A program made the position numbers and the translations under genes. A stretch of 64,000 bases of DNA from Methanoplanus endosymbiosus. Its GTDB lineage: Archaea > Halobacteriota > Methanomicrobia > Methanomicrobiales > Methanomicrobiaceae. Position 1 is the first letter of the stretch. Each line of letters starts with the position of its first letter. Shown here in pieces: positions 1 through 64,000 of the stretch. The stretch spans positions 1,364,001 through 1,428,000 of the forward strand of contig NZ_CP096115.1 in NCBI RefSeq assembly GCF_024662215.1. The letters are read 5' to 3'. The notes under the pieces were generated by a model. The model saw only the letters and a list, made by a program, of their open reading frames with translations. It was not told the origin of the DNA and ran no database searches.

Positions 1-169
1 GTGATGCCTCATAGCAGAGGTGAGGAATCTCAATGCCCTCCCTTATAGCCACTCCAAGCATAACCTCGCCTTTCTTAGCCGGATATTCACGTCCATTGAT
101 AATGACAGTGACATCCTCAGAACTCTTCTTCAGCAGTTCTTCAGTACTGCATACTGTATTATCCGTCAT
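1..169 (-). CDS. NuoG/HymC-like iron-sulfur subunit, N-terminal fragment (runs off window)
   Basis: Only the first 56 codons are present; the gene continues beyond the left edge. The start ATG overlaps the stop of the upstream NuoF-like gene by ATGA, which indicates translational coupling. After a short leader the sequence reads VIINGREYPAKKGEVMLGVA and then IPHLCYE. This is the opening of the plant-ferredoxin-type [2Fe-2S] domain found at the N-terminus of NuoG, HymC and NAD-linked formate dehydrogenase alpha subunits; the Cys in HLCYE would be the first cluster ligand. Gene order suggests it is the third subunit of a diaphorase-like complex fed by the CO dehydrogenase of the same operon. 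Whether the missing part is a formate dehydrogenase, an [FeFe]-hydrogenase or a plain NuoG-like electron carrier cannot be decided here. Confidence 0.7.
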   Translation of the reverse strand, partial: MTDNTVCSTEELLKKSSEDVTVIINGREYPAKKGEVMLGVAIREGIEIPHLCYEAS

Positions 170-1851
170 AATTTCACCAGCGAATCATATTCTCCCCTGA
201 AATATTCAAGTGTAGTCAGTACGGGATTTGGCGCAGTCTGACCAAGTCCGCAGAGTGAGGTTGCTGCAATTGTCTCAGAGAGTGACTTTAAGGTATCAAG
301 ATCCTCAGCCGTCCCTTTACCTGCAAGAATCCTGTTGAGAAGAATAAGCGTATGCTTCAGTCCCTCACGGCAGGGGATACATTTCCCGCACGATTCTCCG
401 GTTGCGAAACTGATGAAGTAACGGGCAATATCAACCATGTTGGTGTCCTCATCCATAACGACAATTCCACCGGAACCCATAATAGAACCTATTGCATTCA
501 GACTCTCAAAATCAACAGTCGTATCAAAGAGCCTGAGAGGGATGCACCCCCCTGACGGCCCTCCGGTCTGCACAGCCTTAACAGCCTTTCCGTCTGCACC
601 GCCGTTTCCGATGTCAAATACAATCCTCTTTAAGGTTGTTCCAAGCGGCACCTCCACAAGTCCGACCTTCTCAACATCACCAACGAGGGAGAATACTTTT
701 GTGCCGGAATTCTTCTCAGCACCGATATTTCTGTACCATTCACTGCCGTTTTTAATTATCACCGGAACATTGCACCAGGTCTCAACATTGTTGAGATCAG
801 TAGGTTTTCCCCAGAGTCCGGAGTCAGTGAGACGCGGCGGGCGTGGATGTGGTCTGCCGGTTCTTCCTTCAATAGACGCAACAAGTGCCGTTGATTCACC
901 ACATACGAAAGCACCGGCCCCGGTTGCAATCTGAATGTCAAATGAAAAATCAGTACCGAATATATTCTCTCCAAGAATGCCCAACTCACGTGCCTCTGCA
1001 ATGGCGTGCTTAAGTCTCCGGATAGCAAGAGGATACTCTGCCCTGATGTAGATTAGACCCTCATCAGTGCCGATGGCATAGGCACCAAGAATCATACCCT
1101 CAATGAGCATATGGGGATCACTCTCCATCTCATTGCGGTTCATGTACGCACCGGGGTCCCCCTCGTCGGCATTGCAGATGATGTACTTCTTATCGCTCTT
1201 CTTCTCTTTTGTTATCCGCCATTTCAGACCGGCGGGAAAACCTGCACCACCCCTGCCGCGAAGACCGGATTTCTCCACCTCTTCAAGGACAGTGTCCGGC
1301 TCCATATTCCGAAGAGCATTATAGGCAGCCGAATAACCGCCGACAGCAAGGAATTCATCAATATCCTCCGGATTTATAATGCCGGCATCCCTGAGGATCA
1401 CCTTCTTCTGCTGCCCGAAAAACGGGATCTCATCATAGAGCGGGATCTCATCAAAGCCCCTGCCATATGTGATATTATGCCCCATCAGGTGATCCCACTC
1501 TTCTATCCGGCAGAGTGCCTTATCATGTGGAACTGTTCCGGAGAGGACAGCATTCAGGATATCATCACAGTCCTTCACGCTCACCCTGTTAAGAAGAACA
1601 AGAGGCTTTCCCGGATGTGCAACTGTGACAATCGGTTCTTCGCGGCAGTAGCCTATGCAGCCGGTTGGGACAAGTGAAAGATCAGGATTTCTCTTTTGGA
1701 TACTCTCCCTTAGGCGCTCATATATTGCAGTCCCGCCAACCGCCGCACCGCAGGTTGCAAGCCCTACTGTGATGCGTGGAATATCGGGTTTTAGTTTTTT
1801 CAGCCCGGAATTTTCCCGGTTGATTATCCCGACAGGCAGTTCAGTCTTCAT
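166..1851 (-). CDS. NuoF/HymB-like flavoprotein (NADH-dehydrogenase-type diaphorase subunit)
   Basis: The 561-residue protein has an N-terminal thioredoxin-like [2Fe-2S] domain (Cys34, Cys65, Cys69). The NuoF core follows, with the FMN/NAD(H) region containing GLRGRGGAGFPAG (about 196-208) and CNADEGDPGAY (about 227-237), and an SLBB region. The C-terminal [4Fe-4S] motif is ESCGKCIPCREG (Cys488, Cys491, Cys494) with Cys534 as fourth ligand. It should carry FMN and exchange electrons with a nicotinamide. Unlike many HymB/HndC proteins it ends soon after the cluster motif and lacks a C-terminal 2[4Fe-4S] ferredoxin domain. The start at 1851 lies inside the end of nuoE and is preceded by GGAGGAGAG. 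It is the fourth gene of the CO dehydrogenase operon. The actual partner (NAD, NADP or another carrier) is not shown by sequence. Confidence 0.9.
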   Translation of the reverse strand: MKTELPVGIINRENSGLKKLKPDIPRITVGLATCGAAVGGTAIYERLRESIQKRNPDLSLVPTGCIGYCREEPIVTVAHPGKPLVLLNRVSVKDCDDILNAVLSGTVPHDKALCRIEEWDHLMGHNITYGRGFDEIPLYDEIPFFGQQKKVILRDAGIINPEDIDEFLAVGGYSAAYNALRNMEPDTVLEEVEKSGLRGRGGAGFPAGLKWRITKEKKSDKKYIICNADEGDPGAYMNRNEMESDPHMLIEGMILGAYAIGTDEGLIYIRAEYPLAIRRLKHAIAEARELGILGENIFGTDFSFDIQIATGAGAFVCGESTALVASIEGRTGRPHPRPPRLTDSGLWGKPTDLNNVETWCNVPVIIKNGSEWYRNIGAEKNSGTKVFSLVGDVEKVGLVEVPLGTTLKRIVFDIGNGGADGKAVKAVQTGGPSGGCIPLRLFDTTVDFESLNAIGSIMGSGGIVVMDEDTNMVDIARYFISFATGESCGKCIPCREGLKHTLILLNRILAGKGTAEDLDTLKSLSETIAATSLCGLGQTAPNPVLTTLEYFRGEYDSLVKL

Positions 1852-2335
1852 CTCTCCTCCATCCGTACTCTTTCAGAATTGTCGGGAGAGCCTCAGGTTT
1901 AGCATAACCGTAGAGGTTATTGTCAACCCTTAGAACCGGTGCAATACTACAGGCTCCGAAACACCGGGCGATCTCCAGTGTGAAGGCATTGTCATCAGTG
2001 GTGACAGGTTCTCTCTTCTCCTCAGTAATTCCCACAGGAAAACCAAGCAGCTCTTCAAGATTTCTGAGAATCTCACCTGCACCCTTAACATGACAGGCAG
2101 TACCCATACAGACGGTAATCCTGTGATCACCAACCGGCTCCAGGCTGAAGAATGAGTAGAAGGTTACAAGACTGTAGAGCTGTGAGAGATGAACATTCAG
2201 TTTACCTGAGAGCATCTCAAGTGATTCACGCGGGATATAACGCTCCTCATTCTGGATATCACTCAGGATACCAAGAAGCCTCCCTGATGGTGAATCATAC
2301 CTGGAAATTATTTCATCCAGTGTTTTCTCATCCAT
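1841..2335 (-). CDS. NuoE/HymA-like [2Fe-2S] thioredoxin-fold subunit
   Basis: The 164-residue protein has a helical N-terminal segment and then a thioredoxin-like domain with the four cluster ligands of the family: CMGTAC (Cys76, Cys81) and CFGAC (Cys125, Cys129). The length matches NuoE and HymA. These subunits pass single electrons between the flavin of NuoF and other iron-sulfur centres. It lies 41 bp downstream of cooS and overlaps nuoF by 11 bp, so it is in the same transcript. The combination NuoE-NuoF-NuoG next to CooS is the reason to regard this as a CO-linked diaphorase and not a respiratory complex I, because no membrane subunits are seen. Confidence 0.9.
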   Translation of the reverse strand: MDEKTLDEIISRYDSPSGRLLGILSDIQNEERYIPRESLEMLSGKLNVHLSQLYSLVTFYSFFSLEPVGDHRITVCMGTACHVKGAGEILRNLEELLGFPVGITEEKREPVTTDDNAFTLEIARCFGACSIAPVLRVDNNLYGYAKPEALPTILKEYGWRRDED

Positions 2336-2376
2336 AATATCTTCTCCGTTAAAAAAATGGAACTGATATTTTCTCT

Positions 2377-4266
2377 TCAGATTCCAAGCGCTGTTCTTTT
2401 GCGTTCGATCTCCGCCTCTAAAAGGTCAGCGGCAAGGACGGGATCAGGCTCCACAGCAAATGAGGCATTGACCACATCCTTTAATGTTACTGCCAGGAGT
2501 TTGAGAACATTCGGACTTCCGAAGATCTTTGGCGGTATGCCAAGAACTGTGTACACACCTGATGAGACAAAGTATGTCCCGATAGAAACAGCCTTTTGTG
2601 AGTACCATTCAGGCGCAGCACCGCCAAGCGGCAGATCGCCAATTCCGACACCAAGTTCATCTGCAACATGGGCAGCGAGCACCAGTATTCTTGAACAGTC
2701 AACACATGAACCCATATGCAGGACAGGCGGGATGCCGAGAGAATTGCATACAGCTTTTAGCCCGTCTCCCGCCAGATCAGCAGCCTCAGGGACTAAAAGT
2801 CCTGCTTTTCCGCTTGCAATTGCAGCGCATCCGGTCTCGACAACGAGGATATCCCTTTTGATAAGTTCCTTTGCAAGTGTTATATGGCCGTAGTCATGTC
2901 TGATCTTCGGGTTGTTGCAGCCGACAATACCGACAACACCTTTGATACTGCCTGCGACAATGGCATCAATGAGCGGTTTGTATGTGCCGCCCAGTGCCTT
3001 TCGGATAGCCTCCTCAGAAAATCCGGCCATGAGCTGAATCGGCTTTGAGGGAATCTTAACCCTGCCGTGGTTGCGGTTGGGGTAGTTTTCTATTGCTGCC
3101 CGGACGATCTCCTTTGCAGTGTCAAGACCTGTCTCCGGATGGAACTCTTTATAGGTTGCACCCTGCACCTTTGATTTCTCACTGGTTGAGATTACTTTTG
3201 TATGGTAGCAGCCGGCCGTATGAGTTATGGACGGGAATATGCACTGGTAATCTATGACCATCACTTCAACAGAACCGGTTGCAATAGCAAGCTCCTGATC
3301 GAGCATATTGCCTGCGATCGGAATTCCGTGGCGCATCAGCAGTTCATTGCCGGTGCAGCACATGCCTACGAGATTTATGCCCTTTGCGCCCATCTCTTCT
3401 GCATATTTGATCAGCTCAGGATCTTCAGCTGCCTTAACAATCATCTCGGAGAGAACGGGATTGTGCCCATGCAGCACCACATTAACTTTGTCATGTGAGA
3501 GCGTGCCGAGGTTTGCCCACGATGTTACAGGTGTGGGAGTGCCAAAGAGGATATCAGACCCTTCAGTGGCCATCATAGATCCACCCCAGCCGTCAGAGAG
3601 GGATGTCCTCATTGCATGCAGGAGAATGTTCACATAGTCCGCCCCGACACCCATGTGAATCCTGTGCATGGACTCCACAATTTCACGGTCAACACTACGC
3701 GGGTATATGCCTGCATCCTTCCAGAGCTGTTTAGTCTTCTCCGGTGCCCTCTCAACAAGCTGAATGCTGTTCTTGAGGGTTCCGTACTCCTCAAGCATGG
3801 CGCGGGCAAGATCCTCTGCAACTGCTTCCTTCTGCCTCCCTTCTGTTTTTATGCCGTACTCCTCTGCTATGGATTTAAGCTTCTCCTCATCAGTTATCTG
3901 ATAACCCTGTGACTTTCCTTCGGCTGTCTCCAGTAAAACCTCCAGCACTTCACGTCCATGGTCAGAATGAGCCGCAGCTCCGGTTGAGAGATCGTCAAGC
4001 ATATTTCGTGCAACAATCAGATCAGCAGTAGCCCCGCAGACACCCCTGTCCGGTTTTTTGCCAAACGGCTCAATGCGGCATGGTCCCATCGTGCACCTGT
4101 TGCAGCAGACACCAAGCTGCCCAAAGCCGCACTGCGGCTGCTGGCATTCAAGCCTGTCCCAGGCGGTCTCAACGCCATCTTCTATTGTTTTTACTATTAT
4201 CTCCTGGTCGGCTGCATCCAAAGCTCTCTTTTCAGCAATCTTCTTTGCCTCTGATGTATCATACAT
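2377..4266 (-). CDS. cooS: Anaerobic Ni-CO dehydrogenase catalytic subunit CooS
   Basis: A monofunctional carbon monoxide dehydrogenase, oxidising CO to CO2 with electrons leaving through iron-sulfur clusters. The N-terminal Cys-rich segment (CQQPQCGFGQLGVCCNRC, then MGPCR) supplies the D and B cluster ligands. The C-cluster ligands of CooS are all visible: His in HGHNP, and Cys in GMCCTG, DYQCIFPS, GIVGCNN, VETGCAA and MGSCVDC. Length is about 629 residues, normal for CooS. An in-frame ATG at 4278 would add four residues, but the ATG at 4266 follows GGTGATTGAA and is the better start. It sits between a CooF-like ferredoxin and NuoE/NuoF-like genes. No acetyl-CoA synthase subunits lie beside it, so this is not the Cdh complex used for carbon fixation. 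Confidence 0.95.
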   Translation of the reverse strand: MYDTSEAKKIAEKRALDAADQEIIVKTIEDGVETAWDRLECQQPQCGFGQLGVCCNRCTMGPCRIEPFGKKPDRGVCGATADLIVARNMLDDLSTGAAAHSDHGREVLEVLLETAEGKSQGYQITDEEKLKSIAEEYGIKTEGRQKEAVAEDLARAMLEEYGTLKNSIQLVERAPEKTKQLWKDAGIYPRSVDREIVESMHRIHMGVGADYVNILLHAMRTSLSDGWGGSMMATEGSDILFGTPTPVTSWANLGTLSHDKVNVVLHGHNPVLSEMIVKAAEDPELIKYAEEMGAKGINLVGMCCTGNELLMRHGIPIAGNMLDQELAIATGSVEVMVIDYQCIFPSITHTAGCYHTKVISTSEKSKVQGATYKEFHPETGLDTAKEIVRAAIENYPNRNHGRVKIPSKPIQLMAGFSEEAIRKALGGTYKPLIDAIVAGSIKGVVGIVGCNNPKIRHDYGHITLAKELIKRDILVVETGCAAIASGKAGLLVPEAADLAGDGLKAVCNSLGIPPVLHMGSCVDCSRILVLAAHVADELGVGIGDLPLGGAAPEWYSQKAVSIGTYFVSSGVYTVLGIPPKIFGSPNVLKLLAVTLKDVVNASFAVEPDPVLAADLLEAEIERKRTALGI

Positions 4267-4299
4267 TTCAATCACCATCTGTTACAGAAATTAAATTTA

Positions 4300-4917
4300 T
4301 CACGCAGTTTCTTCCCTCGTCTCAGCTATCTTTTTCATAATATTCCGGAATGCAGCGATGTTCTCCGGAATTTTGGGAACTTCGACATCAGTTCCGGCAG
4401 ACTTAATTATCCGCATGGAAAAGTCCTTTCTGCTGACCCGGATAAGCTCGTTGGCATCACCGAATTCAAGCGCACCGGTCTTGCATGCCTCGGCACAGGC
4501 TGGGATTCTGCCATCCTTCTGCCGCTCTATGCAGTTGTCACACTTGGCATTGACTTCACGATCATTATCTGTCTGAAAGACATTCTGAAACTGAATGATG
4601 CCAAACGGACATGCCATGGCACAGACTGAGCAGCCGATGCACTTTGCATAGTCAATTGCAACAGTGCCGGTATCCACGTCACGGTACAGTGCTTCAGTAG
4701 GACAGACCTGCATACAGGGAGCAGGGTCACAGTGCCTGCACCGGTTGGGAAAAGTCAGATAGTTTATTGCCGGTTCAACGTAGATTCGTGGTTTTGACAC
4801 AGGATCTTCTACAATCGCATCGAAGAGATTTTTACTCTCTGCATGCTCAATAGCACATGCAACTTCACAGTGCCTGCACCCGATGCACAGTTCAGGCCTT
4901 ACAAAAACAGTTTTCAT
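4300..4917 (-). CDS. CooF-like four-cluster ferredoxin
   Basis: The 205-residue electron-transfer protein has four Cys-rich clusters in the arrangement of CooF and DmsB/HycB-type subunits: CIGCRHCEVAC near the N-terminus, CRHCDPAPCMQVCP, CIGCSVCAMACP, and KCDNC with the later CAEACKTG. Upstream of the ATG is GGGAGG at good spacing, so this is probably the first gene of the operon. CooF accepts electrons from CooS. Here the likely next acceptor is the NuoEFG-like module encoded downstream. No signal peptide is present, so it should be cytoplasmic. Exact partner assignment is inferred from gene order. Confidence 0.85.
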   Translation of the reverse strand: MKTVFVRPELCIGCRHCEVACAIEHAESKNLFDAIVEDPVSKPRIYVEPAINYLTFPNRCRHCDPAPCMQVCPTEALYRDVDTGTVAIDYAKCIGCSVCAMACPFGIIQFQNVFQTDNDREVNAKCDNCIERQKDGRIPACAEACKTGALEFGDANELIRVSRKDFSMRIIKSAGTDVEVPKIPENIAAFRNIMKKIAETREETA

Positions 4918-5417
4918 TATTTAATTGCCTCCCATCTGCCAGCAGATGTTGTCATGCTCAGCACAGCACTTCTGGTGGCCAACATTGGGATTTATGCAAT
5001 TAATAAGGATAATACTTTGGGTCACACGGCTAATGGCCCTAAACACTGATTACAGAACCGGAGAAGATGATACAGCCGGATGATTTTTCTGTGAACAGAA
5101 CAAAAAAATGTGAGATGGGTTAAATACATCTATATATGTAAAATCCTGAACTTATGGATCAGTGACTCTCATTTCCGTTGGGGGCGGGATTATCTGTTTC
5201 AGGAGATCTGCAATATCTCCTGTGGGAGTACTTTTAAGTTATCTGACATCAGGATTATGAGTGATTTTCCGGGTTATATCCGGAAATATTGGATCTTTTC
5301 TCTCTTTTCCGTATTATTTTTAGGGATTGTTATCAACACTTATCTGTGGACAGACTGTGTATTATTGGCATTAAGATTTATCTTCACTATGCCGGCTCAG
5401 GCGGCTGTATTGTCTGC
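4918..5417. other. Intergenic region, divergent/convergent spacer
   Basis: No convincing gene. It carries the upstream region of the CO dehydrogenase operon (right-hand border of the operon at 4917) and, from about 5071, the downstream flank of the first repeat-protein gene. That flank is duplicated again at 6393-6705. AT-rich stretches such as CTATATATG near 5130-5138 could be promoter elements, but no single TATA box can be assigned with confidence. Confidence 0.4.
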
Positions 5418-6044
5418 CTATGCTGTAACTGCACTCTCACCAGATGCTCCGGGGAATCTGACGTTTCCTCTCTGACCGGCTCCTTCAGGCGAATTCAGTT
5501 CTCCTTTGTGCCCGTCCATGAATGCCTTCATAAGTTCACGGGCGGTTTCTCTGTCACCGGACTCAAGAGCTGCACGGATGTCACTGACATCATAGCCCTG
5601 CTCTTCAAGCTTATCAAGGTGGCTGCTCATGCGGTCTCCGGCCTCACCGGATGCTGCACCGTTTCCTCTCTCGCCGGTTCCTTCAGGCGGAGTCAGTTCT
5701 CCTTTGTGCTCTTCGATGAACGCCTTCATAAGTTTACGGGCGGTTTCTTTGTCACCGGACTCAAGAGCTGAACGAATTTCACTGACATCATAGCCCTGCG
5801 ATTCGATATTTGCAAGCGCTTTTGTCAGCAGATTTCCCCTGTTGATGCTCTGATCTGTAAATCCTTCATCCGCAGACACAGGAAATACTAAAGCTGCTGA
5901 CAGGAACAGGAATGTCAGTCCTGCTGCAATAATTCCATTTTTCCTCATATTTTATCTCCTCTGGCGGGACTGAACCATGCAGTCCATGTAAAGTATATTT
6001 AACAATACGTAATATAATTGTTACTGATAGCTGCGGTTAAATCA
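5071..6044 (-). repeat. Tandem duplication, copy 1 (gene plus both flanks)
   Basis: This block resembles 6393-7335 along its length: the downstream flank starting TACAGCCGGATGATTTTTC, the whole 176-codon gene, and the upstream region containing AATATAATTGTTACTGAT. The duplicated unit therefore includes gene, 3-prime flank and promoter-proximal DNA, about 0.95 kb. Divergence is highest in the 3-prime flank and lowest in the repeat-coding part. Confidence 0.8.
5418..5948 (-). CDS. Exported helical-repeat protein A (family unknown)
   Basis: The 176-residue protein has a signal peptide (MRKNGIIAAGLTFLFLSAAL, ending near VSADE) and then two copies of a repeat of about 58 residues. The repeat core reads LEEQGYDVSDIRAALESGD, then ETARELMKAFM, and is followed by a Pro/Gly-rich linker (PPEGAGERGNG). 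The repeats are predicted to be charged helical hairpins. I do not recognise a named family. A good RBS (AGAGGAGAT) precedes the ATG. The neighbouring gene at 6706-7236 encodes a paralogue of identical length. It probably acts outside the cytoplasmic membrane; function unknown. Confidence 0.75.
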   Translation of the reverse strand: MRKNGIIAAGLTFLFLSAALVFPVSADEGFTDQSINRGNLLTKALANIESQGYDVSEIRSALESGDKETARKLMKAFIEEHKGELTPPEGTGERGNGAASGEAGDRMSSHLDKLEEQGYDVSDIRAALESGDRETARELMKAFMDGHKGELNSPEGAGQRGNVRFPGASGESAVTA

Positions 6045-6054
6045 TTTATATAAA
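6045..6054 (-). promoter_or_regulatory. Possible TATA box upstream of repeat protein A
   Basis: TTTATATAAA is an ideal archaeal TATA element, palindromic and therefore without strand information. It is 97 bp upstream of the ATG at 5948 and is not conserved in the second gene copy. The conserved AT-rich stretch AATATAATTGTTACTG nearer the gene is an alternative promoter. Confidence 0.3.
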
Positions 6055-6126
6055 CTGGAAACTGAAGGTACAGACCGCATATATATTCACACATAATTAT
6101 CAGGACTTTTCACACATTTTAAAAAT

Positions 6127-6168
6127 TTAGCGTAAATCCCCTTGGTCTTTAGCCCAGAGGTAGTTCAC
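6127..6168 (+). repeat. Scar of an IS200/IS605-type TnpB element (left end fused to right end)
   Basis: The sequence TTAGCGTAAAT plus CCCCTTGG equals the outer left-end arm of the TnpB element at 62600-63917. It runs through the shared loop TCTTTAG directly into CCCAGAGG and TAGTTCAC, which is the right-end arm of the same element. In the intact element the two ends are separate perfect hairpins (CCCCTTGG/CCAAGGGG and CCTCTGGG/CCCAGAGG) with the same loop. Here the gene between them is gone and the arms no longer pair fully, as expected from recombination between the two hairpins. Confidence 0.7.
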
Positions 6169-6312
6169 AAGGATTTCCCGAAAGAACAAAGCCATCCTTT
6201 CTTTTTCTGCCGGAAAAACAATACAGCAATAATAGGAATGAATACGGCTACAGTGCAGACAGCAATGGAATCAGCTTCCTTTGAAAAAATAACAGGTAAA
6301 GCACCGGAAGAT
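6166..6312 (-). pseudogene. C-terminal remnant of a membrane-anchored protein (uncertain)
   Basis: Read on the minus strand, an open segment of about 48 codons ends ...ADSIAVCTVAVF, IPIIAVLFF, RQKKK. This is a single membrane helix followed by a basic tail, like the anchor of the protein at 7484-8305. It has no start or upstream domain, and its stop codon is supplied by the right end of the TnpB scar. It may be what is left of a gene hit by that element. Short length makes chance coding possible. Confidence 0.25.
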
Positions 6313-6392
6313 CATATGGTGCGGCAAAAATCAACATAGAATCAGCATCAAATGAAAGCAGAAGAAGACCATAACAGAATAATGAAATCTGG

Positions 6393-7335
6393 TACAGCCG
6401 GATGATTTTTCAGTGAATGAAATAAAAAGATAGTGAGAGGAGCCTTAATCCTCACATATATTATAAAATCCTGACCTCATGTATCAGACACTCTTATTTC
6501 CGGGTTTTGGGGGCGGGATTATTCCAGAGTTATCTGATATCAGGATTATTGAGTGATTTTCCGGATCACATCCGGGAATATTGAACATTTGTCTTTTTCT
6601 GGATTATTATGGGAATAATTATCCACAAGGTTTGTGGACAGTCTGTGTATTATTGGTATTAAGATTTATCTTCACTATGCCGGCTCAGACGGCTGTATTA
6701 TCTGTTTATACTACTGCAACTGCCCTCTCACCAGATGCTCCTCCTCTGCCGTTTCCTCTCTCACCGGCTCCTTCAGGTGGAGTCAGTTCTCCTTCGTGCC
6801 CGTCCATGAACGCCTTCATAAGTTCGCGGGCAGTTTCTCTGTCACCGGACTCAAGAGCTGCACGGATGTCACTGACATCATAGCCCTGCTCTTCAAGCTT
6901 ATCAAGGTGGCTGCTCATGCGGTCTCCGGCTTCACCTGATGCTGCACCGTTTTCTCTCTTACCGGCTCCTTCAGGCGGAGTCAGTTCTCCTTCGTGCTCG
7001 TCCATGAATGCCTTCATAAGTTCACGGGCAGTTTCGTTGTCACCGGACTCAAGAGCTGCACGGATGTCACTTACGTCATAGCCCTGCTCTTCAAGACTAT
7101 CAAGGTGGTTTGTCATCATCTCTCCTTTGTTGTTGCCCATACCCGCAGAATTACCATCCGCAGAAACTGGGAATACAACAAATGCAGTAAGGCACAGAAG
7201 TGCCAGTCCTGCCGCAATTATTCCTTTTTTCTTCATATTTTTTCTCCTCTGCCGGGACTGCCTTATGCAGCCCACGTAAAACATATTTTACAATATGTAA
7301 TATAATTGTTACTGATGCCAGAGGTTAAACGATTG
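6393..7335 (-). repeat. Tandem duplication, copy 2
   Basis: Second copy of the unit at 5071-6044. It includes the flank with TACAGCCGGATGATTTTTC, the gene 6706-7236 and the upstream sequence ending near GGTTAAAC. The palindromic TTTATATAAA found beyond copy 1 is absent here. Confidence 0.8.
6706..7236 (-). CDS. Exported helical-repeat protein B (paralogue of A)
   Basis: With the start at 7236 (after GAGGAGAAAAAAT) the protein is 176 residues, the same as its paralogue. The upstream in-frame ATG at 7284 has no RBS and would place 16 extra residues before the signal peptide. The signal peptide MKKKGIIAAGLALLCLTAFV ends near VSADG. Two repeats with the core EEQGYDVSDIRAALESGD and ETARELMKAFMD follow, separated by a Gly/Glu-rich linker, and the tail is GGASGERAVAVV. 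The repeats are almost identical to those of protein A at nucleotide level, suggesting recent duplication or gene conversion. Function unknown. Confidence 0.75.
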   Translation of the reverse strand: MKKKGIIAAGLALLCLTAFVVFPVSADGNSAGMGNNKGEMMTNHLDSLEEQGYDVSDIRAALESGDNETARELMKAFMDEHEGELTPPEGAGKRENGAASGEAGDRMSSHLDKLEEQGYDVSDIRAALESGDRETARELMKAFMDGHEGELTPPEGAGERGNGRGGASGERAVAVV

Positions 7336-7483
7336 ATCAAAAGAGAAACAAACATGATTAATACACATATGTCCACCAACAATAACCAGATAATTTATGA
7401 GCTTTAACCAAAAGAAATTGGCCGAAGGAAGAAATATTTTAAAATATTGATGGATTTTAATTGAAGATAAAAATCCAGAACCT

Positions 7484-8305
7484 CTATTCCTTCTTTTTCC
7501 GCCGGACAATTACTAAAGCTGCAATAACAATCAATAAAACAATGAAAATCATCAAAATAATAAATAAAAACAAAGAAGACTCTTTTTCCGGAAAAACTGC
7601 CTTATAATGGCAGTCCTTATCAAACCATGCTGATGAACCCGAATGCCACCCGGATTTATCATACGGTGCTTCCCCGGCCCAGTAGAGATAATCTCCTTCA
7701 TCGACAACAATCGATTTACTCTCACCTTTTGATACATTCACCACGTAGTCTGCCGGAGTAAGATAATATTCAGAATAAAAATCTCCGGATTTCCAGAAAG
7801 AAAAATTAACTGTCTCCTTCCCATAATTTACAACTTCAATGACAGGACTGCCCGTTCCGGGCTTATATTCTCCCTCCCATAATGGAAGTGCATCATAGGG
7901 AATCACAGGCACACCGTGCAGCATTCCTGTTGCATCTGTATTATGCCCATCACCCTCGGTACCACCTTCACCTTCATCAATCTTAAGCGGCGGTGCATCG
8001 AGCATTTTTAACTCTTTATTGTCCAGATCGTCACTGACATAGATGTTGCCTTCAAAGTCAACATATACATAGCCTGAATCACCCAGCATCAGATGATTTC
8101 CCGAACTATCAAAATAATGTTCAGAATCTCCACCCTGTCTATCATATGCACAGACAAACACTATATCCTCTGATCCATCCGGCCCGGAAATCCTAAACTG
8201 TACTGAATCACCAACTTCAAGAGCACCTGCACCCGCTATGAAAAGAAAATTCAGAAGCAGAAAAGACAGCACAACCATTAAAAAACATTTTTTTTCAGAA
8301 AACAT
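7484..8305 (-). CDS. Secreted, C-terminally membrane-anchored protein (unknown)
   Basis: About 273 residues. A signal peptide (about 1-28, ending GAGALEVGD) leads into an extracellular part with GDSVQFRISGPDGSEDIVFV and Gly-Asp-rich stretches. A second region has YGKETVNFSFWKSGDF and DEGDYLYWAGEAP, reminiscent of a beta-rich domain. A membrane helix (FLFIILMIFIVLLIVIAALV) and an RRKKKE tail anchor it with the bulk outside the cell. The start at 8305 follows GGGG; an ATG four codons upstream (8317) is the alternative. No family recognised. A surface or cell-envelope role is inferred from topology only. Confidence 0.65.
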   Translation of the reverse strand: MFSEKKCFLMVVLSFLLLNFLFIAGAGALEVGDSVQFRISGPDGSEDIVFVCAYDRQGGDSEHYFDSSGNHLMLGDSGYVYVDFEGNIYVSDDLDNKELKMLDAPPLKIDEGEGGTEGDGHNTDATGMLHGVPVIPYDALPLWEGEYKPGTGSPVIEVVNYGKETVNFSFWKSGDFYSEYYLTPADYVVNVSKGESKSIVVDEGDYLYWAGEAPYDKSGWHSGSSAWFDKDCHYKAVFPEKESSLFLFIILMIFIVLLIVIAALVIVRRKKKE

Positions 8306-8317
8306 GAAAAACCCCAT

Positions 8318-8828
8318 ATACCAATTGATTCATTCTGAAACCATAATCTGAAAGATCTTAGCTAAGAAATTTTCATCAGATATGGTACCATCCCGGCAAT
8401 CCCCGGGCAGATACTTTGCCCCAGACAGTAAACCAATCCTTTGCATCTCTGCAGCGGACCATAAAAACGGTATAAAGCAAAACAGATCAGTGGTAACATC
8501 AGAACATGAGCCCCCACGCAAAATGATATTCACCACATCACCATATTAAAAATAATGCAATCTGACTATTAATATTTGCCCAGAATTTCAGTCCACCGGC
8601 AGCATAATACCAACACCGGATATCGCCCAAACCAGATACCAATGTCCATACCAGGACTCACCCCTATCTGAACCAGAGATTATAATTCTGAATAATCACT
8701 TAATTCAAATAAAATTCCACTAAAATCAGCGCGGTGCAAATAACACAGAATTTTCACTAATAAAATAACGCAGAAAATACCGAAACAAAGAGAATATAAA
8801 AAATAAAAGACCTGAACTTCAGGTATTA
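8318..8828. other. Intergenic, no gene supported
   Basis: AT-rich DNA with one 68-codon open frame on the minus strand (8330-8536) that lacks recognisable features and is probably spurious. The segment beside 8829 is the 3-prime flank of tRNA-Asn. Confidence 0.4.
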
Positions 8829-8901
8829 CGCCCCCAACAGGACTCGAACCTGTGACATTCTGGTTAACAGCCAGACACTCTACCAACTGAGTTATGGAGG
8901 C
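8829..8901 (-). tRNA. tRNA-Asn (GTT)
   Basis: A 73-nt cloverleaf. Acceptor GCCTCCA pairs with TGGGGGC (one U-G pair). The D arm is ACTC/GAGT with AGTTGGTA in the loop. The anticodon stem is TCTGG/CCAGA with loop CTGTTAA, anticodon GTT. The T arm is ACAGG/CCTGT with TTCGAGT. The discriminator base is G, and CCA is not encoded. Confidence 0.97.
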
Positions 8902-8944
8902 ACTCAGTGTTGCCATACAATGTTACCTTATGCAGATATAAACG

Positions 8945-9247
8945 TTACGAAATGTCCCCGGAGAGCCGAACCTTAAGGTCCTCAAGCCGGAATATCAGAG
9001 CATCAATCTCGGAGTCAAGATTTTCCACAAGTTCAGATGCCTTATCGGTTGCTACAGCCCCCAAAGGCGATGCCCTGATATAACCAAACTGTTCAAGGAC
9101 TTTTAACGAATATCTGACCCTGTGCATAGGAATATCAAGAATATCGGAGAGTTTCATAATACCTATCGGCTGGTTCTTTTCAACAACAAGTATCACCTCA
9201 AGATGCCTGCCGATAAGCTCAATCTCCGACTGAAGTTTCTGAAGCAT
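8945..9247 (-). CDS. Small winged-helix DNA-binding protein (predicted regulator)
   Basis: A 100-residue protein that reads as a winged helix: an N-terminal helix, then IGIMKLSDILDIPMHRVRYSL (helix-turn-helix), LKVLEQFGYIRASPLGAVAT (recognition helix and wing), and a C-terminal coiled-coil helix (ELVENLDSEIDALIFRLEDL) suited to dimerisation. Archaeal genomes carry many such one-domain regulators; the target is unknown. It lies just upstream of tRNA-Asn on the same strand and has no obvious operon partner. Confidence 0.7.
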   Translation of the reverse strand: MLQKLQSEIELIGRHLEVILVVEKNQPIGIMKLSDILDIPMHRVRYSLKVLEQFGYIRASPLGAVATDKASELVENLDSEIDALIFRLEDLKVRLSGDIS

Positions 9248-9475
9248 AATCTAACCTATAAACTGAAATATTCACATCGGCACACATAAAGGCGCAGAAC
9301 AATACCTTCCGGAACAGTTCGGCCATTCTGACAACTGCCCGTTACTTTTTGATAATATGTCACATTCAGAAGATAATTATATTCATATGCCGGCGCACTG
9401 CGAAAGGTCACAAAGACACAATAGCCGGAACAAAATATAACCTGACTGACAAATAACTAATCGGGAACTACGAGA

Positions 9476-9703
9476 TCAGTCCTGACTCATCAGCCAGCTT
9501 TTATCCCTGTCATAATGCCTCTTAAAAATTACTGAAAGCAGGACGGCAGATACCGCGCACACAACTGCAATGGCCATGCTGTAATACGGGATCACACCAA
9601 ATAAAGCGATAACCGAAAGAGCAGCAAGAAGTAATATGACATTGAGCATAATTGTCAGCTTGGCAAATTTCATCTTAAAAATCTGTTTTGCAGAATCATC
9701 CAT
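9476..9703 (-). CDS. Small membrane protein with two helices
   Basis: 75 residues. A charged start (MDDSAKQIFKMKFAKL) leads into two hydrophobic helices (about 17-36, LNVILLLAALSVIALFGVI, and 41-60, MAIAVVCAVSAVLLSVIF). The tail is basic and then acidic (KRHYDRDKSWLMSQD). No named family recognised. It is transcribed divergently from the peptidase gene at 9765, with about 60 bp between them. Confidence 0.5.
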   Translation of the reverse strand: MDDSAKQIFKMKFAKLTIMLNVILLLAALSVIALFGVIPYYSMAIAVVCAVSAVLLSVIFKRHYDRDKSWLMSQD

Positions 9704-9764
9704 TTAAGAATAATATGCCACCCATTCTAAAAGTACTTACGGCTTTGGATCAAAAACTTAACCT

Positions 9765-10901
9765 GTGAACTCTCCAGACCTGTTGGATAATACACTGAAA
9801 AATTCAGGCGCATCAGCATATGTCATCTATGCCTCATCCGAATCTCCGGATATGAGATATCTCACCGGATTTTCAGTCAGTGACCCTGTTGTATATATAA
9901 AAAAATCCGGAGAAGAAGGCCTGTTAATACTCCCGCAGATGGAAGTAGAAAGAGGCAGAAGGGAAGCAGAATGCCCCGTCATCAGCAGAGGAGATGCCGG
10001 ATTTTTCAGGCATCTTGAAGACAAAACAGATCCAAAAGATGCGACTGCCGCAATGATTGCAGAAATTGCCGGAGGGGACATAATGGTTCCTGACGAATTT
10101 CCGATCTCACTTGCCAGAAAACTTGAAAATTTCTGCAAAGTTAACTTAGGAAGACCTGCAGTAGCAGAGATGCGGGCCGTTAAAAAAGCGGATGAGATAA
10201 AAAATATCAGGCATACACAGAGAGCAACAGAAGATGCAATAGGTTACGCTGCAGAGATAATCAGAAATGCCGCATCCGACAACGGAGAATTATATTACAA
10301 TGACAATCCCCTCACCTCAGACATCCTGAGGGGCGAGATTCACTGCTACCTCATGAAAAGAGGATTTGAGGCACACGAGACCATAGTCGCCTGCGGAAAG
10401 GAGACATCAATGCCGCACAATACAGGAAGCGGCATATTGGTTGAGAACGAACCAATACTTATAGATCTCTTCCCGCGTGATACAAAGACCGGATATTACG
10501 CCGACATGACACGAACCTTTGTCAGGGGCGAACCTGACAGAGAACTCGTCCGGATGTACAATGCCGTAAAAGAGGCATGGAATCTCGGAAAGAAAAAAGC
10601 GAGAACCGGAATTTCCGGCAGTGAATTACACAATGCTGTAGTTTCATACTTTAAGTCACAGGGCTATGAATCCGGAAATGAAGGATTTACACACAGCCTG
10701 GGGCATGGAGTAGGGCTTGCAATCCATGAGATGCCCCCTGTATCACCAACAGATGCAGTTCTTAACACCGGAAATGTAGTAACAATCGAACCGGGATTAT
10801 ATTACAGCGATATCGGAGGAGTCAGACTTGAAGACATAGGGATGGTCTGTAAGAATTCTTTTGACTGCTTTACAGACTATCCTGCGGAGTTAATATTATG
10901 A
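9765..10901 (+). CDS. M24 family Xaa-Pro peptidase (PepQ-like)
   Basis: 378 residues. A creatinase-type N-terminal domain (about 1-135, with YLTGFSVSDPVVYIKK) precedes a pita-bread metallopeptidase domain. Metal ligands are visible as D in LIDLFPRD and D in YYADMTRTF, H in HSLGHGVGLAIHE, E in TIEPGLYY and E in GGVRLEDIG. These enzymes cleave X-Pro dipeptides or oligopeptides with two divalent metals. The start is GTG at 9765 with a weak upstream RBS. The stop overlaps the next gene, methionine aminopeptidase, by ATGA, giving a two-gene M24 operon. The substrate cannot be fixed by sequence. Confidence 0.88.
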   Translation: MNSPDLLDNTLKNSGASAYVIYASSESPDMRYLTGFSVSDPVVYIKKSGEEGLLILPQMEVERGRREAECPVISRGDAGFFRHLEDKTDPKDATAAMIAEIAGGDIMVPDEFPISLARKLENFCKVNLGRPAVAEMRAVKKADEIKNIRHTQRATEDAIGYAAEIIRNAASDNGELYYNDNPLTSDILRGEIHCYLMKRGFEAHETIVACGKETSMPHNTGSGILVENEPILIDLFPRDTKTGYYADMTRTFVRGEPDRELVRMYNAVKEAWNLGKKKARTGISGSELHNAVVSYFKSQGYESGNEGFTHSLGHGVGLAIHEMPPVSPTDAVLNTGNVVTIEPGLYYSDIGGVRLEDIGMVCKNSFDCFTDYPAELIL

Positions 10902-11791
10902 TAGAAGAAGAAATAAAGGAAAAATACCTGCTTGCCGGAAAAATAGCGTACAAATGCCTCACAGATGCAGCATCAAGGGTAAAACCGGGAGTCTCAATCG
11001 CAGAGATGGTTGAGGCAAGTGAAGACCAGATAATTGAAATGGGTGGTGAGATTGCATTTCCGCTGAATATATCAATCAATGCCGATGCAGCGCATGACAC
11101 ACCATCACCGGGAGACGGGAGAGTCTTTGAGAAGGGGGACCTCGTAAAGGTAGATCTCGGAGTTCACATAGACGGATATGTCGCAGATACTGCCAGAACA
11201 GTTGACCTTGGTGACAATGCACTGCTCGTTGAAGCCTCAAGGGAGGCCCTCAATACAGCAATAAGAATGGTAAAACCGGGAATTGTAACGGGCGAAATCG
11301 GTGCAGCAGTCCAGAATGAGATCGAAAAGAGAGGCTTTAAGCCGGTCTCAAACCTCACAGGGCATGGCCTTGGCCACTACATGCTTCACGGGGACCCGAT
11401 GATCCCAAGTATTGCAATAAACGGCGGCACTACAATAGAGGAAGGCATGACCTTTGCAATAGAACCGTTCGCAACCACAGGATCAGGCCATGTATCAGAG
11501 TCATCCAGAGTAGAGATCTTTTCACAGATAGCAAAAAGACCTGTCAGAATGCCAGCCGCAAAAAAGCTGTACAAAGAAATAATAAAGATGAACAGCCTTC
11601 CTTTCGCGCGCAGACAATCCCACAGTGAGAAATTTGACATGGCACTGGCACAGCTGATCAGAAGCGGAGTGCTGCGCGGATACCCCGTCCTTCATGACAT
11701 CAGTGGATCATTCGTATCACAGGCTGAACACACCATCATTGTAACTGAAGACGGATGCCTGGTAACCACAGCAGAGAATAACCAGGTATAA
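10898..11791 (+). CDS. map: Methionine aminopeptidase, type II
   Basis: 297 residues, normal for archaeal MAP. The metal ligands are D in VKVDLGVHIDG, D in VADTARTVD, H in TGHGLGHYMLH, E in FAIEPFAT and the terminal E in QAEHTIIVTEDG. The insert (about 195-260) that separates type II from type I enzymes is present. It removes N-terminal Met from nascent proteins. It is coupled to the upstream peptidase by a 4-bp overlap. Confidence 0.95.
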   Translation: MIEEEIKEKYLLAGKIAYKCLTDAASRVKPGVSIAEMVEASEDQIIEMGGEIAFPLNISINADAAHDTPSPGDGRVFEKGDLVKVDLGVHIDGYVADTARTVDLGDNALLVEASREALNTAIRMVKPGIVTGEIGAAVQNEIEKRGFKPVSNLTGHGLGHYMLHGDPMIPSIAINGGTTIEEGMTFAIEPFATTGSGHVSESSRVEIFSQIAKRPVRMPAAKKLYKEIIKMNSLPFARRQSHSEKFDMALAQLIRSGVLRGYPVLHDISGSFVSQAEHTIIVTEDGCLVTTAENNQV

Positions 11792-12022
11792 ATAACCCGA
11801 AATACCGGACATAAATAATATAAAACATATGGATTATATCCGTCACTGCAATAAATAAGAAAAATAACTTTTTTAGAACCACTCTGCCGGAAAAACAGTC
11901 CGGGAAGGAGATGTCTGAAGAAAATAACATGCAGCAGGCAAAATCATGAGGCAGATCAGTATTGAGAAAAAACCCATATCCTAAGAAATAAAAAGCATTA
12001 AAAACCAATACGGGCAGAATTT

Positions 12023-12055
12023 TCGGCTAATTAACCATTAAAGATACTATTATCG
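12023..12055 (+). promoter_or_regulatory. 33-bp motif shared with the frhA upstream region
   Basis: TCGGCTAATTAAC followed by an AT-rich stretch ending TATCG. The copy at 23187-23219 matches at 26 of 33 positions by eye, including the first 13 without a break. This copy ends 31 bp before the AAA ATPase start. It may be a promoter or regulator site; function inferred only. Confidence 0.4.
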
Positions 12056-12086
12056 CATTAAGACTATAACATTATATGTTACACGC

Positions 12087-13370
12087 ATGTCCGAAGAAAA
12101 AAACTCCAGAATAATAGAAATACTAGAACTTCTCCTGACAGCGGAGTCGGTAAATAACTTTGAAGAACTGAATAAGACAGACCTGCCAAAAAAATACTGG
12201 AAAATGGCAGATAAAAACGGTTTATCACTGGATATTGAAAGACCGCTGATAATAAGCGAAACACTGATAAAAAATATTCTTGAGATTGACGGCTCATATG
12301 AAATTATAGAAAAAAATCCCTTTGTCAAATGTGATGAATTTGGAAAAAGGATGAATATAACCTCATTATCTCCGGCAGTAAAATGGTTTTACAAAAATAC
12401 CGGAGATAAACACACCCTCTGCAACCCGGCTCTCTCCTTCCTGATGGAAAAAGAAGGAATTGACGGGGTATCATACAGCGCATCAAAGTCAGCATCACCC
12501 GATTACCTGAACTCAAAGGAGTACCTTGAGAAGAAGATTGAAGATCTGGTTGGTGATGATGAAGAGTTAAAAACCGCACGAAACCTGATAATCATCAGCT
12601 CTCCTGAAGAGATTGAAAATACAGTTGAAGATCTCGTATGCACCTGGAGGCAGACAGAGGCAATAAAAAAGATCAATATTGCCTTAAAAAACAGGGAATT
12701 TTTGAGGGAGAGAAAAATTTATGAGATTGGAAAACTTCTCTTTGTCGGCCCTCCGGGCACAGGCAAAACTTCCCTTGCGCTTGCAATGGCAAAAAAACTT
12801 GATATGCCCCTTCTTGAAGTCAGGCTTGCAATGGTAACCTCGCAGTATCTCGGTGAGACATCCAAAAATATCGACCGGATCTTTGACCTTGCAAGAAGGC
12901 TCTCGCCCTGCATACTCTTCATAGATGAATTTGACTTTGTAGCAAAGAGCAGAGTTACGGACGACAACGGGGCAATGAAAAGGGCAGTCAATATGCTCCT
13001 TAAAAATATTGACACCTTAAGTTTTGTGAGAAACGGTGTGCTGCTCATAGGCGCTACAAACCATCCGGGAATCCTTGATGAAGCGGCCTGGAGACGTTTT
13101 GATGATGTTGTAGAATTTCCTCTTCCGGATTATGAGAGAAGAAAAGAGATCCTCAAAAAGATCACGCAGAACCTCACCTGCCTATGTGATTATAACGAAC
13201 TTGCATCCGAAACTGAAGGATTTTCCGGCTCAGATCTGAGAATAATGATAAAGGAGTCCCTGATTGCCGCCCTTATGCGTGACAGTTACGAGATGAATGA
13301 GAGTGACATTGATCAGGGGATGGAGATCATAAAAGGCAGAGACATAATCAGACAGAGCACATCAACATGA
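12087..13370 (+). CDS. AAA ATPase of the Cdc48/PAN-like class
   Basis: 427 residues. The N-terminal half (about 1-200) is not recognised. One AAA module follows: Walker A VGPPGTGKTSLA (from about 219), Walker B CILFIDEFDF (from about 275), sensor-1 IGATNHP, Arg-rich WRRFDDVVEFPLP as in proteasomal and Cdc48 ATPases, and a C-terminal lid with FSGSDLRIMIKESL. It has a single AAA domain and no membrane helix, so it is neither a two-domain Cdc48 nor FtsH. A remodelling ATPase role is likely; substrate unknown. Its stop overlaps the next gene by ATGA. Confidence 0.85.
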   Translation: MSEEKNSRIIEILELLLTAESVNNFEELNKTDLPKKYWKMADKNGLSLDIERPLIISETLIKNILEIDGSYEIIEKNPFVKCDEFGKRMNITSLSPAVKWFYKNTGDKHTLCNPALSFLMEKEGIDGVSYSASKSASPDYLNSKEYLEKKIEDLVGDDEELKTARNLIIISSPEEIENTVEDLVCTWRQTEAIKKINIALKNREFLRERKIYEIGKLLFVGPPGTGKTSLALAMAKKLDMPLLEVRLAMVTSQYLGETSKNIDRIFDLARRLSPCILFIDEFDFVAKSRVTDDNGAMKRAVNMLLKNIDTLSFVRNGVLLIGATNHPGILDEAAWRRFDDVVEFPLPDYERRKEILKKITQNLTCLCDYNELASETEGFSGSDLRIMIKESLIAALMRDSYEMNESDIDQGMEIIKGRDIIRQSTST

Positions 13371-14086
13371 GAATTAAAATTCTGGGAACAGGAGATACCG
13401 TAGGTACACCCAGGGTAGGGTGTGACTGTAAAAACTGCCTTGAAGCTGTAAAATGCGGCACCGAGAGGCTCAGGACATCCATGCTTATCAGTTCAGAGGG
13501 AAAAAATGTGCTCATAGATACATCCCCGGATTTAAGGTATCAGCTCTTAAACTCAGGATCACCGCATATTGATGCAGTCCTCTGGACCCATGCACACTAT
13601 GACCACATAGCCGGCTATAATGAGTTCTACAGAGTTCAGCATTTTCCGCCGGCATACGGACCAGAAGGTGTACTAAACGATGTATCCGACTTTTTCCATT
13701 TCTTAAAGATAGACAAAAACTATGTACAGCCATATGAACCGTTTGAATTATCCGGAGTAACCTACACATTCGGAGAAGTGTACCACCCTCCGGTTTACAC
13801 CTGCGGCATACTAATGGAAGTAAACGGGAAAAAGATCGGTTATACAGCAGACACAGCAAAAAATATCCCGGAGAGAACAAAAGAACTCTTCAGAGACTGT
13901 GATATGCTGTTTCTTGACGCACTCATGCCCCCCGGCATCCACATTGGCAAGCATATGAATTATGATGAAGCCGGCGAACTTGCAGAAGAACTTGGGGCAA
14001 AAGAACACAGGTTTATTCATTTAAGCCACAGAATCCCCATTAACTGGAAACATATAGCAAAAGACGGTGAAATATACCGTTTTTAA
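13367..14086 (+). CDS. Metallo-beta-lactamase fold hydrolase, PhnP-like
   Basis: 239 residues. The N-terminal segment ILGTGDTVGTPRVGCDCKNC has the Cys pair typical of PhnP-like phosphodiesterases. The metal-binding THAHYDHIAGY begins near residue 73, later ligands are in GYTADTAKN and LFLDALMPPG, and the end is LSHRIPINW. Relatives hydrolyse cyclic phosphates or related phosphodiesters. It is translationally coupled to the AAA ATPase, but there is no biochemical reason in the sequence for that pairing. Confidence 0.82.
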   Translation: MRIKILGTGDTVGTPRVGCDCKNCLEAVKCGTERLRTSMLISSEGKNVLIDTSPDLRYQLLNSGSPHIDAVLWTHAHYDHIAGYNEFYRVQHFPPAYGPEGVLNDVSDFFHFLKIDKNYVQPYEPFELSGVTYTFGEVYHPPVYTCGILMEVNGKKIGYTADTAKNIPERTKELFRDCDMLFLDALMPPGIHIGKHMNYDEAGELAEELGAKEHRFIHLSHRIPINWKHIAKDGEIYRF

Positions 14087-14151
14087 AATATCCGGGAACA
14101 GGCCAAGACCAAAGATATATACTCAGATAAAAACCAAATATATGGCTATCT

Positions 14152-14421
14152 ATGGAGATCAAAATTTTAGAGCTTAAAGAAGACCTCGTCCGGATTCTCT
14201 TTATCGGGGAAGGGCACACTTTCATGAATGCACTCTCTGACGAGATATTAAAAGATCCACAGGTGGATGTGGCAAATTATACAAGCAGATTTAAGTTTAC
14301 AGACCCAATCCTGACTGTAACTGTAAAAGAGGGCGGAGATCCGGTGGAAGCAGTATTGAAAGCTGCCAGAAAAATCGGTGAAAACTGCGACAATCTCAAA
14401 TCAGAGATAATAAAAGCCTGA
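14152..14421 (+). CDS. rpoL: DNA-directed RNA polymerase subunit L (Rpb11-like)
   Basis: 89 residues, typical for archaeal RpoL. The conserved core includes GEGHTFMNALSDEILKDPQV and VANYTSRFKFTDPILTV, the alpha-like dimerisation fold that pairs with subunit D. It starts a short gene-poor stretch between two strands and has its own upstream AT-rich region with ATATATAC near 14116-14123. Confidence 0.93.
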   Translation: MEIKILELKEDLVRILFIGEGHTFMNALSDEILKDPQVDVANYTSRFKFTDPILTVTVKEGGDPVEAVLKAARKIGENCDNLKSEIIKA

Positions 14422-14607
14422 ATTAAGGCATATCAACTAAATTTCAAAGAGAGATTAACTTAAAACAGCTCAAAATAACTTAAAATTAAAAGTTACTTTA
14501 AAGCTGAAATATTTCCGGCAGAATTTCCGGATAAAATATTTTTTCCCCCCGGGACTTAAAATAAAAACAAACAGTTATCTAAAAAGTATTTTTGATATTG
14601 AGTAATA

Positions 14608-15219
14608 TCAGACTCTTTCTGTAAAGGCAATAGAGCCTGCAACCCTTGTAATTTTCACCCTTACTTTCTGTCCCGGTTTTGCTTTGCTGACATACATCGT
14701 GTATTTGCCAATCTTTACAACACCGTCTCCCCTCTTGGAAAGGAACTGGATTTCAACGTCCATCTCTTTGCCTTCCTCGACATTGTTTGCAGGGTCAAAT
14801 GCCTTTGACTTTCTCTTTCTGACAGGTCTGTGCCCTCCGCAGGCATCACAGCGGAGCATAAGAATACGGCCATCCTTTACAAGGCGCGTATCTGGTTTTC
14901 CGCATTCTGAGCATATAACATAATCCTCAGTATATTTTGATATCAGCCCGGCTATCTGACTCTGGTCAAACTTACCGTTAAATACGGCCCTTGAACCTTC
15001 AATCTTTCCGGCAGTACCGATTTCACCAAGCAGGTATTTCATCAGGTGATCCTGCTCGCGCCTCAGAGTGGACGCAATATCAGAAAAATTCTCAAGAATT
15101 GTGGTCTTGCCCTCAATATATACCCTGGCCGCAGGGACAGTGAAACGGCCTTCATCACCGGAGGTTTCTGTAATATTGCTGTATGCCTTATTTAAAAGTG
15201 CCTCATACGAATCAGTCAT
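14608..15219 (-). CDS. Translation initiation factor aIF2-beta with C-terminal TRAM domain
   Basis: About 203 residues from the ATG at 15219. An N-terminal helix ([16 protein letters not shown]) binds the gamma subunit in this family. The central alpha-beta domain contains [20 protein letters not shown] and [15 protein letters not shown]. The zinc ribbon is CSECGKPDT...[13 protein letters not shown] domain (about 150-203) with [19 protein letters not shown] is appended, a fusion known in methanogen aIF2-beta. An in-frame ATG seven codons upstream (15240) is possible; family alignment favours 15219. It helps deliver initiator tRNA. Confidence 0.92.
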
Positions 15220-15414
15220 GTAATATATATTCGGGTGCATCTGTAATTAATACCTGTTTTTAAGGAAAGACAAAACAATAAAATTTGGCGAAATATGAAA
15301 AATGGAAAAATATTATTACTTTTAAGAGTCAGGATTTAATAAGCAGCCTGTAAATAATCGCGAAAAACTGATCCACCTTAGCACAGATAATAAAAAAACG
15401 GATGTAAAAAACCA

Positions 15415-18366
15415 ATGTCCTCAGTTAAAAAAAAAGGCGCAGCATTATACAAACCACACACAATATCCAAGGACAAAATTATTCTGTTATTATCCGGAAT
15501 ATTATCCTTTTTAATCCTTACTTCAGAGATTAATCTCTACATATATGCAGACCCGCTTCAGTTCTATCTTGCCCACATATTCATATTTCCGGTAATACTC
15601 TTCTCCGTATTTATTCCGGAAAAAGGGTTCATACTCTCAGCAGGTACGGGATTTTGCTACCTGCTGGCATCACTGATCACCATCTCAGACGGAATGAGGG
15701 ATATATTATCATCATCACTTGTATTTCTGGCATATATCACAACCGGGCTGTTACTCTCCATAGTTATTCAGGAAATAAAGGATAAGGAGAAAGAAATTGA
15801 GGACAGCAGAAAATTCTATGAAAATTTATTTGAAAATTCTCCGGACGGAACAATAATCTGCTCAGGAAATGGAGAAATTCTCTTCGCAAATGAAAGCGCA
15901 ACGAAAATTCTTGACCTTAAAAAGGAAAAAATTATTGGAGAAAAGATATCCGATATAGGAATTAATCCGGAAAATTTTGAAAGGAAAAATGGCAATAATA
16001 CAAAAACGGAGATGGAATCGTCAAAAGTAAAATTCACAGGCAGGAACAACCAGGAGACATGGGTTGAGATCTATGGAAAGGAGACCGATAAAAAAAGCGG
16101 CAGATATCAGATTCTCCTGCACAATATAACTGACAGCGTTAAAGCTGAAGAAGCACTCCTGAAAAGTGAAACAAGGCTCAGAGAACTGACCAGTCAGCTC
16201 CCGGAAGTAATATTTGAACTTGACATGGAAGGGAATTTTACCTACGCCACACGCTATTCAATGAATATTTTCAGAAAAGCACCCGAAGAACTTACGTCAG
16301 GAATGAAATTCTGGGATGTACTTGTACCTGAAGATTCAGAGAGGGCAATGAATAACTTTGAATGGTTCATGAATGGGAGAATAATTGGTTCAGTCGAGTA
16401 CAGAGCCATTAATCCGGATGAAAAGGAAGTTCCAATCCTCGTTCATTTCAGTTATATAATAATAAATAATGAAATCCAGGGACTCAGAGGAGTTGCACTT
16501 GACTTAAGCCAGAGGAAACATATTGAAAAAGCGCTTAAACACAGTGAAAAGAATTTTAAAACTCTCTTTGAAAACTCAATTGATGCAATAATCACGCACA
16601 ATATTTCAGGCAAAATATTTGAGGGCAATGAAAGCGCACACAGGCTTTTAAAGACAGGAAATGACGAACTAAAATCCAGAAACATACTGGATTTTTTCCC
16701 GGAAAATGAAATAAAGGAGATACAGAAGAGTATAAATGAGATGAAATCCGGAAAAAGTGTACTGTTTGAGTCAACACTTCTATCAACGGACAATAATATT
16801 TTAAATGTCGAAATGAGCTCAAAAATGATTGATCCCGCAGAGGAGAAAATTCAGACAATAATCAGAGATATAACCGAAAGGAAAAAGAACGAAAGGGCAC
16901 TGACTGAGAGCGAAAAGAGATTCAGGAATTTAACAGATCTTCTCCCCCAGACAATATTTGAGACAGACAGTGATGGAAAGATAACATTTCTGAATAAGAT
17001 GGGCTTCAGGACATTTGGAGTTAATGCTGAAAAACCGGATTATGAACTGTATATTACAGATCTGGTGAGTGACAGTGATAAAGAGAACCTGATGTCAGAA
17101 TTTCTCTCAATACTGCCGGAAAAAGCAGCCAGTGTATCTGATGAAGGAAAGGAATACACAGGAATTACATCCATAAACAAAAATATGCCGCTCCTCATAT
17201 ATCTGAGTCCCATAGGTGCACAGGGTGAATGCAGAGGAGTCAGAGGCGCTGCAATAGAAATCAGTGGCATTAAAAAAGCAGAAAGGGCACTCAGGAAGAG
17301 TGAACAGAGGCTGAATCTTGCAATAGAAGGTGCCGGCATATGTGTATGGGACTGGAATATGGAGAAAGATGAGATGTTCTTTGCAGGCAATTACCAGGAA
17401 TTATTCAGATGCTCTGTCCCGGAGCAGGACAAAAATCCTGAATCCTGGCGCGAAGTACTGCAGCTTAAGTTCTTCTCTGATATAATGGCCTTCTTTTCAG
17501 ACATAACTGATGTTGATTCCAAAAAATATGACAGGGAAAGCCGCCACTTTGAATCTGAATATAAGATGAAATGCAGGGATGGAAACCACAAATGGATAAA
17601 CGTACTTGGTAAGGTTGCAGAATGGGACGCTCACAGAATCCCAACGAGGATTGTGGGAATAATGATTGACATAACGGAAATCAGAAATTACCAGAATGCA
17701 CTCTATGAATCAAACAAAAAATTAAACCTCCTGTCCAGTATAACAAGGCACGATATACTCAACCACCTTGCAGGTGTAAAAGGTTTCACCGACCTTCTGG
17801 ACAAAAAGACACCCGAAGGAAATCCGGAACTGAAGCATTATGTGAAACTGATACGCCAGGCAGCAGACAATATCCAGGATCAGATCACATTTACCAGAGA
17901 TTACCAGAATATCGGGGTCAAATCACCGATATGGCAAAACGCACTTTCGGTTTTAAATTCAGCCCGTGCCAGAGCGCAGCTGAGAGAGATTCAGGTAAGC
18001 GTAGATCTGGAGGATTTTGAGATATATGCCGATCCAATGCTTGAGAAGATATTCTTCAATCTTATGGACAATGCCATAAGGCACGGTGGAAATGTCACTA
18101 AAATAGATGTCACATTTGAGAAAAATTCAGACGGCGGCACGCTGATATTCAGTGACAATGGCATAGGTGTCCCTGAAAAGTTCAAGAAAAAGATATTTGA
18201 GCATGGATTCGGCAGCAATACCGGGCTTGGACTGTTCCTTGTAAAAGAGATACTTGAGATCACGGGAATGAAAATTTCAGAGACAGGAACTGAAGGAGAA
18301 GGTGCAAGGTTTGAGATAAGGATACCTCGTGAAAGCATCAGATATCATGAAAAAGAGATTGCATAA
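15415..18366 (+). CDS. Membrane histidine kinase with multiple PAS domains
   Basis: 983 residues. Four hydrophobic segments lie in about residues 18-125, followed by about five successive PAS-type units (roughly 128-245, 250-365, 372-490, 500-620, 625-755) separated by short linker helices. The H-box RHDILNHLAGVKGF has the phosphoacceptor at about His779. The ATPase domain has an N-box LMDNAIRHGG (about 884), G1 SDNGIGVP and G2 GFGSNTGLGLFLVKEI. It autophosphorylates in response to a ligand or redox signal sensed by the PAS units. The next gene, a single-domain response regulator, is the probable partner. Input signal unknown. Confidence 0.9.
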   Translation: MSSVKKKGAALYKPHTISKDKIILLLSGILSFLILTSEINLYIYADPLQFYLAHIFIFPVILFSVFIPEKGFILSAGTGFCYLLASLITISDGMRDILSSSLVFLAYITTGLLLSIVIQEIKDKEKEIEDSRKFYENLFENSPDGTIICSGNGEILFANESATKILDLKKEKIIGEKISDIGINPENFERKNGNNTKTEMESSKVKFTGRNNQETWVEIYGKETDKKSGRYQILLHNITDSVKAEEALLKSETRLRELTSQLPEVIFELDMEGNFTYATRYSMNIFRKAPEELTSGMKFWDVLVPEDSERAMNNFEWFMNGRIIGSVEYRAINPDEKEVPILVHFSYIIINNEIQGLRGVALDLSQRKHIEKALKHSEKNFKTLFENSIDAIITHNISGKIFEGNESAHRLLKTGNDELKSRNILDFFPENEIKEIQKSINEMKSGKSVLFESTLLSTDNNILNVEMSSKMIDPAEEKIQTIIRDITERKKNERALTESEKRFRNLTDLLPQTIFETDSDGKITFLNKMGFRTFGVNAEKPDYELYITDLVSDSDKENLMSEFLSILPEKAASVSDEGKEYTGITSINKNMPLLIYLSPIGAQGECRGVRGAAIEISGIKKAERALRKSEQRLNLAIEGAGICVWDWNMEKDEMFFAGNYQELFRCSVPEQDKNPESWREVLQLKFFSDIMAFFSDITDVDSKKYDRESRHFESEYKMKCRDGNHKWINVLGKVAEWDAHRIPTRIVGIMIDITEIRNYQNALYESNKKLNLLSSITRHDILNHLAGVKGFTDLLDKKTPEGNPELKHYVKLIRQAADNIQDQITFTRDYQNIGVKSPIWQNALSVLNSARARAQLREIQVSVDLEDFEIYADPMLEKIFFNLMDNAIRHGGNVTKIDVTFEKNSDGGTLIFSDNGIGVPEKFKKKIFEHGFGSNTGLGLFLVKEILEITGMKISETGTEGEGARFEIRIPRESIRYHEKEIA

Positions 18367-18509
18367 AATTAAAAGAAAAAAGGTCATAATAGCCATAATT
18401 AAAGCATAATAACAGTAAAGTACAGATAAGGCAACAATTATACAAATCAGACAAACCATCATTAAATCCATAGAATTAAATAAATAACAGATATTTAAGA
18501 GGAAAATAA

Positions 18510-18881
18510 ATGTCAGACAAAAAACTTCTAATTATAGAAGATGATCCAATCATCTCAGAACTTATTATGTGGCGCCTGAAAGATATGGGCTATACAAACT
18601 GCAGATTTGTAAAATCAGGGGAGGATGGCATCACAGTTGCAGCAGATTTTATTCCGGACTTAATGATCGTTGATATTACCCTTGAAGGCGAAATTGACGG
18701 CATTGAAGCAGTTGAAGAGATAAAATCCAAAAATGCAGATATTCCGTTTATATATCTGAGTTCACATATGGAAGATGACATAATCGAGAGGGCACTTGAA
18801 ACGAAACCATCCGGATATATTGCAAAACCATTTGAAGATTTTGAACTTAGAATGGGCATTGAAATTGCCCTTAACAGGTAA
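18510..18881 (+). CDS. Single-domain response regulator
   Basis: 123 residues, a receiver domain only: acidic pocket EDD (10-12), phosphoacceptor Asp55 in LMIVDITLEG, Ser/Thr switch in YLSSH, and conserved Lys106 in IAKPFED. It has no output domain, so it works by protein-protein contact or as a phosphorelay shuttle. It lies downstream of the PAS histidine kinase on the same strand; AGAGGAAAAT precedes the start. Confidence 0.9.
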   Translation: MSDKKLLIIEDDPIISELIMWRLKDMGYTNCRFVKSGEDGITVAADFIPDLMIVDITLEGEIDGIEAVEEIKSKNADIPFIYLSSHMEDDIIERALETKPSGYIAKPFEDFELRMGIEIALNR

Positions 18882-19008
18882 AATCAACCGGTCACTCAAA
18901 AAACAGATTATAAACATCCCCGCCTGGGATTATAACCACAATCAAAAGAGACAGGATACCTGCACTTAGACGCAGGTAACTGACTGAACCGTAAAACCGG
19001 CTGTACAG

Positions 19009-19042
19009 GTGAACTGCCACCCGCTTACGCAGGATTTCTTCC
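19009..19042 (-). repeat. Possible relic of another TnpB-element right end
   Basis: Read on the minus strand, a small hairpin (CCTGC, loop GTAA, GCGGG) is followed by TGGCAGTTCAC. That is the layout of the right end at 62600-62630 (hairpin, then GTAGTTCAC). The sequence family differs and no gene remains. Stem length is short, so chance is possible. Confidence 0.3.
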
Positions 19043-19135
19043 GGGAAAACAGATATAAATTATATCATTTTTTAATCCAGCAGGAGTGTTATCAGCAGAT
19101 ATTATCTTTTTGTAGATACAGATATTTACTCAGTT

Positions 19136-21208
19136 ATGCTATCTCCGCGGGATATTGAATATATTGAAGGCTGCCTGAAGAGGCCGCTTTCTGTCCTTGA
19201 AAATGCATGTTTTGAAAACCTCTGGAGTGAACACTGTTCATACAGGTCCACAAAACCACTGCTCAGAACACTACCAACAGAAGGTGAAAACGTAATTTTA
19301 GGGCCTGGCGATGATGCAGCAATCGTCAGATTTTCTAAAGACAAAGCCATTGCAATCGGCATGGAATCACATAATCACCCAAGTTATGTTGATCCATATG
19401 ACGGCGCAGCAACAGGTGTCGGCGGAATTGTAAGAGATATAATTTCAATGGGTGCAACACCCATCGCACTTATGGACCCGCTCTACTTCGGGGATCTGTC
19501 TGAAGAGAAGAACAGATATCTCTTTGAGCATGTTGTTCAGGGGGTCGGCGATTACGGAAACTGTATAGGGGTTCCGGTTGTCAGGGGCGAGCTTACATTC
19601 AACCGTGACTACGGCGGAAACCCGCTTGTAAACGTCGTCTGTGTAGGAGAAGTATCTCCCGACAATTTCCTGACTGCAAGAGTCAAAGAGCCGAAAAACC
19701 GGCTTATACTTTATGGCGCATCAACAGGCAGGGACGGCCTTGGCGGTGCATCATTTGCATCAAGGGACCTCTCAGAAGAATCTGAGGCAGAGGACAGACC
19801 GGCTGTTCAGGTGGGCGACCCGTTCACAGAAAAACTCCTGATAGATGCCACGCTTGAGATGGAGAAGACCGGAAAAATACTCTCATGCAGGGATTTGGGT
19901 GCAGCCGGACTTGCCGGTGCATCATCTGAGATGTCAAGCACATTCGGCGCAAGGATCGCTGCTGACCGCGTACATCTACGCGAGGGCGGCATGAATGAAA
20001 TTGAGATCATGCTCGCAGAATCACAGGAGAGAATGCTAATGGAAGTCTCTCCTGACGATGTCGATGAACTGACAGCCATCATTGAGAAGTATGACCTTAA
20101 ATGGAGTGACATCGGAGAAGTTACGAAAGAGAACAGGTACATCGTAACATTCCACGGCAGGGTAGTCTGCGATCTGCCGGTTGATCTCTTAGTAGGCGGA
20201 ACTCCGGATGAGAAATGGCCAGGAAAACCGTACTCTATTGAAAAAACCTATAATAAACCGGAATCTGACATCAAAGAACTGATCTTAAAGGTTCTTTCCC
20301 ACCCGGACATTGCAGACAAAAGCTGGGCATACAGCCAGTATGACCACGATGTCCAGTTAAGAACAGTCTCCACAGCCGGAGGCGCGGCATGCCTCAGATA
20401 TGACGGCAGAGGACTTTTCCTCTCATGCGGTTGTTCACCGGAAAGAATCCGGTTAAAGCCATATGAAGGAACAGCAGAGACTGTATATGAAAATGCAGCA
20501 AACCTTGCCTGTCTCGGCGCAGAGCCGCTCTGTGTTGTAAACTGCCTTAATTTTGCAAGCCCTGTTCATGAGGAGATCTTCTGGCAGATCAGTGAATCTG
20601 TAAGAGGCATGGGAGATATGTGCAGGACACTTGGAATACCCGTAGTTGGAGGAAATGTATCACTGTACAATGAATCGGATGAATTTGGCACAAGCATCCC
20701 GCCGACACCATGTATAGGCATGGCAGGCAGAGGTGAAATCAGAAAGTTCAAACCGGCACTTCCGGGAATGACACTCGCAGTTGCGGGAGACTTCAGGAAT
20801 GAGACAGGAGGCAGTATTCTTGACTACATAACAGGATGCGGCGGAAAAGGGCCGGAAATTCCGGATGTAAAAATCCTTGCAGCGATCAGGGACATGATAA
20901 ACTCCGGAGCCATCTCTTCAGCATCCGACATCTCAAAGGGAGGAATACCCGCATCACTGGCTGAGATCTGCCCCGGTGCTGACATAACCATAACAGGAGA
21001 TGCAGCTGTGCAGCTCTTCTCCGAATCTTCAGGCAGATTCCTTGTTGCATATGATAAAACTCCGGAATGCACAGATATAAAACTGCATGAAATTGGAACA
21101 GTCTGTGAAGAAGGACTTACCATCAGAACAGATAATAGTGTTATTTCAGTTGGAAAAGATGAGATCAATGCTGCACTATCATCCATAACCTCCCTTATGA
21201 AATTCTGA
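19136..21208 (+). CDS. purL: Phosphoribosylformylglycinamidine synthase subunit PurL
   Basis: 690 residues, the archaeal/Gram-positive small PurL. N-terminal FGAM synthase core: ENLWSEHCSYRSTKPLLR, then AIGMESHNHPSYVDPYDGAA and GVGGIVRDIISMGATPIALMD. The second half repeats the AIRS-like fold: GDMCRTLGIPVVGGNVSLYN and SSASDISKGGIPASLAEICP. It converts FGAR to FGAM with ATP in purine synthesis, with ammonia supplied by separate PurQ and PurS subunits not present here. Confidence 0.96.
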   Translation: MLSPRDIEYIEGCLKRPLSVLENACFENLWSEHCSYRSTKPLLRTLPTEGENVILGPGDDAAIVRFSKDKAIAIGMESHNHPSYVDPYDGAATGVGGIVRDIISMGATPIALMDPLYFGDLSEEKNRYLFEHVVQGVGDYGNCIGVPVVRGELTFNRDYGGNPLVNVVCVGEVSPDNFLTARVKEPKNRLILYGASTGRDGLGGASFASRDLSEESEAEDRPAVQVGDPFTEKLLIDATLEMEKTGKILSCRDLGAAGLAGASSEMSSTFGARIAADRVHLREGGMNEIEIMLAESQERMLMEVSPDDVDELTAIIEKYDLKWSDIGEVTKENRYIVTFHGRVVCDLPVDLLVGGTPDEKWPGKPYSIEKTYNKPESDIKELILKVLSHPDIADKSWAYSQYDHDVQLRTVSTAGGAACLRYDGRGLFLSCGCSPERIRLKPYEGTAETVYENAANLACLGAEPLCVVNCLNFASPVHEEIFWQISESVRGMGDMCRTLGIPVVGGNVSLYNESDEFGTSIPPTPCIGMAGRGEIRKFKPALPGMTLAVAGDFRNETGGSILDYITGCGGKGPEIPDVKILAAIRDMINSGAISSASDISKGGIPASLAEICPGADITITGDAAVQLFSESSGRFLVAYDKTPECTDIKLHEIGTVCEEGLTIRTDNSVISVGKDEINAALSSITSLMKF

Positions 21209-22132
21209 GTGAGAAAAACAGAGGAAATAAAGCAGATATAAATATCTCATCTCTGAAAAATGAGAGAGATCAACCCCGGAAACTTTTTTCAGACAATAAC
21301 AAAGTATAAATACCACAGCATAAAATGCAATCATCTCCCCACAAAATAATATAAATAATTACTTCAGCAGTTTACTGCCGGAGAAGCAGTTTCCAGAGCA
21401 GAAATAATGACTAAAAGACACATAATTTATCAGAAACGACATTAAGCCACAGCCCGCAACATTAAACAGGCCAACACAGACAGACAAAAGATTGCTATTA
21501 ATAATGAATCCGGGAGCATATGAAATTATACAGATTAACAGAAAATCCAGGTTAAAATATCCTGAAATCTGAAAGAGATTAAGCAATAAACAGCCGGATA
21601 AACCGTTAATTAAGTTAAAGCTGACAGTTCAGAACATACCGTGCAGATCAACAATCCTTCAACGGATAAAATACGGAATTTAACTCCTGATGCAGGCCAC
21701 AGGCACAGCATAACGGCCATAATATATGGACATATGTTATTGTCAGCCCGAAAATAACATGCGTCCCCTGGATAAGCCAGGAGACATTCCCGGAATCGTG
21801 ATCTGTCAGGAATAAACAGTAAACCATAGTATTATTAATTAATGCACATCACAAAAGAATGACATAAATTGAATGTAACATAAAATAAAGAGATTTAAGG
21901 GTACAATATCTGCCGGAATAATAACAGATCAATAAAACTAACGTACAGTCATAAATACTGATTATTACAAACTCATACACAGAAGTTCCCGGCCAACTTC
22001 ATAAATATTATAATATCACCACAAAAAACTTAAAGAGACTATTTACTATAGGAACCACCCGGGAAAGGATGCGGCTCTTATGAATATATCCCGCAAAAAA
22101 TCCCGGACAGGTTAGGACAGAGGTTAAATCAG
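21209..22132. other. Long intergenic region without a supported gene
   Basis: 924 bp of AT-rich DNA. An open frame of 75 codons on the minus strand (21359-21586) is hydrophobic, lacks an RBS and is probably spurious. A GC-richer island at about 21760-21815 contains the small inverted repeat CCTGG/CCAGG and could be part of a non-coding RNA, but no known RNA family is recognised. The last 90 bp form the leader of mptA. Confidence 0.4.
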
Positions 22133-23071
22133 ATGGATCTACCAGATACACAGTCCACCCTTCCGGATGTTCGCATCAACTTAACAAGGGTAGGTGTCAG
22201 AAACGTAAAAAAACTCATTGAAGTTGCAAGACCAGGCAGACGGCCTGTAATTTTTATCTCGAACTTCGATGTTTATGTTGACCTTCCAAGCAGCCTTAAA
22301 GGTGCCAACATGTCAAGGAACTTCGAAGTAATAGATGAAGTTCTTCAGCAGGCAACAGAGGGAGAGGTTGACGGTATTGAGGAAGTATGCAATTCAGTGG
22401 CAAGAAAACTCCTCGACCACCATGAATATGCTGACAGAACAGAAGTCAGGATGAAGAGCACATTCATGATCAGACGCGAAACTCCGGTTTCAAAGACTGA
22501 ATGTGACGAAGTTGTAAACGTGGTCGCAAGAGCGGTTGCAAAAAGAAACAACACAAATCCGATTGTCAGAAAAAGCATAGGTGCCCAGGTAACAGGGATT
22601 ACCGCATGCCCATGTGCACAGAACATAATGAAGGAGATTGCTCACAATAAACTCCGTGACTTAGGCATAGAAGAGGAGAAGATTGAGACATTCTTAAATG
22701 AAGTTCCAATGGCAACCCACAACCAGCGTGGGCAGGGATTCCTCTGCATTGAAACGGATGATGATCAGCATGTAAATCTTGAGAAGATCATCAATGTCCT
22801 TAAAAACTCAATGAGTGCAAAAATCTACGAACTTCTCAAACGCGGCGATGAGAGCCATGTCGTCTTTTCAGCGCACAAAAACGCAAGATTTGTTGAAGAC
22901 TGTGTGCGCGAGATGGCCAAAAGGGTTCTGCTTGATTTTGAATTCCTGCCCGGAGATTCACTCATTACAATAAGGCAGACAAATGAAGAGAGTATTCACC
23001 AGCACGATGCCTATGCGGAGAGGAAAGCAACAATTGCAGAACTCCGTGCTGAAATGAACGAAACCTACTGA
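22133..23071 (+). CDS. mptA: GTP cyclohydrolase MptA (type IV, FolE2 family)
   Basis: 312 residues. The family signature is seen in RINLTRVGVRNVKKLIEV and FISNFDVYVDLPSSLKGANM, followed by SRNFEVIDEV. The metal/nucleotide-binding part ITACPCAQNIM and the late motif MATHNQRGQGFLCIE are present. MptA opens GTP for the first step of methanopterin synthesis, using Fe(II). The start follows GAGGTTAAATCAG. It is upstream of frhADGB but separated by 268 bp, so probably independently expressed. Confidence 0.95.
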   Translation: MDLPDTQSTLPDVRINLTRVGVRNVKKLIEVARPGRRPVIFISNFDVYVDLPSSLKGANMSRNFEVIDEVLQQATEGEVDGIEEVCNSVARKLLDHHEYADRTEVRMKSTFMIRRETPVSKTECDEVVNVVARAVAKRNNTNPIVRKSIGAQVTGITACPCAQNIMKEIAHNKLRDLGIEEEKIETFLNEVPMATHNQRGQGFLCIETDDDQHVNLEKIINVLKNSMSAKIYELLKRGDESHVVFSAHKNARFVEDCVREMAKRVLLDFEFLPGDSLITIRQTNEESIHQHDAYAERKATIAELRAEMNETY

Positions 23072-23186
23072 TTATTCCGGATTATTATTTTTTCGTAGCA
23101 ATATCAGTCAAAACAGAGACAACCCAGTGACACATAATGAACCACACATGGGTAAAAAATAATACTTTTTTTAAAATAAATAATAC

Positions 23187-23219
23187 TCGGCTAATTAACA
23201 ACGAAAGGTATTTTTAACG
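23187..23219 (+). promoter_or_regulatory. 33-bp motif shared with the AAA ATPase upstream region
   Basis: TCGGCTAATTAAC plus ACGAAAGGTATTTTTAACG. It matches the sequence at 12023-12055 at 26 of 33 positions by eye. It lies about 120 bp before the frhA start. GGTATTTTTA could be the TATA region of the frh operon, leaving a leader of about 100 nt. Confidence 0.4.
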
Positions 23220-23339
23220 ATAAAACTGAAATTAGAAATTAGCGTACTGATTTCAAGGTACGTGTGTTGCAAAATAACATAGTGTGTTTACACGAGTATA
23301 GCGAATTGAACAAATAAATAAAATAATGAGGCGATAAAT

Positions 23340-24710
23340 TTGTCGAAAGTTGTAGAGGTTTCCCCAACTACAAGACACGAGGGGCACACCAAGCTCGTTC
23401 TCAGAGTCAATGACGAGGGAATTATCGAGCGTGGTGACTGGCTCAGTCTTACACCAGTGAGGGGTATTGAAAAACTTGCCATTGGAAAGTCAATGCATCA
23501 GGCACCAAAGATTTCATCACGTGTCTGCGGTATCTGTCCAATAGCACATACCCTCGCCGGAATCGAAGCAATGGAAGGTTCAATCGGATGTGAAATTCCG
23601 GATGACGCTTACCTTCTCCGTATAATTCTACAGTGCGCAAACAGAGTCAGCAGCCACGCACTGCACAACATACTGTCACTCCCTGACATGTATCTTCCGG
23701 GTACAGATACACACATCAACCCGTTCACAGCAGAAGAACCTGTCAGAAGTGTAGCACTCCGTATTCAGAGACTGCGTGAGATTGCCCAGACTGCCGGAGA
23801 GATTGTCGGGGGAGAACCTATCCACCCAAGCAATCCACGTGTCGGCGGTATGTACAAGAACATCACACCACGTGCTAAATCAAAGCTCTTTGACCTTGCA
23901 AAAGAAGGTTCAGAACTTGCACGTGAACACATGGAGTTCATGATCACAGTCTTTAAGGACTGGAATAACCGCCCGACTGCATCTGTTGCATCCGGATATG
24001 AAGTAGAAAAGACCGAGAGATTCGGATCACATATCCAGGGATACATGGCAACAGATCCACTCTACGGCAGTTCAAATCTGGATGCAGATCCAAAGTGGTT
24101 CCCTGAGCGCTGGACAGAAGTTCGGCCATGGGACTGGTACATGGGTGAACAGGAGATCACACTTGACGATCCAAACTATCCAAACCACGCAACCACTCCT
24201 GCCGGAAACAAGGCATGGCCACAGATGGAAGCCTGCACCGCAGTGCCGATGTATGACGGTCAGCCGGTAGAGGTCGGCCCACGTGCACGTCTTGCAATGT
24301 TCCGCAATTATGACATGAAAGGTGCAATGGGTCTTCAGATTGCACGTCAGATGGAATATACTGACTGTTTCTACAGCATGATTGAAGCAATTGATGCAAT
24401 TGATACATCAGGCTCAGTACTTGCAGACGAGATCCCACAGGGTGACGGTTCACTCGGATGGGCAGCAAATGAAGCACCACGCGGTACAGATGTCCACCTT
24501 GCAAAGGTAAAGGACGGACGTGTACAGTGGTATTCACTGCTTGTGCCTACAACATGGAACTTCCCGACATGCAGCCGTGCACTTGAAGGTGCACCATGGC
24601 AGCTTGCAGAAGTTATTGTTCGCGCCTACGACCCATGTGTGTCCTGTGCTACACACATGATGGTGGTCGATGAAGAGAAGAAGGTAGTCGCCCAGAAGCT
24701 AATTCAGTGA
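23340..24710 (+). CDS. frhA: Coenzyme F420-reducing hydrogenase, alpha subunit
   Basis: 456 residues, the NiFe-site subunit. N-terminal ligands RVCGICPIAH (Cys63, Cys66) and C-terminal DPCVSCATH (Cys433, Cys436) hold the NiFe(CN)2CO centre. Processing after His439 would remove 17 residues. The start is TTG at 23340: the only nearby ATG (23326) runs into a stop, GAGGCGAT precedes the TTG, and the N-terminus SKVVEVSPTTRHEGHTKLV matches other FrhA proteins. It forms the H2:F420 oxidoreductase with FrhB and FrhG, supplying F420H2 for methanogenesis. Confidence 0.96.
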   Translation: MSKVVEVSPTTRHEGHTKLVLRVNDEGIIERGDWLSLTPVRGIEKLAIGKSMHQAPKISSRVCGICPIAHTLAGIEAMEGSIGCEIPDDAYLLRIILQCANRVSSHALHNILSLPDMYLPGTDTHINPFTAEEPVRSVALRIQRLREIAQTAGEIVGGEPIHPSNPRVGGMYKNITPRAKSKLFDLAKEGSELAREHMEFMITVFKDWNNRPTASVASGYEVEKTERFGSHIQGYMATDPLYGSSNLDADPKWFPERWTEVRPWDWYMGEQEITLDDPNYPNHATTPAGNKAWPQMEACTAVPMYDGQPVEVGPRARLAMFRNYDMKGAMGLQIARQMEYTDCFYSMIEAIDAIDTSGSVLADEIPQGDGSLGWAANEAPRGTDVHLAKVKDGRVQWYSLLVPTTWNFPTCSRALEGAPWQLAEVIVRAYDPCVSCATHMMVVDEEKKVVAQKLIQ

Positions 24711-25282
24711 GTCTGATGTTGATGCAGGACTGGTACGCAGAATATATGATTGTCGGGTGCGGTAACACGCTCCAGACCGATGACGGTTTTGGGCCCGCAG
24801 TCATCTCCGAATTGAAAAAACTGGATCTCCCGGAGAATATTAAAACTCTTGATGCAGGCCTTGCAGGTCCGCATTACCTGTTTACCATGATGGCTCAGGC
24901 AGATATAACCGTTAAAAAAATGGTTATACTTGACATCATGGACTTTGGTGGTAGACCGGGTGAAATTACAAGAGTTACTCCGGATCTTCTCGCTCCCGGA
25001 GCGTACACCGATCCCCATTCCTGGGGACTTAAGGAACCTCTTCAGGTGCTTGCAGAGAGAACAGATATAATAATATTCGGGTGCCAGCCGGAAAGCATTG
25101 ACATCTCCCAGATCGATAATGAGGCAGATGATGCCGAATTCTGGGTCACTGAATCTGTCAGGGAGGCCATTCCCAAAGCAGTGCATCTTGCATTAGCTGA
25201 AGTAGGAGTGGATTATGGGACTACTATCACGTCTCAAAGAGATCTTCACAGGGAAAGAGGAGGAAGAGGTCAGGAAGCCTGA
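24707..25282 (+). CDS. frhD: F420 hydrogenase maturation protease FrhD
   Basis: 191 residues. The HycI/HyaD-type endopeptidase core is IVGCGNTLQTDDGFGPAVI near the N-terminus (the Asp pair after Thr is the nickel-sensing part), then TLDAGLAGPHYL and ILDIMDFGGRPGEI with a second metal-binding Asp, and HSWGLKEPL. It cleaves the C-terminal peptide of FrhA after Ni insertion. The GTG start overlaps the frhA stop (GTGA); an ATG three codons in is an alternative. Its 3-prime end overlaps the extended frhG reading frame. Confidence 0.92.
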   Translation: MSLMLMQDWYAEYMIVGCGNTLQTDDGFGPAVISELKKLDLPENIKTLDAGLAGPHYLFTMMAQADITVKKMVILDIMDFGGRPGEITRVTPDLLAPGAYTDPHSWGLKEPLQVLAERTDIIIFGCQPESIDISQIDNEADDAEFWVTESVREAIPKAVHLALAEVGVDYGTTITSQRDLHRERGGRGQEA

Positions 25283-26267
25283 AACTCCGGTAATAAAAAA
25301 GGAAGAGGAAATTTCTGAAATTGTGGAAGAACCGGCTCCTGAGCCGGCTGTTAAAACAGAAGACGCTTCCATCAAAAAGGAAGAACCTGTTCCTGAACCG
25401 GTAGTAGAAGCACCTGCCAAAAAGCCTGCCGAAAAACCAAATGATGTGGAGACTCGCCAAACGCTGGATGGAGATAAAAAGGAGGAAAAGCCTGTGGCAA
25501 ATAAAATAACAGTTGGACACGTACACATGTCCGGATGTACCGGATGTCTCGTGTCACTTGCAGACAATTATGAAGGCCTCTTCAAAATTTTTGATGACTA
25601 TGCAGACCTCGTCTACTGTCTGACATTAGCAGATGTCAGGCACATCCCTGAAATGGATGTTGCACTTGTAGAGGGGTCAGTATGTCTTCAGGACGAGACC
25701 TCAGTTAGAGAAATCAAAGAAACAAGAGAGAGGGCAAAGATTGTCGTTGCTCTTGGAGGATGTGCAGCATACGGAAACATCACAAGATTCTGCCGTGGTG
25801 GTCAGTGGAACCAGCCCCAGCATGAGTCATATGTCCCAATCGGAGACCTGATTGATGTTGATATCGTCATACCATCATGCCCTCCGGGTGCAGAATCAAT
25901 CAGAAATGTATGTGTTATGGCATACCTGCTTCTTCAGGGAACTGATGAGCAGAAGGAGCTTGCAGCAGCATACTTAAAGCCTCTCATGGACCTTGCAAAG
26001 CGCGGTACAGAAGCCTGCGGATGTGACCTTATGTATGATGTCATAAACCAGGGACTCTGTATGGGATGCGGAACATGTGCAGCAAGCTGCCCTGTCCGTG
26101 CAATCACAATGGAATATGGCAGACCTGCCATTGACCGTGACATGTGCATCAAATGCGGAGCATGCTACGCACAGTGCCCACGCAGTTTCTTCAACTTCGA
26201 TGTCATCAACCAGTTTGAGGGCATAATGGAAGCAATTGATGGTGCAATGGGCAAGGGAGGTGAGTGA
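25215..26267 (+). CDS. frhG: F420-reducing hydrogenase gamma subunit with long N-terminal extension
   Basis: The frame opens at 25215 (ATG after GGAGTGG) and encodes 350 residues. Residues 1-93 are a Lys/Glu/Pro-rich low-complexity tail beginning MGLLSRLKEIFTGKEEEEVR. The normal FrhG starts at residue 94 and has GHVHMSGCTGC (proximal [4Fe-4S]), IVALGGCAAYGN, PSCPPGAE, and two ferredoxin motifs, CMGCGTCAASCP and CIKCGACYAQCP. It conducts electrons from the NiFe site to the FAD of FrhB. GTG at 25494, preceded by AAGGAGG, would give a family-length 257-residue protein, so one or both forms may be made. The extension overlaps the end of frhD by 68 bp. Confidence 0.92.
   Translation: MGLLSRLKEIFTGKEEEEVRKPETPVIKKEEEISEIVEEPAPEPAVKTEDASIKKEEPVPEPVVEAPAKKPAEKPNDVETRQTLDGDKKEEKPVANKITVGHVHMSGCTGCLVSLADNYEGLFKIFDDYADLVYCLTLADVRHIPEMDVALVEGSVCLQDETSVREIKETRERAKIVVALGGCAAYGNITRFCRGGQWNQPQHESYVPIGDLIDVDIVIPSCPPGAESIRNVCVMAYLLLQGTDEQKELAAAYLKPLMDLAKRGTEACGCDLMYDVINQGLCMGCGTCAASCPVRAITMEYGRPAIDRDMCIKCGACYAQCPRSFFNFDVINQFEGIMEAIDGAMGKGGE
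25479..25496 (+). promoter_or_regulatory. Internal ribosome binding site and GTG start within frhG
   Basis: AAAGGAGG followed by AAAAGCCT and GTG, in frame with frhG codon 94. The Shine-Dalgarno match is better than that of the upstream start, and the protein from this GTG begins like ordinary FrhG. Confidence 0.6.
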
Positions 26268-26268
26268 A

Positions 26269-27132
26269 ATGGTGCTTGGTAACTATAAATCAGTAATCTC
26301 AGCCCGTGCAGCAGATGCAGAAATCCTCAAGCGCTCGCAGGACGGCGGTATTGTAACCCAGCTCTTTGCATACGCACTTGAAGAAGGAATTATTGACGGA
26401 GCAATCGTCGCCGGACCAGGCGAAGAACCATGGAAGCCGGAACCTGTTGTAGCAACAACAAGGGCAGAGCTTCTCGCAGCACGCGGCACCCGCTATACAA
26501 TCAGCCCGAACATGATGCTCATCAAGGAAGCAACACGTTCATACGGTCTTGACAAAGTAGGTATTGTAGGAACACCATGCCAGATGCAGGCAGTCAGAAA
26601 AGCACAGCTTTACCCAATGGCAATGCGCAAAGTGCCTGACAAGATTGCTCTTGCAATCGGTATCTTCTGCATGGAAAACTTCCCATACCAGGGTCTTGAA
26701 GCAATAGTTGAAGACCACTGCAATGTAAAGATGGAATCCGCAGACAAGATGGACATCGGAAAAGGCAAGTTCTCTGTTTACACAGAACGCGGTGCAGTTT
26801 CGCAGATTCCACTCAAGGCTACACACAAATATGAGCAGCCAGGATGCCACGTATGTCTTGACTACGTAGCAAACCTTGCAGATGTCTCAACCGGATCAGT
26901 AGGAAGTCCGGACGGATGGAGCACAGTCTTTGTCCGCACAAAGAACGGAGAGAATGTCTGGTCAAAAGCAATTGACGCAGGATACTTCGAGACAAAGGAC
27001 ATTGCATCTGTAAAACCAGGTCTTGACCTTGTAACAAAACTTGCAACAGATAAGATCGACAAGAACAAGAAATTTGTCGAGGCACGTGCAACCTTTGGTG
27101 TAAACAAGGGTCTGCGCAACCCATACATCTAA
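26269..27132 (+). CDS. frhB: F420-reducing hydrogenase beta subunit (FAD, F420 site)
   Basis: 287 residues from the ATG at 26269, which follows GGGAGGTGAGTGAA and overlaps nothing; an earlier in-frame ATG at 26236 inside frhG is not needed. Family features: SQDGGIVTQLFAYALEEGII, VAGPGEEPWKPEP, GTPCQMQAVRK, MDIGKGKFSVYT, GCHVCLDYVANLADVSTGSV. FrhB binds FAD and reduces coenzyme F420. It is the last gene of frhADGB and is followed by a T-rich terminator. Confidence 0.95.
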   Translation: MVLGNYKSVISARAADAEILKRSQDGGIVTQLFAYALEEGIIDGAIVAGPGEEPWKPEPVVATTRAELLAARGTRYTISPNMMLIKEATRSYGLDKVGIVGTPCQMQAVRKAQLYPMAMRKVPDKIALAIGIFCMENFPYQGLEAIVEDHCNVKMESADKMDIGKGKFSVYTERGAVSQIPLKATHKYEQPGCHVCLDYVANLADVSTGSVGSPDGWSTVFVRTKNGENVWSKAIDAGYFETKDIASVKPGLDLVTKLATDKIDKNKKFVEARATFGVNKGLRNPYI

Positions 27133-27150
27133 TTTTTTTCTTTTTTTTGA
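27132..27150 (+). terminator. T-rich terminator of the frh operon
   Basis: The T-rich run directly after the frhB stop, TTTTTTTCTTTTTTTT, is the usual archaeal intrinsic termination signal on the coding strand. Confidence 0.6.
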
Positions 27151-27297
27151 ATTTAAGACATTTTAGCTTTGTCCGGACGGCAGATATTATGCCATAAACG
27201 GGAATACAATAATCCACATCAAAGCCAACACTCAGATGAACCAAAACCAAATTTATTGAACTTTGAAATCAATAAATAATTTAAGGAAGGAAAAATT

Positions 27298-27654
27298 ATG
27301 GTTAAAATTCTGATCACAGATGATTCACTATTTCAGAGAAATATTATCACCGAAATACTCTCTGAATCAGGTTATGAATATATAGAGGCAAAAAACGGAC
27401 TGGCAGCCCTTGAAATTTTAAAATCCGAAATGCCGGATCTTATACTTCTGGATCTGCTGATGCCTGAGATGGACGGTTTTCATTTCCTTGATGAATTCAA
27501 TAAATCCGGTTACAAAGTTCCGGTAATTGTTCTTACATCAGACATCCAGAATACAACAAAGGAAAGATGTATGAAACTCGGAGCCAGTGGATTCCTAAAT
27601 AAACCGGTTGAGACAGAAGAGCTTCTCCCGCTTATAAAAGAGCTGACGGAGTGA
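27298..27654 (+). CDS. CheY-like response regulator
   Basis: 118 residues, a receiver domain alone: DDS (8-10), phosphoacceptor Asp52 in ILLDLLMPEMDG, Thr80 in VLTSD, Lys102 in FLNKPVET. The RBS AAGGAAGG precedes the ATG. It is followed after 10 bp by a CheC-like phosphatase gene and then by a PAS histidine kinase, so the three probably form one phosphorelay: the kinase phosphorylates, CheC removes the phosphate. No archaellum-switch partner is visible in the window, so chemotaxis is one option only. Confidence 0.9.
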   Translation: MVKILITDDSLFQRNIITEILSESGYEYIEAKNGLAALEILKSEMPDLILLDLLMPEMDGFHFLDEFNKSGYKVPVIVLTSDIQNTTKERCMKLGASGFLNKPVETEELLPLIKELTE

Positions 27655-27664
27655 GAATTCATTT

Positions 27665-28264
27665 ATGCCGGAGAAATACTCAGAAAATGATATCGATGCT
27701 GTCCGTGAGATATTAAATATCGGGATAGGCCGTGCTGCGGGCATGCTGAATAAAATCACAAAGTCACACATCACACTTACAGTGCCGGATGTTGAGATAA
27801 TATCACCAAAAGAATTCAGTGAGAGGAAAAATGCTGAAAACAAGGATAATCTTGCAACTGTAAAACTTGAATTCAGAGGCGAATTTTCAGGAACAACAGC
27901 AGTACTCTTCCCGCCCGACAGTGCTGCAAATCTGGTTATGGCAATAACAGGCGAGGAGGCAGGAACAGCGGAACTTGATTCCATCAGGATAGAGACACTT
28001 AAAGAAATAGGGAATATAATTATCAACGGCGTGATGGGTTCTGTCGGAAATATAATTAACAGCCCGCTGAACTATGAAATTCCGGCTTACAACGAAGAAT
28101 CAATAAACAGTCTGATCGCACATTCAAAAATAATGGAAGAAGACGGAATTATAATTGCAATGACAAAGTTCAGTGTTGCTGATCTCAATGTTAAAGGGAC
28201 TATAGTAATGGTGCTTGAGACAGGATCTATGGACATACTTCTGGAAAAAATAAACAGTATTTAA
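27665..28264 (+). CDS. cheC: CheC-family CheY-P phosphatase
   Basis: 199 residues with the duplicated CheC fold. The first active-site helix is DAVREILNIGIGRAAGMLN; the second is SIRIETLKEIGNIIINGVMG. Each has the Glu and Asn of the E-x2-N motif (EILN, EIGN). It should dephosphorylate the CheY-like protein encoded just upstream. It ends 1 bp before the histidine kinase gene. Confidence 0.85.
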   Translation: MPEKYSENDIDAVREILNIGIGRAAGMLNKITKSHITLTVPDVEIISPKEFSERKNAENKDNLATVKLEFRGEFSGTTAVLFPPDSAANLVMAITGEEAGTAELDSIRIETLKEIGNIIINGVMGSVGNIINSPLNYEIPAYNEESINSLIAHSKIMEEDGIIIAMTKFSVADLNVKGTIVMVLETGSMDILLEKINSI

Positions 28265-28265
28265 T

Positions 28266-29381
28266 ATGCCAAATCAGGAATCATTCAGAATAACAGAGAA
28301 CTTCCCCATAGGAATATGCCTGATAGACCGGAATTTCAGGATAATTTACCGGAACAAAATCCTTGAAAGATGGTCGGCGAATAAAAATTCAGAAATAATA
28401 GGCAGATCTATTCTGGAATGTTACCCTCACCTTAAAGATGCCCTCTATCTTGACAGGATCAAGTCTGTTCTTAACGGCGGCCCTCCCGACATATTCTCAT
28501 CTCAGCTTCACGAACCTCTGATTCCATCCTACCTTCCAGATGGAGAGAAGAGAACACAGACATTTACCCTGATGCCTTACACAGGAGATAACGGCATCTC
28601 AGGTGCCATGATCATTATTGAGGACGTAACTGAACTCAGAAAAGAGGTTGAGGCATACAGGAGAATGAAGGATAAAGCAGTCACTGCCCTGAATGACCGG
28701 ATAGAAGCAGAAAAAGAGGTATTAAGAGCCAATGAGGAGGCAAACCTCTACCTTGACATTCTCCTTCATGACATAAACAATCTGAATACAATTATTCTTG
28801 GATATTCAGGACTGCTTGAGGAATCAGATGATAAATCAACAGAGGATTTTGCAAACCGAATATCACTCGCAGCAAAGCGAAGTGCAGGCATAATAGAATC
28901 GGTCTCCGGCATCAGGAAAATAAGGGAGGATAATTCCGAGCTTATCCCTGTATCTCTCGATAAAGCAGTAACAGATGCAGCAGGACATTTCAAAGATTCA
29001 GCCATTGAATATTCCGGAGGAGGGTGCAGGGTTATGGCAGATGAACTCCTCCCTGATCTTTTCTTAAATGTCATCGGCAACAGTATAAAATACGGCGATA
29101 ACACTGTAAAAATTAAAATTACAGCAAAAGATTCCGGAGAACACATAGATATAAAAATTGAGGATGACGGGCCGGGAATTCCTAAAGAGAAAAGAGATGA
29201 AATCTTTGACAGGTTCAGCAGAATTAAAAACACAGGGGCCGAAGGAAAGGGACTTGGCCTTTATATCGTAAAAAATCTTGTTCAGAGATATGGCAGTGAT
29301 ATTTCAGTTACAGACTCAGAGATCGGTGAAGGAGAGAGAGGAATAGCGTTTACATTCAGACTTTTAAAAGCCCGAACCTAA
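28266..29381 (+). CDS. Soluble PAS histidine kinase
   Basis: 371 residues without membrane helices. An N-terminal PAS domain (about 5-125, GICLIDRNFRIIYRNKI) precedes a helix and then ANEEANLYLDILLHDINNLN with the phosphoacceptor His168. The ATPase domain has FLNVIGNSIKYGDN (N-box), IEDDGPGIPKEKR (G1) and GAEGKGLGLYIVKNL (G2). The kinase core closely resembles that of the protein at 30069-31589. It is probably the kinase for the CheY/CheC pair upstream. Confidence 0.88.
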   Translation: MPNQESFRITENFPIGICLIDRNFRIIYRNKILERWSANKNSEIIGRSILECYPHLKDALYLDRIKSVLNGGPPDIFSSQLHEPLIPSYLPDGEKRTQTFTLMPYTGDNGISGAMIIIEDVTELRKEVEAYRRMKDKAVTALNDRIEAEKEVLRANEEANLYLDILLHDINNLNTIILGYSGLLEESDDKSTEDFANRISLAAKRSAGIIESVSGIRKIREDNSELIPVSLDKAVTDAAGHFKDSAIEYSGGGCRVMADELLPDLFLNVIGNSIKYGDNTVKIKITAKDSGEHIDIKIEDDGPGIPKEKRDEIFDRFSRIKNTGAEGKGLGLYIVKNLVQRYGSDISVTDSEIGEGERGIAFTFRLLKART

Positions 29382-29488
29382 AGAAATATCAAAAAAAATA
29401 AAAACTGGATTTTTCCAACGAAAAAAAGCCCTTGCATAAGCAGGAAAATAATGAATAAATCACCCTCCTGTCAGCATTTAGACGTTAA

Positions 29489-29971
29489 TTACCTGCTGTA
29501 AAGATCAACAGGATCAATTACTGCATCAATTACCAGATCAAAGTCAATCTCATTAACCCAGCCTGATTTTTCAAACATGCTCATGCAGCAGCTTCCGATG
29601 ACCGTACAGTCATATTTTGAGATTACTGCGTTCATATCCGCAGCAGAGACAGGGACGTTGTCCATCGAAAGTCCGCCCAGAATTACAATTAAGGATGGAT
29701 CAACCTTTTCTGCCCCGCCTGTGATCTGCATCCCGATTTTTGGTACATTTACCAGGGACTTCGCTGAAGATTCATCCAGAAGCGGAACAAAAATATTCTG
29801 TACCGGCATATCCCTTATGGCATAGGAGAGCAGCTCCACAAACGGTGTGCATGTACCCGGACACCCGTAATAAACGATCTGTGAGCCTTCTTTTAGATCC
29901 ATATTAGTAACATATTCCTTAAACGGCCTTAACATTCCGGGAATTCCCTTAAGGGTTGAAACTTTTTCCAT
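29489..29971 (-). CDS. DUF2124 family protein
   Basis: 160 residues, matching what I recall of the methanogen-restricted DUF2124: EKVSTLKGIPGMLRPFKEYV, YYGCPGTCTPFVELLSYAIR, then VILGGLSMDNVPVS and GSCCMSMFEKSGW. The Cys-rich motifs GCPGTC and SCC could bind metal or a cofactor, but the function is not known to me. It is on the opposite strand between the two related histidine kinase genes. Confidence 0.8.
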   Translation of the reverse strand: MEKVSTLKGIPGMLRPFKEYVTNMDLKEGSQIVYYGCPGTCTPFVELLSYAIRDMPVQNIFVPLLDESSAKSLVNVPKIGMQITGGAEKVDPSLIVILGGLSMDNVPVSAADMNAVISKYDCTVIGSCCMSMFEKSGWVNEIDFDLVIDAVIDPVDLYSR

Positions 29972-30068
29972 ATAATCCAGATTTAGTGTGAGAATATAAA
30001 ATGATACCGTACCGGAAATTCTGCTACCTCAAATATTATGAAATATAAAATACAGAAGTGATCATGCA

Positions 30069-31589
30069 ATGCAGAAATATTTTGACTGCCATGATACGGA
30101 ATTTCTTGAGGAGATACTTGATGTTCCCTGCATCATATGTGACAGTAATATAAATATATTATATTTAAGCAAAAAATTCAATAAAATTATCTCATATATT
30201 CAGGAATTACCTGATGAAAAAAGCAGATCCGAATCTGAAGGTCCAAAAGAACATATTCCGGAAATAAATGAACAGCTGAAGCTTAAACTAAATACGGAAG
30301 AGAAGGATACGATAAAAAAGACAGAAATTACCCTGAACGGCAACAGGTTCATATTTTCAGTCAGAAAATTCAGCGGCAATAACAAATCAGAAGGATTTAT
30401 CCTCAGATATGAACCGGAAGTCGAACCGGCAGACTGCGTTGTACATGTAATGAAACTCAATAAAATACTGCATACAATAAACAGAATAATCTGTGCCACA
30501 TCGTCTGCTGAAAACCAGAGAGATCTTCTGCCCATTGCTCTGAGGATGACAGTCGAACTGATGAACTTCGATGCCGGAGCAATATATTTCCCCGACAGTA
30601 ATCTGAGATCAGCATCCATGGATGTCTATTACGGACTGTATGACCTCTTCTTTGACTCCAAAATTAACCTTAAATCAGAAAATTCAAACTATTCAGGAGT
30701 ATTCAGGGACAATAAAGCTATTTACACGGAGCAGTATCTTGGTGTGCCGCATGAGGAGAATGAGAGCGGAGTCTTCTCAATGGCCATAATTCCGGTTATT
30801 ACAGATGAAAAAACCATCGCAATACTGAGCATTGCCACAAGCAATATCCACAGGTTTTCAGAACTTGAGAAGGAGACTCTTGAAGCGATAGGAAAAGAGA
30901 TAGGCGGATTTATCAGGCTTGTAAAACTCCAGAGAGAACTTATATATGCCAATGAAGAGGCAAACCTCTACCTTGACATTATGACCCATGATATAAACAA
31001 TGCAAATCTTATATCACAGGGCTATCTTGAAATTCTCGAAGAGATTTCAGCGGATAAACCGGAAAAATATGTGAAAAAGGCACTATCAGGAGTTGTTCAG
31101 AGCAGTGATATCATCAGGAATGTATCTGTTATCCGGCGTTTCAGAGAAGATAAGCTGAAACTTAAGAAGATATCTCTTGACAGAATACTTACTGAGATCA
31201 TCCGGAATTACCCGGATGCCAATATTAAGTATGATAACTGCGGGCTTACTGTTACAGCTGATGAACTTCTGCCTGAGGTATTCCTGAACCTCTTTGGAAA
31301 CAGCTTAAAACATGGCGGCAGGGACACCGCAATTACAGTATCTGCAAAAGAGGAAGAAGGGAAGGTTTTTGTTAATGTCTGCGATGACGGCACCGGAATT
31401 CCGGATGATAAAAAACCGGATATATTCAGGAGATATTACAAAGGCAGGATTCAGTCTTCCGGAAAAGGGCTGGGCCTCTCCATTGTGCAGATGATCCTTG
31501 AAAGATATAAAGCAAATATAACCGTAAATGACAGGGTCGCCGGAGATTACAGAAAAGGTGTCTGTTTTAGGATAACTTTCGAAAAATAA
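30069..31589 (+). CDS. GAF-domain histidine kinase
   Basis: 506 residues, soluble. The N-terminal part (about 1-115) looks PAS-like (FLEEILDVPCIICDSNINIL). A GAF domain covers about 140-290 (IICATSSAENQRDLL, VELMNFDAGAIYFPD). The kinase core begins YANEEANLYLDIMTHDINNAN with His307; the N-box is FLNLFGNSLKHGG, G1 CDDGTGIPD, G2 SSGKGLGLSIVQM. It shares the ANEEANLYLDI-HDINN segment with the kinase at 28266, so the two are paralogues. Signal and partner unknown; the CheY-like protein nearby is a candidate. Confidence 0.88.
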   Translation: MQKYFDCHDTEFLEEILDVPCIICDSNINILYLSKKFNKIISYIQELPDEKSRSESEGPKEHIPEINEQLKLKLNTEEKDTIKKTEITLNGNRFIFSVRKFSGNNKSEGFILRYEPEVEPADCVVHVMKLNKILHTINRIICATSSAENQRDLLPIALRMTVELMNFDAGAIYFPDSNLRSASMDVYYGLYDLFFDSKINLKSENSNYSGVFRDNKAIYTEQYLGVPHEENESGVFSMAIIPVITDEKTIAILSIATSNIHRFSELEKETLEAIGKEIGGFIRLVKLQRELIYANEEANLYLDIMTHDINNANLISQGYLEILEEISADKPEKYVKKALSGVVQSSDIIRNVSVIRRFREDKLKLKKISLDRILTEIIRNYPDANIKYDNCGLTVTADELLPEVFLNLFGNSLKHGGRDTAITVSAKEEEGKVFVNVCDDGTGIPDDKKPDIFRRYYKGRIQSSGKGLGLSIVQMILERYKANITVNDRVAGDYRKGVCFRITFEK

Positions 31590-31630
31590 GTCAAAAGAGA
31601 ATGTAAAATAGCCGGAATAAAATATTCCGG

Positions 31631-32824
31631 TTATAACTTACATTCAGATACCTCCTTTTTAAAGAGCCAGTTCCTGAATACGAGCGGTGTTACAATCGTT
31701 GTCAGAAGGCTCATAACAACTATTGAGGCATACACCTCCTGCCCGATAAGTGAGAGGTTAAGCCCAAGCAGTGCAACGATCATCGCAACCTCCCCTCTCG
31801 GAGACATTCCAAAACCTATTGCCAGTGAGTCCTTTCCGGAATAACCGAGAAGTTTTGCAGGAATGCCGCAGCCGATAACTTTAGTCAGTATTGCAATAAC
31901 TGTAATCACAGATATGAATACCAGTACGGAAGCCGTCAGCACTTTCAGGTCAACAAGTATCCCAAGAGATACAAAGAACACCGATGCAAATATTATATAA
32001 AGATATTCTGCCCCTTCCGCCAGATTGTGGCTGTGTTCAAGGTTTATTCCGTTAAAGGAAACTCCGGCGATAAACGCACCGATAATTGCAGATATGCCGA
32101 TAAATTCTGAAAGTGCGGCAAAGAGAAATGCCGTCATTACTGCAAAGATGAAGACAAATTCCGGGTATTTTTTCGCAACCGGACTTTTATCCATCTTCCT
32201 GATGAGCTTTGAGACGAACATGATTCCAACAAGTGCAATCAGGATCAAAAAACCGACCTGCTTCACTATTATGAATATAAAACTCTCAGGAGTGAAATTT
32301 CCGGATGCGACATCTGCTGTCACTGAAAGTGCAAGCAGACTGAGTATGTCATCAATAACTGCTGTTCCTATTATTGCCTTTGCGACATTTGTATCAAGCA
32401 GGCACATCTCTTTTAAGACATTGGCAGTTATTGCAATGGACGTTGCAGTAAGCGCCGTACCTATAAACAGGGCACTTTCCGGGCTGTAACCAAAAGCAAT
32501 GGATACAAAGTACCCTCCAATCCAGGGCACAATTATACCGATCAGCCCGATAATTCCGTACCTGATATTGGTAAGATCTTTTATCTCAAATTCAAAGCCT
32601 ATCACAAACATAAGAATGACAGCGCCGAGGCCTGCAATGGCCTGAACAAATTCGGTATATGTGATAAGTCCAAGGACAGACGGGCCGACTATAAGGCCAA
32701 GAATAATCTCGCCCACCACCGCAGACTGGTTTATCTTTGATGCCAGAAGGTATCCGGCAAGTGCAAAGAATAAGAGCAGGGTCATCTGAAGTTCAAGGTT
32801 TGGTACAGCACTCATTTCCTGCAT
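31631..32824 (-). CDS. Cation/proton antiporter, CPA2 (KefB/NapA) family
   Basis: 397 residues with about 12-13 membrane helices. Family features include VVGEIILGLIVGPSVLG, FVIGFEFEIKDL, the ion-binding region TALTATSIAITANVL, AVIDDILSLLALSV with the Asp pair of electrogenic antiporters, and GFGMSPRGEVAMIVALLGL. There is no C-terminal TrkA-N domain, so it is a plain transporter core. It exchanges Na+ or K+ for H+; ion choice cannot be read from sequence. It is transcribed convergently with the kinase gene, about 40 bp apart. Confidence 0.9.
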   Translation of the reverse strand: MQEMSAVPNLELQMTLLLFFALAGYLLASKINQSAVVGEIILGLIVGPSVLGLITYTEFVQAIAGLGAVILMFVIGFEFEIKDLTNIRYGIIGLIGIIVPWIGGYFVSIAFGYSPESALFIGTALTATSIAITANVLKEMCLLDTNVAKAIIGTAVIDDILSLLALSVTADVASGNFTPESFIFIIVKQVGFLILIALVGIMFVSKLIRKMDKSPVAKKYPEFVFIFAVMTAFLFAALSEFIGISAIIGAFIAGVSFNGINLEHSHNLAEGAEYLYIIFASVFFVSLGILVDLKVLTASVLVFISVITVIAILTKVIGCGIPAKLLGYSGKDSLAIGFGMSPRGEVAMIVALLGLNLSLIGQEVYASIVVMSLLTTIVTPLVFRNWLFKKEVSECKL

Positions 32825-33053
32825 ATTAGAACCGGAGGGTATATCAGTTTATTGGAGGAATGACAGTTAAAAGATTCATATACTGCCGGTTTAAGGACTT
32901 ACTGCGGATAAGATCAATGTGAACCCATAAAAGCAGATTAAGAGGAATAATATGATTAATTCACAGACCAAAAAGAATATTCAGGAACGTTAGTTTTGGC
33001 ATAAGGCCAATAATTATTAAAAATGCTGTATCATAATTCACTGCCTGATCCAA

Positions 33054-33635
33054 ATGAAAAATACTGATGCGTTCACCGGGCTTGAGGCCGTCCTTATTCT
33101 CATAGCATTCGTGGTAGTGGCAGCTGCATTTTCATTTGTAACACTAAATACAGGATTTTTCACCATTCAGAAGTCACAGAAGGTGATCTATGATTCAGTT
33201 GATACAACCGGACAGCCGGTTATAACCGAAGGTGCAGTCTATGGCCTTGCCAATGATACCAGCAATAAGATAAACAGGTTCAGAATAACCATAGGCTCAC
33301 CCTACAGGTCTGAATATGTAAAGGATCTCAATAATTTTAAGATCACTTTCACCAATTATGACACAATTCTTAACATCCTTCCGTCAGATCCCCTGTACAA
33401 TTCTTCAGGGCCGGAGATAAACCACTGGGCAGTTGTCAGGGCTGAAAAAGAGAGTGGTGCAGACATTCTGTCAGGCACTGAAAAAGTCACAATTGAAATT
33501 CTTCTCAGTCCGGAATATGAGACCGGCCCAAAGGAGGAGTTCAGGATATCAATCATTCCGGAAGGCGGAGCACCCTTTTCAATATCGTCAGACGGGCCCG
33601 ACTCGATAAAAAAGATAAATATAATTCAGAAGTAG
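33054..33635 (+). CDS. Archaellin-like (class III signal peptide) protein
   Basis: 193 residues. A short N-terminus (MKNTDAFTG) is followed at once by LEAVLILIAFVVVAAAFSFV, which is the preflagellin-peptidase site (cleavage after Gly9) plus the hydrophobic assembly helix of archaellins. TGFFTIQKSQKVIYDSV then matches the archaellin pattern, and the rest is beta-rich with IEILLSPEYETGPKEEFRI near the end. No archaellum motor genes are nearby, so it could be an orphan archaellin or a filament protein of another kind. Confidence 0.8.
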   Translation: MKNTDAFTGLEAVLILIAFVVVAAAFSFVTLNTGFFTIQKSQKVIYDSVDTTGQPVITEGAVYGLANDTSNKINRFRITIGSPYRSEYVKDLNNFKITFTNYDTILNILPSDPLYNSSGPEINHWAVVRAEKESGADILSGTEKVTIEILLSPEYETGPKEEFRISIIPEGGAPFSISSDGPDSIKKINIIQK

Positions 33636-33709
33636 CCAGACATCCACAGTTTCTGCCACCTAATTTAAATCACATCCGGGCAATATTAATTTTCAGGAGT
33701 GATGATGAG

Positions 33710-34942
33710 ATGGCACATCCGGGCAGAATTAAAGTTCATATAATCTTTCAGATAATATTAATAACACTATTGTTGATTACACCGGCAGTCGCAGATCAGC
33801 CCACCGTAATTGTGACTGACACAGAAGTCTCACCGGCGGTGATGATGCCGGGTGAGAAGGGGCTGATAACATTTACAATCAAAAATACTGCCACAGCGGC
33901 AACTATAACAAAGACTACCGGAAAAACGGCAGTTAGTGACGGGACAACAGTCAGCACAGAGATATATCCGACAATAAAAGGGGTGTATCTTGACGGAAAG
34001 AAGGATATTAAGGTTCTTGGCGGAAATTCGCAGTTTTCAGGTGACATCGGCCCCGGACAGGAGATTAAACTTACATTTCTGATTCAGGCACCATCAGAGA
34101 AGGGCATATATTTCCCGGTCCTGCTAATCGGAGTCTCAGATGCTGAAAATCTGAAATACCCGGTTCCTGTTAATGTCAATATGCCAATATCTGCCATGAG
34201 AAAACCAGTCATCACCCTTGAGAGAACAAATCCAGGATATGCAGTTCCGGGCGATAACTTCACGGTTGACTTTACGGTTACGAATACAGGAGAGAGCACT
34301 GCCGGGGATCTGACCATACGGATTGAACCGGACAGTCCGTCAGTCTCTCCGATGGCAAAGTCCCTATTTTACGCAGGCGATATGAAATATGGCGGGAGTT
34401 ATGCCTTCAAAGTTCCTCTTCAGACAGACAAAAACGCAGAGACCGGCATATATGATCTTCCTGTGAAGATCACCTACAGTAACCCGGATGGAAATTATGT
34501 GACAGTTACTGAGACAACCGGAATTGACTTTCGCGGGAATGCTGAACTTTCCATTGCCTCACTGAAGACCGACCCTGTTCTTATATCTGAAGGGGATGAA
34601 TTTGAGATCCTGATAAGAATTGAAAATACAGGAACAGGTGAGGCAAAATCCACCTATGCAAGCCCTGACATTCCCTTTGAGGGGACAAAAGGTGCATTTG
34701 TCGGAAAGATTAAGCCAAACAATGATGCTCCGGCAGTATTTACATACATCGCCGGAAAATCGGGAGATTACCGGTATAACCTGACAGTAGAATATGAAGA
34801 TGATACCGGAGCATACAGTGAAAATTACATGCTCAACCTCAATATCAGAAAGGATAACGGCTGGATGGGCATTGCCGGAGTCTTAGCAGTTCTTGCCGTG
34901 GCAGGGTTTGCTGCGTACCGTTATTACTCCAGAAAGAAATGA
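33710..34942 (+). CDS. COG1361-type extracellular protein, membrane anchored
   Basis: 410 residues. A signal peptide (about 1-29, ending AVADQP) is followed by several repeated beta-sandwich modules of the CARDB/S-layer type (VTDTEVSPAVMMPGEKGLIT, NPGYAVPGDNFTVDFTVTNT, LISEGDEFEILIRIENTGTG). A C-terminal helix (about 385-404, MGIAGVLAVLAVAGFAAY) and YYSRKK tail anchor it. It is 10 bp upstream of a MacB-like permease gene and two genes upstream of its ATPase. In methanogens this gene trio is common and the COG1361 protein is thought to be an extracytoplasmic partner of the exporter. Confidence 0.82.
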   Translation: MAHPGRIKVHIIFQIILITLLLITPAVADQPTVIVTDTEVSPAVMMPGEKGLITFTIKNTATAATITKTTGKTAVSDGTTVSTEIYPTIKGVYLDGKKDIKVLGGNSQFSGDIGPGQEIKLTFLIQAPSEKGIYFPVLLIGVSDAENLKYPVPVNVNMPISAMRKPVITLERTNPGYAVPGDNFTVDFTVTNTGESTAGDLTIRIEPDSPSVSPMAKSLFYAGDMKYGGSYAFKVPLQTDKNAETGIYDLPVKITYSNPDGNYVTVTETTGIDFRGNAELSIASLKTDPVLISEGDEFEILIRIENTGTGEAKSTYASPDIPFEGTKGAFVGKIKPNNDAPAVFTYIAGKSGDYRYNLTVEYEDDTGAYSENYMLNLNIRKDNGWMGIAGVLAVLAVAGFAAYRYYSRKK

Positions 34943-34952
34943 GGGCAACCGG

Positions 34953-36155
34953 ATGCAAAATGATCTTAAAGTGTCGGCATTTCTTGCTGTAAGAGCAATT
35001 AAGAGGGGGGGCAGGGCAGGGTTTTTACTGAATGTCCTGATCATTGCAATGGTATTTATGAATATGATACTCCTCTCCTCAATAATCTCAGGTTCTGTCA
35101 ATCTCTTTTATGAGCAGACGATTGACTATGAGACCTCAGATGTGATAGTAAAACCAGATGATGATAAAAAGGTTATCAGCTCATCAGATGAACTGACAGA
35201 TAAGATCAATGGAATTCCGGGTGTGAGGCGTGCAGCCCCGCACTATTCTATCGGGGCTACACTCTCAAATGAGGATAAATCTATAAGCATCCCGGTAACC
35301 GCAATAAAGCCAAGGGATGAGACTGAAGTTACAAAGGTCAGTGAGACAATTACTGAAGGCAATTATCTTGGAAGCGGAGATCTTGATGAGATAATAATCG
35401 GCTTTCAGGTTGCCGGAAACGAGGACGAGAGGAAAGACTTTTTTGATTCTCTTGGAGGGGCTAAAGTAGGCGACACCATCGAAGTTGCGTTTGCAAACGG
35501 AGTAATAAAGGAGTACAGGATTAAAGGGATTTTTCAGACAAAGTCCTGGACAGTCGATCTATCGGCGTTTGTTACATGGGATGAGATGAATTCTGTACTT
35601 GGATATGAGAACACCGAAGCGTCTGAAATTCTGGTAAAATCAATGAAAGGCTACTCTCCAGAAGAGGTGAAGTACAGCATGCTCACCTTTAATGTGCCCG
35701 ATAAAATACAGACATGGGAGGAGTCAATGACCGGAATTATTGAGGAGTCACTTGAGACTTTCAGCATTATAAACAACATATCTCTGCTGGTAAGCCTTGT
35801 AATAGCCATTGTCGTGATATTTATTGTTATGATGATAAAAGCGATAAACAACAAAAAGCAGATTGCCATTTTAAAAGCAATCGGGATTCACAAAAATATC
35901 ATTGTAAACTCCTATGTCATTCAGGTGCTGCTGATCTCAATCATAGGGATAATTCTTGGACTTATCGGCATTGAAGGCATAATTGCATATTTCACAGCCC
36001 ATCCGATGGAGTTCCCCGACGGAAACGTGACTCCTTATGTTGAAACGGCCGTTCTGATTGAGAATGCTGTCATGCTCATAGCAGTGTCATGTATCGCAGG
36101 CTATATCCCTGCCAGAAGAATTGCCGGAGAAAATATTTTAGAGGCAATGAGGTGA
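34953..36155 (+). CDS. MacB/FtsX-type ABC transporter permease
   Basis: 400 residues from the ATG at 34953 (after GAGGGCAACCGG). Topology is one N-terminal helix (LLNVLIIAMVFMNMILLSSI), a large extracellular MacB-PCD domain (about 50-255, with GAKVGDTIEVAF and FQTKSWTVDLSAF), and three C-terminal helices. The conserved cytoplasmic loop KQIAILKAIGIHKN couples to the ATPase, and the tail ends YIPARRIAGENILEAMR. Such transporters move envelope molecules or act mechanically on outer proteins. It is in an operon with 33710-34942 and 36231-36911. Confidence 0.9.
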   Translation: MQNDLKVSAFLAVRAIKRGGRAGFLLNVLIIAMVFMNMILLSSIISGSVNLFYEQTIDYETSDVIVKPDDDKKVISSSDELTDKINGIPGVRRAAPHYSIGATLSNEDKSISIPVTAIKPRDETEVTKVSETITEGNYLGSGDLDEIIIGFQVAGNEDERKDFFDSLGGAKVGDTIEVAFANGVIKEYRIKGIFQTKSWTVDLSAFVTWDEMNSVLGYENTEASEILVKSMKGYSPEEVKYSMLTFNVPDKIQTWEESMTGIIEESLETFSIINNISLLVSLVIAIVVIFIVMMIKAINNKKQIAILKAIGIHKNIIVNSYVIQVLLISIIGIILGLIGIEGIIAYFTAHPMEFPDGNVTPYVETAVLIENAVMLIAVSCIAGYIPARRIAGENILEAMR

Positions 36156-36230
36156 GGAAAAACTTATGATCACATTAGCTGATTATGGCAATCTGTCCGG
36201 CAGCCGGTTTATTTCCGGAGATGAGTGTAG

Positions 36231-36911
36231 ATGCTGATAGAAGCACAGGATCTTACAAAAATCTATAAGATGGGTGCTGTTGAGGTTCATGCACTGAGAG
36301 GTGTTGATTTTTCAGTCGGAAAGGGTGAGTTTGTCGGGATTACAGGTTCCAGCGGGAGCGGGAAATCAACCCTTCTCCATCTCGTGGGCCTTTTGGACGA
36401 TGCAACGTCGGGCAGCCTTGAGATCGGAGGGGTTGATGTATCCGGACTTACTGATCATGAAAAGACAGAATTCCGGCTTAAAAGATTTGGTTATGTCTTT
36501 CAGGACTATGCCCTTGTATCTGAACTGAATGCAGTGGAGAATGTATATCTGCCATCCCTTGCCAGAGGGGAAGATAAGGAGAGGGCAGAAAAATCAGCCC
36601 TTGCCATGCTGAATACCGTAGGCATAGGAGAAAGATCAGATCACCTGCCGTCTGAACTTTCCGGTGGGGAACAGCAGAGGGTATCGATCGCCAGGGCACT
36701 AATAAACAGTCCTGAGATCATGTTCGCCGATGAGCCATGTGCAAACCTTGACAGCGTCAATTCCGGAAATGTTCTGGATCTCTTCAGAAAGGTGAGTGAG
36801 GAGTCAGGGCAGACCATTCTGATGGTCTCACATGAGGAATGGCATGCAGAATATTTTGAGCGTATAATAAGGCTGCATGACGGAGCGATTGCAGAGGATA
36901 AATATCTGTGA
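36231..36911 (+). CDS. ABC transporter ATPase, MacB/LolD type
   Basis: 226 residues. Walker A GSSGSGKSTLLHL (from about 39), Q-loop VFQDYALV, signature LSGGEQQRVSIARAL, Walker B IMFADEPCANLD, and the switch His in VSHEEWH. It energises the permease encoded 75 bp upstream. The C-terminus lies 105 bp before the interrupted secreted-protein gene on the same strand, which may belong to the same transcription unit. Confidence 0.93.
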   Translation: MLIEAQDLTKIYKMGAVEVHALRGVDFSVGKGEFVGITGSSGSGKSTLLHLVGLLDDATSGSLEIGGVDVSGLTDHEKTEFRLKRFGYVFQDYALVSELNAVENVYLPSLARGEDKERAEKSALAMLNTVGIGERSDHLPSELSGGEQQRVSIARALINSPEIMFADEPCANLDSVNSGNVLDLFRKVSEESGQTILMVSHEEWHAEYFERIIRLHDGAIAEDKYL

Positions 36912-37203
36912 ATTTTAAAAGGCAATACAGGATTTGACTGCCCATTGCGGGAATTATCGGAAAATCAGCTAAAATCAGCCACAGATTATATTATAATTAA
37001 AGCCAATGTTATTTCTATGAACAGCAGAACGGCAGGATTTGGATATGCTGCAATATTAATTGCAGTTCTTATTATGATAATCCCTGCATCGGCAGAAACG
37101 GTATGGGAAAACACTGAAATTCCTGTTGAAAACGGAAGTTTTACAGGAGGAGACATCTCCGGGGACAATATAATATTTCTGAAATCGGAAGGTATGGATC
37201 TCA

Positions 37204-37211
37204 GTTTAAAC
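37204..37211 (+). repeat. Target site duplication (left) of the 2184-bp IS
   Basis: GTTTAAAC, identical to 39396-39403. The host reading frame is restored if one copy is kept. Confidence 0.85.
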
Positions 37212-38714
37212 CTATGGCGTCATTATTCGGTTGGAAATATTGAATTTTGATAGCCATTTTTCAGCTGAACGTCCACCTTCAAGCAAGTTTATGAATTCTT
37301 CCAAATACTCCAATCTCTTACTGTCAGAATGTACAATTTCTTTATGTGCATATGGCCTCACCAGTTCACTTGCACTGCTGATCTCTTCAGCTGTAATATC
37401 CTGTATCTCTCGAATAAAATCTTTTATGTCATAGAGAATTTCTCTCACATAAGTTTCATTCTCAAGGTTTGAGAAAATGGCCATTAGTGCACCATATTGT
37501 GCCATTTCGTTTGTAGTTCTATTTCTTCCGGTTCGTCTTCGTATGTGCATTCTACTCCACCTATGGCCGCGTTCTTCAATATTATTATCTCTCATAATGT
37601 CAACTACATTACCAAATGTGTCTTTTACTTCCACAAAAAGTTCATCCATGTGTTTTCTGCAGTTGTTTGTTATTTGCCTTGCTCCGCGGAGTAATTCGCC
37701 CCCTTTGGTTACTCCATCTATGTCAATGGCATTCAGAATGATCTCAAAATCGTCTCTCATATTTTGAGCATTTGTGGTTATCATATCACTTCCATTTTGA
37801 CTTAAGTGCCTGCCAACCCTTAAAGTAATCCTCACTTTCTCAAACCATTCCCATATCTTTTGAATTTTAGAATATTGGGAGTTTATGCCTGCATTGTTTG
37901 TGATATCATCTAATTTTTCAGAAAACTCCTTAATTTCACATACGTTAACTTTATGGGCCATATTCCATTCTAATATTTTGTGGGCCATTATTTGGACATC
38001 TAAAATTCTATTCATTATTTCAAAGTAGGGTAAACCAAATGGGTAATTTGAACTCCTTTCACGGCAGATAAGAAGATGCTCTATAGCAAGAATAATCCAT
38101 TTTTGCTCTGCGAAGAATATATCTTTTTCAGAACCATGATGTTTTATTGCACTGAGGTCCCCTTTCATTTTCTTGATTTGACTTAGGATCCTCATTTTCA
38201 CAATATCTTTGCGAAAAGTAGAGTATCTGGTTTTAAAAATGGTTTTACCAAGATTTTTAACGAAGTGATACTGACAAATTTGGTGCTTTACGTCAGGAAA
38301 AATCTCAAATGCTGCATCTCGAATCTGCTTGCTCATATCTCTAACAATGACTATTGGGTCCCCCAATAGTGATTTTAAGTTATTCAGGAAGATTTTAACA
38401 TATTTTTTGCTCTCTGTTGGTATAATTTGGGCATCCATTGTAATTCCTGTATCCCCGTCCTTTGCCATAAAAACAATTTCATTTCCTGCTTCTCCGGTCC
38501 CATCCAGGTGAAGCTTTGCGCCACCTTCTCTCTCAAAAAAGGACTTCATTTGAGGCATATGTCTTTTGTGCAGAGCATAGAACCTTAACAAAAGCTCTTT
38601 AGACAGATTAGATATTTCACCAGTTGAAATACTAATTCCTCGAGATAAAAGAATGGTTCTTATTTCATCTCTTTGGAAATCAAAAAGAAATCGCAATAAA
38701 CCAACAGCAACCAT
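37212..38714 (-). CDS. Transposase, catalytic part (second frame)
   Basis: From the first ATG this frame gives 500 residues. It actually stays open upstream to beyond 38960 with no start, and the extra part contains a zinc-ribbon half RCPVCKKRLYV and YKYCKEHGACNEP. The catalytic core is a DDE/MULE-like fold: AKLHLDGTGEAGNEIVF (first Asp), IVIVRDMSKQIRDAAF (second Asp), HQICQYHFVKNLGKTIF, and a late Glu-rich helical part. It is probably produced as a fusion with the upstream frame through a -1 frameshift. The last residues (NRIMTP) and stop are encoded by the IS terminus. Confidence 0.82.
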   Translation of the reverse strand: MVAVGLLRFLFDFQRDEIRTILLSRGISISTGEISNLSKELLLRFYALHKRHMPQMKSFFEREGGAKLHLDGTGEAGNEIVFMAKDGDTGITMDAQIIPTESKKYVKIFLNNLKSLLGDPIVIVRDMSKQIRDAAFEIFPDVKHQICQYHFVKNLGKTIFKTRYSTFRKDIVKMRILSQIKKMKGDLSAIKHHGSEKDIFFAEQKWIILAIEHLLICRERSSNYPFGLPYFEIMNRILDVQIMAHKILEWNMAHKVNVCEIKEFSEKLDDITNNAGINSQYSKIQKIWEWFEKVRITLRVGRHLSQNGSDMITTNAQNMRDDFEIILNAIDIDGVTKGGELLRGARQITNNCRKHMDELFVEVKDTFGNVVDIMRDNNIEERGHRWSRMHIRRRTGRNRTTNEMAQYGALMAIFSNLENETYVREILYDIKDFIREIQDITAEEISSASELVRPYAHKEIVHSDSKRLEYLEEFINLLEGGRSAEKWLSKFNISNRIMTP

Positions 38715-38848
38715 TATTTTAGTATCAAAGTTGCGTCCGGCAGGGCATATTTGATTGAAAATTGAGATTAATGGTTCATTACACGCACCATGTTCTTTAC
38801 AGTATTTATAAACTATATTAAACCTGATCTCTCCCGATAATGTTTTAA

Positions 38849-39259
38849 CTATTCTTTTAGCTGCTTTTTGGACGTAGAGTCTTTTTTTACAGACTGGGCA
38901 TCTGTTATGGATTTTTTTGAGTTCTTTGGGTGGGAAAGGGAAATAGAGTACGTTTTTTTTCCAAAGTCGTAGGTAATACCTACACTCTTAAGGGATTCAC
39001 GCGAGACAGGGTGTCCCATATTTTCCAACATATCTAATACCTCATTTGGAGTTAATTCTCTTTCAGTTAGTTGATTGGCTAAAAAAGAAAAATGGTCTTT
39101 ATCTATAGTAAAATTATTTGGAAAAGATGGATCAGTCCCTAAAGGTCGGATGTATCGCTGGACAACTTTTCCATCAATTCGAACAGATTCAACTTCAGCA
39201 AAGTAGGTCTTAACATCTCCATTTTTGTTGTGACGAGTGTATTTCCGTATGTATGACAC
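38849..39259 (-). CDS. Transposase N-terminal frame (OrfA-like)
   Basis: 136 residues from a GTG start (MSYIRKYTRHNKNGDVKTYF). It has a small beta-rich head with VDGKV-like text and DPSFPNNFTIDKDHFSFLAN, then a helical part (ELTPNEVLDMLENMGHPVSR) that looks like a DNA-binding helix-turn-helix. The last third is Lys/Ser-rich and overlaps the catalytic frame in the -1 register. The true end is probably a frameshift into that frame and not its own stop at 38849. Confidence 0.7.
   Translation of the reverse strand: MSYIRKYTRHNKNGDVKTYFAEVESVRIDGKVVQRYIRPLGTDPSFPNNFTIDKDHFSFLANQLTERELTPNEVLDMLENMGHPVSRESLKSVGITYDFGKKTYSISLSHPKNSKKSITDAQSVKKDSTSKKQLKE
38882..38960 (-). promoter_or_regulatory. Candidate -1 programmed frameshift zone of the transposase
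   Basis: Three A runs on the coding strand (A8 at 38953-38960, A7 at 38912-38918, A7 at 38882-38888) each contain A AAA AAA in the register needed for -1 slippage from the first frame to the second. Both frames are open across the whole zone. Confidence 0.55.
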
Positions 39260-39395
39260 CCATAGTGATATATATCACCACATATATGAAACCATTGATT
39301 TAGAATTGAAAGTCAGATCAAAATTTAAAAGGAATGTAGGCTGTTTTGAGAGGGATTTAGGGAGTTATAAATCCAACTCTATTTTGACGCCATAG

Positions 39396-39403
39396 GTTTA
39401 AAC
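39396..39403 (+). repeat. Target site duplication (right) of the 2184-bp IS
   Basis: GTTTAAAC, identical to 37204-37211. Confidence 0.85.
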
Positions 39404-40446
39404 AGGATCTGCCTTTACAACAGAGACGAAGAGAGAGTCAGAATAATTGGCACCCCGTCTCCGGGCATGACTGTTACAGGATACGGAATTTCAGGCAGCT
39501 ACGCAGTATGGTTTGAGGAAGATGGGAACCCCTTTGAGATGAATGAATCGCTGACAAAACCAAATACAATATATCTGTTAAATCATGAGGATAACACAAA
39601 AAAAGCCCTCAATCTCTCATCAACCGCAAAATGGCCAAAGATAAGCGGTGAGAGAATATTCTGGTCGGAAGATGACAACAGTTCATACACCGGCATTGCA
39701 AATATCTATGACATCCGGACAGAGGAAAACACTGTAATTCCGGAGATAAAATCCATAGACTCTGCGGGAATTGTATTTGACAATGAAAATATAGCTTATC
39801 AGAATCCCCGTGGCGGAATTGACATATACAATACCAAATCAAAGGAAAACATATCTGTATTTGTCCCTGAACACAGCAATATTTCAAATTCCGGTATTGA
39901 ATCCTTTGACATGGCAGGAGATTACGTAATATATTTAAAATCAACAATAGTTTTTGAAGGCACTGACAGGGGAAGTTATGATGAACCCTATATATATGAA
40001 ATATCCACCGGCAGGACAGGTCTCATAAATCCATTAACCGGAGAATTCACAGATTCACTTACAAAAGATGAGAGAAAAGCTACTATAACTTCACCTTTCA
40101 CAGACGGAAAGAGGGTTGGATTCGGCCTGATTAAAAGCGAGTCAGAATCCACAATTATACTAATCGATCCTGTTACAGGAGATTCGTCTATAATTCCGGC
40201 TGACGGTTCAGTCAGCAGTATTCGCATTGACAACAGCCGGATGATATGGGGCAGGTCAGTATTCCCGTCCTTTGATAGTGAACTTATCTATGCTGAAGAG
40301 AAAGGGGAGAAAACTGAATCAGCAGCTGCTCCCGGATTTGCAGTCTTTGCAGGAATAACCGGGGTGTTACTGTCAGTTCTTATTTTAAACCTCAGGAAGG
40401 GAATTTAAGCTCCCTTTTTGGAGATTAACGGGAAAATCAGAAAAAA

Positions 40447-41340
40447 TTATGAAGAGATCTGCCTCTTCATAACTCTCCAGAGCCTGATTCCGTTTACGAA
40501 GAGCAGCAGGCCGATAAGGGACGTTATAAGGCCAAGAGTTATAAGTAAAATTCCGATTATTGTCGCCGGCTCCACGAACATATACACAGAAAGTGGGAGT
40601 GAAATTACTGCAATAATCATACGGCTTATGAAACCTTCGGGAACGGCACTTCTTCCTTTTTTTACACGCATCAAAAGCATAAGGGCGCTTGCAAGCATCC
40701 ATAAACCCAAAACTGCCATAAGAACTGTAACCCACAACTGAAGCGAGAGATCAAAGGACACAATTCCTGCAATTAAAACAGCCACACCTCTGAATACATC
40801 CGTCCATGTGAATGATTCTGAATTTTTTGCTCTGAAAGGAGCAATGATCATAAGCAGTCCGACAACTGAGATCGCCGCCGGAATTATGAATCCAAAAACT
40901 CCCCGAAATATATTAAGCGGATTTAGAATGATATGAAATCCAAAGAGAAGCAGGAATATACCGGCAAAAACTGAAAGGTGCCATTCCCTCTTCTGTTCCT
41001 GAAGGACTTTTTTTGTATCCTTAAACTCCTTTCTCCTGATGTCTGATATTAACGTTATGAAGGTGTCACCTATCATCAGGAGAAGGGGAGCATCGTCAAT
41101 CAGATGTAGAATCGGGTTCTTTTTTGGGTCATACCTGTCAAGATGCACCCGCCACTCACCCTCCGTCTCATGAACATGAAATCTTCCCTTGCGGTAGCTT
41201 GCAATTGTCTCCGGCGATGGCACATTAATGTCTGATTTCAGCCATTCAGCTCCAAGTGGTTCAGTTACTTTTTCCTTCGGAATCTCAACTTCCCAGACAC
41301 CCTGGCTGAGGGGCTGAAGAAAATCATCAAGCCTTGTCAA
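40447..41340 (-). CDS. Polytopic membrane protein with soluble N-terminal domain (unknown)
   Basis: 297 residues. A soluble N-terminal part (about 1-125, with LSQGVWEVEIPKEKVTEPLG, a charged GRFHVHETEGEWRVHLDRYD, then LLMIGDTFITLI) is followed by six predicted helices in three pairs (about 130-175, 185-220, 240-285). The helix pairs resemble the HdeD/DUF308 membrane module, but I am not certain. It is convergent with the interrupted secreted-protein gene. The upstream region 41341-41574 is shared with the divergent flavodoxin gene. Confidence 0.6.
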   Translation of the reverse strand: MTRLDDFLQPLSQGVWEVEIPKEKVTEPLGAEWLKSDINVPSPETIASYRKGRFHVHETEGEWRVHLDRYDPKKNPILHLIDDAPLLLMIGDTFITLISDIRRKEFKDTKKVLQEQKREWHLSVFAGIFLLLFGFHIILNPLNIFRGVFGFIIPAAISVVGLLMIIAPFRAKNSESFTWTDVFRGVAVLIAGIVSFDLSLQLWVTVLMAVLGLWMLASALMLLMRVKKGRSAVPEGFISRMIIAVISLPLSVYMFVEPATIIGILLITLGLITSLIGLLLFVNGIRLWRVMKRQISS

Positions 41341-41417
41341 ATATTTACACTCCCTGATATTTTATCAGTTTATAGATTAATAACAGGGTCGATAAAAGTT
41401 TCATATACCCTGCCTGT

Positions 41418-41518
41418 TGCCATATCAGTTATACTGTTCATCATACAAAGATACCTGACAGGATCACCCTCACACAGGTACAAATTGCTGATGCCATGTC
41501 AATCGTACAGTTCATCAT
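41418..41518 (+). repeat. Pair of 27-bp direct repeats upstream of the flavodoxin gene
   Basis: 41418-41444 and 41492-41518 both begin TGCCAT and end GTTCATCAT, matching at 22 of 27 positions with a 74-bp period. They lie between divergent genes and could be operator sites or a small local duplication. Confidence 0.4.
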
Positions 41519-41574
41519 CCGGAGAGAACCTCCGCCCCAACATTTATTCAGTTATAAACCCGATAGAGGAAATT

Positions 41575-42072
41575 ATGAATGGCAGAATACTCATTGCCTG
41601 TGCTACAAAATACGGCTCCACGTATAAAATAGCTGAATTCATGGGTGATGAACTGAAAAAAACGGGATTATCAGCAGATGTATATGCGGCAGAGGATGTA
41701 AATGATGTCTCAGCCTATAATCTGATAGTCATCGGAAGTCCGGTTTACGCCGGAAAATGGCTCCCTGATGCCACCAATATGGTACAGAGAAATCTTGCCG
41801 TGCTCAAAGGAAAGAGGGTTGCATTCTTCACAGCCGGAATTTCAATGAAGGACGATACGCCTGAAAACAGGGAGAAGCTAAAAGAGGCTTCAGGGGAAGC
41901 AGGAAGAGAGATAAACCCGGTTTCAGAAGGTTTTTTTGCAGGAAAAATTACTTACAGGGAACTATCATTCCTGCATAAAATTATGATTAAGGCAGTAAAA
42001 GCACCGGAGGGTGACTTCAGGGACTGGAAGAAGATTAGAGAATGGACACTGTCCCTTGCAGAATATCTGTGA
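41575..42072 (+). CDS. Flavodoxin-domain protein
   Basis: 165 residues from the ATG at 41575 (after GATAGAGGAAATT); the frame is open further upstream without features. The FMN-phosphate loop is ACATKYGSTYKIAEFM, the second loop IVIGSPVYAGKW, the third AFFTAGISMKDDTPEN. The length and the C-terminal helix resemble the HemG-like/menaquinone-dependent protoporphyrinogen oxidase flavodoxin group. Redox partner unknown. Two membrane-protein genes follow on the same strand. Confidence 0.82.
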   Translation: MNGRILIACATKYGSTYKIAEFMGDELKKTGLSADVYAAEDVNDVSAYNLIVIGSPVYAGKWLPDATNMVQRNLAVLKGKRVAFFTAGISMKDDTPENREKLKEASGEAGREINPVSEGFFAGKITYRELSFLHKIMIKAVKAPEGDFRDWKKIREWTLSLAEYL

Positions 42073-42217
42073 ACAGGTTCTTTCAGGGAAGTATTATAAG
42101 AAATAATTATGCTGACAAGATTATTTCAGGAGAAGAACGGAAAACAGCAGATAAACAGAATAAATATTGTAAATCTGACAATCAGAGCGGTCATCAGGAA
42201 AAATTACGGCAGGGACG

Positions 42218-42640
42218 ATGCAGAACTCAGCAATAACAAATAAGGAGATAATACTTGCATTAATGGTTGTTCTGGCAACCGCCCTTATTTCACTGACAGT
42301 GATAATCTCAACTCCTGCCGGCATGCAGTTTTACGGAGATACTCTGATCCGGCTTGCAGGAAGTGAAAGCCATGAGGCAGGATTTTATGCCAGTTCAAAG
42401 GAGGATTTTTCAGAGATTTACAGCCTGAACGATTCATCCGGAAATTTCATAGCTTCATTTGAGGAGAGTTTTGGCACTGACAATAAAAAAGAGAACTTTT
42501 TCTTCATCTTTTATGACATCAGAGATCCGGATAACATATGTATCCGCACGAAATACGGGATTAACAGATATGCTGATCTCATATACATGAACAGACGGTG
42601 CATATGCAGTTCTCCTGATCTCTGCTGCAAAGAGTGGTAA
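42218..42640 (+). CDS. Single-helix membrane protein, unknown
   Basis: 140 residues: an N-terminal membrane anchor (IILALMVVLATALISLTVII), then an outside-facing domain with FYASSKEDFSEIYSLNDSSG and a Cys-rich end (RRCICSSPDLCCKEW). The five Cys in the last 12 residues are unusual and may bind metal or form disulfides. AGGGACG precedes the ATG. It is 12 bp upstream of the VTT membrane protein. No family recognised. Confidence 0.6.
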   Translation: MQNSAITNKEIILALMVVLATALISLTVIISTPAGMQFYGDTLIRLAGSESHEAGFYASSKEDFSEIYSLNDSSGNFIASFEESFGTDNKKENFFFIFYDIRDPDNICIRTKYGINRYADLIYMNRRCICSSPDLCCKEW

Positions 42641-42652
42641 CAGGGGGTTTTA

Positions 42653-43219
42653 ATGAAGGGACACTTTAGCTTTGACCGGAAGATTGTCCTTGCATTATGG
42701 CTGACTGCTGTAATTCTGATCCTCTCAGTTTACTTTCTGGATCCTGAGTTCTTTGAATTATCAAAGCTTGGTGCATTTGCAGAAAAATATTACTTTCCGG
42801 CCCTTATGATCTACTTTATTGTATTATCATTCCGGGGGCTTACGCTTCTTCCGTCAACTCCGGTTCTTATAGTCGGAATCCTGGTATTTAACCCGTACCA
42901 TGTATTTTTCGTCAATATTGCCGGATTTCTGGTATCTGCAACGCTTGTGTACCGTTATTCAGGATATCTTAAGCTTGGTGATTACTTTGAGAGTAAATTT
43001 CCGGGAGAGATTGTGTGGATCAAAAATCTATTCAGAAAGAAGGAGATTCCAATCATTGCCGGGTGGAGTGTCTGCCCGTTTGTGCATACTGATCTGATAA
43101 TCTACGTCAGTGCATCGCTTAATATCCATCTTAAAAAATGCCTTGCCGGTGTTTTAATCGGTGAGTCATTCATCAACGCCTTCTACATATTTTCAGTTAC
43201 GAATATTCTCGGGCTTTAG
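42653..43219 (+). CDS. VTT/DedA-type membrane protein
   Basis: 188 residues with four or five helices. The VTT-domain core is seen in FRGLTLLPSTPVLIVGILVF, the re-entrant segment FFVNIAGFLVSATLVYRYSG and the later FKSxFPG-like SKFPGEIVWIKNLF. Known DedA/VTT proteins act in lipid scrambling or membrane transport. GGGGG precedes the start. It is the last of three genes beginning with flavodoxin; the mobile-element cluster begins about 107 bp downstream. Confidence 0.78.
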   Translation: MKGHFSFDRKIVLALWLTAVILILSVYFLDPEFFELSKLGAFAEKYYFPALMIYFIVLSFRGLTLLPSTPVLIVGILVFNPYHVFFVNIAGFLVSATLVYRYSGYLKLGDYFESKFPGEIVWIKNLFRKKEIPIIAGWSVCPFVHTDLIIYVSASLNIHLKKCLAGVLIGESFINAFYIFSVTNILGL

Positions 43220-43362
43220 ATGACCGGACTTGTTACATTATAATAAGTAATGTCCGGATTAATAATTCTGTAAATATTACTCTGTTTCCACAGGATCAGC
43301 AGTGAAAATAACCGTAAAATAGTCGAATAGGGACACAGAATTACTTCTGCGTCCCCTTCTAA

Positions 43363-43396
43363 GAACGAAGCGTGCGATTTTCACCGCACTTCGCTC
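43363..43396 (-). ncRNA. Group II intron domain V
   Basis: A 34-nt hairpin: GAGCGAAGTGCG, then GTGAAAA, then TCGCACGCTTCGTTC. It has the catalytic AGC triad, a GNAA-like loop and the two-base bulge on the 3-prime side. Confidence 0.9.
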
Positions 43397-43427
43397 AAGC
43401 CCTTTACAACCCAAATTCAGGGCGGCT

Positions 43428-44891
43428 TCATGTGAAATATGATAGTTTTGTTTGAATCCAAGGTGTTTGTTTTCGTATCTTTTCAGTTCTGTTGTAGAAA
43501 TATTCCTGATCCAGATAGGGACTTGCTTCAAGTTTTACCATTGAGTGTCTCCTAATTTTGGTTTCCGCAAATGAATTAAGATTGACGGATTCTGACTTGA
43601 AGACCCAGTTTCTAGCTCCTTCCTTATGCCAGTATCGTTGTGCAATCCATCTTTTGCCCTTATTATGATGTCTGCGTTTTGCCCATCTCCACAACATGTT
43701 CCAAAGGATAAAATCCAATTTTTGATATGTCCTTTTCGCAACAATGTGACGGTGATAATTAGCCCATCCTGTAATGAGAGGATTTAACTTTATAATCAGA
43801 TCTTCTTGCGTCCAGGCAGCGCCCCTATGGATAATTTCTTTCATCTTTTCAATAATTTTCTTAATTGAATTTCGAGAGGGTTTTATGAGAAGTTTTCCGT
43901 TATATTTCCGAAAATTCCAGCCCAAAAAATCAAACCCTTCATCAATATGAGTGATTAGTGTTTTTGATTTGGAAAGTTTTAATCCTCTTTTAGCGATGAA
44001 TATCTGAATTTGCCCACAGATTTCTTCCGCAATGTCCCTTGTAGGGGCAGTAACAAGGAAATCATCTGCATAACGTATGAAGTGAACCTTCATATTTGGA
44101 AAATTATCATCAAGCATTTTTTCTATGCCATCTAAGGCTATATTAGCCAATATCGGCGAAATTATCCCTCCCTGCGGTGTACCTTTATCTGTTGAGTAAA
44201 GCTTTCGCTCAAATACAAATCCAGCCCTAAGAAACTGATTTAAGACCGATTTCTCCATAGGTACGTTTATTTTCAGCCATTCATGTGAGATATTATCAAA
44301 ACACCCCTGAATATCTCCTTCCAGAATCCACATGGCGGATTTTGGATGGTGAAGACAGAAGAATGCATATTGTGCTGCATCTTGGGTGCAACGAAATAAT
44401 CTAAATCCAAATGAACGTTTATCAGCACGAGTTTCAGCAACTGGCTGGAGTGCAAGTGTATAAAGAGCCTGCATGGCTCTATCGTACATAGTTGGAATGG
44501 AAAGAGGGCGTTTTGTTTCTTTACCAGGTTTTGGGATGTAGATACGTTTTAGTGGTTTAGCGTGGTATTTTTTACTGGTTAGACTTAATGCTGCCTTCAT
44601 TTTATCAGAATGACGCATCCAGCGTTCACCGTCAATACCCGCTGTACGAGCACCCCTGTTCTGCGTGACCATTTTTATTGCAAGTAGTTTTGCATAGTGA
44701 GAATGAGTCAGCAAATACTGGAGTCGTTTGACGAGATTCCATTTATTTTCACGTGTTGCCTTTGCAATTCGGGTCTGTAGCCTATTAACCTGATGTTTAA
44801 TTTCTTTCCAGTCAATGGATCTCCATTGATTAGAGTAATCCTGGTCTGTACGTTTCTCACTAATTAGTGTCGTTGAATATCGTACATTCAT
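43428..44891 (-). CDS. ltrA: Group II intron reverse transcriptase/maturase
   Basis: About 487 residues from the ATG at 44891, which follows AGAGGAGGTATACCC; the frame runs 16 codons further upstream without an RBS. RT blocks: RIYIPKPGKETKRPLSIPTM, ALQPVAETRADKRSFGFRLF, WILEGDIQGCFDNISHEWL (first catalytic Asp), GTPQGGIISPILANIALDGI, IRYADDFLVTAPT (catalytic YADD), FDFLGWNFRKYNGKLLI. The maturase domain X follows (LITGWANYHRHIVAKRTYQKLD). The protein ends soon after PYLDQEYFYNRTEKIRKQ and has no C-terminal HNH endonuclease, so it is an En-minus type. It supports splicing and retrohoming of the surrounding intron. Confidence 0.93.
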   Translation of the reverse strand: MNVRYSTTLISEKRTDQDYSNQWRSIDWKEIKHQVNRLQTRIAKATRENKWNLVKRLQYLLTHSHYAKLLAIKMVTQNRGARTAGIDGERWMRHSDKMKAALSLTSKKYHAKPLKRIYIPKPGKETKRPLSIPTMYDRAMQALYTLALQPVAETRADKRSFGFRLFRCTQDAAQYAFFCLHHPKSAMWILEGDIQGCFDNISHEWLKINVPMEKSVLNQFLRAGFVFERKLYSTDKGTPQGGIISPILANIALDGIEKMLDDNFPNMKVHFIRYADDFLVTAPTRDIAEEICGQIQIFIAKRGLKLSKSKTLITHIDEGFDFLGWNFRKYNGKLLIKPSRNSIKKIIEKMKEIIHRGAAWTQEDLIIKLNPLITGWANYHRHIVAKRTYQKLDFILWNMLWRWAKRRHHNKGKRWIAQRYWHKEGARNWVFKSESVNLNSFAETKIRRHSMVKLEASPYLDQEYFYNRTEKIRKQTPWIQTKLSYFT

Positions 44892-45434
44892 GGGTATACC
44901 TCCTCTTATTGCCGTAAAGCACCAGTAACAAGTTAGCACCTTTTCAGGTTAGAACATATGTCCCTATCCTATCCATTATGGACAGACTTTTGCGTTTTGT
45001 TACCTCCTCTGCCCCCTGAGCCATTGAATATTCTCACGAATATCCTACCTCCAAAGGAGGAACTCATGGGGTTTACCATGTTCCATATTAAAGATAATTA
45101 TGGATGCCTTAGGAGCCATCTATAGACCGGGAATTCTCTGTCCTTTCGTTTCCATGTGAGCCAAGCCATGAAAACCTAATTCCGTGCCATATTGGCTCAA
45201 GCGTATCAGCCTTCTTTTCACTTGTTCAGCGTAACGATCTTTATGATGATTCAGTTTTCACTTCTCCATAGCATCCTTATTCTAGCAATTTATCCAGGTA
45301 AGGCTCCCGAAGTTTATCACATTGTTCCATGAGCTTCACACAATCCCGTTGCCAAGAATGCATGTCATGGTAGAATTATCCCGAAAGGATGGCATAGCGT
45401 TTAGCAATCTCTAATATAGCTTACATGTCGCACT

Positions 45435-45766
45435 GGCTCCTCGCTGTTTTAAGTAGGTAACATTTGATGGGTTGAATCAGAAATTAAGTTAAATATCTCA
45501 TAAATCTGGTATTTGACTGAAAAATACGTCACAACCCTGCTGAAAATATAAGTAATTTTATGGAATTTATTATCTTACATTCCGCAGGTAATCACTAATT
45601 CACATACAATATTATCATATTTTGAACCTTTGTGATTATATGGTACTAAAATTAATTTTGGTATCATCCAACCATACTTCTTATTAAAATATGGATTATT
45701 ATTTGCTATTTTAGCCTTGCTGCGGAAAGTAGGATTATAACTACCCACACAATTTAGCGAAGATCC
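45435..45766. mobile_element. ISL3-type remnant without transposase (MITE-like)
   Basis: Left terminus GGCTCCTCGCTGTTTTAAGT at 45435; inverted right-type terminus ending GCGAAGATCC at 45766. They resemble the ends of the intact ISL3 element next door. About 330 bp with AT-rich, non-coding inside. No matching target duplication is visible because the group II intron lies at the left border. It may be two unrelated decayed ends instead of one deleted element. Confidence 0.5.
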
Positions 45767-45812
45767 CCCTTTTTTCTATAAGTAATCAGAATAACCACTT
45801 CAATCAAAACTA

Positions 45813-45820
45813 TTATTTAT
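45813..45820 (+). repeat. Target site duplication (left) of the ISL3 element
   Basis: TTATTTAT, identical to 47172-47179; 8 bp is normal for ISL3. Confidence 0.88.
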
Positions 45821-47171
45821 GGCTCTTCGCTAAATCCTGTGGGTGATTATAAATTCAATTGTGATGTATTAAATAATATATTTGAGTTAAATACCTCAAA
45901 AATTACAGGTAAATAGATTCTATGTTCCCACATAATGACTCATCAAATCAATACTTTCTCTTTGAACAGGCACTTGGAATAACTTCACCTTGGCACATTA
46001 AATCTCTTGATTTCAGCTCAAATCTTCAACAAATAGACATATCTGTTGATTTTAATACTGGTGCAAAATTCAACTGTCCAATATGTGGTGCATCACTCTG
46101 CAAAGTACATGACACCACTAAAAAGACTTGGCGGCACCTTGATTTTTTTCAGCATAAAGCTTATTTGCACTGTCGAGTACCTCGTGTATGCTGTGAAACC
46201 TGTGGAGTTCATGTTGCAGATGTTCCGTGGGCAAGAAAAGGTAGTGGATTCACCTTATTATTTGAATCAATGGTTCTATATCTCATCCAGCGTATGCCTG
46301 TGGCTCAAGTGGCAGAATATATTGGAGAGCATGACACGAGATTATGGCGAATTGTGGAATACTACGTTGTAAAAGCTCTTAATAAGGAAGATCTTTCGTC
46401 AGTTTCAAGCATTGGTATTGATGAAACTTCTGTAAAGAAAGGGCACAATTATGTAACGCTTGTTGTTGATTATGAAACAAAACGGGTAATCTATGTTTGT
46501 GACGGTAAAGACTCATCAACACTAACTTCATTCCGTAATGAACTCCTCGCTCATGGTGGAAATCCTGATTTAATTCACTCTGGTTGCTGCGATATGTCTC
46601 CTGCATTTCTCAAGGGTTTTCGAGAATCGTTTCCTGACTGTAATGTCACTTTGGATAAATTTCACGTGATAAAAATCATAAGCGATGCAGTTGATCAGAT
46701 AAGACGCGGGGAATCAAAAAAGCAACCAATTCTAAAGAAAACAAAATACTTGTGGTTAAAAGATCCTAATGATTTAAAGCCAGAACAGAGAATAGAGCTA
46801 AATAATCTCCTTTGTGTTAATCTCAAAACCGCTGAAGCATACAAACTAAAGCGTAGATTCCAAGAATTATGGAACCAAGATAACCCTGAAAATACACTTG
46901 ATTCTTTAAATAAATGGGTTGTCCTGGCAAATGAATCCAAACTTAAACCCATGATTAGGGTCGCTAAAACAATTAAAAAACATGAGGGAGGTATTTTGAA
47001 TATTGTCAAATCAGGCATGACAAATGCCATTCTTGAAGGGACAAATAGTCTTATCCAAACATTCAAACGAGCAGCCAGAGGATATCGTAATAGTAAGACT
47101 CTAATTAAGATGATTTATCTCAGATTGGGGGATCTCAACTTTGGATTACCCACATAAAACAGCGAGGAGCC
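45821..47171 (+). mobile_element. Complete ISL3-family insertion sequence, 1351 bp
   Basis: Left terminus GGCTCTTCGCTAAATCCTGT followed by GGGTGAT. Right terminus, read inverted, GGCTCCTCGCTGTTTTATGT followed by GGGTAAT. TTATTTAT is duplicated on both sides. It carries one transposase gene. The right end (AAAACAGCGAGGAGCC) is identical to the DNA that forms the 5-prime exon of the neighbouring group II intron. Confidence 0.92.
45922..47157 (+). CDS. ISL3-family transposase
   Basis: 411 residues, full length for ISL3. An N-terminal zinc-binding region (FNCPICGASLCKVHDTTKK and RVPRVCCETCGVH) precedes a helix-turn-helix with RMPVAQVAEYIGEHDTRLWR. The DDE core is IGIDETSVKKGHNYVTLVVD (first Asp), HSGCCDMSPAFLKGF (second Asp), LDKFHVIKIISDAVDQIRRG, and AILEGTNSLIQTFKRAARGY (Glu). 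No frameshift or internal stop, so it is probably active. Confidence 0.95.
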   Translation: MFPHNDSSNQYFLFEQALGITSPWHIKSLDFSSNLQQIDISVDFNTGAKFNCPICGASLCKVHDTTKKTWRHLDFFQHKAYLHCRVPRVCCETCGVHVADVPWARKGSGFTLLFESMVLYLIQRMPVAQVAEYIGEHDTRLWRIVEYYVVKALNKEDLSSVSSIGIDETSVKKGHNYVTLVVDYETKRVIYVCDGKDSSTLTSFRNELLAHGGNPDLIHSGCCDMSPAFLKGFRESFPDCNVTLDKFHVIKIISDAVDQIRRGESKKQPILKKTKYLWLKDPNDLKPEQRIELNNLLCVNLKTAEAYKLKRRFQELWNQDNPENTLDSLNKWVVLANESKLKPMIRVAKTIKKHEGGILNIVKSGMTNAILEGTNSLIQTFKRAARGYRNSKTLIKMIYLRLGDLNFGLPT

Positions 47172-47179
47172 TTATTTAT
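47172..47179 (+). repeat. Target site duplication (right) of the ISL3 element
   Basis: TTATTTAT, identical to 45813-45820. Confidence 0.88.
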
Positions 47180-47203
47180 TCATATATGGCCATATGTATA
47201 CTT

Positions 47204-47410
47204 ATGTCCAAAACGGTGAGCCTTTCAGACGAAGCGTATGAAAGACTGAAGAAATGGAAAAATAATGACGATGAGAGTTTTTCGAGTGTTGTTTTAAGAA
47301 CCATTCCAAGTGTTGCCACTCCTGAAGAATTACATGAAGCTATTAGTAAGATTGGTCGTCTATCTGATGAAGACGCTGATATAATGACTAAAAGCGTCGA
47401 AGAGGATTGA
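47204..47410 (+). CDS. vapB: VapB-type antitoxin
   Basis: 68 residues from the ATG at 47204 (MSKTVSLSDEAYERLKKWKN). An N-terminal beta strand and helix suited to DNA binding (SLSDEAYERLKK) precede an acidic C-terminal half (SKIGRLSDEDADIMTKSVEE) that would wrap the toxin. The VapC gene starts immediately after its stop. The ISL3 element ends 32 bp upstream. ATTCATATATGG in that gap could be the remaining TATA box of a near-leaderless transcript. Confidence 0.78.
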   Translation: MSKTVSLSDEAYERLKKWKNNDDESFSSVVLRTIPSVATPEELHEAISKIGRLSDEDADIMTKSVEED

Positions 47411-47839
47411 ATGATCATCTTTGACAGCACATTTTTAATAGACTTAATTAGAAATCAAAACAGCTCCAGACATAAAAAAGCCCTCGCATTCCTTGATGAA
47501 ATAGTAAAAAGCGGTGAAACATTCAGTACAACATTTGTGAATGTTTACGAACTCTATAAAGGGGCATATGGAACAAAAGACATTCAGGATTCAATAGATA
47601 AGATTAATGAGATTCTAAATGTAATTCCCGTAATAAACCATTCAAACAGTTTTTACGCACCATATGGTGAATTATCTGCAAAGCTTAAGGAAAATGGAAC
47701 CCCTATCGGAAAATTTGATGAACTTGTTGCAACTATTGTAATCTATCAGAGTGCCAAAAATCCGGATGTAAAACTTGTCACTAACAACACGAAGGATTTC
47801 ATAAGAGTTCTTCCACCTTCCAAAATAGTAAACCACTAA
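47411..47839 (+). CDS. vapC: VapC-type PIN-domain toxin (RNase)
   Basis: 142 residues with the PIN acidic residues: Asp5 in IIFDSTFLIDLI, Glu in NVYELYKGAYG, Asp in IGKFDELVATIVIY, and Asp near the end in VTNNTKDFIRV. PIN toxins cleave RNA, often tRNA or rRNA, and are held inactive by VapB. It directly follows the antitoxin gene (TGA ATG). The target cannot be predicted. Confidence 0.88.
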   Translation: MIIFDSTFLIDLIRNQNSSRHKKALAFLDEIVKSGETFSTTFVNVYELYKGAYGTKDIQDSIDKINEILNVIPVINHSNSFYAPYGELSAKLKENGTPIGKFDELVATIVIYQSAKNPDVKLVTNNTKDFIRVLPPSKIVNH

Positions 47840-47914
47840 ACTTTCTTTTTGGAATCTATAAAAGCCCCGACACATCATGTACTGGAGTTCACCGACAGCA
47901 TTTAGAAGATATAG

Positions 47915-47997
47915 TGCGAGAGGCAGGATTTGAACCTGCGAACTCCTGCGAGATCGGATCTTGAGTCCGGCTCCTTTGGCCTCTCGGAAACTCTCGC
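47915..47997 (-). tRNA. tRNA-Leu (CAA)
   Basis: 83 nt, a type II tRNA. Acceptor GCGAGAG/CTCTCGC; D arm TCC/GGA with GAGAGGCCAAA loop; anticodon loop CTCAAGA, anticodon CAA; variable arm CTC-GCAG-GAG; T arm GCAGG/CCTGC with TTCAAAT; discriminator A. The top pair of the anticodon stem is C-A, otherwise regular. CCA not encoded. Confidence 0.95.
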
Positions 47998-48173
47998 GCT
48001 ATTATACATATGCCTTATTAGCTAATAAAATTTCATAATGAATTACATAATAACAACCGGAAATCATCCATCACAGCCACAATTCATGAAAAAATAAAAT
48101 GTGATCTCTTCCCCCGCATATCACACAGGTTTTCAGTGCCCAATCACTAATTATCGATCACAAATCAACAATT

Positions 48174-48257
48174 CTCAGTTACAAATCCTCAGTTACAAAT
48201 ACTCAGTTACAAATACTCAGTTACAAATACTCAGTTACAAATCCTCAGTTACAAATC
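48174..48257. repeat. Six tandem 14-bp repeats
   Basis: Six exact-period copies of CTCAGTTACAAAT(A/C), in contact with the glucan synthase stop codon (48259-48261 TCA). A partial seventh copy (CTCAGT) runs into the coding end. The period and lack of spacers rule out CRISPR. Confidence 0.95.
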
Positions 48258-48258
48258 C

Positions 48259-51200
48259 TCAGTCTCCAAGTTCTACCACAACCCGGTGCTCTTCCTGATC
48301 ATCAGCCAGATGAATGATCTTATCAGCCTGATTAACGCCGTCAACAATAACAGATCTGATACATGATTTACTACCCCCTCCCGTACCTGATCCCTCACCT
48401 GAACTTTCACCTGATATTTTACCCGGAGCTTTATCTTCCTTACCGGAATTCTTAACCACAATATGATACATCGCTGAAAGATACCGGTAATCAACCTGGT
48501 ACGAATCCCAGTCCGCCGGGATACAGGGGTCAAATGTCAGGCAGTCTCCGGAAAGCCTGACCCCAAGAAGCGACTCAAGGATAAGCGTGTACATATATCC
48601 CGCCGAACCCGAATACCAGGTCCACCCGCCCCGTCCGGTATGCGGAGCAGCAGCATAGATGTCAGAAGCAAGTGCATACGGTTCAACCCGGTACTTTCTG
48701 ACATCCTCCTCCTTTCTGCTGTGATGAATAGGATTGATGAAAGGCAGCAGATCCCAGGCCTGCTCATTATCCTTCAGAACCGCAAAGGCTGCCACCACCC
48801 ATATAGCAGCATGGGAATACTGCCCGCCATTCTCCCGTACACCCGGAACATAACCTTTGATATATCCGGGATTTTTCATAGTCTTATCAAAAGGCGGGAT
48901 AAGAAGCGGCAAAAGGCGGTCCTCCCGAAGAATAAGATGCTCCTTCACTGCCTCCATAGCAGTGACCGCCCTCTCCTCTGAAGCAGCCCCTGAGAGGACT
49001 GCCCAGCTCTGGGCAATTGAATCTATCATGCACTCCTTATTAACAGCAGAACCAAGCGGCTCTCCGGAATCGAAATAGGCACGGCGGTACCATTCCCCAT
49101 CCCACCCATATCTCTCAATATTCACCCTGAGCTGCTCAGCATTCACACGGCAGAACTCTGCAAAAGATAAGTCACCCCGGATCTCTGCAACCTTACTAAA
49201 CCTCATCAGAAGATCAAAGATGAAAAATCCAAGCCAGACACTCTCTCCCTTACCTCCGGCACCGACAAGATTCATCCCGTCATTCCAGTCCCCGGTCCCC
49301 ATCAGAGGAAGACCATGCTCCCCAAACCTCATGCCACGCCGGACAGCCAGGACACAGTGTTCATACAGGCTTGCAGAAGTTTCCGACTGATTAGGGAGAT
49401 CATAGTACGAGTCCTCCTCAGGGAGCAGCTCACGCCCTTCGATAAACAAAATTTCCTCATCCAGAACTGCGAAATCACGGGTGCTCAGCACATAACGGCT
49501 GGCGGCAAACGGCAGCCAGAGATAATCATCAGAACAATGAGTCCTGACACCCCTGTTTAACGGCGGGTGCCACCAGTGCTGAGCATCACCCTCAATAAAC
49601 TGATGCCCGGCACAGAGAAGCAGCTGCCTCCTCATAAGCTCCGGCCTTGTATGAATAAGCGCCATCACATCCTGGAGCTGATCCCTGAATCCAAACGCCC
49701 CGCCAGACTGATAAAATCCGGAACGTGCCCACAAACGGGAAGCAATTATCTGATATACCAGCCATCCGTTGGCGAGCAGATCCACAGACATATCAGGAGT
49801 CTTAACCTGAACTGCACCAAGTGTCCGGCCCCAGTAATCTTTCACTGCTTTGAGTGCCGCATGTGCAGGCTCCACCCCACGATTCTTTAAGAGAAGAGTT
49901 CTTGCATCATCGCCGTCCCGCCCCACACCAAGAGTAAATATAATCTCACGCTCTTCCCCGTCAGTAAGTTCACAGTGAACCTGCACCGCAGCACAGGGAT
50001 CAAGACCAGCCCCGACTTTATTCGAGAGCCGGACCCTTTCCATCGCTGCCGGTCTGTCAGCCGAACCATTCCGCCCGATAAACTCATGCCGATCGCCGGT
50101 CAGAGTCCTGTTAATTATATTAGAGTCAAAAAATGCAACCCTGCCCGGAAATTCACAGTTATATGGATTTTTAGCAAAAACAGCTCCGGAGACCTGATCA
50201 ATTTCAGTGACCACATAAGGCAGTGATTTCGATCTCAGCTCCCCAAGAACCCATTCCACATATCCGGTGACAGAGAGAAATCTTTTGCGGCCCGATCTGT
50301 TCCTGAGCTTAAGAGAGAGAAATTTCACAGGTGAATCAACGGAGACATATACAGTCAGTTCGGAACTAATTCCCTGCTCAGAATATTCAAAGACAGAATA
50401 TCCAAACCCATGCCTGGTAACGTAACTGCCTGCCCCCCGCACAGGCCACGCTCCGGGGGACCAGAATTTGCCGGTCTCTTCATCCCTGATATACAGGCCC
50501 TCACCAGAGAGGTCCTGAACGGGATCATTCATCCATGGAGTCAGCCTGAACTCATGGGAGTTCTCACACCAGGTATAGGCGCTGCCATTCTCTGATACAA
50601 CCGTCCCAAAATTCTCATTTGCAAGTATATTCACCCACGGCGCAGGAGTTACATTCCATTTATCCGTAATAATTACGTACTCCTTTCCATCCGGAGAAAA
50701 TCCTCCGATACCGTTGAAATAAAGAAGCCCTTCTCCCGGAGAGCCTGAAATTCCGGATGAATCATGAGAAGGCGTTCTGGTAGTAAGCAGCTGGGGAACC
50801 TCAACCTCACACCAGCCAGCCCGCTCCATCTGTTCTGCAAGTGAACCGGCCCTGTCAGAAATAACTGCACGGGCTACAGTCTGCAACAGTATAAAATCCT
50901 CATCTGACATCAGTTCAAGATTAAGGATAAAGATCCCGCCTTTTTTATTTAACAACTGTGAATCAGACCCCTGAGGGACATGGCTTAGTATCTCATCCTG
51001 AAGCTCCTGACGATACCCGGATCTCTCCTCATTACAGATGACCAGATCAACCATCAGCCCCTTCATATGCCAGTATGCATGGGCCTGCACCATATCCCTG
51101 ATAATACTGATCCTCTTCCTGTTTTTAATCCTCACCAGTACAATGGGAACATCTCCCGATATTCCATACCTCCACAGACCTGACTGACCAAGTTTATTCT

Positions 51201-54200
51201 TAATAAGAACTTTACCGGATGCCCTTCTGACAGGATTTGAATAAATAACTGACGAAGCAAGAGAGCTATATATCTGAGCATCCTGCTCAGTCGCATCCAG
51301 CTGCCTTAGCATAACCTGTGCATGTGTCCAGGCCATTTCAAGAACCCTGTCAGTAATATTCCGGTCATAATATTTCTCAATCATGGCAAGAGCATCATCA
51401 CGGCTTTCACAGACCCCGGAAAATATATTGACACAGCCCGTCTCCTGCGGCTCAATGGAGATGGTGCATCTTATAGCCACAACCGGATCAAGAACCGACC
51501 CGGCAGTATCAGAAAGAGTTGAAGAATCGATCATCGCAACCGGTTGTGCAAGTGAATTGCCACGCCCGATAAATTTTAAACGGTCTGTCTCAAACGAGAT
51601 CTTTCGTACCTGTTTACCATTGACAGTCATCAGATGAAACATCCAGGGCGGACGTTCACCTTCAGAACGCGGCCTTCTCGTTGCAAGGATGGCATTTCTC
51701 TCCGGGATCAGTTCAGTCTGAACAAACAGATTAGTGAAGGCCGGGTGGCTTTCATCTGAGGCCTGAGGTGCCAGCACCACCTCAGCATAACTGGTAAACT
51801 CTAAACTTCGGGGGTTCCATGACCTGTTTGTCACCCATACTCTTCTGAGTTCCACATCATCTTCAGGAGAGACGATGACCTCAGTCCGGGTATAAAAGTC
51901 CCAGTCTTTCCTGAGGAATTCAGCCTGTGCCTGCCGGAAAGTTGTCTGAAATGAAACCGGTTTCTTTTTAGTGGGCTGATATCCGTTTGACCAGAACTCA
52001 CCGCTCGCAAGATCCCTGATATAACAGAAGGTGCCACTGCAGTCTGCGGTGGGATCCTCCCGCCATCTGGTTACAGCAAGATCATTCCATCTGCTGTACC
52101 CGGAACCGCTGTTGTTTACCATAACATGATATCTGCCGTTTGAAAGGAGATGCACCTCAGGCCTCGGAGTTTTTGCAGAATTAAAGGTGCGTGTAAGGGA
52201 TTCCGATATATCAGTTGCCTTATGAACCCCTTCCACCTCGCCGGTATGCGGATAGAATGGAAGATTTAACGGCATCTTCTCCTGTAGCAGCATCGCAGCT
52301 GACTGAAGACTGAGATCTGACATAAACCTCCTCTGCATAGGGCGGTCCAGTATTACATAGGCAAGAGAGAGCAGAGCCATACCCTGATGATGTGCCATAA
52401 ATGACTGAATTATCGAGTATTTCTGCCCCGGCGGAGTCCGGGAACGGGTGAAATCTATAGCTTCATAAAAGCCATATTCACCACAATATCCGGATGAACT
52501 CATCTTTTCAAGATTCCTGCAGGCCAGAAACGGATTTACCATCAGCCCCATCACAGCAGCATACGGGGCAATAACCAGATCATCCGCAAGCCCACGTTTG
52601 AAACCAAGTCCCGGAATTCCAAATGCCCGGTACTGGTAGTTCAGGCTTGTATCTGTGACATTATAACCGGATTCTGAGATACCCCACGGGATACCACGCC
52701 TCCGGGAATAGTCGATCTGTCTGGCAACGACTGCATGATATGTACGGTCAAGAAGGGTATTTTCGTACGTAGGCATCACAAGAAGCGGCATCAGGTATTC
52801 AAACATAGAACCACTCCACGAAATGAGAGTTGGCTTCCCGCCATCAATATTTGTGAGCAGACGGCCTAACGCGAACCAGTGATCCTGTGGAAGCTTCCCG
52901 TAAGCGATACCGACAAAGCTGGCAGTTCTTGCCTCTGATGCAAGCAGGTCATAAAAACTGGCATCCCGCCTGAGATCAGTCGCATTATATCCGATTGCAA
53001 GGAGATTACTCGCCCTGTCATAGAGAAATTCATACTCAATTTCAGAAAATTTCCGGCACTGAACAGAAAGACGTGATATCGACAGGAGTACCTCTTCAGC
53101 CCTCCCGACTGACTTTTCCATCTCATCAATGGTCCGAATCAGCCACATACGGCCCAGACCAAAGAATGAATCAGAATCAGAGGGATTCTCAAGCCATTCA
53201 CGAAGAGGACCTATGTGATCATACAGAGAATGCCTGATTTCAGCAATTTCACCAATAGTAGGGATCTGATTATCCAGCCCCTCGATTGTGGTGCAGATCA
53301 GAGATACATAGGGTGTCAGATGCTCAGGAATTTCACGCCATACTGTGTCAGGAGGACTGCCGGTGGACTGCCACAATACAAAATAATTCAGATCCTTTAT
53401 ATGGGCCTCTGTCTGTCGTTTAACTGCACCGGCCCACCACCTGACATCATCATCCGGATGACTGCCCAGTGCATCCCGCACTTCCGAGGCAATCACATCA
53501 AGAGATGAGAGAGATCTCAGTGTTTCACCAGTCATAACCGGCATCCGGGCTGCGCCATCTTTCAGTTCTGCAATCTTTGACCTGCCATATGTGAAAGACT
53601 CTGCTCCGCCCTCTTTTTGGGCATTATCAAGAGCCTCAGAGAGAAGAGAGAGGGTGTCAGATAAACCGTCTGCAAATTTATCTGACATAATCTTAGTATC
53701 CGGAAGTTCACATAGTCCCTGCCGCAGTACAAGAAGGTGGCTGACAAGGTTGCCACTGTCAACTGTTGAGATATAACGCGGAAGAAGCGGCTTTAATGTG
53801 ATAGTATCATACCAGTTGTAAAAATGACCCCGGAATCTCTTCAGCTGCCCCATAGTATTCATGGTATTTCCGGTACGCTCAATAAGTCCCCTGAGGGAGA
53901 GATAACCAAAGTCATACGCAGTGAGATTTGCAAGAAGTAAAAGCCCGACATCTGTCGGAGAAGTGCGGTGGGCAACTGCTGAAACCGGCTGCTCCTGATA
54001 ATTGTCAGGCGGGAGGTAATGATCTTCAGCAGTGACAAACGTCTCAAAGAAACGCCAGGTTTTCCGTGCAACAGCTCTTAAAAATAAGCTCTGATCAGGA
54101 GTCAGATCAAAGACATGAGATCTCTGCGGCTGGCTGATCCATGATGCAATAATCGGCGAGAGAATCCATGCACAGGCAAAAAATGCAATAACCGGAGAAG

Positions 54201-57138
54201 AAACAAGACGCTCCTGAATCTGAAGGGCAAGCAGTCCGGCCCCGATTACCGGCCCGGCCCACATAATTCTGTACATTCCTGCAAGTCCTGAAGTTTTTGC
54301 CTGTGCAGCCTCCTGATTAGTAGTCCATTCCAGCAGATGCCGGTGGGAACCTGCCATACGAAAGCAGGACCTAAGCATAGCATCAAGTGAAATATATGCC
54401 TCATATGGGAGGAATATAAGATTGATCAGAGGGACAGTTATCTGACTCCTGACAAGAGAGGGCAGATCACGGAGATGCAGCATCCAGGTCTGCTTTTCAG
54501 GCTTTTTTACAACTCCCCGGCAGATGATGATGACTGAAGGGATCAGATACAGTGAGGCAATAAAGGCTGTCCAGAACAGAGGATTGCCAAAGCTGATCCA
54601 CGACATGATAAGAAATAGTAATGCTGCCGGAGCTACGAGACTTCGTCTCAGATTATCAAATATCTTCCACCGGCAGAGAAGAGAAAGTGGATTTCTCTGT
54701 ACTTTTGAAGAAGCGTCAAGAATAAATGGAAAAATCCACTGCATAATCTGCCAGTCGCCTCTGATCCACCTGTGCCTTCGTTTGATATCAGCGAGATAAC
54801 TGTTTGGGTAATCTTCAAGGACCAAAACATCACTGACAAAGCCGGCTCTGGCATAACATCCCTCAAGCAGATCATGGCTTAATATAAGATTTTCAGGGAA
54901 ACGCCCTTCAAATATTTGTGAGAATACTTCAAGGTCATAGATACCCTTACCGATAAATGACCCTTCCTTAAAGGCATCCTGATATAGATCAGATACTGCA
55001 CGGGTATAAGGATCAATGCCCGGTTCACCTCCGAAGAATGAGGCAAATCGGGAGATGCCAGTCTCTCTCAGAGACAGAGCAACACGGGGCTGGAGAATTC
55101 CATATCCTTCCCTGATCACCTGGTTAACCGGGTCCATTACCGGCCGGTTGAGCGGGTGGGCCAGAGTACCTATAAGTTTTCCAGCACTGCTGCGGGGAAG
55201 TTCGGTGTCAGTATCAAGGGTTATCACATATCTGATACTGCCCAGAATCTCCTGATCACCAACAATACGTGAGAAGGATTTAGTCCCTCTTCCCAATATG
55301 AAAGTATTGAATGCACCAAGAATACCTCTCTTCCTCTCATAACCCATCCATACCCCTTCAGATTCATTCCATGTCCTGGCCCTGTGCATGAGGAAAAAGG
55401 TTGACGGCTTATCATCACAATATCTGCTGTTAAGACCTTCAATCCCGGCAGCAAGAAGACTGACCAGTTCTTCGTCTCCGGGCAGCTCCTGGACTGATGC
55501 ATTCCGGAGATCGGTCAGCAGGGCAAAGTGCAGGTTATCATCACGGTTCGCCAGGTACCGCACTTCAAGTGAATCAAGGAGTGATGCGACATCTCCGGGT
55601 TCTGACAGAACTGTAGGAATTACAACGATAGTCCTTTGGTCATCAGGTATCCCCGATGAATAGTCCATCTTCGGAAGTAAAACGGGAGGGATGAGTATAG
55701 TATATACCCAGTTTATAACCGCAACTGCAACCTGACTTACCGGGAAGAGAAGGAGAAGCATGACAGGCAGAGTAATATACCATGCGTAAGCGGGAATATG
55801 CCCATACCCAAAAAGAGCTGCAATCAGGATTAAAGAGAGAATGCCTGAGAAATACAGCGGAAGGGTAAAGGAATAGACCTTTCTTCTGAACCGATCAGAA
55901 AACGGAGGAGTATAGGAGAGGGCTTCTTCAAGAGACACTCTGCCTTCATCTGTCAGATAATAACCAACATGGGATGCCCGAATCTCCCCGTCCTTATTAT
56001 TCCGGTTATCACAGGCAAGCTCTACGGCTTTTCCTGCAACATCACCCTCACCGAGCCGTCCTTTTTTTGCAATCTCCTCAACCACATGCCGGTACCGGTC
56101 ACGGGTTTCAAAGTCCATAGCTGCATAATTATCCGCAGGATCACTCCGGAGTATATGCTCAACAAGACTGACCTTTTCAACGAACTCACGCCAGTCAATC
56201 AGATCAAGGAGACGAAGGCTGTTAATGCAGTTTCCAAAGGAGACCTGATCAACAGCCTGGGCCTGAGCCTCCGCATTGACCATCTGCTCAATAGTCAGAT
56301 TACTCTCAGAAAGCCTCTGTTCAATCCATGTAAGTGGAAATGCAAATGAACCGGACTGACCCTGCAGCTGCCTCGCCATCTCCGCAACAAAAGCGCTGGT
56401 CATGGGAAGGTCTGAACGTGCCATATCTGCAATAAACGGGATCAGACCTTTTGGATTATGACCTGCAACCTCAGTCATCTGGTCCACCCATTGATCAGCA
56501 GAGTCACAATCAAGCCTGTCTGCTGAAATCTTTCCGGATATCCTGCGCAGATTCTCAATCAAAGAGAGCCTGAGCATAATTGGCACAGCCCAGAGCTCCC
56601 CAAGCAGCAGAGGAGTAACACTCTGATACGAATTAATAAAATCCAGGAGAGTTTTGTCGTCAATCCTCCCGTCACTATGTGCAATTAATTCTGTAGCGAT
56701 ATGGTAAATCCGCGGAAATCCTTCAAAAGGCCCATTTTCCAGACGGGGAAACTCTTCACAGTACTCTTCGGAGAGGTGGCAGCGGGCAGTCAGAATCTGT
56801 TCATCAATAAGATAGAAGTTATCCAGCAGCCATTCACCTGCCGGAGCAATCCGGCGACTGGCCTCATTGGCAGCATTCAGCAGATTATAAGTGTCCAGCA
56901 GGACCTTCTCGTTATCAGCAAGCCGTGGAAGGAGACTACCGTATCCATTTCCAGGACCTGCCCTGTATATGCCTGCAATCTCCTTTGCATGCTGAACCAT
57001 CTGATCCCTGCTGTACAGTTCATCCCGAAGCGGACCGGCATCAACCTGGCTTACAGATGCCTCTTTGTCATTAAATCTCCCCTTAAATCCAAATTTATTT
57101 CTCAATATAAACCGCCCCCAAAATTTCTGACAGGCCAC
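48259..57138 (-). CDS. Cyclic beta-1,2-glucan synthase (NdvB/ChvB-like)
   Basis: 2959 residues, the size of bacterial ChvB/NdvB. Domains in order: N-terminal soluble part (1-410); membrane helices (about 415-485); glycosyltransferase 84 domain (about 500-820: VVIPTVLSEPGDVASLLDSL, LDTDTELPRSS near 644, RRHRWIRGDWQ near 791); further helices (about 830-1000); a glucoamylase-like domain (about 1050-1590: TSPTDVGLLLLANLTAYDF, FMAHHQGMALLSL). Two GH94-type N-terminal sandwich units follow, then a GH94 phosphorylase domain (GFRDQLQDVMAL, FIEGDAQHWWHPP, CSDDYLWLPFA, GTGDWNDGMNLVG). In bacteria the enzyme starts on itself, elongates, trims and cyclises glucans exported to the envelope. GTG start at 57138. 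Acquisition from bacteria is inferred. Confidence 0.92.
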   Translation of the reverse strand: MACQKFWGRFILRNKFGFKGRFNDKEASVSQVDAGPLRDELYSRDQMVQHAKEIAGIYRAGPGNGYGSLLPRLADNEKVLLDTYNLLNAANEASRRIAPAGEWLLDNFYLIDEQILTARCHLSEEYCEEFPRLENGPFEGFPRIYHIATELIAHSDGRIDDKTLLDFINSYQSVTPLLLGELWAVPIMLRLSLIENLRRISGKISADRLDCDSADQWVDQMTEVAGHNPKGLIPFIADMARSDLPMTSAFVAEMARQLQGQSGSFAFPLTWIEQRLSESNLTIEQMVNAEAQAQAVDQVSFGNCINSLRLLDLIDWREFVEKVSLVEHILRSDPADNYAAMDFETRDRYRHVVEEIAKKGRLGEGDVAGKAVELACDNRNNKDGEIRASHVGYYLTDEGRVSLEEALSYTPPFSDRFRRKVYSFTLPLYFSGILSLILIAALFGYGHIPAYAWYITLPVMLLLLFPVSQVAVAVINWVYTILIPPVLLPKMDYSSGIPDDQRTIVVIPTVLSEPGDVASLLDSLEVRYLANRDDNLHFALLTDLRNASVQELPGDEELVSLLAAGIEGLNSRYCDDKPSTFFLMHRARTWNESEGVWMGYERKRGILGAFNTFILGRGTKSFSRIVGDQEILGSIRYVITLDTDTELPRSSAGKLIGTLAHPLNRPVMDPVNQVIREGYGILQPRVALSLRETGISRFASFFGGEPGIDPYTRAVSDLYQDAFKEGSFIGKGIYDLEVFSQIFEGRFPENLILSHDLLEGCYARAGFVSDVLVLEDYPNSYLADIKRRHRWIRGDWQIMQWIFPFILDASSKVQRNPLSLLCRWKIFDNLRRSLVAPAALLFLIMSWISFGNPLFWTAFIASLYLIPSVIIICRGVVKKPEKQTWMLHLRDLPSLVRSQITVPLINLIFLPYEAYISLDAMLRSCFRMAGSHRHLLEWTTNQEAAQAKTSGLAGMYRIMWAGPVIGAGLLALQIQERLVSSPVIAFFACAWILSPIIASWISQPQRSHVFDLTPDQSLFLRAVARKTWRFFETFVTAEDHYLPPDNYQEQPVSAVAHRTSPTDVGLLLLANLTAYDFGYLSLRGLIERTGNTMNTMGQLKRFRGHFYNWYDTITLKPLLPRYISTVDSGNLVSHLLVLRQGLCELPDTKIMSDKFADGLSDTLSLLSEALDNAQKEGGAESFTYGRSKIAELKDGAARMPVMTGETLRSLSSLDVIASEVRDALGSHPDDDVRWWAGAVKRQTEAHIKDLNYFVLWQSTGSPPDTVWREIPEHLTPYVSLICTTIEGLDNQIPTIGEIAEIRHSLYDHIGPLREWLENPSDSDSFFGLGRMWLIRTIDEMEKSVGRAEEVLLSISRLSVQCRKFSEIEYEFLYDRASNLLAIGYNATDLRRDASFYDLLASEARTASFVGIAYGKLPQDHWFALGRLLTNIDGGKPTLISWSGSMFEYLMPLLVMPTYENTLLDRTYHAVVARQIDYSRRRGIPWGISESGYNVTDTSLNYQYRAFGIPGLGFKRGLADDLVIAPYAAVMGLMVNPFLACRNLEKMSSSGYCGEYGFYEAIDFTRSRTPPGQKYSIIQSFMAHHQGMALLSLAYVILDRPMQRRFMSDLSLQSAAMLLQEKMPLNLPFYPHTGEVEGVHKATDISESLTRTFNSAKTPRPEVHLLSNGRYHVMVNNSGSGYSRWNDLAVTRWREDPTADCSGTFCYIRDLASGEFWSNGYQPTKKKPVSFQTTFRQAQAEFLRKDWDFYTRTEVIVSPEDDVELRRVWVTNRSWNPRSLEFTSYAEVVLAPQASDESHPAFTNLFVQTELIPERNAILATRRPRSEGERPPWMFHLMTVNGKQVRKISFETDRLKFIGRGNSLAQPVAMIDSSTLSDTAGSVLDPVVAIRCTISIEPQETGCVNIFSGVCESRDDALAMIEKYYDRNITDRVLEMAWTHAQVMLRQLDATEQDAQIYSSLASSVIYSNPVRRASGKVLIKNKLGQSGLWRYGISGDVPIVLVRIKNRKRISIIRDMVQAHAYWHMKGLMVDLVICNEERSGYRQELQDEILSHVPQGSDSQLLNKKGGIFILNLELMSDEDFILLQTVARAVISDRAGSLAEQMERAGWCEVEVPQLLTTRTPSHDSSGISGSPGEGLLYFNGIGGFSPDGKEYVIITDKWNVTPAPWVNILANENFGTVVSENGSAYTWCENSHEFRLTPWMNDPVQDLSGEGLYIRDEETGKFWSPGAWPVRGAGSYVTRHGFGYSVFEYSEQGISSELTVYVSVDSPVKFLSLKLRNRSGRKRFLSVTGYVEWVLGELRSKSLPYVVTEIDQVSGAVFAKNPYNCEFPGRVAFFDSNIINRTLTGDRHEFIGRNGSADRPAAMERVRLSNKVGAGLDPCAAVQVHCELTDGEEREIIFTLGVGRDGDDARTLLLKNRGVEPAHAALKAVKDYWGRTLGAVQVKTPDMSVDLLANGWLVYQIIASRLWARSGFYQSGGAFGFRDQLQDVMALIHTRPELMRRQLLLCAGHQFIEGDAQHWWHPPLNRGVRTHCSDDYLWLPFAASRYVLSTRDFAVLDEEILFIEGRELLPEEDSYYDLPNQSETSASLYEHCVLAVRRGMRFGEHGLPLMGTGDWNDGMNLVGAGGKGESVWLGFFIFDLLMRFSKVAEIRGDLSFAEFCRVNAEQLRVNIERYGWDGEWYRRAYFDSGEPLGSAVNKECMIDSIAQSWAVLSGAASEERAVTAMEAVKEHLILREDRLLPLLIPPFDKTMKNPGYIKGYVPGVRENGGQYSHAAIWVVAAFAVLKDNEQAWDLLPFINPIHHSRKEEDVRKYRVEPYALASDIYAAAPHTGRGGWTWYSGSAGYMYTLILESLLGVRLSGDCLTFDPCIPADWDSYQVDYRYLSAMYHIVVKNSGKEDKAPGKISGESSGEGSGTGGGSKSCIRSVIVDGVNQADKIIHLADDQEEHRVVVELGD

Positions 57139-57852
57139 TTCCCTGTGCAGACTGCCACCGGTTTTGGCAGCCAGCCCCCTGAAAGCGTACCGGAATAAAA
57201 TACAGACCTTTTTTTACCATACATACAATCAGCTAATCTCCGACAGTCAGACCACGAATCACCCAGTTACAGGCATATCAAATCAGGACTGAGAGCATTT
57301 ACTCATGCAACAAACAGGAAAAACTACATTCGTGAATTATAATCCATTTTCAGAGAGGTACCACCATATTTCTTCCCCAAAAAAGGAACAATTCCCATGA
57401 TTATTCAGAATATTTATATTTTTTACCATCATACACTGCATTTAAGCCTCATACAACTTAAATCCAGCGTGAGCCGGATGATAAGAGATGCAGCACCAGG
57501 AACCACCATCAACACGGGAATCAATGCCCGATTTGCCATAACTGCCAATATTATTGATACATATGCAAAAAAGAACGAATTATAAATTGCAGCATACCTA
57601 ATTTCCGGAAAAGATGAAAAAACGGATCAGCCGGCAATCCGGCACAGGCATTATATATATCCGGAGACAATATATCCATTCTTCCGGAAAAAAAGACAGA
57701 CAGCACCAATTCTACACCGGGAGAATATCCTGATGCCCCCTGATGCCAAAAGGAGATTAGGAAATAGACAATACTTCAGACAAAGGGCCAATCTTAAGAC
57801 CCTTTACGGAGAGATTTACCACCCGGATAAAATATGCCTGAATCTCCGGCAG
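57139..57852. other. Intergenic region with one doubtful small frame
   Basis: 714 bp between the glucan synthase and polymerase genes, both on the minus strand. A plus-strand frame (57397-57585) ends in SSVSRMIRDAAPGTT and ITANIIDTYAKKNEL, vaguely like the first two helices of a histone fold, but it lacks the third helix and a clear RBS. Nothing else supported. Confidence 0.35.
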
Positions 57853-60800
57853 TCACATAAAATCAGCCAGACCAAGCTGCTTCTCCGGCGGCTCGCCAAA
57901 TGTCGAAATGACCGCCATATTCAGCACCTCAACCCTCTGCCGGGTGTAATCTGAAACATTGTACTCCTCACACATCTTAATCGACATACTGAGGTATTTC
58001 TTCACAGAACCCTCATGAACGGTGGCGATGAGCTTATTTCCGCATTTAGTACATTTTCCTGCAAGAGGCATTCTCCTGTAGCTTGAATTGCACTTAGTGC
58101 ACCTCACCTTCTGCTTGGAGTAGGAATTCAGGTTGCCCATAATATCCCTGATGAAATGGGTATTCAAAACCCTCTCGGCTACATCATCCTCATCCACAGC
58201 ACGAATAATCCGCCCCAGTTCAAGTTCAGCCTCAAGCTTTTCAACCATTGTCTGGAGTGTATTATATGAAGAGATCAGAGGTCCGGCAGAGATATCAGTT
58301 GTATTATGCGTAAACATAATCCCCTCATACTGCCCGGGTTTTCCAAGCCTGAGTTCAACATGATCAACAATCTTCTCAAGATCCTTGGGGTGCACATAAT
58401 CAAGACCTGCAAGGTACAACTCAAGCGGATAGGAAGAACAGGCATCCACATTATGGCTCTCCTTATCAACCTCAGCCGGATCAATTCTCCGTGTCAGAAC
58501 AAGAGGGGCATCCATCGAACCACCCCTTGTTTCCGGAAGAAAAGACCGTGAAAAATTGATAAGTCCGTCTAAAAGCAGCATGATACAGTCCTCATCCCCG
58601 TCACACTGCCCGGTAAATATCCCGTTTACTTCGACTGTATGATCCTCAGCAACCGTCAGGCAGTAGACATAATCCTCTGCACTGGCAACCACCTCTTTTT
58701 TAGTAATCATATCCGGAATCATAACCCCGCCTTCAAAACCGGGAATATAGTCACCCTCCTTCAGTTCAAGGGCCTTAATCTTCCTCTGGTAGTTAAGGTC
58801 AGAGACGAGCATAGCATGCTCAGGTGTCACCATGATACTTTTGCCGCGTCTTGTCTCAAAATAGAGAAGTGTATCGGGAGATTTATGAACGGAAACAGAA
58901 GTTACCTCTCTCATTCTGACATTACCATAAACATCAACGGCCCTCACCCAGTACGGCTTTACCGGATCTGAATAATATGTGCCTACACAGTCAACAGATT
59001 TGCAGCTCATATCAAAATTCTCAAGGACAAATTTCTTTATCGGAAGAGTATCCCACCTCTCACCGTCATATACCGTCAGTCCGGTCTCGCCCTGAAAACA
59101 GTTCCTCCTCTTTGCGGCATGAAAGAACGGATGGCCATAGCCGACAAGAGCCTTTGTAAAGCCTATCAGCCGCACCAGCACCCCGGCACTGGTATGCGGT
59201 GCAAGACCCATAAGAAGAGTACCGACAAGATCACCCCTCTTAGAGGCATTATAATATGGCTCTAATCCATAGACCTTCTCAAGCAGTTCATCAACAAACT
59301 TTGAGACCTTGACAAGCCACTCACCGCAATGTTCAGAGACTAAAATATCCTGGCATTTAAGCTCAAGAATCTGTTCATCTGATTCAAGAGGCCTGCCATA
59401 GACATCGTGGGTATATCCAAGCTCCAAAAGCTTCTGGTAACTGACTCCGATCTCACGCGGAATAATCTGTGTGAGCGGAAGATCGATCATATCGTACCGG
59501 AGTGTGCCGTCCTTAAAGACATAAAGATCCTGCCTGGCCCTTAAAATTCCCTTCTCCAGAGCCTCAACACATCTCTCCTTTGACATCAGGCCCTTTACAC
59601 CCTTGACAAGTTTAAGCTCGGAATCCCGCATGACAAGCGCCTTTAATGCACGGTCATACTCCTCCTTCACATTGATAGTAATAGTCTGTGCACATACTCC
59701 GTCAACCCCGCATACCGGACATACACCCTTTACTACATCATGCTGACATCTTGGGCAGACATAAACAGGCTCAGTATGTGCACCGCATTCACAGACATTT
59801 TTATAGGTCTTAAAACCGCAGGAAGAACATCTTCTAAGGCCCACCTCAGCAGTGATAAAACCGCCGTCACGGTTATCCCTTGACTTTGCGACCTGCTGAA
59901 ATGACCTCCTCGAACCGCCTTCATTTCCGACAGGATACAGCACATTTGGCGCAGGATTCATCTTTCTCTCCTTTGATTTACCAGGTCTGCCCATCCTTCC
60001 GCCTATGCGTGTGCCGGCCTTTGACCGAACCTTAAATCCGGAGAGATAAGAGACAAGCTCAAGGGGGTCATCAGGATATTTCTCATCCGGAAATTCCTTT
60101 CTATTCAGGCTGTCATCAAGACCGAGGCATGCGATAAAAACTGCTGCGTCAGAAACGACCAGATTTCCGGAGATGACCTTGTGAGGCAGGAGAAGCAACT
60201 CCAGCAGATCTTTTGTCCGGGATGTATTGGGCATTGTGAGGGAATCTCCTGACACAACACCCTCTGCCGATACAATCTCTCTCAGCTCAAGGATCTCCGC
60301 CGCTGTCAGATCGTCCCAGATATACATAAAATCAGGGTGGAGATATGCACCGGCAAGTGTCAGATCAATGGCCTGCCTGCCGGATTCCGGCCTATCTTTG
60401 CCCCCTTCAAGTATCCACCATTCATGACAGTATGCAGCCGGGATCAGCATGTGATTATTCTCCAGAAACTCGCCGTATGATATGAGAATTTCACCGACAT
60501 CGAGAATTCTCTCGACACTGTTCCCAAGTTTAATCGCTGTAGGAATATCATCAACCCTCAGCACTTCTCCGGAATAGAGCCTGACAGTCGGCCCTTCGAC
60601 TGTATCAACCGGAACAACACCACAGGCTTTGCCGGGCCGCTCCACCTTCATCTGAGTGCCCACTGCCAGAAAATTGCCAAGCAGATGCAGACCCGACGGA
60701 TTAAAACCGGCGGCAGCAAATCCGGTATTTCTTGAACGGCCATATCTCAGCCTGAAACCACCCGGTCGTAAAGGATAGGAGAAGACCGGCCTGCCGCCGA

Positions 60801-61746
60801 CAAGATCACGGATATACTTGTCCTTTGGCTTAATTTTACACTTTTTTGCTGAATCATCCTCTTCCACCTCTTCATCATCTCCACCCGATGATGCGGACGA
60901 GAAGGATCCGGAGACGAGATCATCAAGCCATTCCCACCCTTCCATCTTGACCTTACGCACAGTCTTCTGGATCTTTGGTGCCTTTAATGCAAGACCTTCA
61001 GCCACAACAAGACCCATACCGCCCCTCACAGTATTGGTCTCAATCCTCTCAAGATTCCTGTATCCGGATACCTCAACCCGCTCAGTAGGTTCACCCTCAA
61101 CACATACCGGACAGTTCCTAATAATATGCCTCAGCTCGTCATCTGACGGCATATACTGAAGGCTTGATATGGAGTTGTACTTCTTAATCTCCTCAACATA
61201 TCTCTCAACCTCCTCTTTTCTTGGGATATAACGGTTGATCCCAAGACCTTTCCGGACATAATCCCCGACAAGAACAGAGAGTGCCTGTGCTGTACCTCCT
61301 GCACTCCGGATAGGACCTGCATAGTATATTTTTAAATATTCAGTCCCGTCATCATTTTTCCCAAGTGATATATTTCCTATCCCTTCGGTTGGTGCGGCCA
61401 CAACACCCTCGGTAAGAAGTGCCATTGATGTCCGTATGGCATGGTCAAGGATCTCCTCCTTTGTCTCCTCACCAAATCTTTTTGCGATGAAATCATCACC
61501 TATCTTCAAGGAGACCTCCTCTCTGGACATCATCTCTCCAAGTTCCCTCAGCCTTACAGCAACACCCGGATACCCTAACAGCGCCTCCACCCTGTCAGCA
61601 AGGTCGCTCGCCACCGGAATTTCAACATCAAGCGCCGGATCAATTCCAACCTTCCTTGCCTGTTTTGCTATTTCTATGGCCTTATAGAGGTCATCCTCAA
61701 GCGATTTGAAATAACTCTCCATCTCCGGCGATGCCTGCATGACCAT
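57853..61746 (-). CDS. polC: DNA polymerase D (Pol II) large subunit DP2 with intein
   Basis: 1297 residues including a 165-residue intein (residues 883-1047); the mature protein is about 1132. DP2 features: [36 protein letters not shown], zinc motifs CPVC (near 213) and [16 protein letters not shown] plus [16 protein letters not shown], the catalytic-region sequence [31 protein letters not shown] split by the intein, and a C-terminal zinc ribbon [19 protein letters not shown]. It is the replicative polymerase of euryarchaea. The first ATG is used here; Met3 or Met9 are possible. Confidence 0.96.
58606..59100 (-). other. Mini-intein in DP2 (165 residues, C-terminal Gln)
   Basis: Starts with Cys (block [14 protein letters not shown]), has the block B signature TPEHAMLV (His) and blocks [23 protein letters not shown] just before the extein Cys of CDGDED. 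There is no homing-endonuclease domain (no LAGLIDADG). The last residue is Gln rather than Asn, preceded by Gly rather than His. Gln-ending Pol-II inteins are known in other archaea. The insertion site lies between RRN and CDGD in the conserved catalytic segment. Confidence 0.9.
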
Positions 61747-61898
61747 AATATTGGCAGATCATTTCATTAATGTTAGTGCATCCGGCACAACACTCACACA
61801 GGAAAATGAAGAAGATAATTATCTTCAGAAAAAAGAACAAATAGTTATTCAGAACTGTACCGAAATGATACAGCTCACAACAGGGAGAATATATCAAG

Positions 61899-62591
61899 AT
61901 GTTTAATATCAGGGCGTTTTCTATAGGCAAAGGGCATGAAGAGGCAATAAAGACAATAGTGAAACACGGATGTCATCTCATCACTGAGGATGGGGAAAAG
62001 ACGATAGAACTGCCCGAACCAATGAATATTCATGTAAAAGACCCTTTTGCTGAATATATGATAAGCCCGTACAATATGTTTGGTGAAGGCGCGATGAAAC
62101 AGTATGTACATGATCTCCTGCACGGCACTGACAATGAATTCGCCTACACTTACCATGACCGCCTCTTTGACCATCCTGTAAAAGACGGGGAGATATTCTC
62201 AGGTGACGGCGACGGGAAGGGAATTGACCAGATAGAATATATTGTCCGGAAACTGAAGGAAGAACCAAATTCCCGGCGTGCACTCGGCATAACATGGTTT
62301 CCCCCGAAAGATACGGAATCAAGAAATCCACCCTGCCTTCAGAGAATTCAGTGCCTTCTGCGTGACAATAACCTGAACATGCACGTTGAATTCCGTTCAA
62401 ACGATATGCTCTCAGCACTCGGCGCAAATATGTATGCCCTTGTAAACCTCCAGAAGATGATTGCAGAGAGACTTAATGCCAATACCGGGTGGTACTCACA
62501 TACATCAGTATCCGCACATATATACCACGAGCGCGACTATGAAGAGCTAAGCAGGTACATAAAGGGTCTTGGCTTAAAAGATATCCCCTGA
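61899..62591 (+). CDS. thyA: Archaeal thymidylate synthase
   Basis: 230 residues. The catalytic Cys146 is in NPPCLQRIQ, the dUMP-binding Arg in VEFRSNDMLSALGANMYALV, and the tyrosine/histidine pair in SVSAHIYHERDY. The N-terminal part (RRALGITWFPPKD) is shortened relative to bacterial ThyA, as in methanogen enzymes that are thought to use methanopterin-based methylene donors. GGGAG precedes the start at suitable spacing. The right end of a TnpB element lies 9 bp after its stop. Confidence 0.92.
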   Translation: MFNIRAFSIGKGHEEAIKTIVKHGCHLITEDGEKTIELPEPMNIHVKDPFAEYMISPYNMFGEGAMKQYVHDLLHGTDNEFAYTYHDRLFDHPVKDGEIFSGDGDGKGIDQIEYIVRKLKEEPNSRRALGITWFPPKDTESRNPPCLQRIQCLLRDNNLNMHVEFRSNDMLSALGANMYALVNLQKMIAERLNANTGWYSHTSVSAHIYHERDYEELSRYIKGLGLKDIP

Positions 62592-62599
62592 AACATAAG

Positions 62600-62704
62600 G
62601 TGAACTACCTCTGGGCTAAAGACCCAGAGGCTTCCTGCTTCATACCTCGGAGTAACCTCCACAGGTCCACAGGCCCTTCCCCCCGTTCCAAGGGTGCAAA
62701 TATA
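62600..62704 (-). ncRNA. Probable omega (reRNA) guide RNA scaffold of TnpB
   Basis: About 105 nt lie between the tnpB stop and the right end, with GC-rich complementary stretches (CACCCTTGG/CCGTTCCAAGGG region; GGCCTGTGGACCTGTGG) and the terminal hairpin. TnpB proteins use RNA from this position as scaffold, with guide sequence read from the DNA just beyond the right end, here the 3-prime end of thyA. Inferred from family knowledge. Confidence 0.6.
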
Positions 62705-63817
62705 TTATATTCCAATTAAATTCTGTCTATCAAGAGCAAATTTCTTGATATTTATTGCAGCATTAATATCTCTGTCATGATGCATTTCACAATCCGGACA
62801 AACCCAATCCCTTATTGACAAAGTCATTTCAGAATTGTAATATCCACAATTACTGCAAATTTTTGTAGATGGTTCAAACTGTCCTATCTGTAGTATAGTC
62901 TTACCATATCGCTCCGCTTTATATTTTAATTTTTCAAAAAAAGCGGACCACCCGGCATCAGAGATACTTTTTGCTAATTTATGATTTTTAAGTAAATTCT
63001 CAACTTTTAATGTTTCAACAGCAATTGCTTGGTTCTCGCTAATAATTTGAAAAGAAATCTTATGCTGAAAATCATTACGCTGATTACTTACTTTTTCATG
63101 TTGTTTTGCTAACTGTAATTTTGCTTTTTTGAAATTTGAAGAACCTTTCTTTTTTCGGCTAAATCTTCTCTGAAGAGTTTTTAACCGTTTTTCTGAATTT
63201 TTCAGGAACTTTGGATTGTCATACTTATTACCTTCAGATGTAACAACAAAGTCCTTTATACCTACATCAAGACCAATTGTATTACTGGCATCAAATGATC
63301 CAGGTAATGGATACTCTAACTCATCATCGACAAGAATACTTATGAAATATTTACCTGCGTTATTCCGGGAAACAGTTGCAGTCTTTAAATTTCCGTTAAA
63401 CCTTCTATGAAGTATCGTTTTAACATATCCAATTTTAGGCAACTTAACACAATTCCGGTCAAAATCAACAGAATATGCTTGAGGAACAGAAAATGATTGA
63501 ACTGGATTTTTTCGTGATTTGAATTTAGGAAATCCTTTTTTCTCCCTGAAAAATTTAGTAAATGCGTTATCCAGATGTAATGTAGCTCCCTGAAGAGATT
63601 GTGAATTAACTTCCTTTAACCATTCATTTTCTTGTTTTAGTTCCGGAAGCATCTTGTTTAAAACAAATCTCGATACTGATTTTCCATCAGTTTCATAAGA
63701 TTTTATCTTAATTTCAAGTGCAAAATTATATACAAATCTACAAGCACCAAAATGTTGTTCAAATTTTTCAATTTGAGATTTATTTGGATACATTCTAAAT
63801 TTGTAAGCAATTAACAT
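62705..63817 (-). CDS. tnpB: TnpB RNA-guided nuclease (IS200/IS605 OrfB)
   Basis: 370 residues from the ATG at 63817 (MLIAYKFRMYPNKSQIEKFE); an ATG eight codons upstream is less like the family. A wedge-like N-terminal domain includes FGACRFVYNFAL and SQSLQGATLHLDNAFTKFF. RuvC motifs: NTIGLDVGIKDFV (Asp, about 184), AIAVETLKVENLLKN (Glu, about 268) and CEMHHDRDINAAINIKK (Asp, near 350). The zinc ribbon is CSNCGYYNSE...WVCPDC. All catalytic residues are present and there is no stop, so it may be functional. Confidence 0.94.
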   Translation of the reverse strand: MLIAYKFRMYPNKSQIEKFEQHFGACRFVYNFALEIKIKSYETDGKSVSRFVLNKMLPELKQENEWLKEVNSQSLQGATLHLDNAFTKFFREKKGFPKFKSRKNPVQSFSVPQAYSVDFDRNCVKLPKIGYVKTILHRRFNGNLKTATVSRNNAGKYFISILVDDELEYPLPGSFDASNTIGLDVGIKDFVVTSEGNKYDNPKFLKNSEKRLKTLQRRFSRKKKGSSNFKKAKLQLAKQHEKVSNQRNDFQHKISFQIISENQAIAVETLKVENLLKNHKLAKSISDAGWSAFFEKLKYKAERYGKTILQIGQFEPSTKICSNCGYYNSEMTLSIRDWVCPDCEMHHDRDINAAINIKKFALDRQNLIGI

Positions 63818-64000
63818 GCATATAATAATTAAACCTAACACATTAAATGCTTTGTGTTATAAACACTATATTGTCGCTTACATCCCCTTGGCTAAAGACC
63901 AAGGGGTTTTACGCTAACCTTATAAAAAACTGTTTTTTTCGGGAAAACTTCCCGTAAATACATTCAGAGATGATCAGAACACTATCTAAAAGTTTCAAAT

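Follow-up and report, generated by a model that had tools for sequence, protein, structure and literature searches.

A duplicated pair of secreted acidic repeat proteins as probable helpers of an XRE/DUF2178-controlled, MacB-type envelope-stress cassette in Methanomicrobiales

The window analysed here is a stretch of 64,000 nucleotides of the genome of Methanoplanus endosymbiosus (contig NZ_CP096115.1, positions 1,364,001 to 1,428,000). It contains two genes of 176 codons, A and B, as the initial annotation had described; both lie on the minus strand (Table 1). The reading frame of gene B would allow a start 16 codons further upstream. The ATG at 7236 agrees with the homologues and with the promoter. 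We observed a K/R-rich start followed by a hydrophobic stretch in both proteins (maximum of the Kyte-Doolittle scan over 19 residues 2.35 and 2.60, at residue 6), and the hydropathy scan detected no later hydrophobic segment in either product. These features bear out the signal peptide, and hence the export, that had been proposed. The proteins had also been called charged, and this is correct: the mature parts of the two products have net charges of -10 and -18, and 44 of the 44 modules examined were net negative (range -1 to -10). The pI of the mature part was 4.3-5.3 in 16 of 16 aligned family members. Further, DNA similarity between the two copies was clear and extended into the flanks, with units of approximately 0.94 kb at an offset of approximately 1.29 kb, as expected for the tandem duplication that had been reported. 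The duplication by itself is real but ordinary.

Table 1. Coordinates of the repeat genes, their modules, promoter elements and duplicated units within the window.
Feature	Position	Strand	Description	Basis
Gene A	5418..5948	(-)	176 aa, signal peptide and two predicted three-helix modules	ORF list, hydropathy
Gene B	6706..7236	(-)	176 aa, signal peptide and two predicted three-helix modules	ORF list, hydropathy
Module A.R1	5688..5846	(-)	53 aa, divergent member	Module alignment
Module A.R2	5490..5648	(-)	53 aa	Module alignment
Module B.R1	6976..7134	(-)	53 aa	Module alignment
Module B.R2	6778..6936	(-)	53 aa; 134/138 nt identical to A.R2	Module alignment
Putative operator of gene A	5987..6004	(-)	TGTTAAATATACTTTACA, 2 mismatches to TGTAAAANNNNTTTTACA	38 nt before ATG, shuffle p 0.005
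Putative operator of gene B	7275..7292	(-)	TGTAAAATATGTTTTACG, 1 mismatch to TGTAAAANNNNTTTTACA	38 nt before ATG, 0/200 shuffles
TATA-like box region, gene A	6009..6024	(-)	Within second imperfect palindrome GTAACAATTATATTAC	
TATA-like box region, gene B	7297..7312	(-)	Same element as gene A (GTAACAATTATATTAC)	
Duplicated unit, copy A	5083..6026		Approximate limits	DNA similarity
Duplicated unit, copy B	6404..7314		Approximate limits	DNA similarity

Each protein is built of two modules. Their period had been given as 58 residues. We measured 66 residues (198 nt; module ends at 7134/6936 and 5846/5648), with a conserved part of approximately 46-53 residues. All four repeats had been described as near-identical, which holds for three of them (89-97% DNA identity among themselves): A.R2 and B.R2 share 134 of 138 nt, and B.R1 shares 123 of 138 nt with each of them. 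A.R1 agrees less well with these three, at 110-113 of 138 nt (80-82%). Its nearest relative is module 1 of the homologous gene in the congener (G001), with 119 of 138 nt identical, which suggests, from these alignments, that first and later modules had diverged before the two species split. The congener has a single gene of 245 residues with three modules, in which R2 and R3 share 136 of 138 nt. Recent duplication or gene conversion, as suggested previously, thus fits A.R2 and B.R2, and also R2 and R3 of the congener, and does not fit all four modules of the window. The right-hand neighbours are the same genes in both species (ORFs of 100, 378 and 297 aa); therefore the tandem pair and the three-module gene look, in their gene context, like alternative expansions of one locus. 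The copy-number comparison that had been proposed showed that relatives differ in module count, and the number of modules per protein varies across family members.

The first contig scan, with a single protein as query, gave no match. With the whole protein as query we obtained matches in 30 of 60 relatives at E<=0.1, and in 20 genomes, our own among them, at E<=1e-3. For the class-wide and phylum-wide searches we used a profile of 44 modules (A3). Of 199 genomes in the class, 73 had a match at E<=1e-4, all of the same order (Methanomicrobiales) or closer; of 294 genomes sampled over the phylum, 14 matched at E<=1e-6, all from Methanomicrobiales. A chance origin of the module is excluded by its relatives in these 73 genomes. 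Carriers with names are MAGs of Methanomicrobiaceae, Methanolinea, Methanoregula, other Methanoregulaceae and Methanomicrobiales. Residues G18, D20, A27 and G31 are invariant in 44 of 44 modules, and E29 and D32 are present in 43.

The initial annotation had recognised no known family and had recommended a profile search and a structure prediction. Both were run, and the absence of a known family stands. No Pfam or NCBIfam model reached its cut-off with either window protein. UBA (PF00627) gave 20.2 and 20.4 bits for the two proteins against a curated cut-off of 22.4; PknG_TPR reached 19.5 against 27 and TPR_6 14.8 against 26.3. The LTXXQ (Spy/CpxP) family was absent among all 23 families matching one protein at E<=10, and among the 25 listed of 34 families matching the other. 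We rejected a known-family reading, as the matches were below threshold, mutually inconsistent and driven by helical composition. The family profile retrieved from PDB sequences only designed helical and ankyrin-like proteins, as the best matches, and marginal UBA-like chains; kinship to the designed helical or ankyrin-like chains was likewise read as a composition effect. AlphaFold2 predicted three helices per module in the full protein (pLDDT blocks of 84-92 over most of both modules) and the same three helices in a single module (mean pLDDT 80.9). The pTM of the full protein was 0.36, and the model is read here only at the level of single modules. Foldseek found no significant solved structure for the whole model (best E = 4.0) or for a single module (best E = 7.6; a UBA chain was among the matches, with E = 8.7). 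VIA gave at best Z = 2.9 with an rmsd of 7.1 over 46 residues for the whole model, among 8 chains compared, and Z = 2.8 with an rmsd of 3.6 over 51 residues for the module, among 5 chains; absence of a fold from these Foldseek and VIA lists excludes nothing.

In the upstream regions of the homologues, the TATA-like box of the repeat genes was immediately followed by a palindrome with the consensus TGTAAAANNNNTTTTACA. In the GYDV clade it was present in 12 of 14 repeat genes (<=160 nt from the ATG, shuffle p<=0.04), in each case right after the TATA-like box. The three-module gene of the congener has this palindrome as well. The site at L009 had 4 mismatches (p = 0.12), yet was itself palindromic at the same place, and at L006 the scripted scan returned a neighbouring window whose score tied with that of the better-placed site. 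The upstream scan detected no palindrome before the repeat gene of L139, and none of the TGTAAAANNNNTTTTACA type in the other clade (0/12 repeat genes).

The partners of the repeat genes were first found as genes adjoining the palindrome, and were assigned to families by profile matches. They form a cassette, which consists of a DUF2178 membrane protein, an XRE/HTH_3 regulator, an exported CARDB protein, an ABC ATPase and a MacB_PCD/FtsX permease. The DUF2178 ORF (84.2 bits) precedes that of XRE, and the two overlap or abut. The regulator belongs to HTH_3 and not to the LytTR family. In our genome the permease matches MacB_PCD with 89.9 bits and FtsX with 83.4 bits, and the ATPase matches ABC_tran with 121.1 bits. 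This combination, a MacB_PCD and FtsX permease with an ABC ATPase, marks the partner transporter, and not the repeat protein, as MacB-type. The exported partner matches CARDB and gave no Pfam match to a MacA-type adaptor. The cassette lies at 1.4865-1.4904 Mb, 118 kb from genes A and B, with DUF2178 and XRE (the latter at G000:C1:1486911-1487102) on one strand and CARDB-ATPase-permease convergent to them; the CARDB promoter carries the palindrome. The congener has the same arrangement, and in both species the repeat genes lie approximately 100 kb from the cassette. Other genomes keep the genes together. G020 has DUF2178, XRE, repeat gene, CARDB, ATPase and permease consecutively, L134 likewise as read, and in G033 the order is DUF2178, XRE, operator-like palindrome, repeat gene and CARDB. 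A PADLOC search for anti-phage systems gave no match to the repeat protein, to CARDB or to DUF2178; its matches to the permease and XRE were generic FtsX and HTH ones, and anti-phage defence was rejected. Our literature search found no paper mentioning 'DUF2178', and, judged from the result listings, nothing on this cassette.

Exact copies of the palindrome (RTGTAAAANNNNTTTTACR) occurred in 10 of 60 relatives (16 rows, representing 12 distinct places), and the reversed control pattern gave 3 rows. Four of these places precede repeat genes and three precede CARDB operons. At two places (G003, G009) the promoter resembles the one before the repeat gene of G015, and no gene can be recognised downstream; one (G047) adjoins an exported FKBP-like gene, named by eye, and two have no clear target. 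Allowing at most 1 mismatch, we found four places in our own genome. Gene B, the CARDB operon and a gene for a 139-residue exported protein at 1.02 Mb each have the site behind a TATA-like box; the remaining site (G000:C1:571891) lies inside an ORF and was set aside. With 2 mismatches the palindrome was not enriched in this genome (54 rows vs 76 for the control), and it was therefore used only by position. The TGTAAA palindrome was detected at p<=0.01 in 4 of 19 CARDB promoters scanned (L090, L095, L105, L115; the scan used one start motif and left out 11 of 30 loci without it). A weak upstream site (p<=0.025) was seen at only 3 of 12 DUF2178 genes, and autoregulation is therefore not a general rule.

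A different sequence was seen in genera g4 and g6, where the majority of members have no close XRE. The exact TGCAAC-N6-GTTGCA was present at 4 of 12 repeat genes, and the TGCAAC type with 1-2 mismatches, together with similar downstream sequence, at 8 of 25 CARDB genes scanned (5 of 30 loci without a start motif left out). Four genomes (G004, G010, G011, G016), from two genera other than that of the window, carry this type on both repeat and CARDB genes. The two palindromes are alike in layout, with six-base half-sites placed six bases apart, and from this likeness we infer that TGTAAA-N6-TTTACA and TGCAAC-N6-GTTGCA may be akin. The repeat gene and the CARDB gene are paired by a common palindrome twice, with different sequences.

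Linkage was counted over the 20 genomes that had matched the family at E<=1e-3. A repeat gene was found <=10 kb from a CARDB (12) or XRE (5) match in 15 of 20 genomes, where 0.87 was expected (P = 2.5e-17, relatedness uncorrected; the XRE rows include more distant ones). The unlinked genomes were G000, G001, G015, G023 and G041. The CARDB machine is present in 59 of 60 relatives and XRE in 57, and since the machine mostly occurs with no repeat protein nearby, the latter is not essential to it. Judged from this distribution, the machine is common and the repeat protein is optional to it. Twenty further loci, the strong profile matches of 20 genomes and therefore not a random choice, were read as well. 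A partner was present at 19 of them and not at L152. Five (L150-L153, L166) duplicate named contigs, and among the other 15 we observed, within the fetched stretch, at least one partner in 15, both XRE and DUF2178 in 13, CARDB in 8, and the palindrome at p<=0.015 in 8. At 7 of the 15 the palindrome was absent despite an adjacent XRE or CARDB. A simple motif scan of nine named loci found partners at 7; L139 was missed by it, and its partners were found by profile search, in which this locus is L166. Where a close XRE was present (80 bits or more), 9 of 12 genomes had the palindrome before their best repeat gene; where it was absent, 0 of 9 did (Fisher p = 0.001, with no correction for relatedness, L022 taken in). 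Gene order varies among genomes, and the repeat gene may lie upstream or downstream of the ABC operon, which indicates that the linkage was re-made or was kept against rearrangement.

In summary, these results suggest that the repeat genes very probably belong to a common regulon and cassette with XRE/DUF2178 and CARDB/MacB. The modules, the export signal, the order-wide family, the linkage to the cassette and the palindrome behind the TATA-like box, both of repeat genes and of several transporter operons, can be read at the level of sequence. The palindrome, the cassette and the spread of the family over the order were beyond the reach of the initial annotation. Its envelope role no longer depends on charge alone and is better supported now, as the repeat genes are linked to those of an exported CARDB protein and of a MacB_PCD/FtsX transporter. 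On the whole, we think it rather likely that the proteins are secreted acidic helpers of an XRE/DUF2178-controlled, MacB-type envelope-stress cassette. Genes A and B would then be among the outputs of a small Methanomicrobiales regulon, with the XRE/HTH_3 DNA-binding protein and the adjoining DUF2178 membrane protein as its putative control pair, and the exported CARDB protein with its MacB_PCD/FtsX-type ABC transporter as the second output. Palindromic sites are bound by XRE/HTH_3 proteins, and a position immediately past the TATA box lends itself to repression in archaea. The XRE protein may bind the palindrome and block the start of transcription, and DUF2178 may sense a disturbed membrane or surface and relieve the block. 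Outside the membrane, the negatively charged modules would hold a cationic or misfolded ligand, for which a membrane-active peptide and an unfolded surface protein are candidates, and the CARDB/MacB machine would then remove it or act on it. The holding of a ligand outside the cell, together with the ligand and the biochemical action, we propose only tentatively. The number of modules might set the ligand capacity per molecule, and such tuning would account for both the shifting number of modules and the duplicated gene.

A bolder version of this reading is conceivable, although we do not favour it: an undescribed archaeal envelope-stress regulon, in which a DUF2178 sensor would control an XRE repressor without phosphorylation, the outputs would be a MacB-type transporter and expandable helical 'sponge' proteins, and the operator would have changed between genera from TGTAAA-N6-TTTACA to TGCAAC-N6-GTTGCA with the two target genes kept. 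If the reading of the cassette is right, a complete circuit of sensor, repressor, operator and outputs can be named in methanogens, DUF2178 and an unnamed secreted family gain a role, and the operator predicts further members of the regulon. To our knowledge, little is known about how archaea sense and repair surface damage. The family apparently marks a lineage-specific, undescribed surface-protection cassette with a readable operator.

Other explanations of the same data were considered. CpxP sets the sensitivity of the bacterial Cpx pathway from outside. By analogy, the secreted repeat protein could set the sensitivity of DUF2178/XRE and be titrated away by stress, holding no ligand for the transporter. 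The repeat gene does follow DUF2178-XRE directly in many loci, some of them without CARDB in the fetched stretch (L154, L157, L160-L163), and it has the palindrome of the regulon. We nevertheless consider such a feedback sensor unlikely, as the other clade has the gene behind the CARDB-ABC operon and no close XRE in the vicinity, an arrangement that suits an effector better. The protein may instead be a general, Spy-like holdase for unfolded surface proteins, co-regulated with the transporter and not working with it. It is small, secreted, charged, predicted to be helical and variable in copy number, and the exported FKBP-like protein beside the exact palindrome of G047 would suit a folding response. 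Such a role appears improbable to us, given that no LTXXQ/Spy match was among the matches listed at E<=10 and that clustering with one transporter type is tighter than co-regulation requires.

A surface-layer or adhesion protein with no tie to the transporter would also be acidic and secreted, with a quickly changing number of repeats. Clustering would then reflect common descent and the palindrome a general promoter feature; related genomes are not independent, and linkage was lost in 5 of 20. Such an origin is quite improbable in our opinion: the exact palindrome is rare and stands mostly at the same two types of gene; in other genera, a second, different palindrome is common to repeat and CARDB genes; and gene order differs between genomes. 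We also asked whether the cassette is right and the palindrome is read by a regulator other than XRE. The weakness and scarcity of sites before DUF2178-XRE genes would agree with this, as would the ArsR-like HTH proteins (assigned by eye) close to some g6 and g11 cassettes. The palindrome, however, tracks the close XRE clade and in many cases separates XRE from the gene that follows, and we doubt that another regulator is involved.

The proposed helper proteins can be compared with several known systems. Spy and CpxP are small, secreted, all-helical periplasmic proteins of the envelope stress response. The repeat protein is likewise small, secreted and predicted to be helical, and is tied to a proposed envelope response; unlike them, it is archaeal, has tandem modules and showed no sequence match to them among the matches listed. 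It resembles the UBA domain (PF00627) in its three predicted helices, with a G-[YF] turn and a later G-[DN] turn, and differs from it in scoring below the cut-off, in being secreted, in a loop between helices 2 and 3 that looks shorter by eye, and in a structure match that was not significant. LytTR Regulatory Systems, according to the relevant passages of PMC6193735, consist of a DNA-binding regulator encoded with a membrane protein that possibly inhibits it, and occur in some archaea too. Here as well a membrane protein, DUF2178, is encoded with the regulator, and by analogy it might inhibit it. The regulator is of the XRE/HTH_3 type, and the palindrome lies behind a TATA-like box, compared with the direct repeats upstream of the -35 box in those passages of PMC6193735. 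The partner transporter, with its MacB_PCD and FtsX permease and separate ABC ATPase, is similar to the MacAB or type VII (MacB-like) ABC systems (reviewed in PMC5985334). It is unlike MacAB in that its exported partner has CARDB in place of a Pfam match to a MacA-type adaptor, that ATPase and permease are separate proteins, and that the system is archaeal and includes an extra secreted repeat protein.

We observed that the same operator as that of the repeat genes, the palindrome of the TGTAAA-N6-TTTACA type, is located behind a TATA-like box of another gene of Methanoplanus endosymbiosus, encoding a small exported protein of 139 aa. Therefore this gene may be a member of the regulon. It forms a tandem pair with a gene for a protein of 189 aa; both proteins are of a different kind from the module-repeat proteins, and the pair is adjoined by VTC and DUF4956 genes. 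We also scanned the region upstream of the single-module gene at ~635.7 kb, and no operator was found there.

Features described in this part (positions within the window or the fetched locus)
Feature	Locus	Positions	Strand	Genome position
Third own-genome exported protein, one divergent module, YDITEIRLLISEGDYDTAVEIL	L003	1450-1917		G000:C1 ~635.7 kb
Tandem pair, small exported proteins, 139 and 189 aa	L063	2582-4424		G000:C1 ~1.021-1.023 Mb
Predicted exported protein, 277 aa, C-terminal membrane anchor (by eye)	window	7484-8317	minus	
Complex1_51K (NuoF-like), 2Fe-2S thioredoxin-like (NuoE-like), Prismane/CO dehydrogenase, 4Fe-4S proteins	window	166-4917	minus	
Alternative palindrome, upstream regions	L016, L017, L018, L024; L098, L100, L101, L104			

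Perfect operators were detected in the relatives as well. In G009 (L077) and G003 (L086) the site lies at 1502-1518, and its TATA-like box and leader resemble those of the repeat gene of genome G015. No open gene was found behind the operator at these two loci, and the site probably marks a repeat gene that has decayed or been lost. The same genomes carry another perfect operator, likewise accompanied by a TATA-like box (L078 of G003, L085 of G009), where no clear target gene was seen at either locus; ~300 nt downstream there is a gene judged by eye to be CrcB-like, and on the opposite side a nucleotidyltransferase-like pair. In G047 (L073, 957-1518) a perfect operator abuts the start of a gene for an exported FKBP-like prolyl isomerase, again named by eye. 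In two genera, the repeat genes share palindromes of the alternative types TGCAAC-N6-GTTGCA and TGAAAC-N6-GTTGCA with the CARDB genes.

The Pfam search gave no match for the predicted 277-aa exported protein at window positions 7484-8317. Judging from 73% identity over 51 nt, window positions 6194-6244 may be a weak relic of the 3' end of its gene.

The redox cluster adjoins repeat genes A and B. In the congener G001 the corresponding side carries, in place of this cluster, a set of genes that by eye resembles a 2-oxoacid oxidoreductase. The window cluster itself has the appearance of a CO dehydrogenase of the monofunctional type, accompanied by an electron-transfer module.

Follow-up and report, generated by a model that had tools for sequence, protein, structure and literature searches.

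Fused ends of TnpB elements in Methanoplanus endosymbiosus: a dispersed family of 47-bp terminal-only copies and its probable origin by core deletion between hairpins

The window analysed here, a 64,000-nucleotide stretch of the Methanoplanus endosymbiosus genome, contains a short sequence in which the two ends of a TnpB element appear to have been brought together. This raises the questions of which element the sequence came from, how its ends were joined, and whether DNA of this length may itself be mobile.

Structure and genomic family of the fused copy

Window positions 6118-6168 read TTTA followed by AAAATTTAGCGTAAATCCCCTT-GGTCTTTAGCC-CAGAGGTAGTTCAC and were confirmed to be the left and right arms of an IS200/IS605, IS1341-type TnpB element joined through GGTCTTTAGCC (Table 1). 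The joining of left arm, loop and right arm was the central claim of the original prediction and was borne out by this sequence and by ten further copies in the genome. The extent of 42 bp first assigned to the joined structure was too short on the left, where the boundary lies five bases further out; the fused element is thus 47 bp (6122-6168) plus the retained target TTTA, and homology among copies starts at 6118. Within the window, the exact core GGTCTTTAGCC was found three times, once here (6144-6154) and once in each hairpin of a long TnpB element, and four times when up to one mismatch was allowed, compared to 0.7 expected by chance. Fused copies keep TTTA on the left, do not duplicate the flank and have no terminal inverted repeats; TTTAA and TTTAT are TAM-like motifs at the left ends of Sulfolobus TnpB elements (PMC10640517). 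The ends of the window copy, AAAATTTAGCG and TAGTTCAC, bear no inverted-repeat relation to each other of the kind that defines a MITE, and its 47 bp leave no room for a transposase gene. On either side of the fused element are small paralogous genes arranged in tandem on the minus strand (window 5418-5948 and 6706-7284).

Table 1. Coordinates of the fused copy and of the long TnpB element in the window.
Feature	Position	Strand	Remarks
Retained target / TAM-like tetranucleotide TTTA	6118..6121	+	conserved at most left boundaries, of minis as well as of long elements; sequence beyond unrelated
Left-end part: outer left end and left hairpin 5' arm	6122..6143	+	identical to nine long elements elsewhere in genome
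GGTCTTTAGCC, 11-nt direct repeat common to left and right hairpins, exchange site	6144..6154	+	
Right-end part: right hairpin 3' arm and outer right end TAGTTCAC	6155..6168	+	identical to right ends of long elements
Whole long TnpB element, another left-end subfamily, target TTTA at 63923-63926	62600..63922	-	relative, not parent, of fused copy
Right-end hairpin CCTCTGGG-TCTTTAG-CCCAGAGG of long element	62608..62630	-	-6.8 kcal/mol for 62609-62635, z -2.7
tnpB, 378 aa: HTH_OrfB_IS605, OrfB_IS605 and Cas12f1-like TNB domains	62705..63841	-	
Left-end hairpin CCCCTTGG-TCTTTAG-CCAAGGGG of long element	63884..63906	-	-9.3 kcal/mol as single-stranded DNA, z -4.5

The long element of the window begins with TTTA followed by TAAGGTTAGCGTAAAACCCCTTGGTCTTTAGCCAAGGGG and finishes with GCCTCTGGGTCTTTAGCCCAGAGGTAGTTCAC on the minus strand. 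It had been named as the source of the scar, an attribution that we abandon because 4 of the 37 left-arm positions of the fused copy do not match it. By contrast, the same 37 nt are identical in nine long copies elsewhere in the genome, and the right end is also identical. The parent type carries TnpB domains and subterminal hairpins and has a Y1 tnpA in one longer element (L025), as is characteristic of the IS200/IS605 family.

The whole genome (3,163,021 bp) was searched with the fused locus, and the 43 matches were then read out. By this approach, at least 11 fused copies of about 47 bp, including that of the window, were found in unrelated flanks. The ten others aligned over 48-54 bp with 85-100% identity (E 8e-21 to 4e-9), which excludes chance as the source of the fused copy. 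Also detected were 16 long two-hairpin copies, with hairpins about 1.3-3 kb apart and the same outer ends as the fused copies, three internally deleted short copies (120-169 bp between hairpin cores) and some single ends. Like the long copies, the fused ones mostly run from TTTA to GTTCAC, with point changes in a few. Left-end variants among the fusions were TTTAAAAATTTAG, TTTTAAAAGCGTAG, TTTACAAAACAAG and TTTATAAGTTGAG, so that at least three left-end subfamilies have given rise to the fusion. A left-left palindrome at genome position 2534327 and a right-right palindrome at 1903088, the latter with a similar counterpart in genome G005, are probably further products of hairpin-centred template switching or copying errors. 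Thus, the idea of a one-off scar gave way to a family: the fused copy is a terminal-only PATE, a kind already published (PMC3119063), of which the methanogen member is new.

That the sequence is instead a regulatory or structural repeat resembling TnpB ends by chance is very improbable. The copies examined were mostly intergenic, as such a repeat might be, but both ends of the element and the TTTA target are present in them, and no match to the fused repeat was found in Rfam. A repeat of wide occurrence lacking any link to TnpB elements, the finding that would have spoken against the original prediction, was not encountered, as all copies bear TnpB-element ends; with ten more copies of this makeup in the genome, chance resemblance and a regulatory repeat were rejected. 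Viral contigs had no exact match to the right-end pattern, hence no matching viral carrier was found.

Fusions and empty sites in related genomes

The proposed search of this genome and its relatives added to the 11 copies here the same fusion in five related genomes (same-genus G001, G011, G021, G023 and G005), always with intact outer ends. The companion proposal, to look for empty sites in relatives, was productive in that G001 had no element at the four orthologous sites tested (L010, L012, L013 and L014 aligned too poorly, and L018 and L019 were left out) or in the region matching the window locus, which has a single copy of the gene. The Methanoplanus genome likewise has no element in the paralogous upstream region. 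These empty sites are compatible with both histories considered below, deletion in place and arrival of a mini-element. No full-length element was found at an orthologous site in any genome compared (one genome per species).

A second family, TTCAT followed by AAGAACGTAGCAGGAAACCCCTGTGTCTTTAGCTCAGGGGTAGTTGAC, is about 53 bp long and has a better preserved single hairpin. Its five copies in the Methanoplanus genome (L048-L051; genome positions 167596, 1850806, 1850895, 2609874 and 2697487) are 96-100% identical, and no longer copy or parent was detected in this genome, nor any in G001. The copy at 1850806 abuts the start codon of a gene, TTCAT being the reverse complement of ATGAA.

When public genomes were scanned with the right end of the second family, matches led to Methanosarcina and related MAGs. 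Genomes G329, G387 and G456 appear to be Methanosarcina, judged by mini loci shared with Methanosarcina records (e.g., L163 and L201). In the long elements of Methanosarcina and these MAGs, the sequence of the left hairpin is repeated unchanged in the right one. Fusions of 48 bp after TTCAT with the hairpin intact numbered 8, 9 and 6 in three genomes by one strict pattern. Covariation was rejected as proof of a functional single hairpin, as the parental hairpins are already identical and the pairing is inherited. One mini of G456 (L197, G456:C12:49734) lies just upstream of a gene start codon (MNTRVSIVRCSDY...). The same site is uninterrupted in G329 and G436 (TTCATG/CTTATCC), i.e., a base-exact empty site of TTCAT followed by GCTTATCC, and a decayed copy occupies the same position in G387. 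Four relatives also lack a mini at another G456 site (L201); the joint there differs by two bases. Based on these empty sites, insertion or excision of Methanosarcina minis is precise and leaves no target duplication, or else it was the elements from which they descend that moved in this way. Many minis of G329 have the spacer AAAACC, which was seen in none of the seven long left ends read in that genome. Left-end subtypes confined to minis are only suggestive as evidence of amplification, as one long element of G456 has AAAACC too. In G387, about 30 left ends, AAACCCCTGAGTCTTTAGCTCAGGGGATATA, are nearly identical, which looks like the outcome of a recent burst of a related element.

Hairpin quality, transposases and the origin of the fusions

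In the window copy, the fused hairpin has a folding energy of -1.4 kcal/mol, compared to -8.3 and -8.1 kcal/mol for the parental hairpins. Its stem is imperfect, with 6 of 8 positions of the palindrome paired, and the whole 47-mer folds like shuffled sequence (z = 0.02). A restored stem was seen in only two fused copies of the genome (L014 and L016), most being without one. The TnpA of IS608 acts as a dimer on hairpin-bearing ends and uses guide sequences at the hairpin feet (PMC5934647); thus, the fused copy is expected to be a poor TnpA substrate. With its fused arms pairing badly, the window copy is probably inert in its present form.

Two Y1 tnpA genes were found in the genome. One lies inside the longer element L025 (genome 1761671-1763350), which shares its left-end subfamily with the fused copy. 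It is the only matching tnpA in the genome and is interrupted by one TGA (CKYR*NVII) in an otherwise complete frame. Its product is 78% identical to an intact TnpA (L143) of G021, the element of which has a similar left end; the product of the second gene, at genome position 2851281, is about 30% identical to the L025 protein. Given the single TGA, the mobiliser of the fused-copy family may have died recently. The earlier suggestion that TnpA could still recognise the fusion is therefore weak for the window copy, with its broken hairpin and the nonsense codon in the matching tnpA, and plausible for sister families with an intact hairpin.

Core deletion between the two hairpins is well supported as the origin of the fusions. 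The original prediction of deletion between loop-sharing hairpins has the best support of the origins considered, by virtue of a junction within the 11-nt repeat and of its recurrence, and was in error as to the parent and the uniqueness of the event. A full-length element of about 1.3 kb, belonging to the TTTAAAAATTTAGCG subfamily, would have inserted 3' of TTTA between the tandem paralogues, with the 11-nt repeat present in both of its hairpins. In single-stranded DNA, probably the lagging-strand template, the folded hairpins could come to lie near each other or be held by transposase. The copying strand might then slip or jump from the left hairpin to the right, or the repeats might anneal after a break. 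Beyond the anatomy, shared repeat, 11-copy family, parental subfamily and recurrence in other genomes, all of which are observed, we infer the deletion at the window site itself and the slippage mechanism. Several left-end variants carry the fusion here and in related genomes, which indicates that it arose repeatedly at one junction, as repeat-mediated deletion predicts. The weak fold of the window copy is likewise expected of a scar and not of a selected mobile unit. We consider it probable, with some reserve, that the window copy was made by core deletion in place between hairpins. Against this account, about 11 of about 30 element sites would need deletion at the same junction, which is a high share, and deletion at the window locus is not seen directly, G001 being without an element there and at the four other sites compared.

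The fusion may instead have formed once elsewhere and been pasted 3' of TTTA as a ready-made 47-bp mini-element, a history that we regard as possible but doubtful, as we do its route, in which a Y1 (HUH) TnpA would act in trans on the single hairpin and both outer cleavage sites. Several fusions with the arms of the window copy, some identical throughout, occur in unrelated places, and the orthologous G001 sites lack fusions where this could be judged. The five near-identical copies of the second family have no parent here, minis with intact hairpins are common in Methanosarcina (6-9 per genome in three genomes), and one relative has an intact TnpA that matches. In addition, six strain-specific insertions of ISHwa23 in Haloquadratum are all of 52 bp, which may indicate mobility (PMC3119063). 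However, the window-type fusion lacks the stable hairpin of the ends on which IS608 TnpA works (PMC5934647), and a TGA codon interrupts the one tnpA of the genome that matches. The base-exact and further empty sites of the Methanosarcina relatives, which would suit a mini-element, fit equally well with a full element that inserted and later lost its core. The wider proposal that single-hairpin TnpB-end fusions of about 48 bp are themselves mobile in methanogens, moved by Y1 TnpA in trans and spreading without a parent, is tenable, if somewhat short of probable; were it true, few known mobile DNAs would be as short as these fusions.

TnpB elements encode a guided nuclease. A double-strand break in or beside the element, made for example by TnpB or TnpA cleavage, could also have been followed by microhomology-mediated joining of the 11-nt repeats. 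We view this as unlikely; being one form of the deletion account, it is not fully separate from deletion in place. The long element of the window has TnpB domains, the 11-nt repeat is long enough, and Dyall-Smith et al. liken repeat-mediated deletions to MMEJ (PMC3119063). Such breaks would, however, need to be frequent, and Dyall-Smith et al. argue on this same ground against random breaks (PMC3119063); moreover, the right-end guide targets flanking DNA and not the interior of the element.

Comparison with known short elements

Core deletion between hairpins, which we favour, has a documented precedent. Dyall-Smith et al. (2011) described ISHwa23 of Haloquadratum walsbyi, a TnpB element of 1500 bp cut to 52 bp between 19-bp near-terminal repeats, and HqIRS46, for which four strain comparisons showed a reduction to 52 bp; in-place deletion of the core between near-terminal palindromes was thereby documented by strain comparison (PMC3119063). 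The fused copies of Methanoplanus resemble these terminal-only PATEs (ISHwa23, TnpB/IS1341-type, and HqIRS46) in having IS605-type outer ends fused at a near-terminal palindrome that is repeated at both ends of the parent, in being about 50 bp long, too short for a transposase, and dispersed alongside parents, and in keeping the target oligonucleotide with neither inverted terminal repeats nor target duplication. They differ in belonging to another archaeal order and in having unrelated sequence. The shared repeat measures 11 nt in Methanoplanus compared to 19-22 bp in H. walsbyi, and the fused hairpin is imperfect for this reason. The deletion was seen by strain comparison in H. walsbyi, whereas the Methanoplanus case was compared with one genome per species.

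A PATE-like element of Halanaerobium hydrogeniformans is similarly an ends-only IS605 derivative; it differs in being a single copy of 271 nt that keeps part of tnpB and the whole right end (PMC7290912). The fusions are also like REP sequences mobilised by TnpA-REP in being short, single-hairpin and dispersed in many copies, with a link to the Y1/HUH family. By contrast, the ends here are those of TnpB elements, and the 5' foot of the hairpin is CGTAAAT rather than the GT[AG]G of REP sequences (PMC6006769).

Terminal-only TnpB remnants, earlier described from one halophilic archaeon, are now found in two methanogen groups, and core deletion between hairpins thus emerges as a recurrent fate of TnpB elements. 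Naturally occurring variants with better or worse single hairpins, together with the base-exact empty site, form a test set for the minimal IS605 end on which TnpA can act.

Two other genes of the window drew attention. DNA polymerase II large subunit (DP2, 1297 aa) is encoded at 57853-61746 and has a weak intein-splicing match in its catalytic domain (E 1e-5). At 48259-57138, a 2959-aa protein with GH94 and glucoamylase-like domains resembles cyclic beta-1,2-glucan synthases and is of unusual size for an archaeon.
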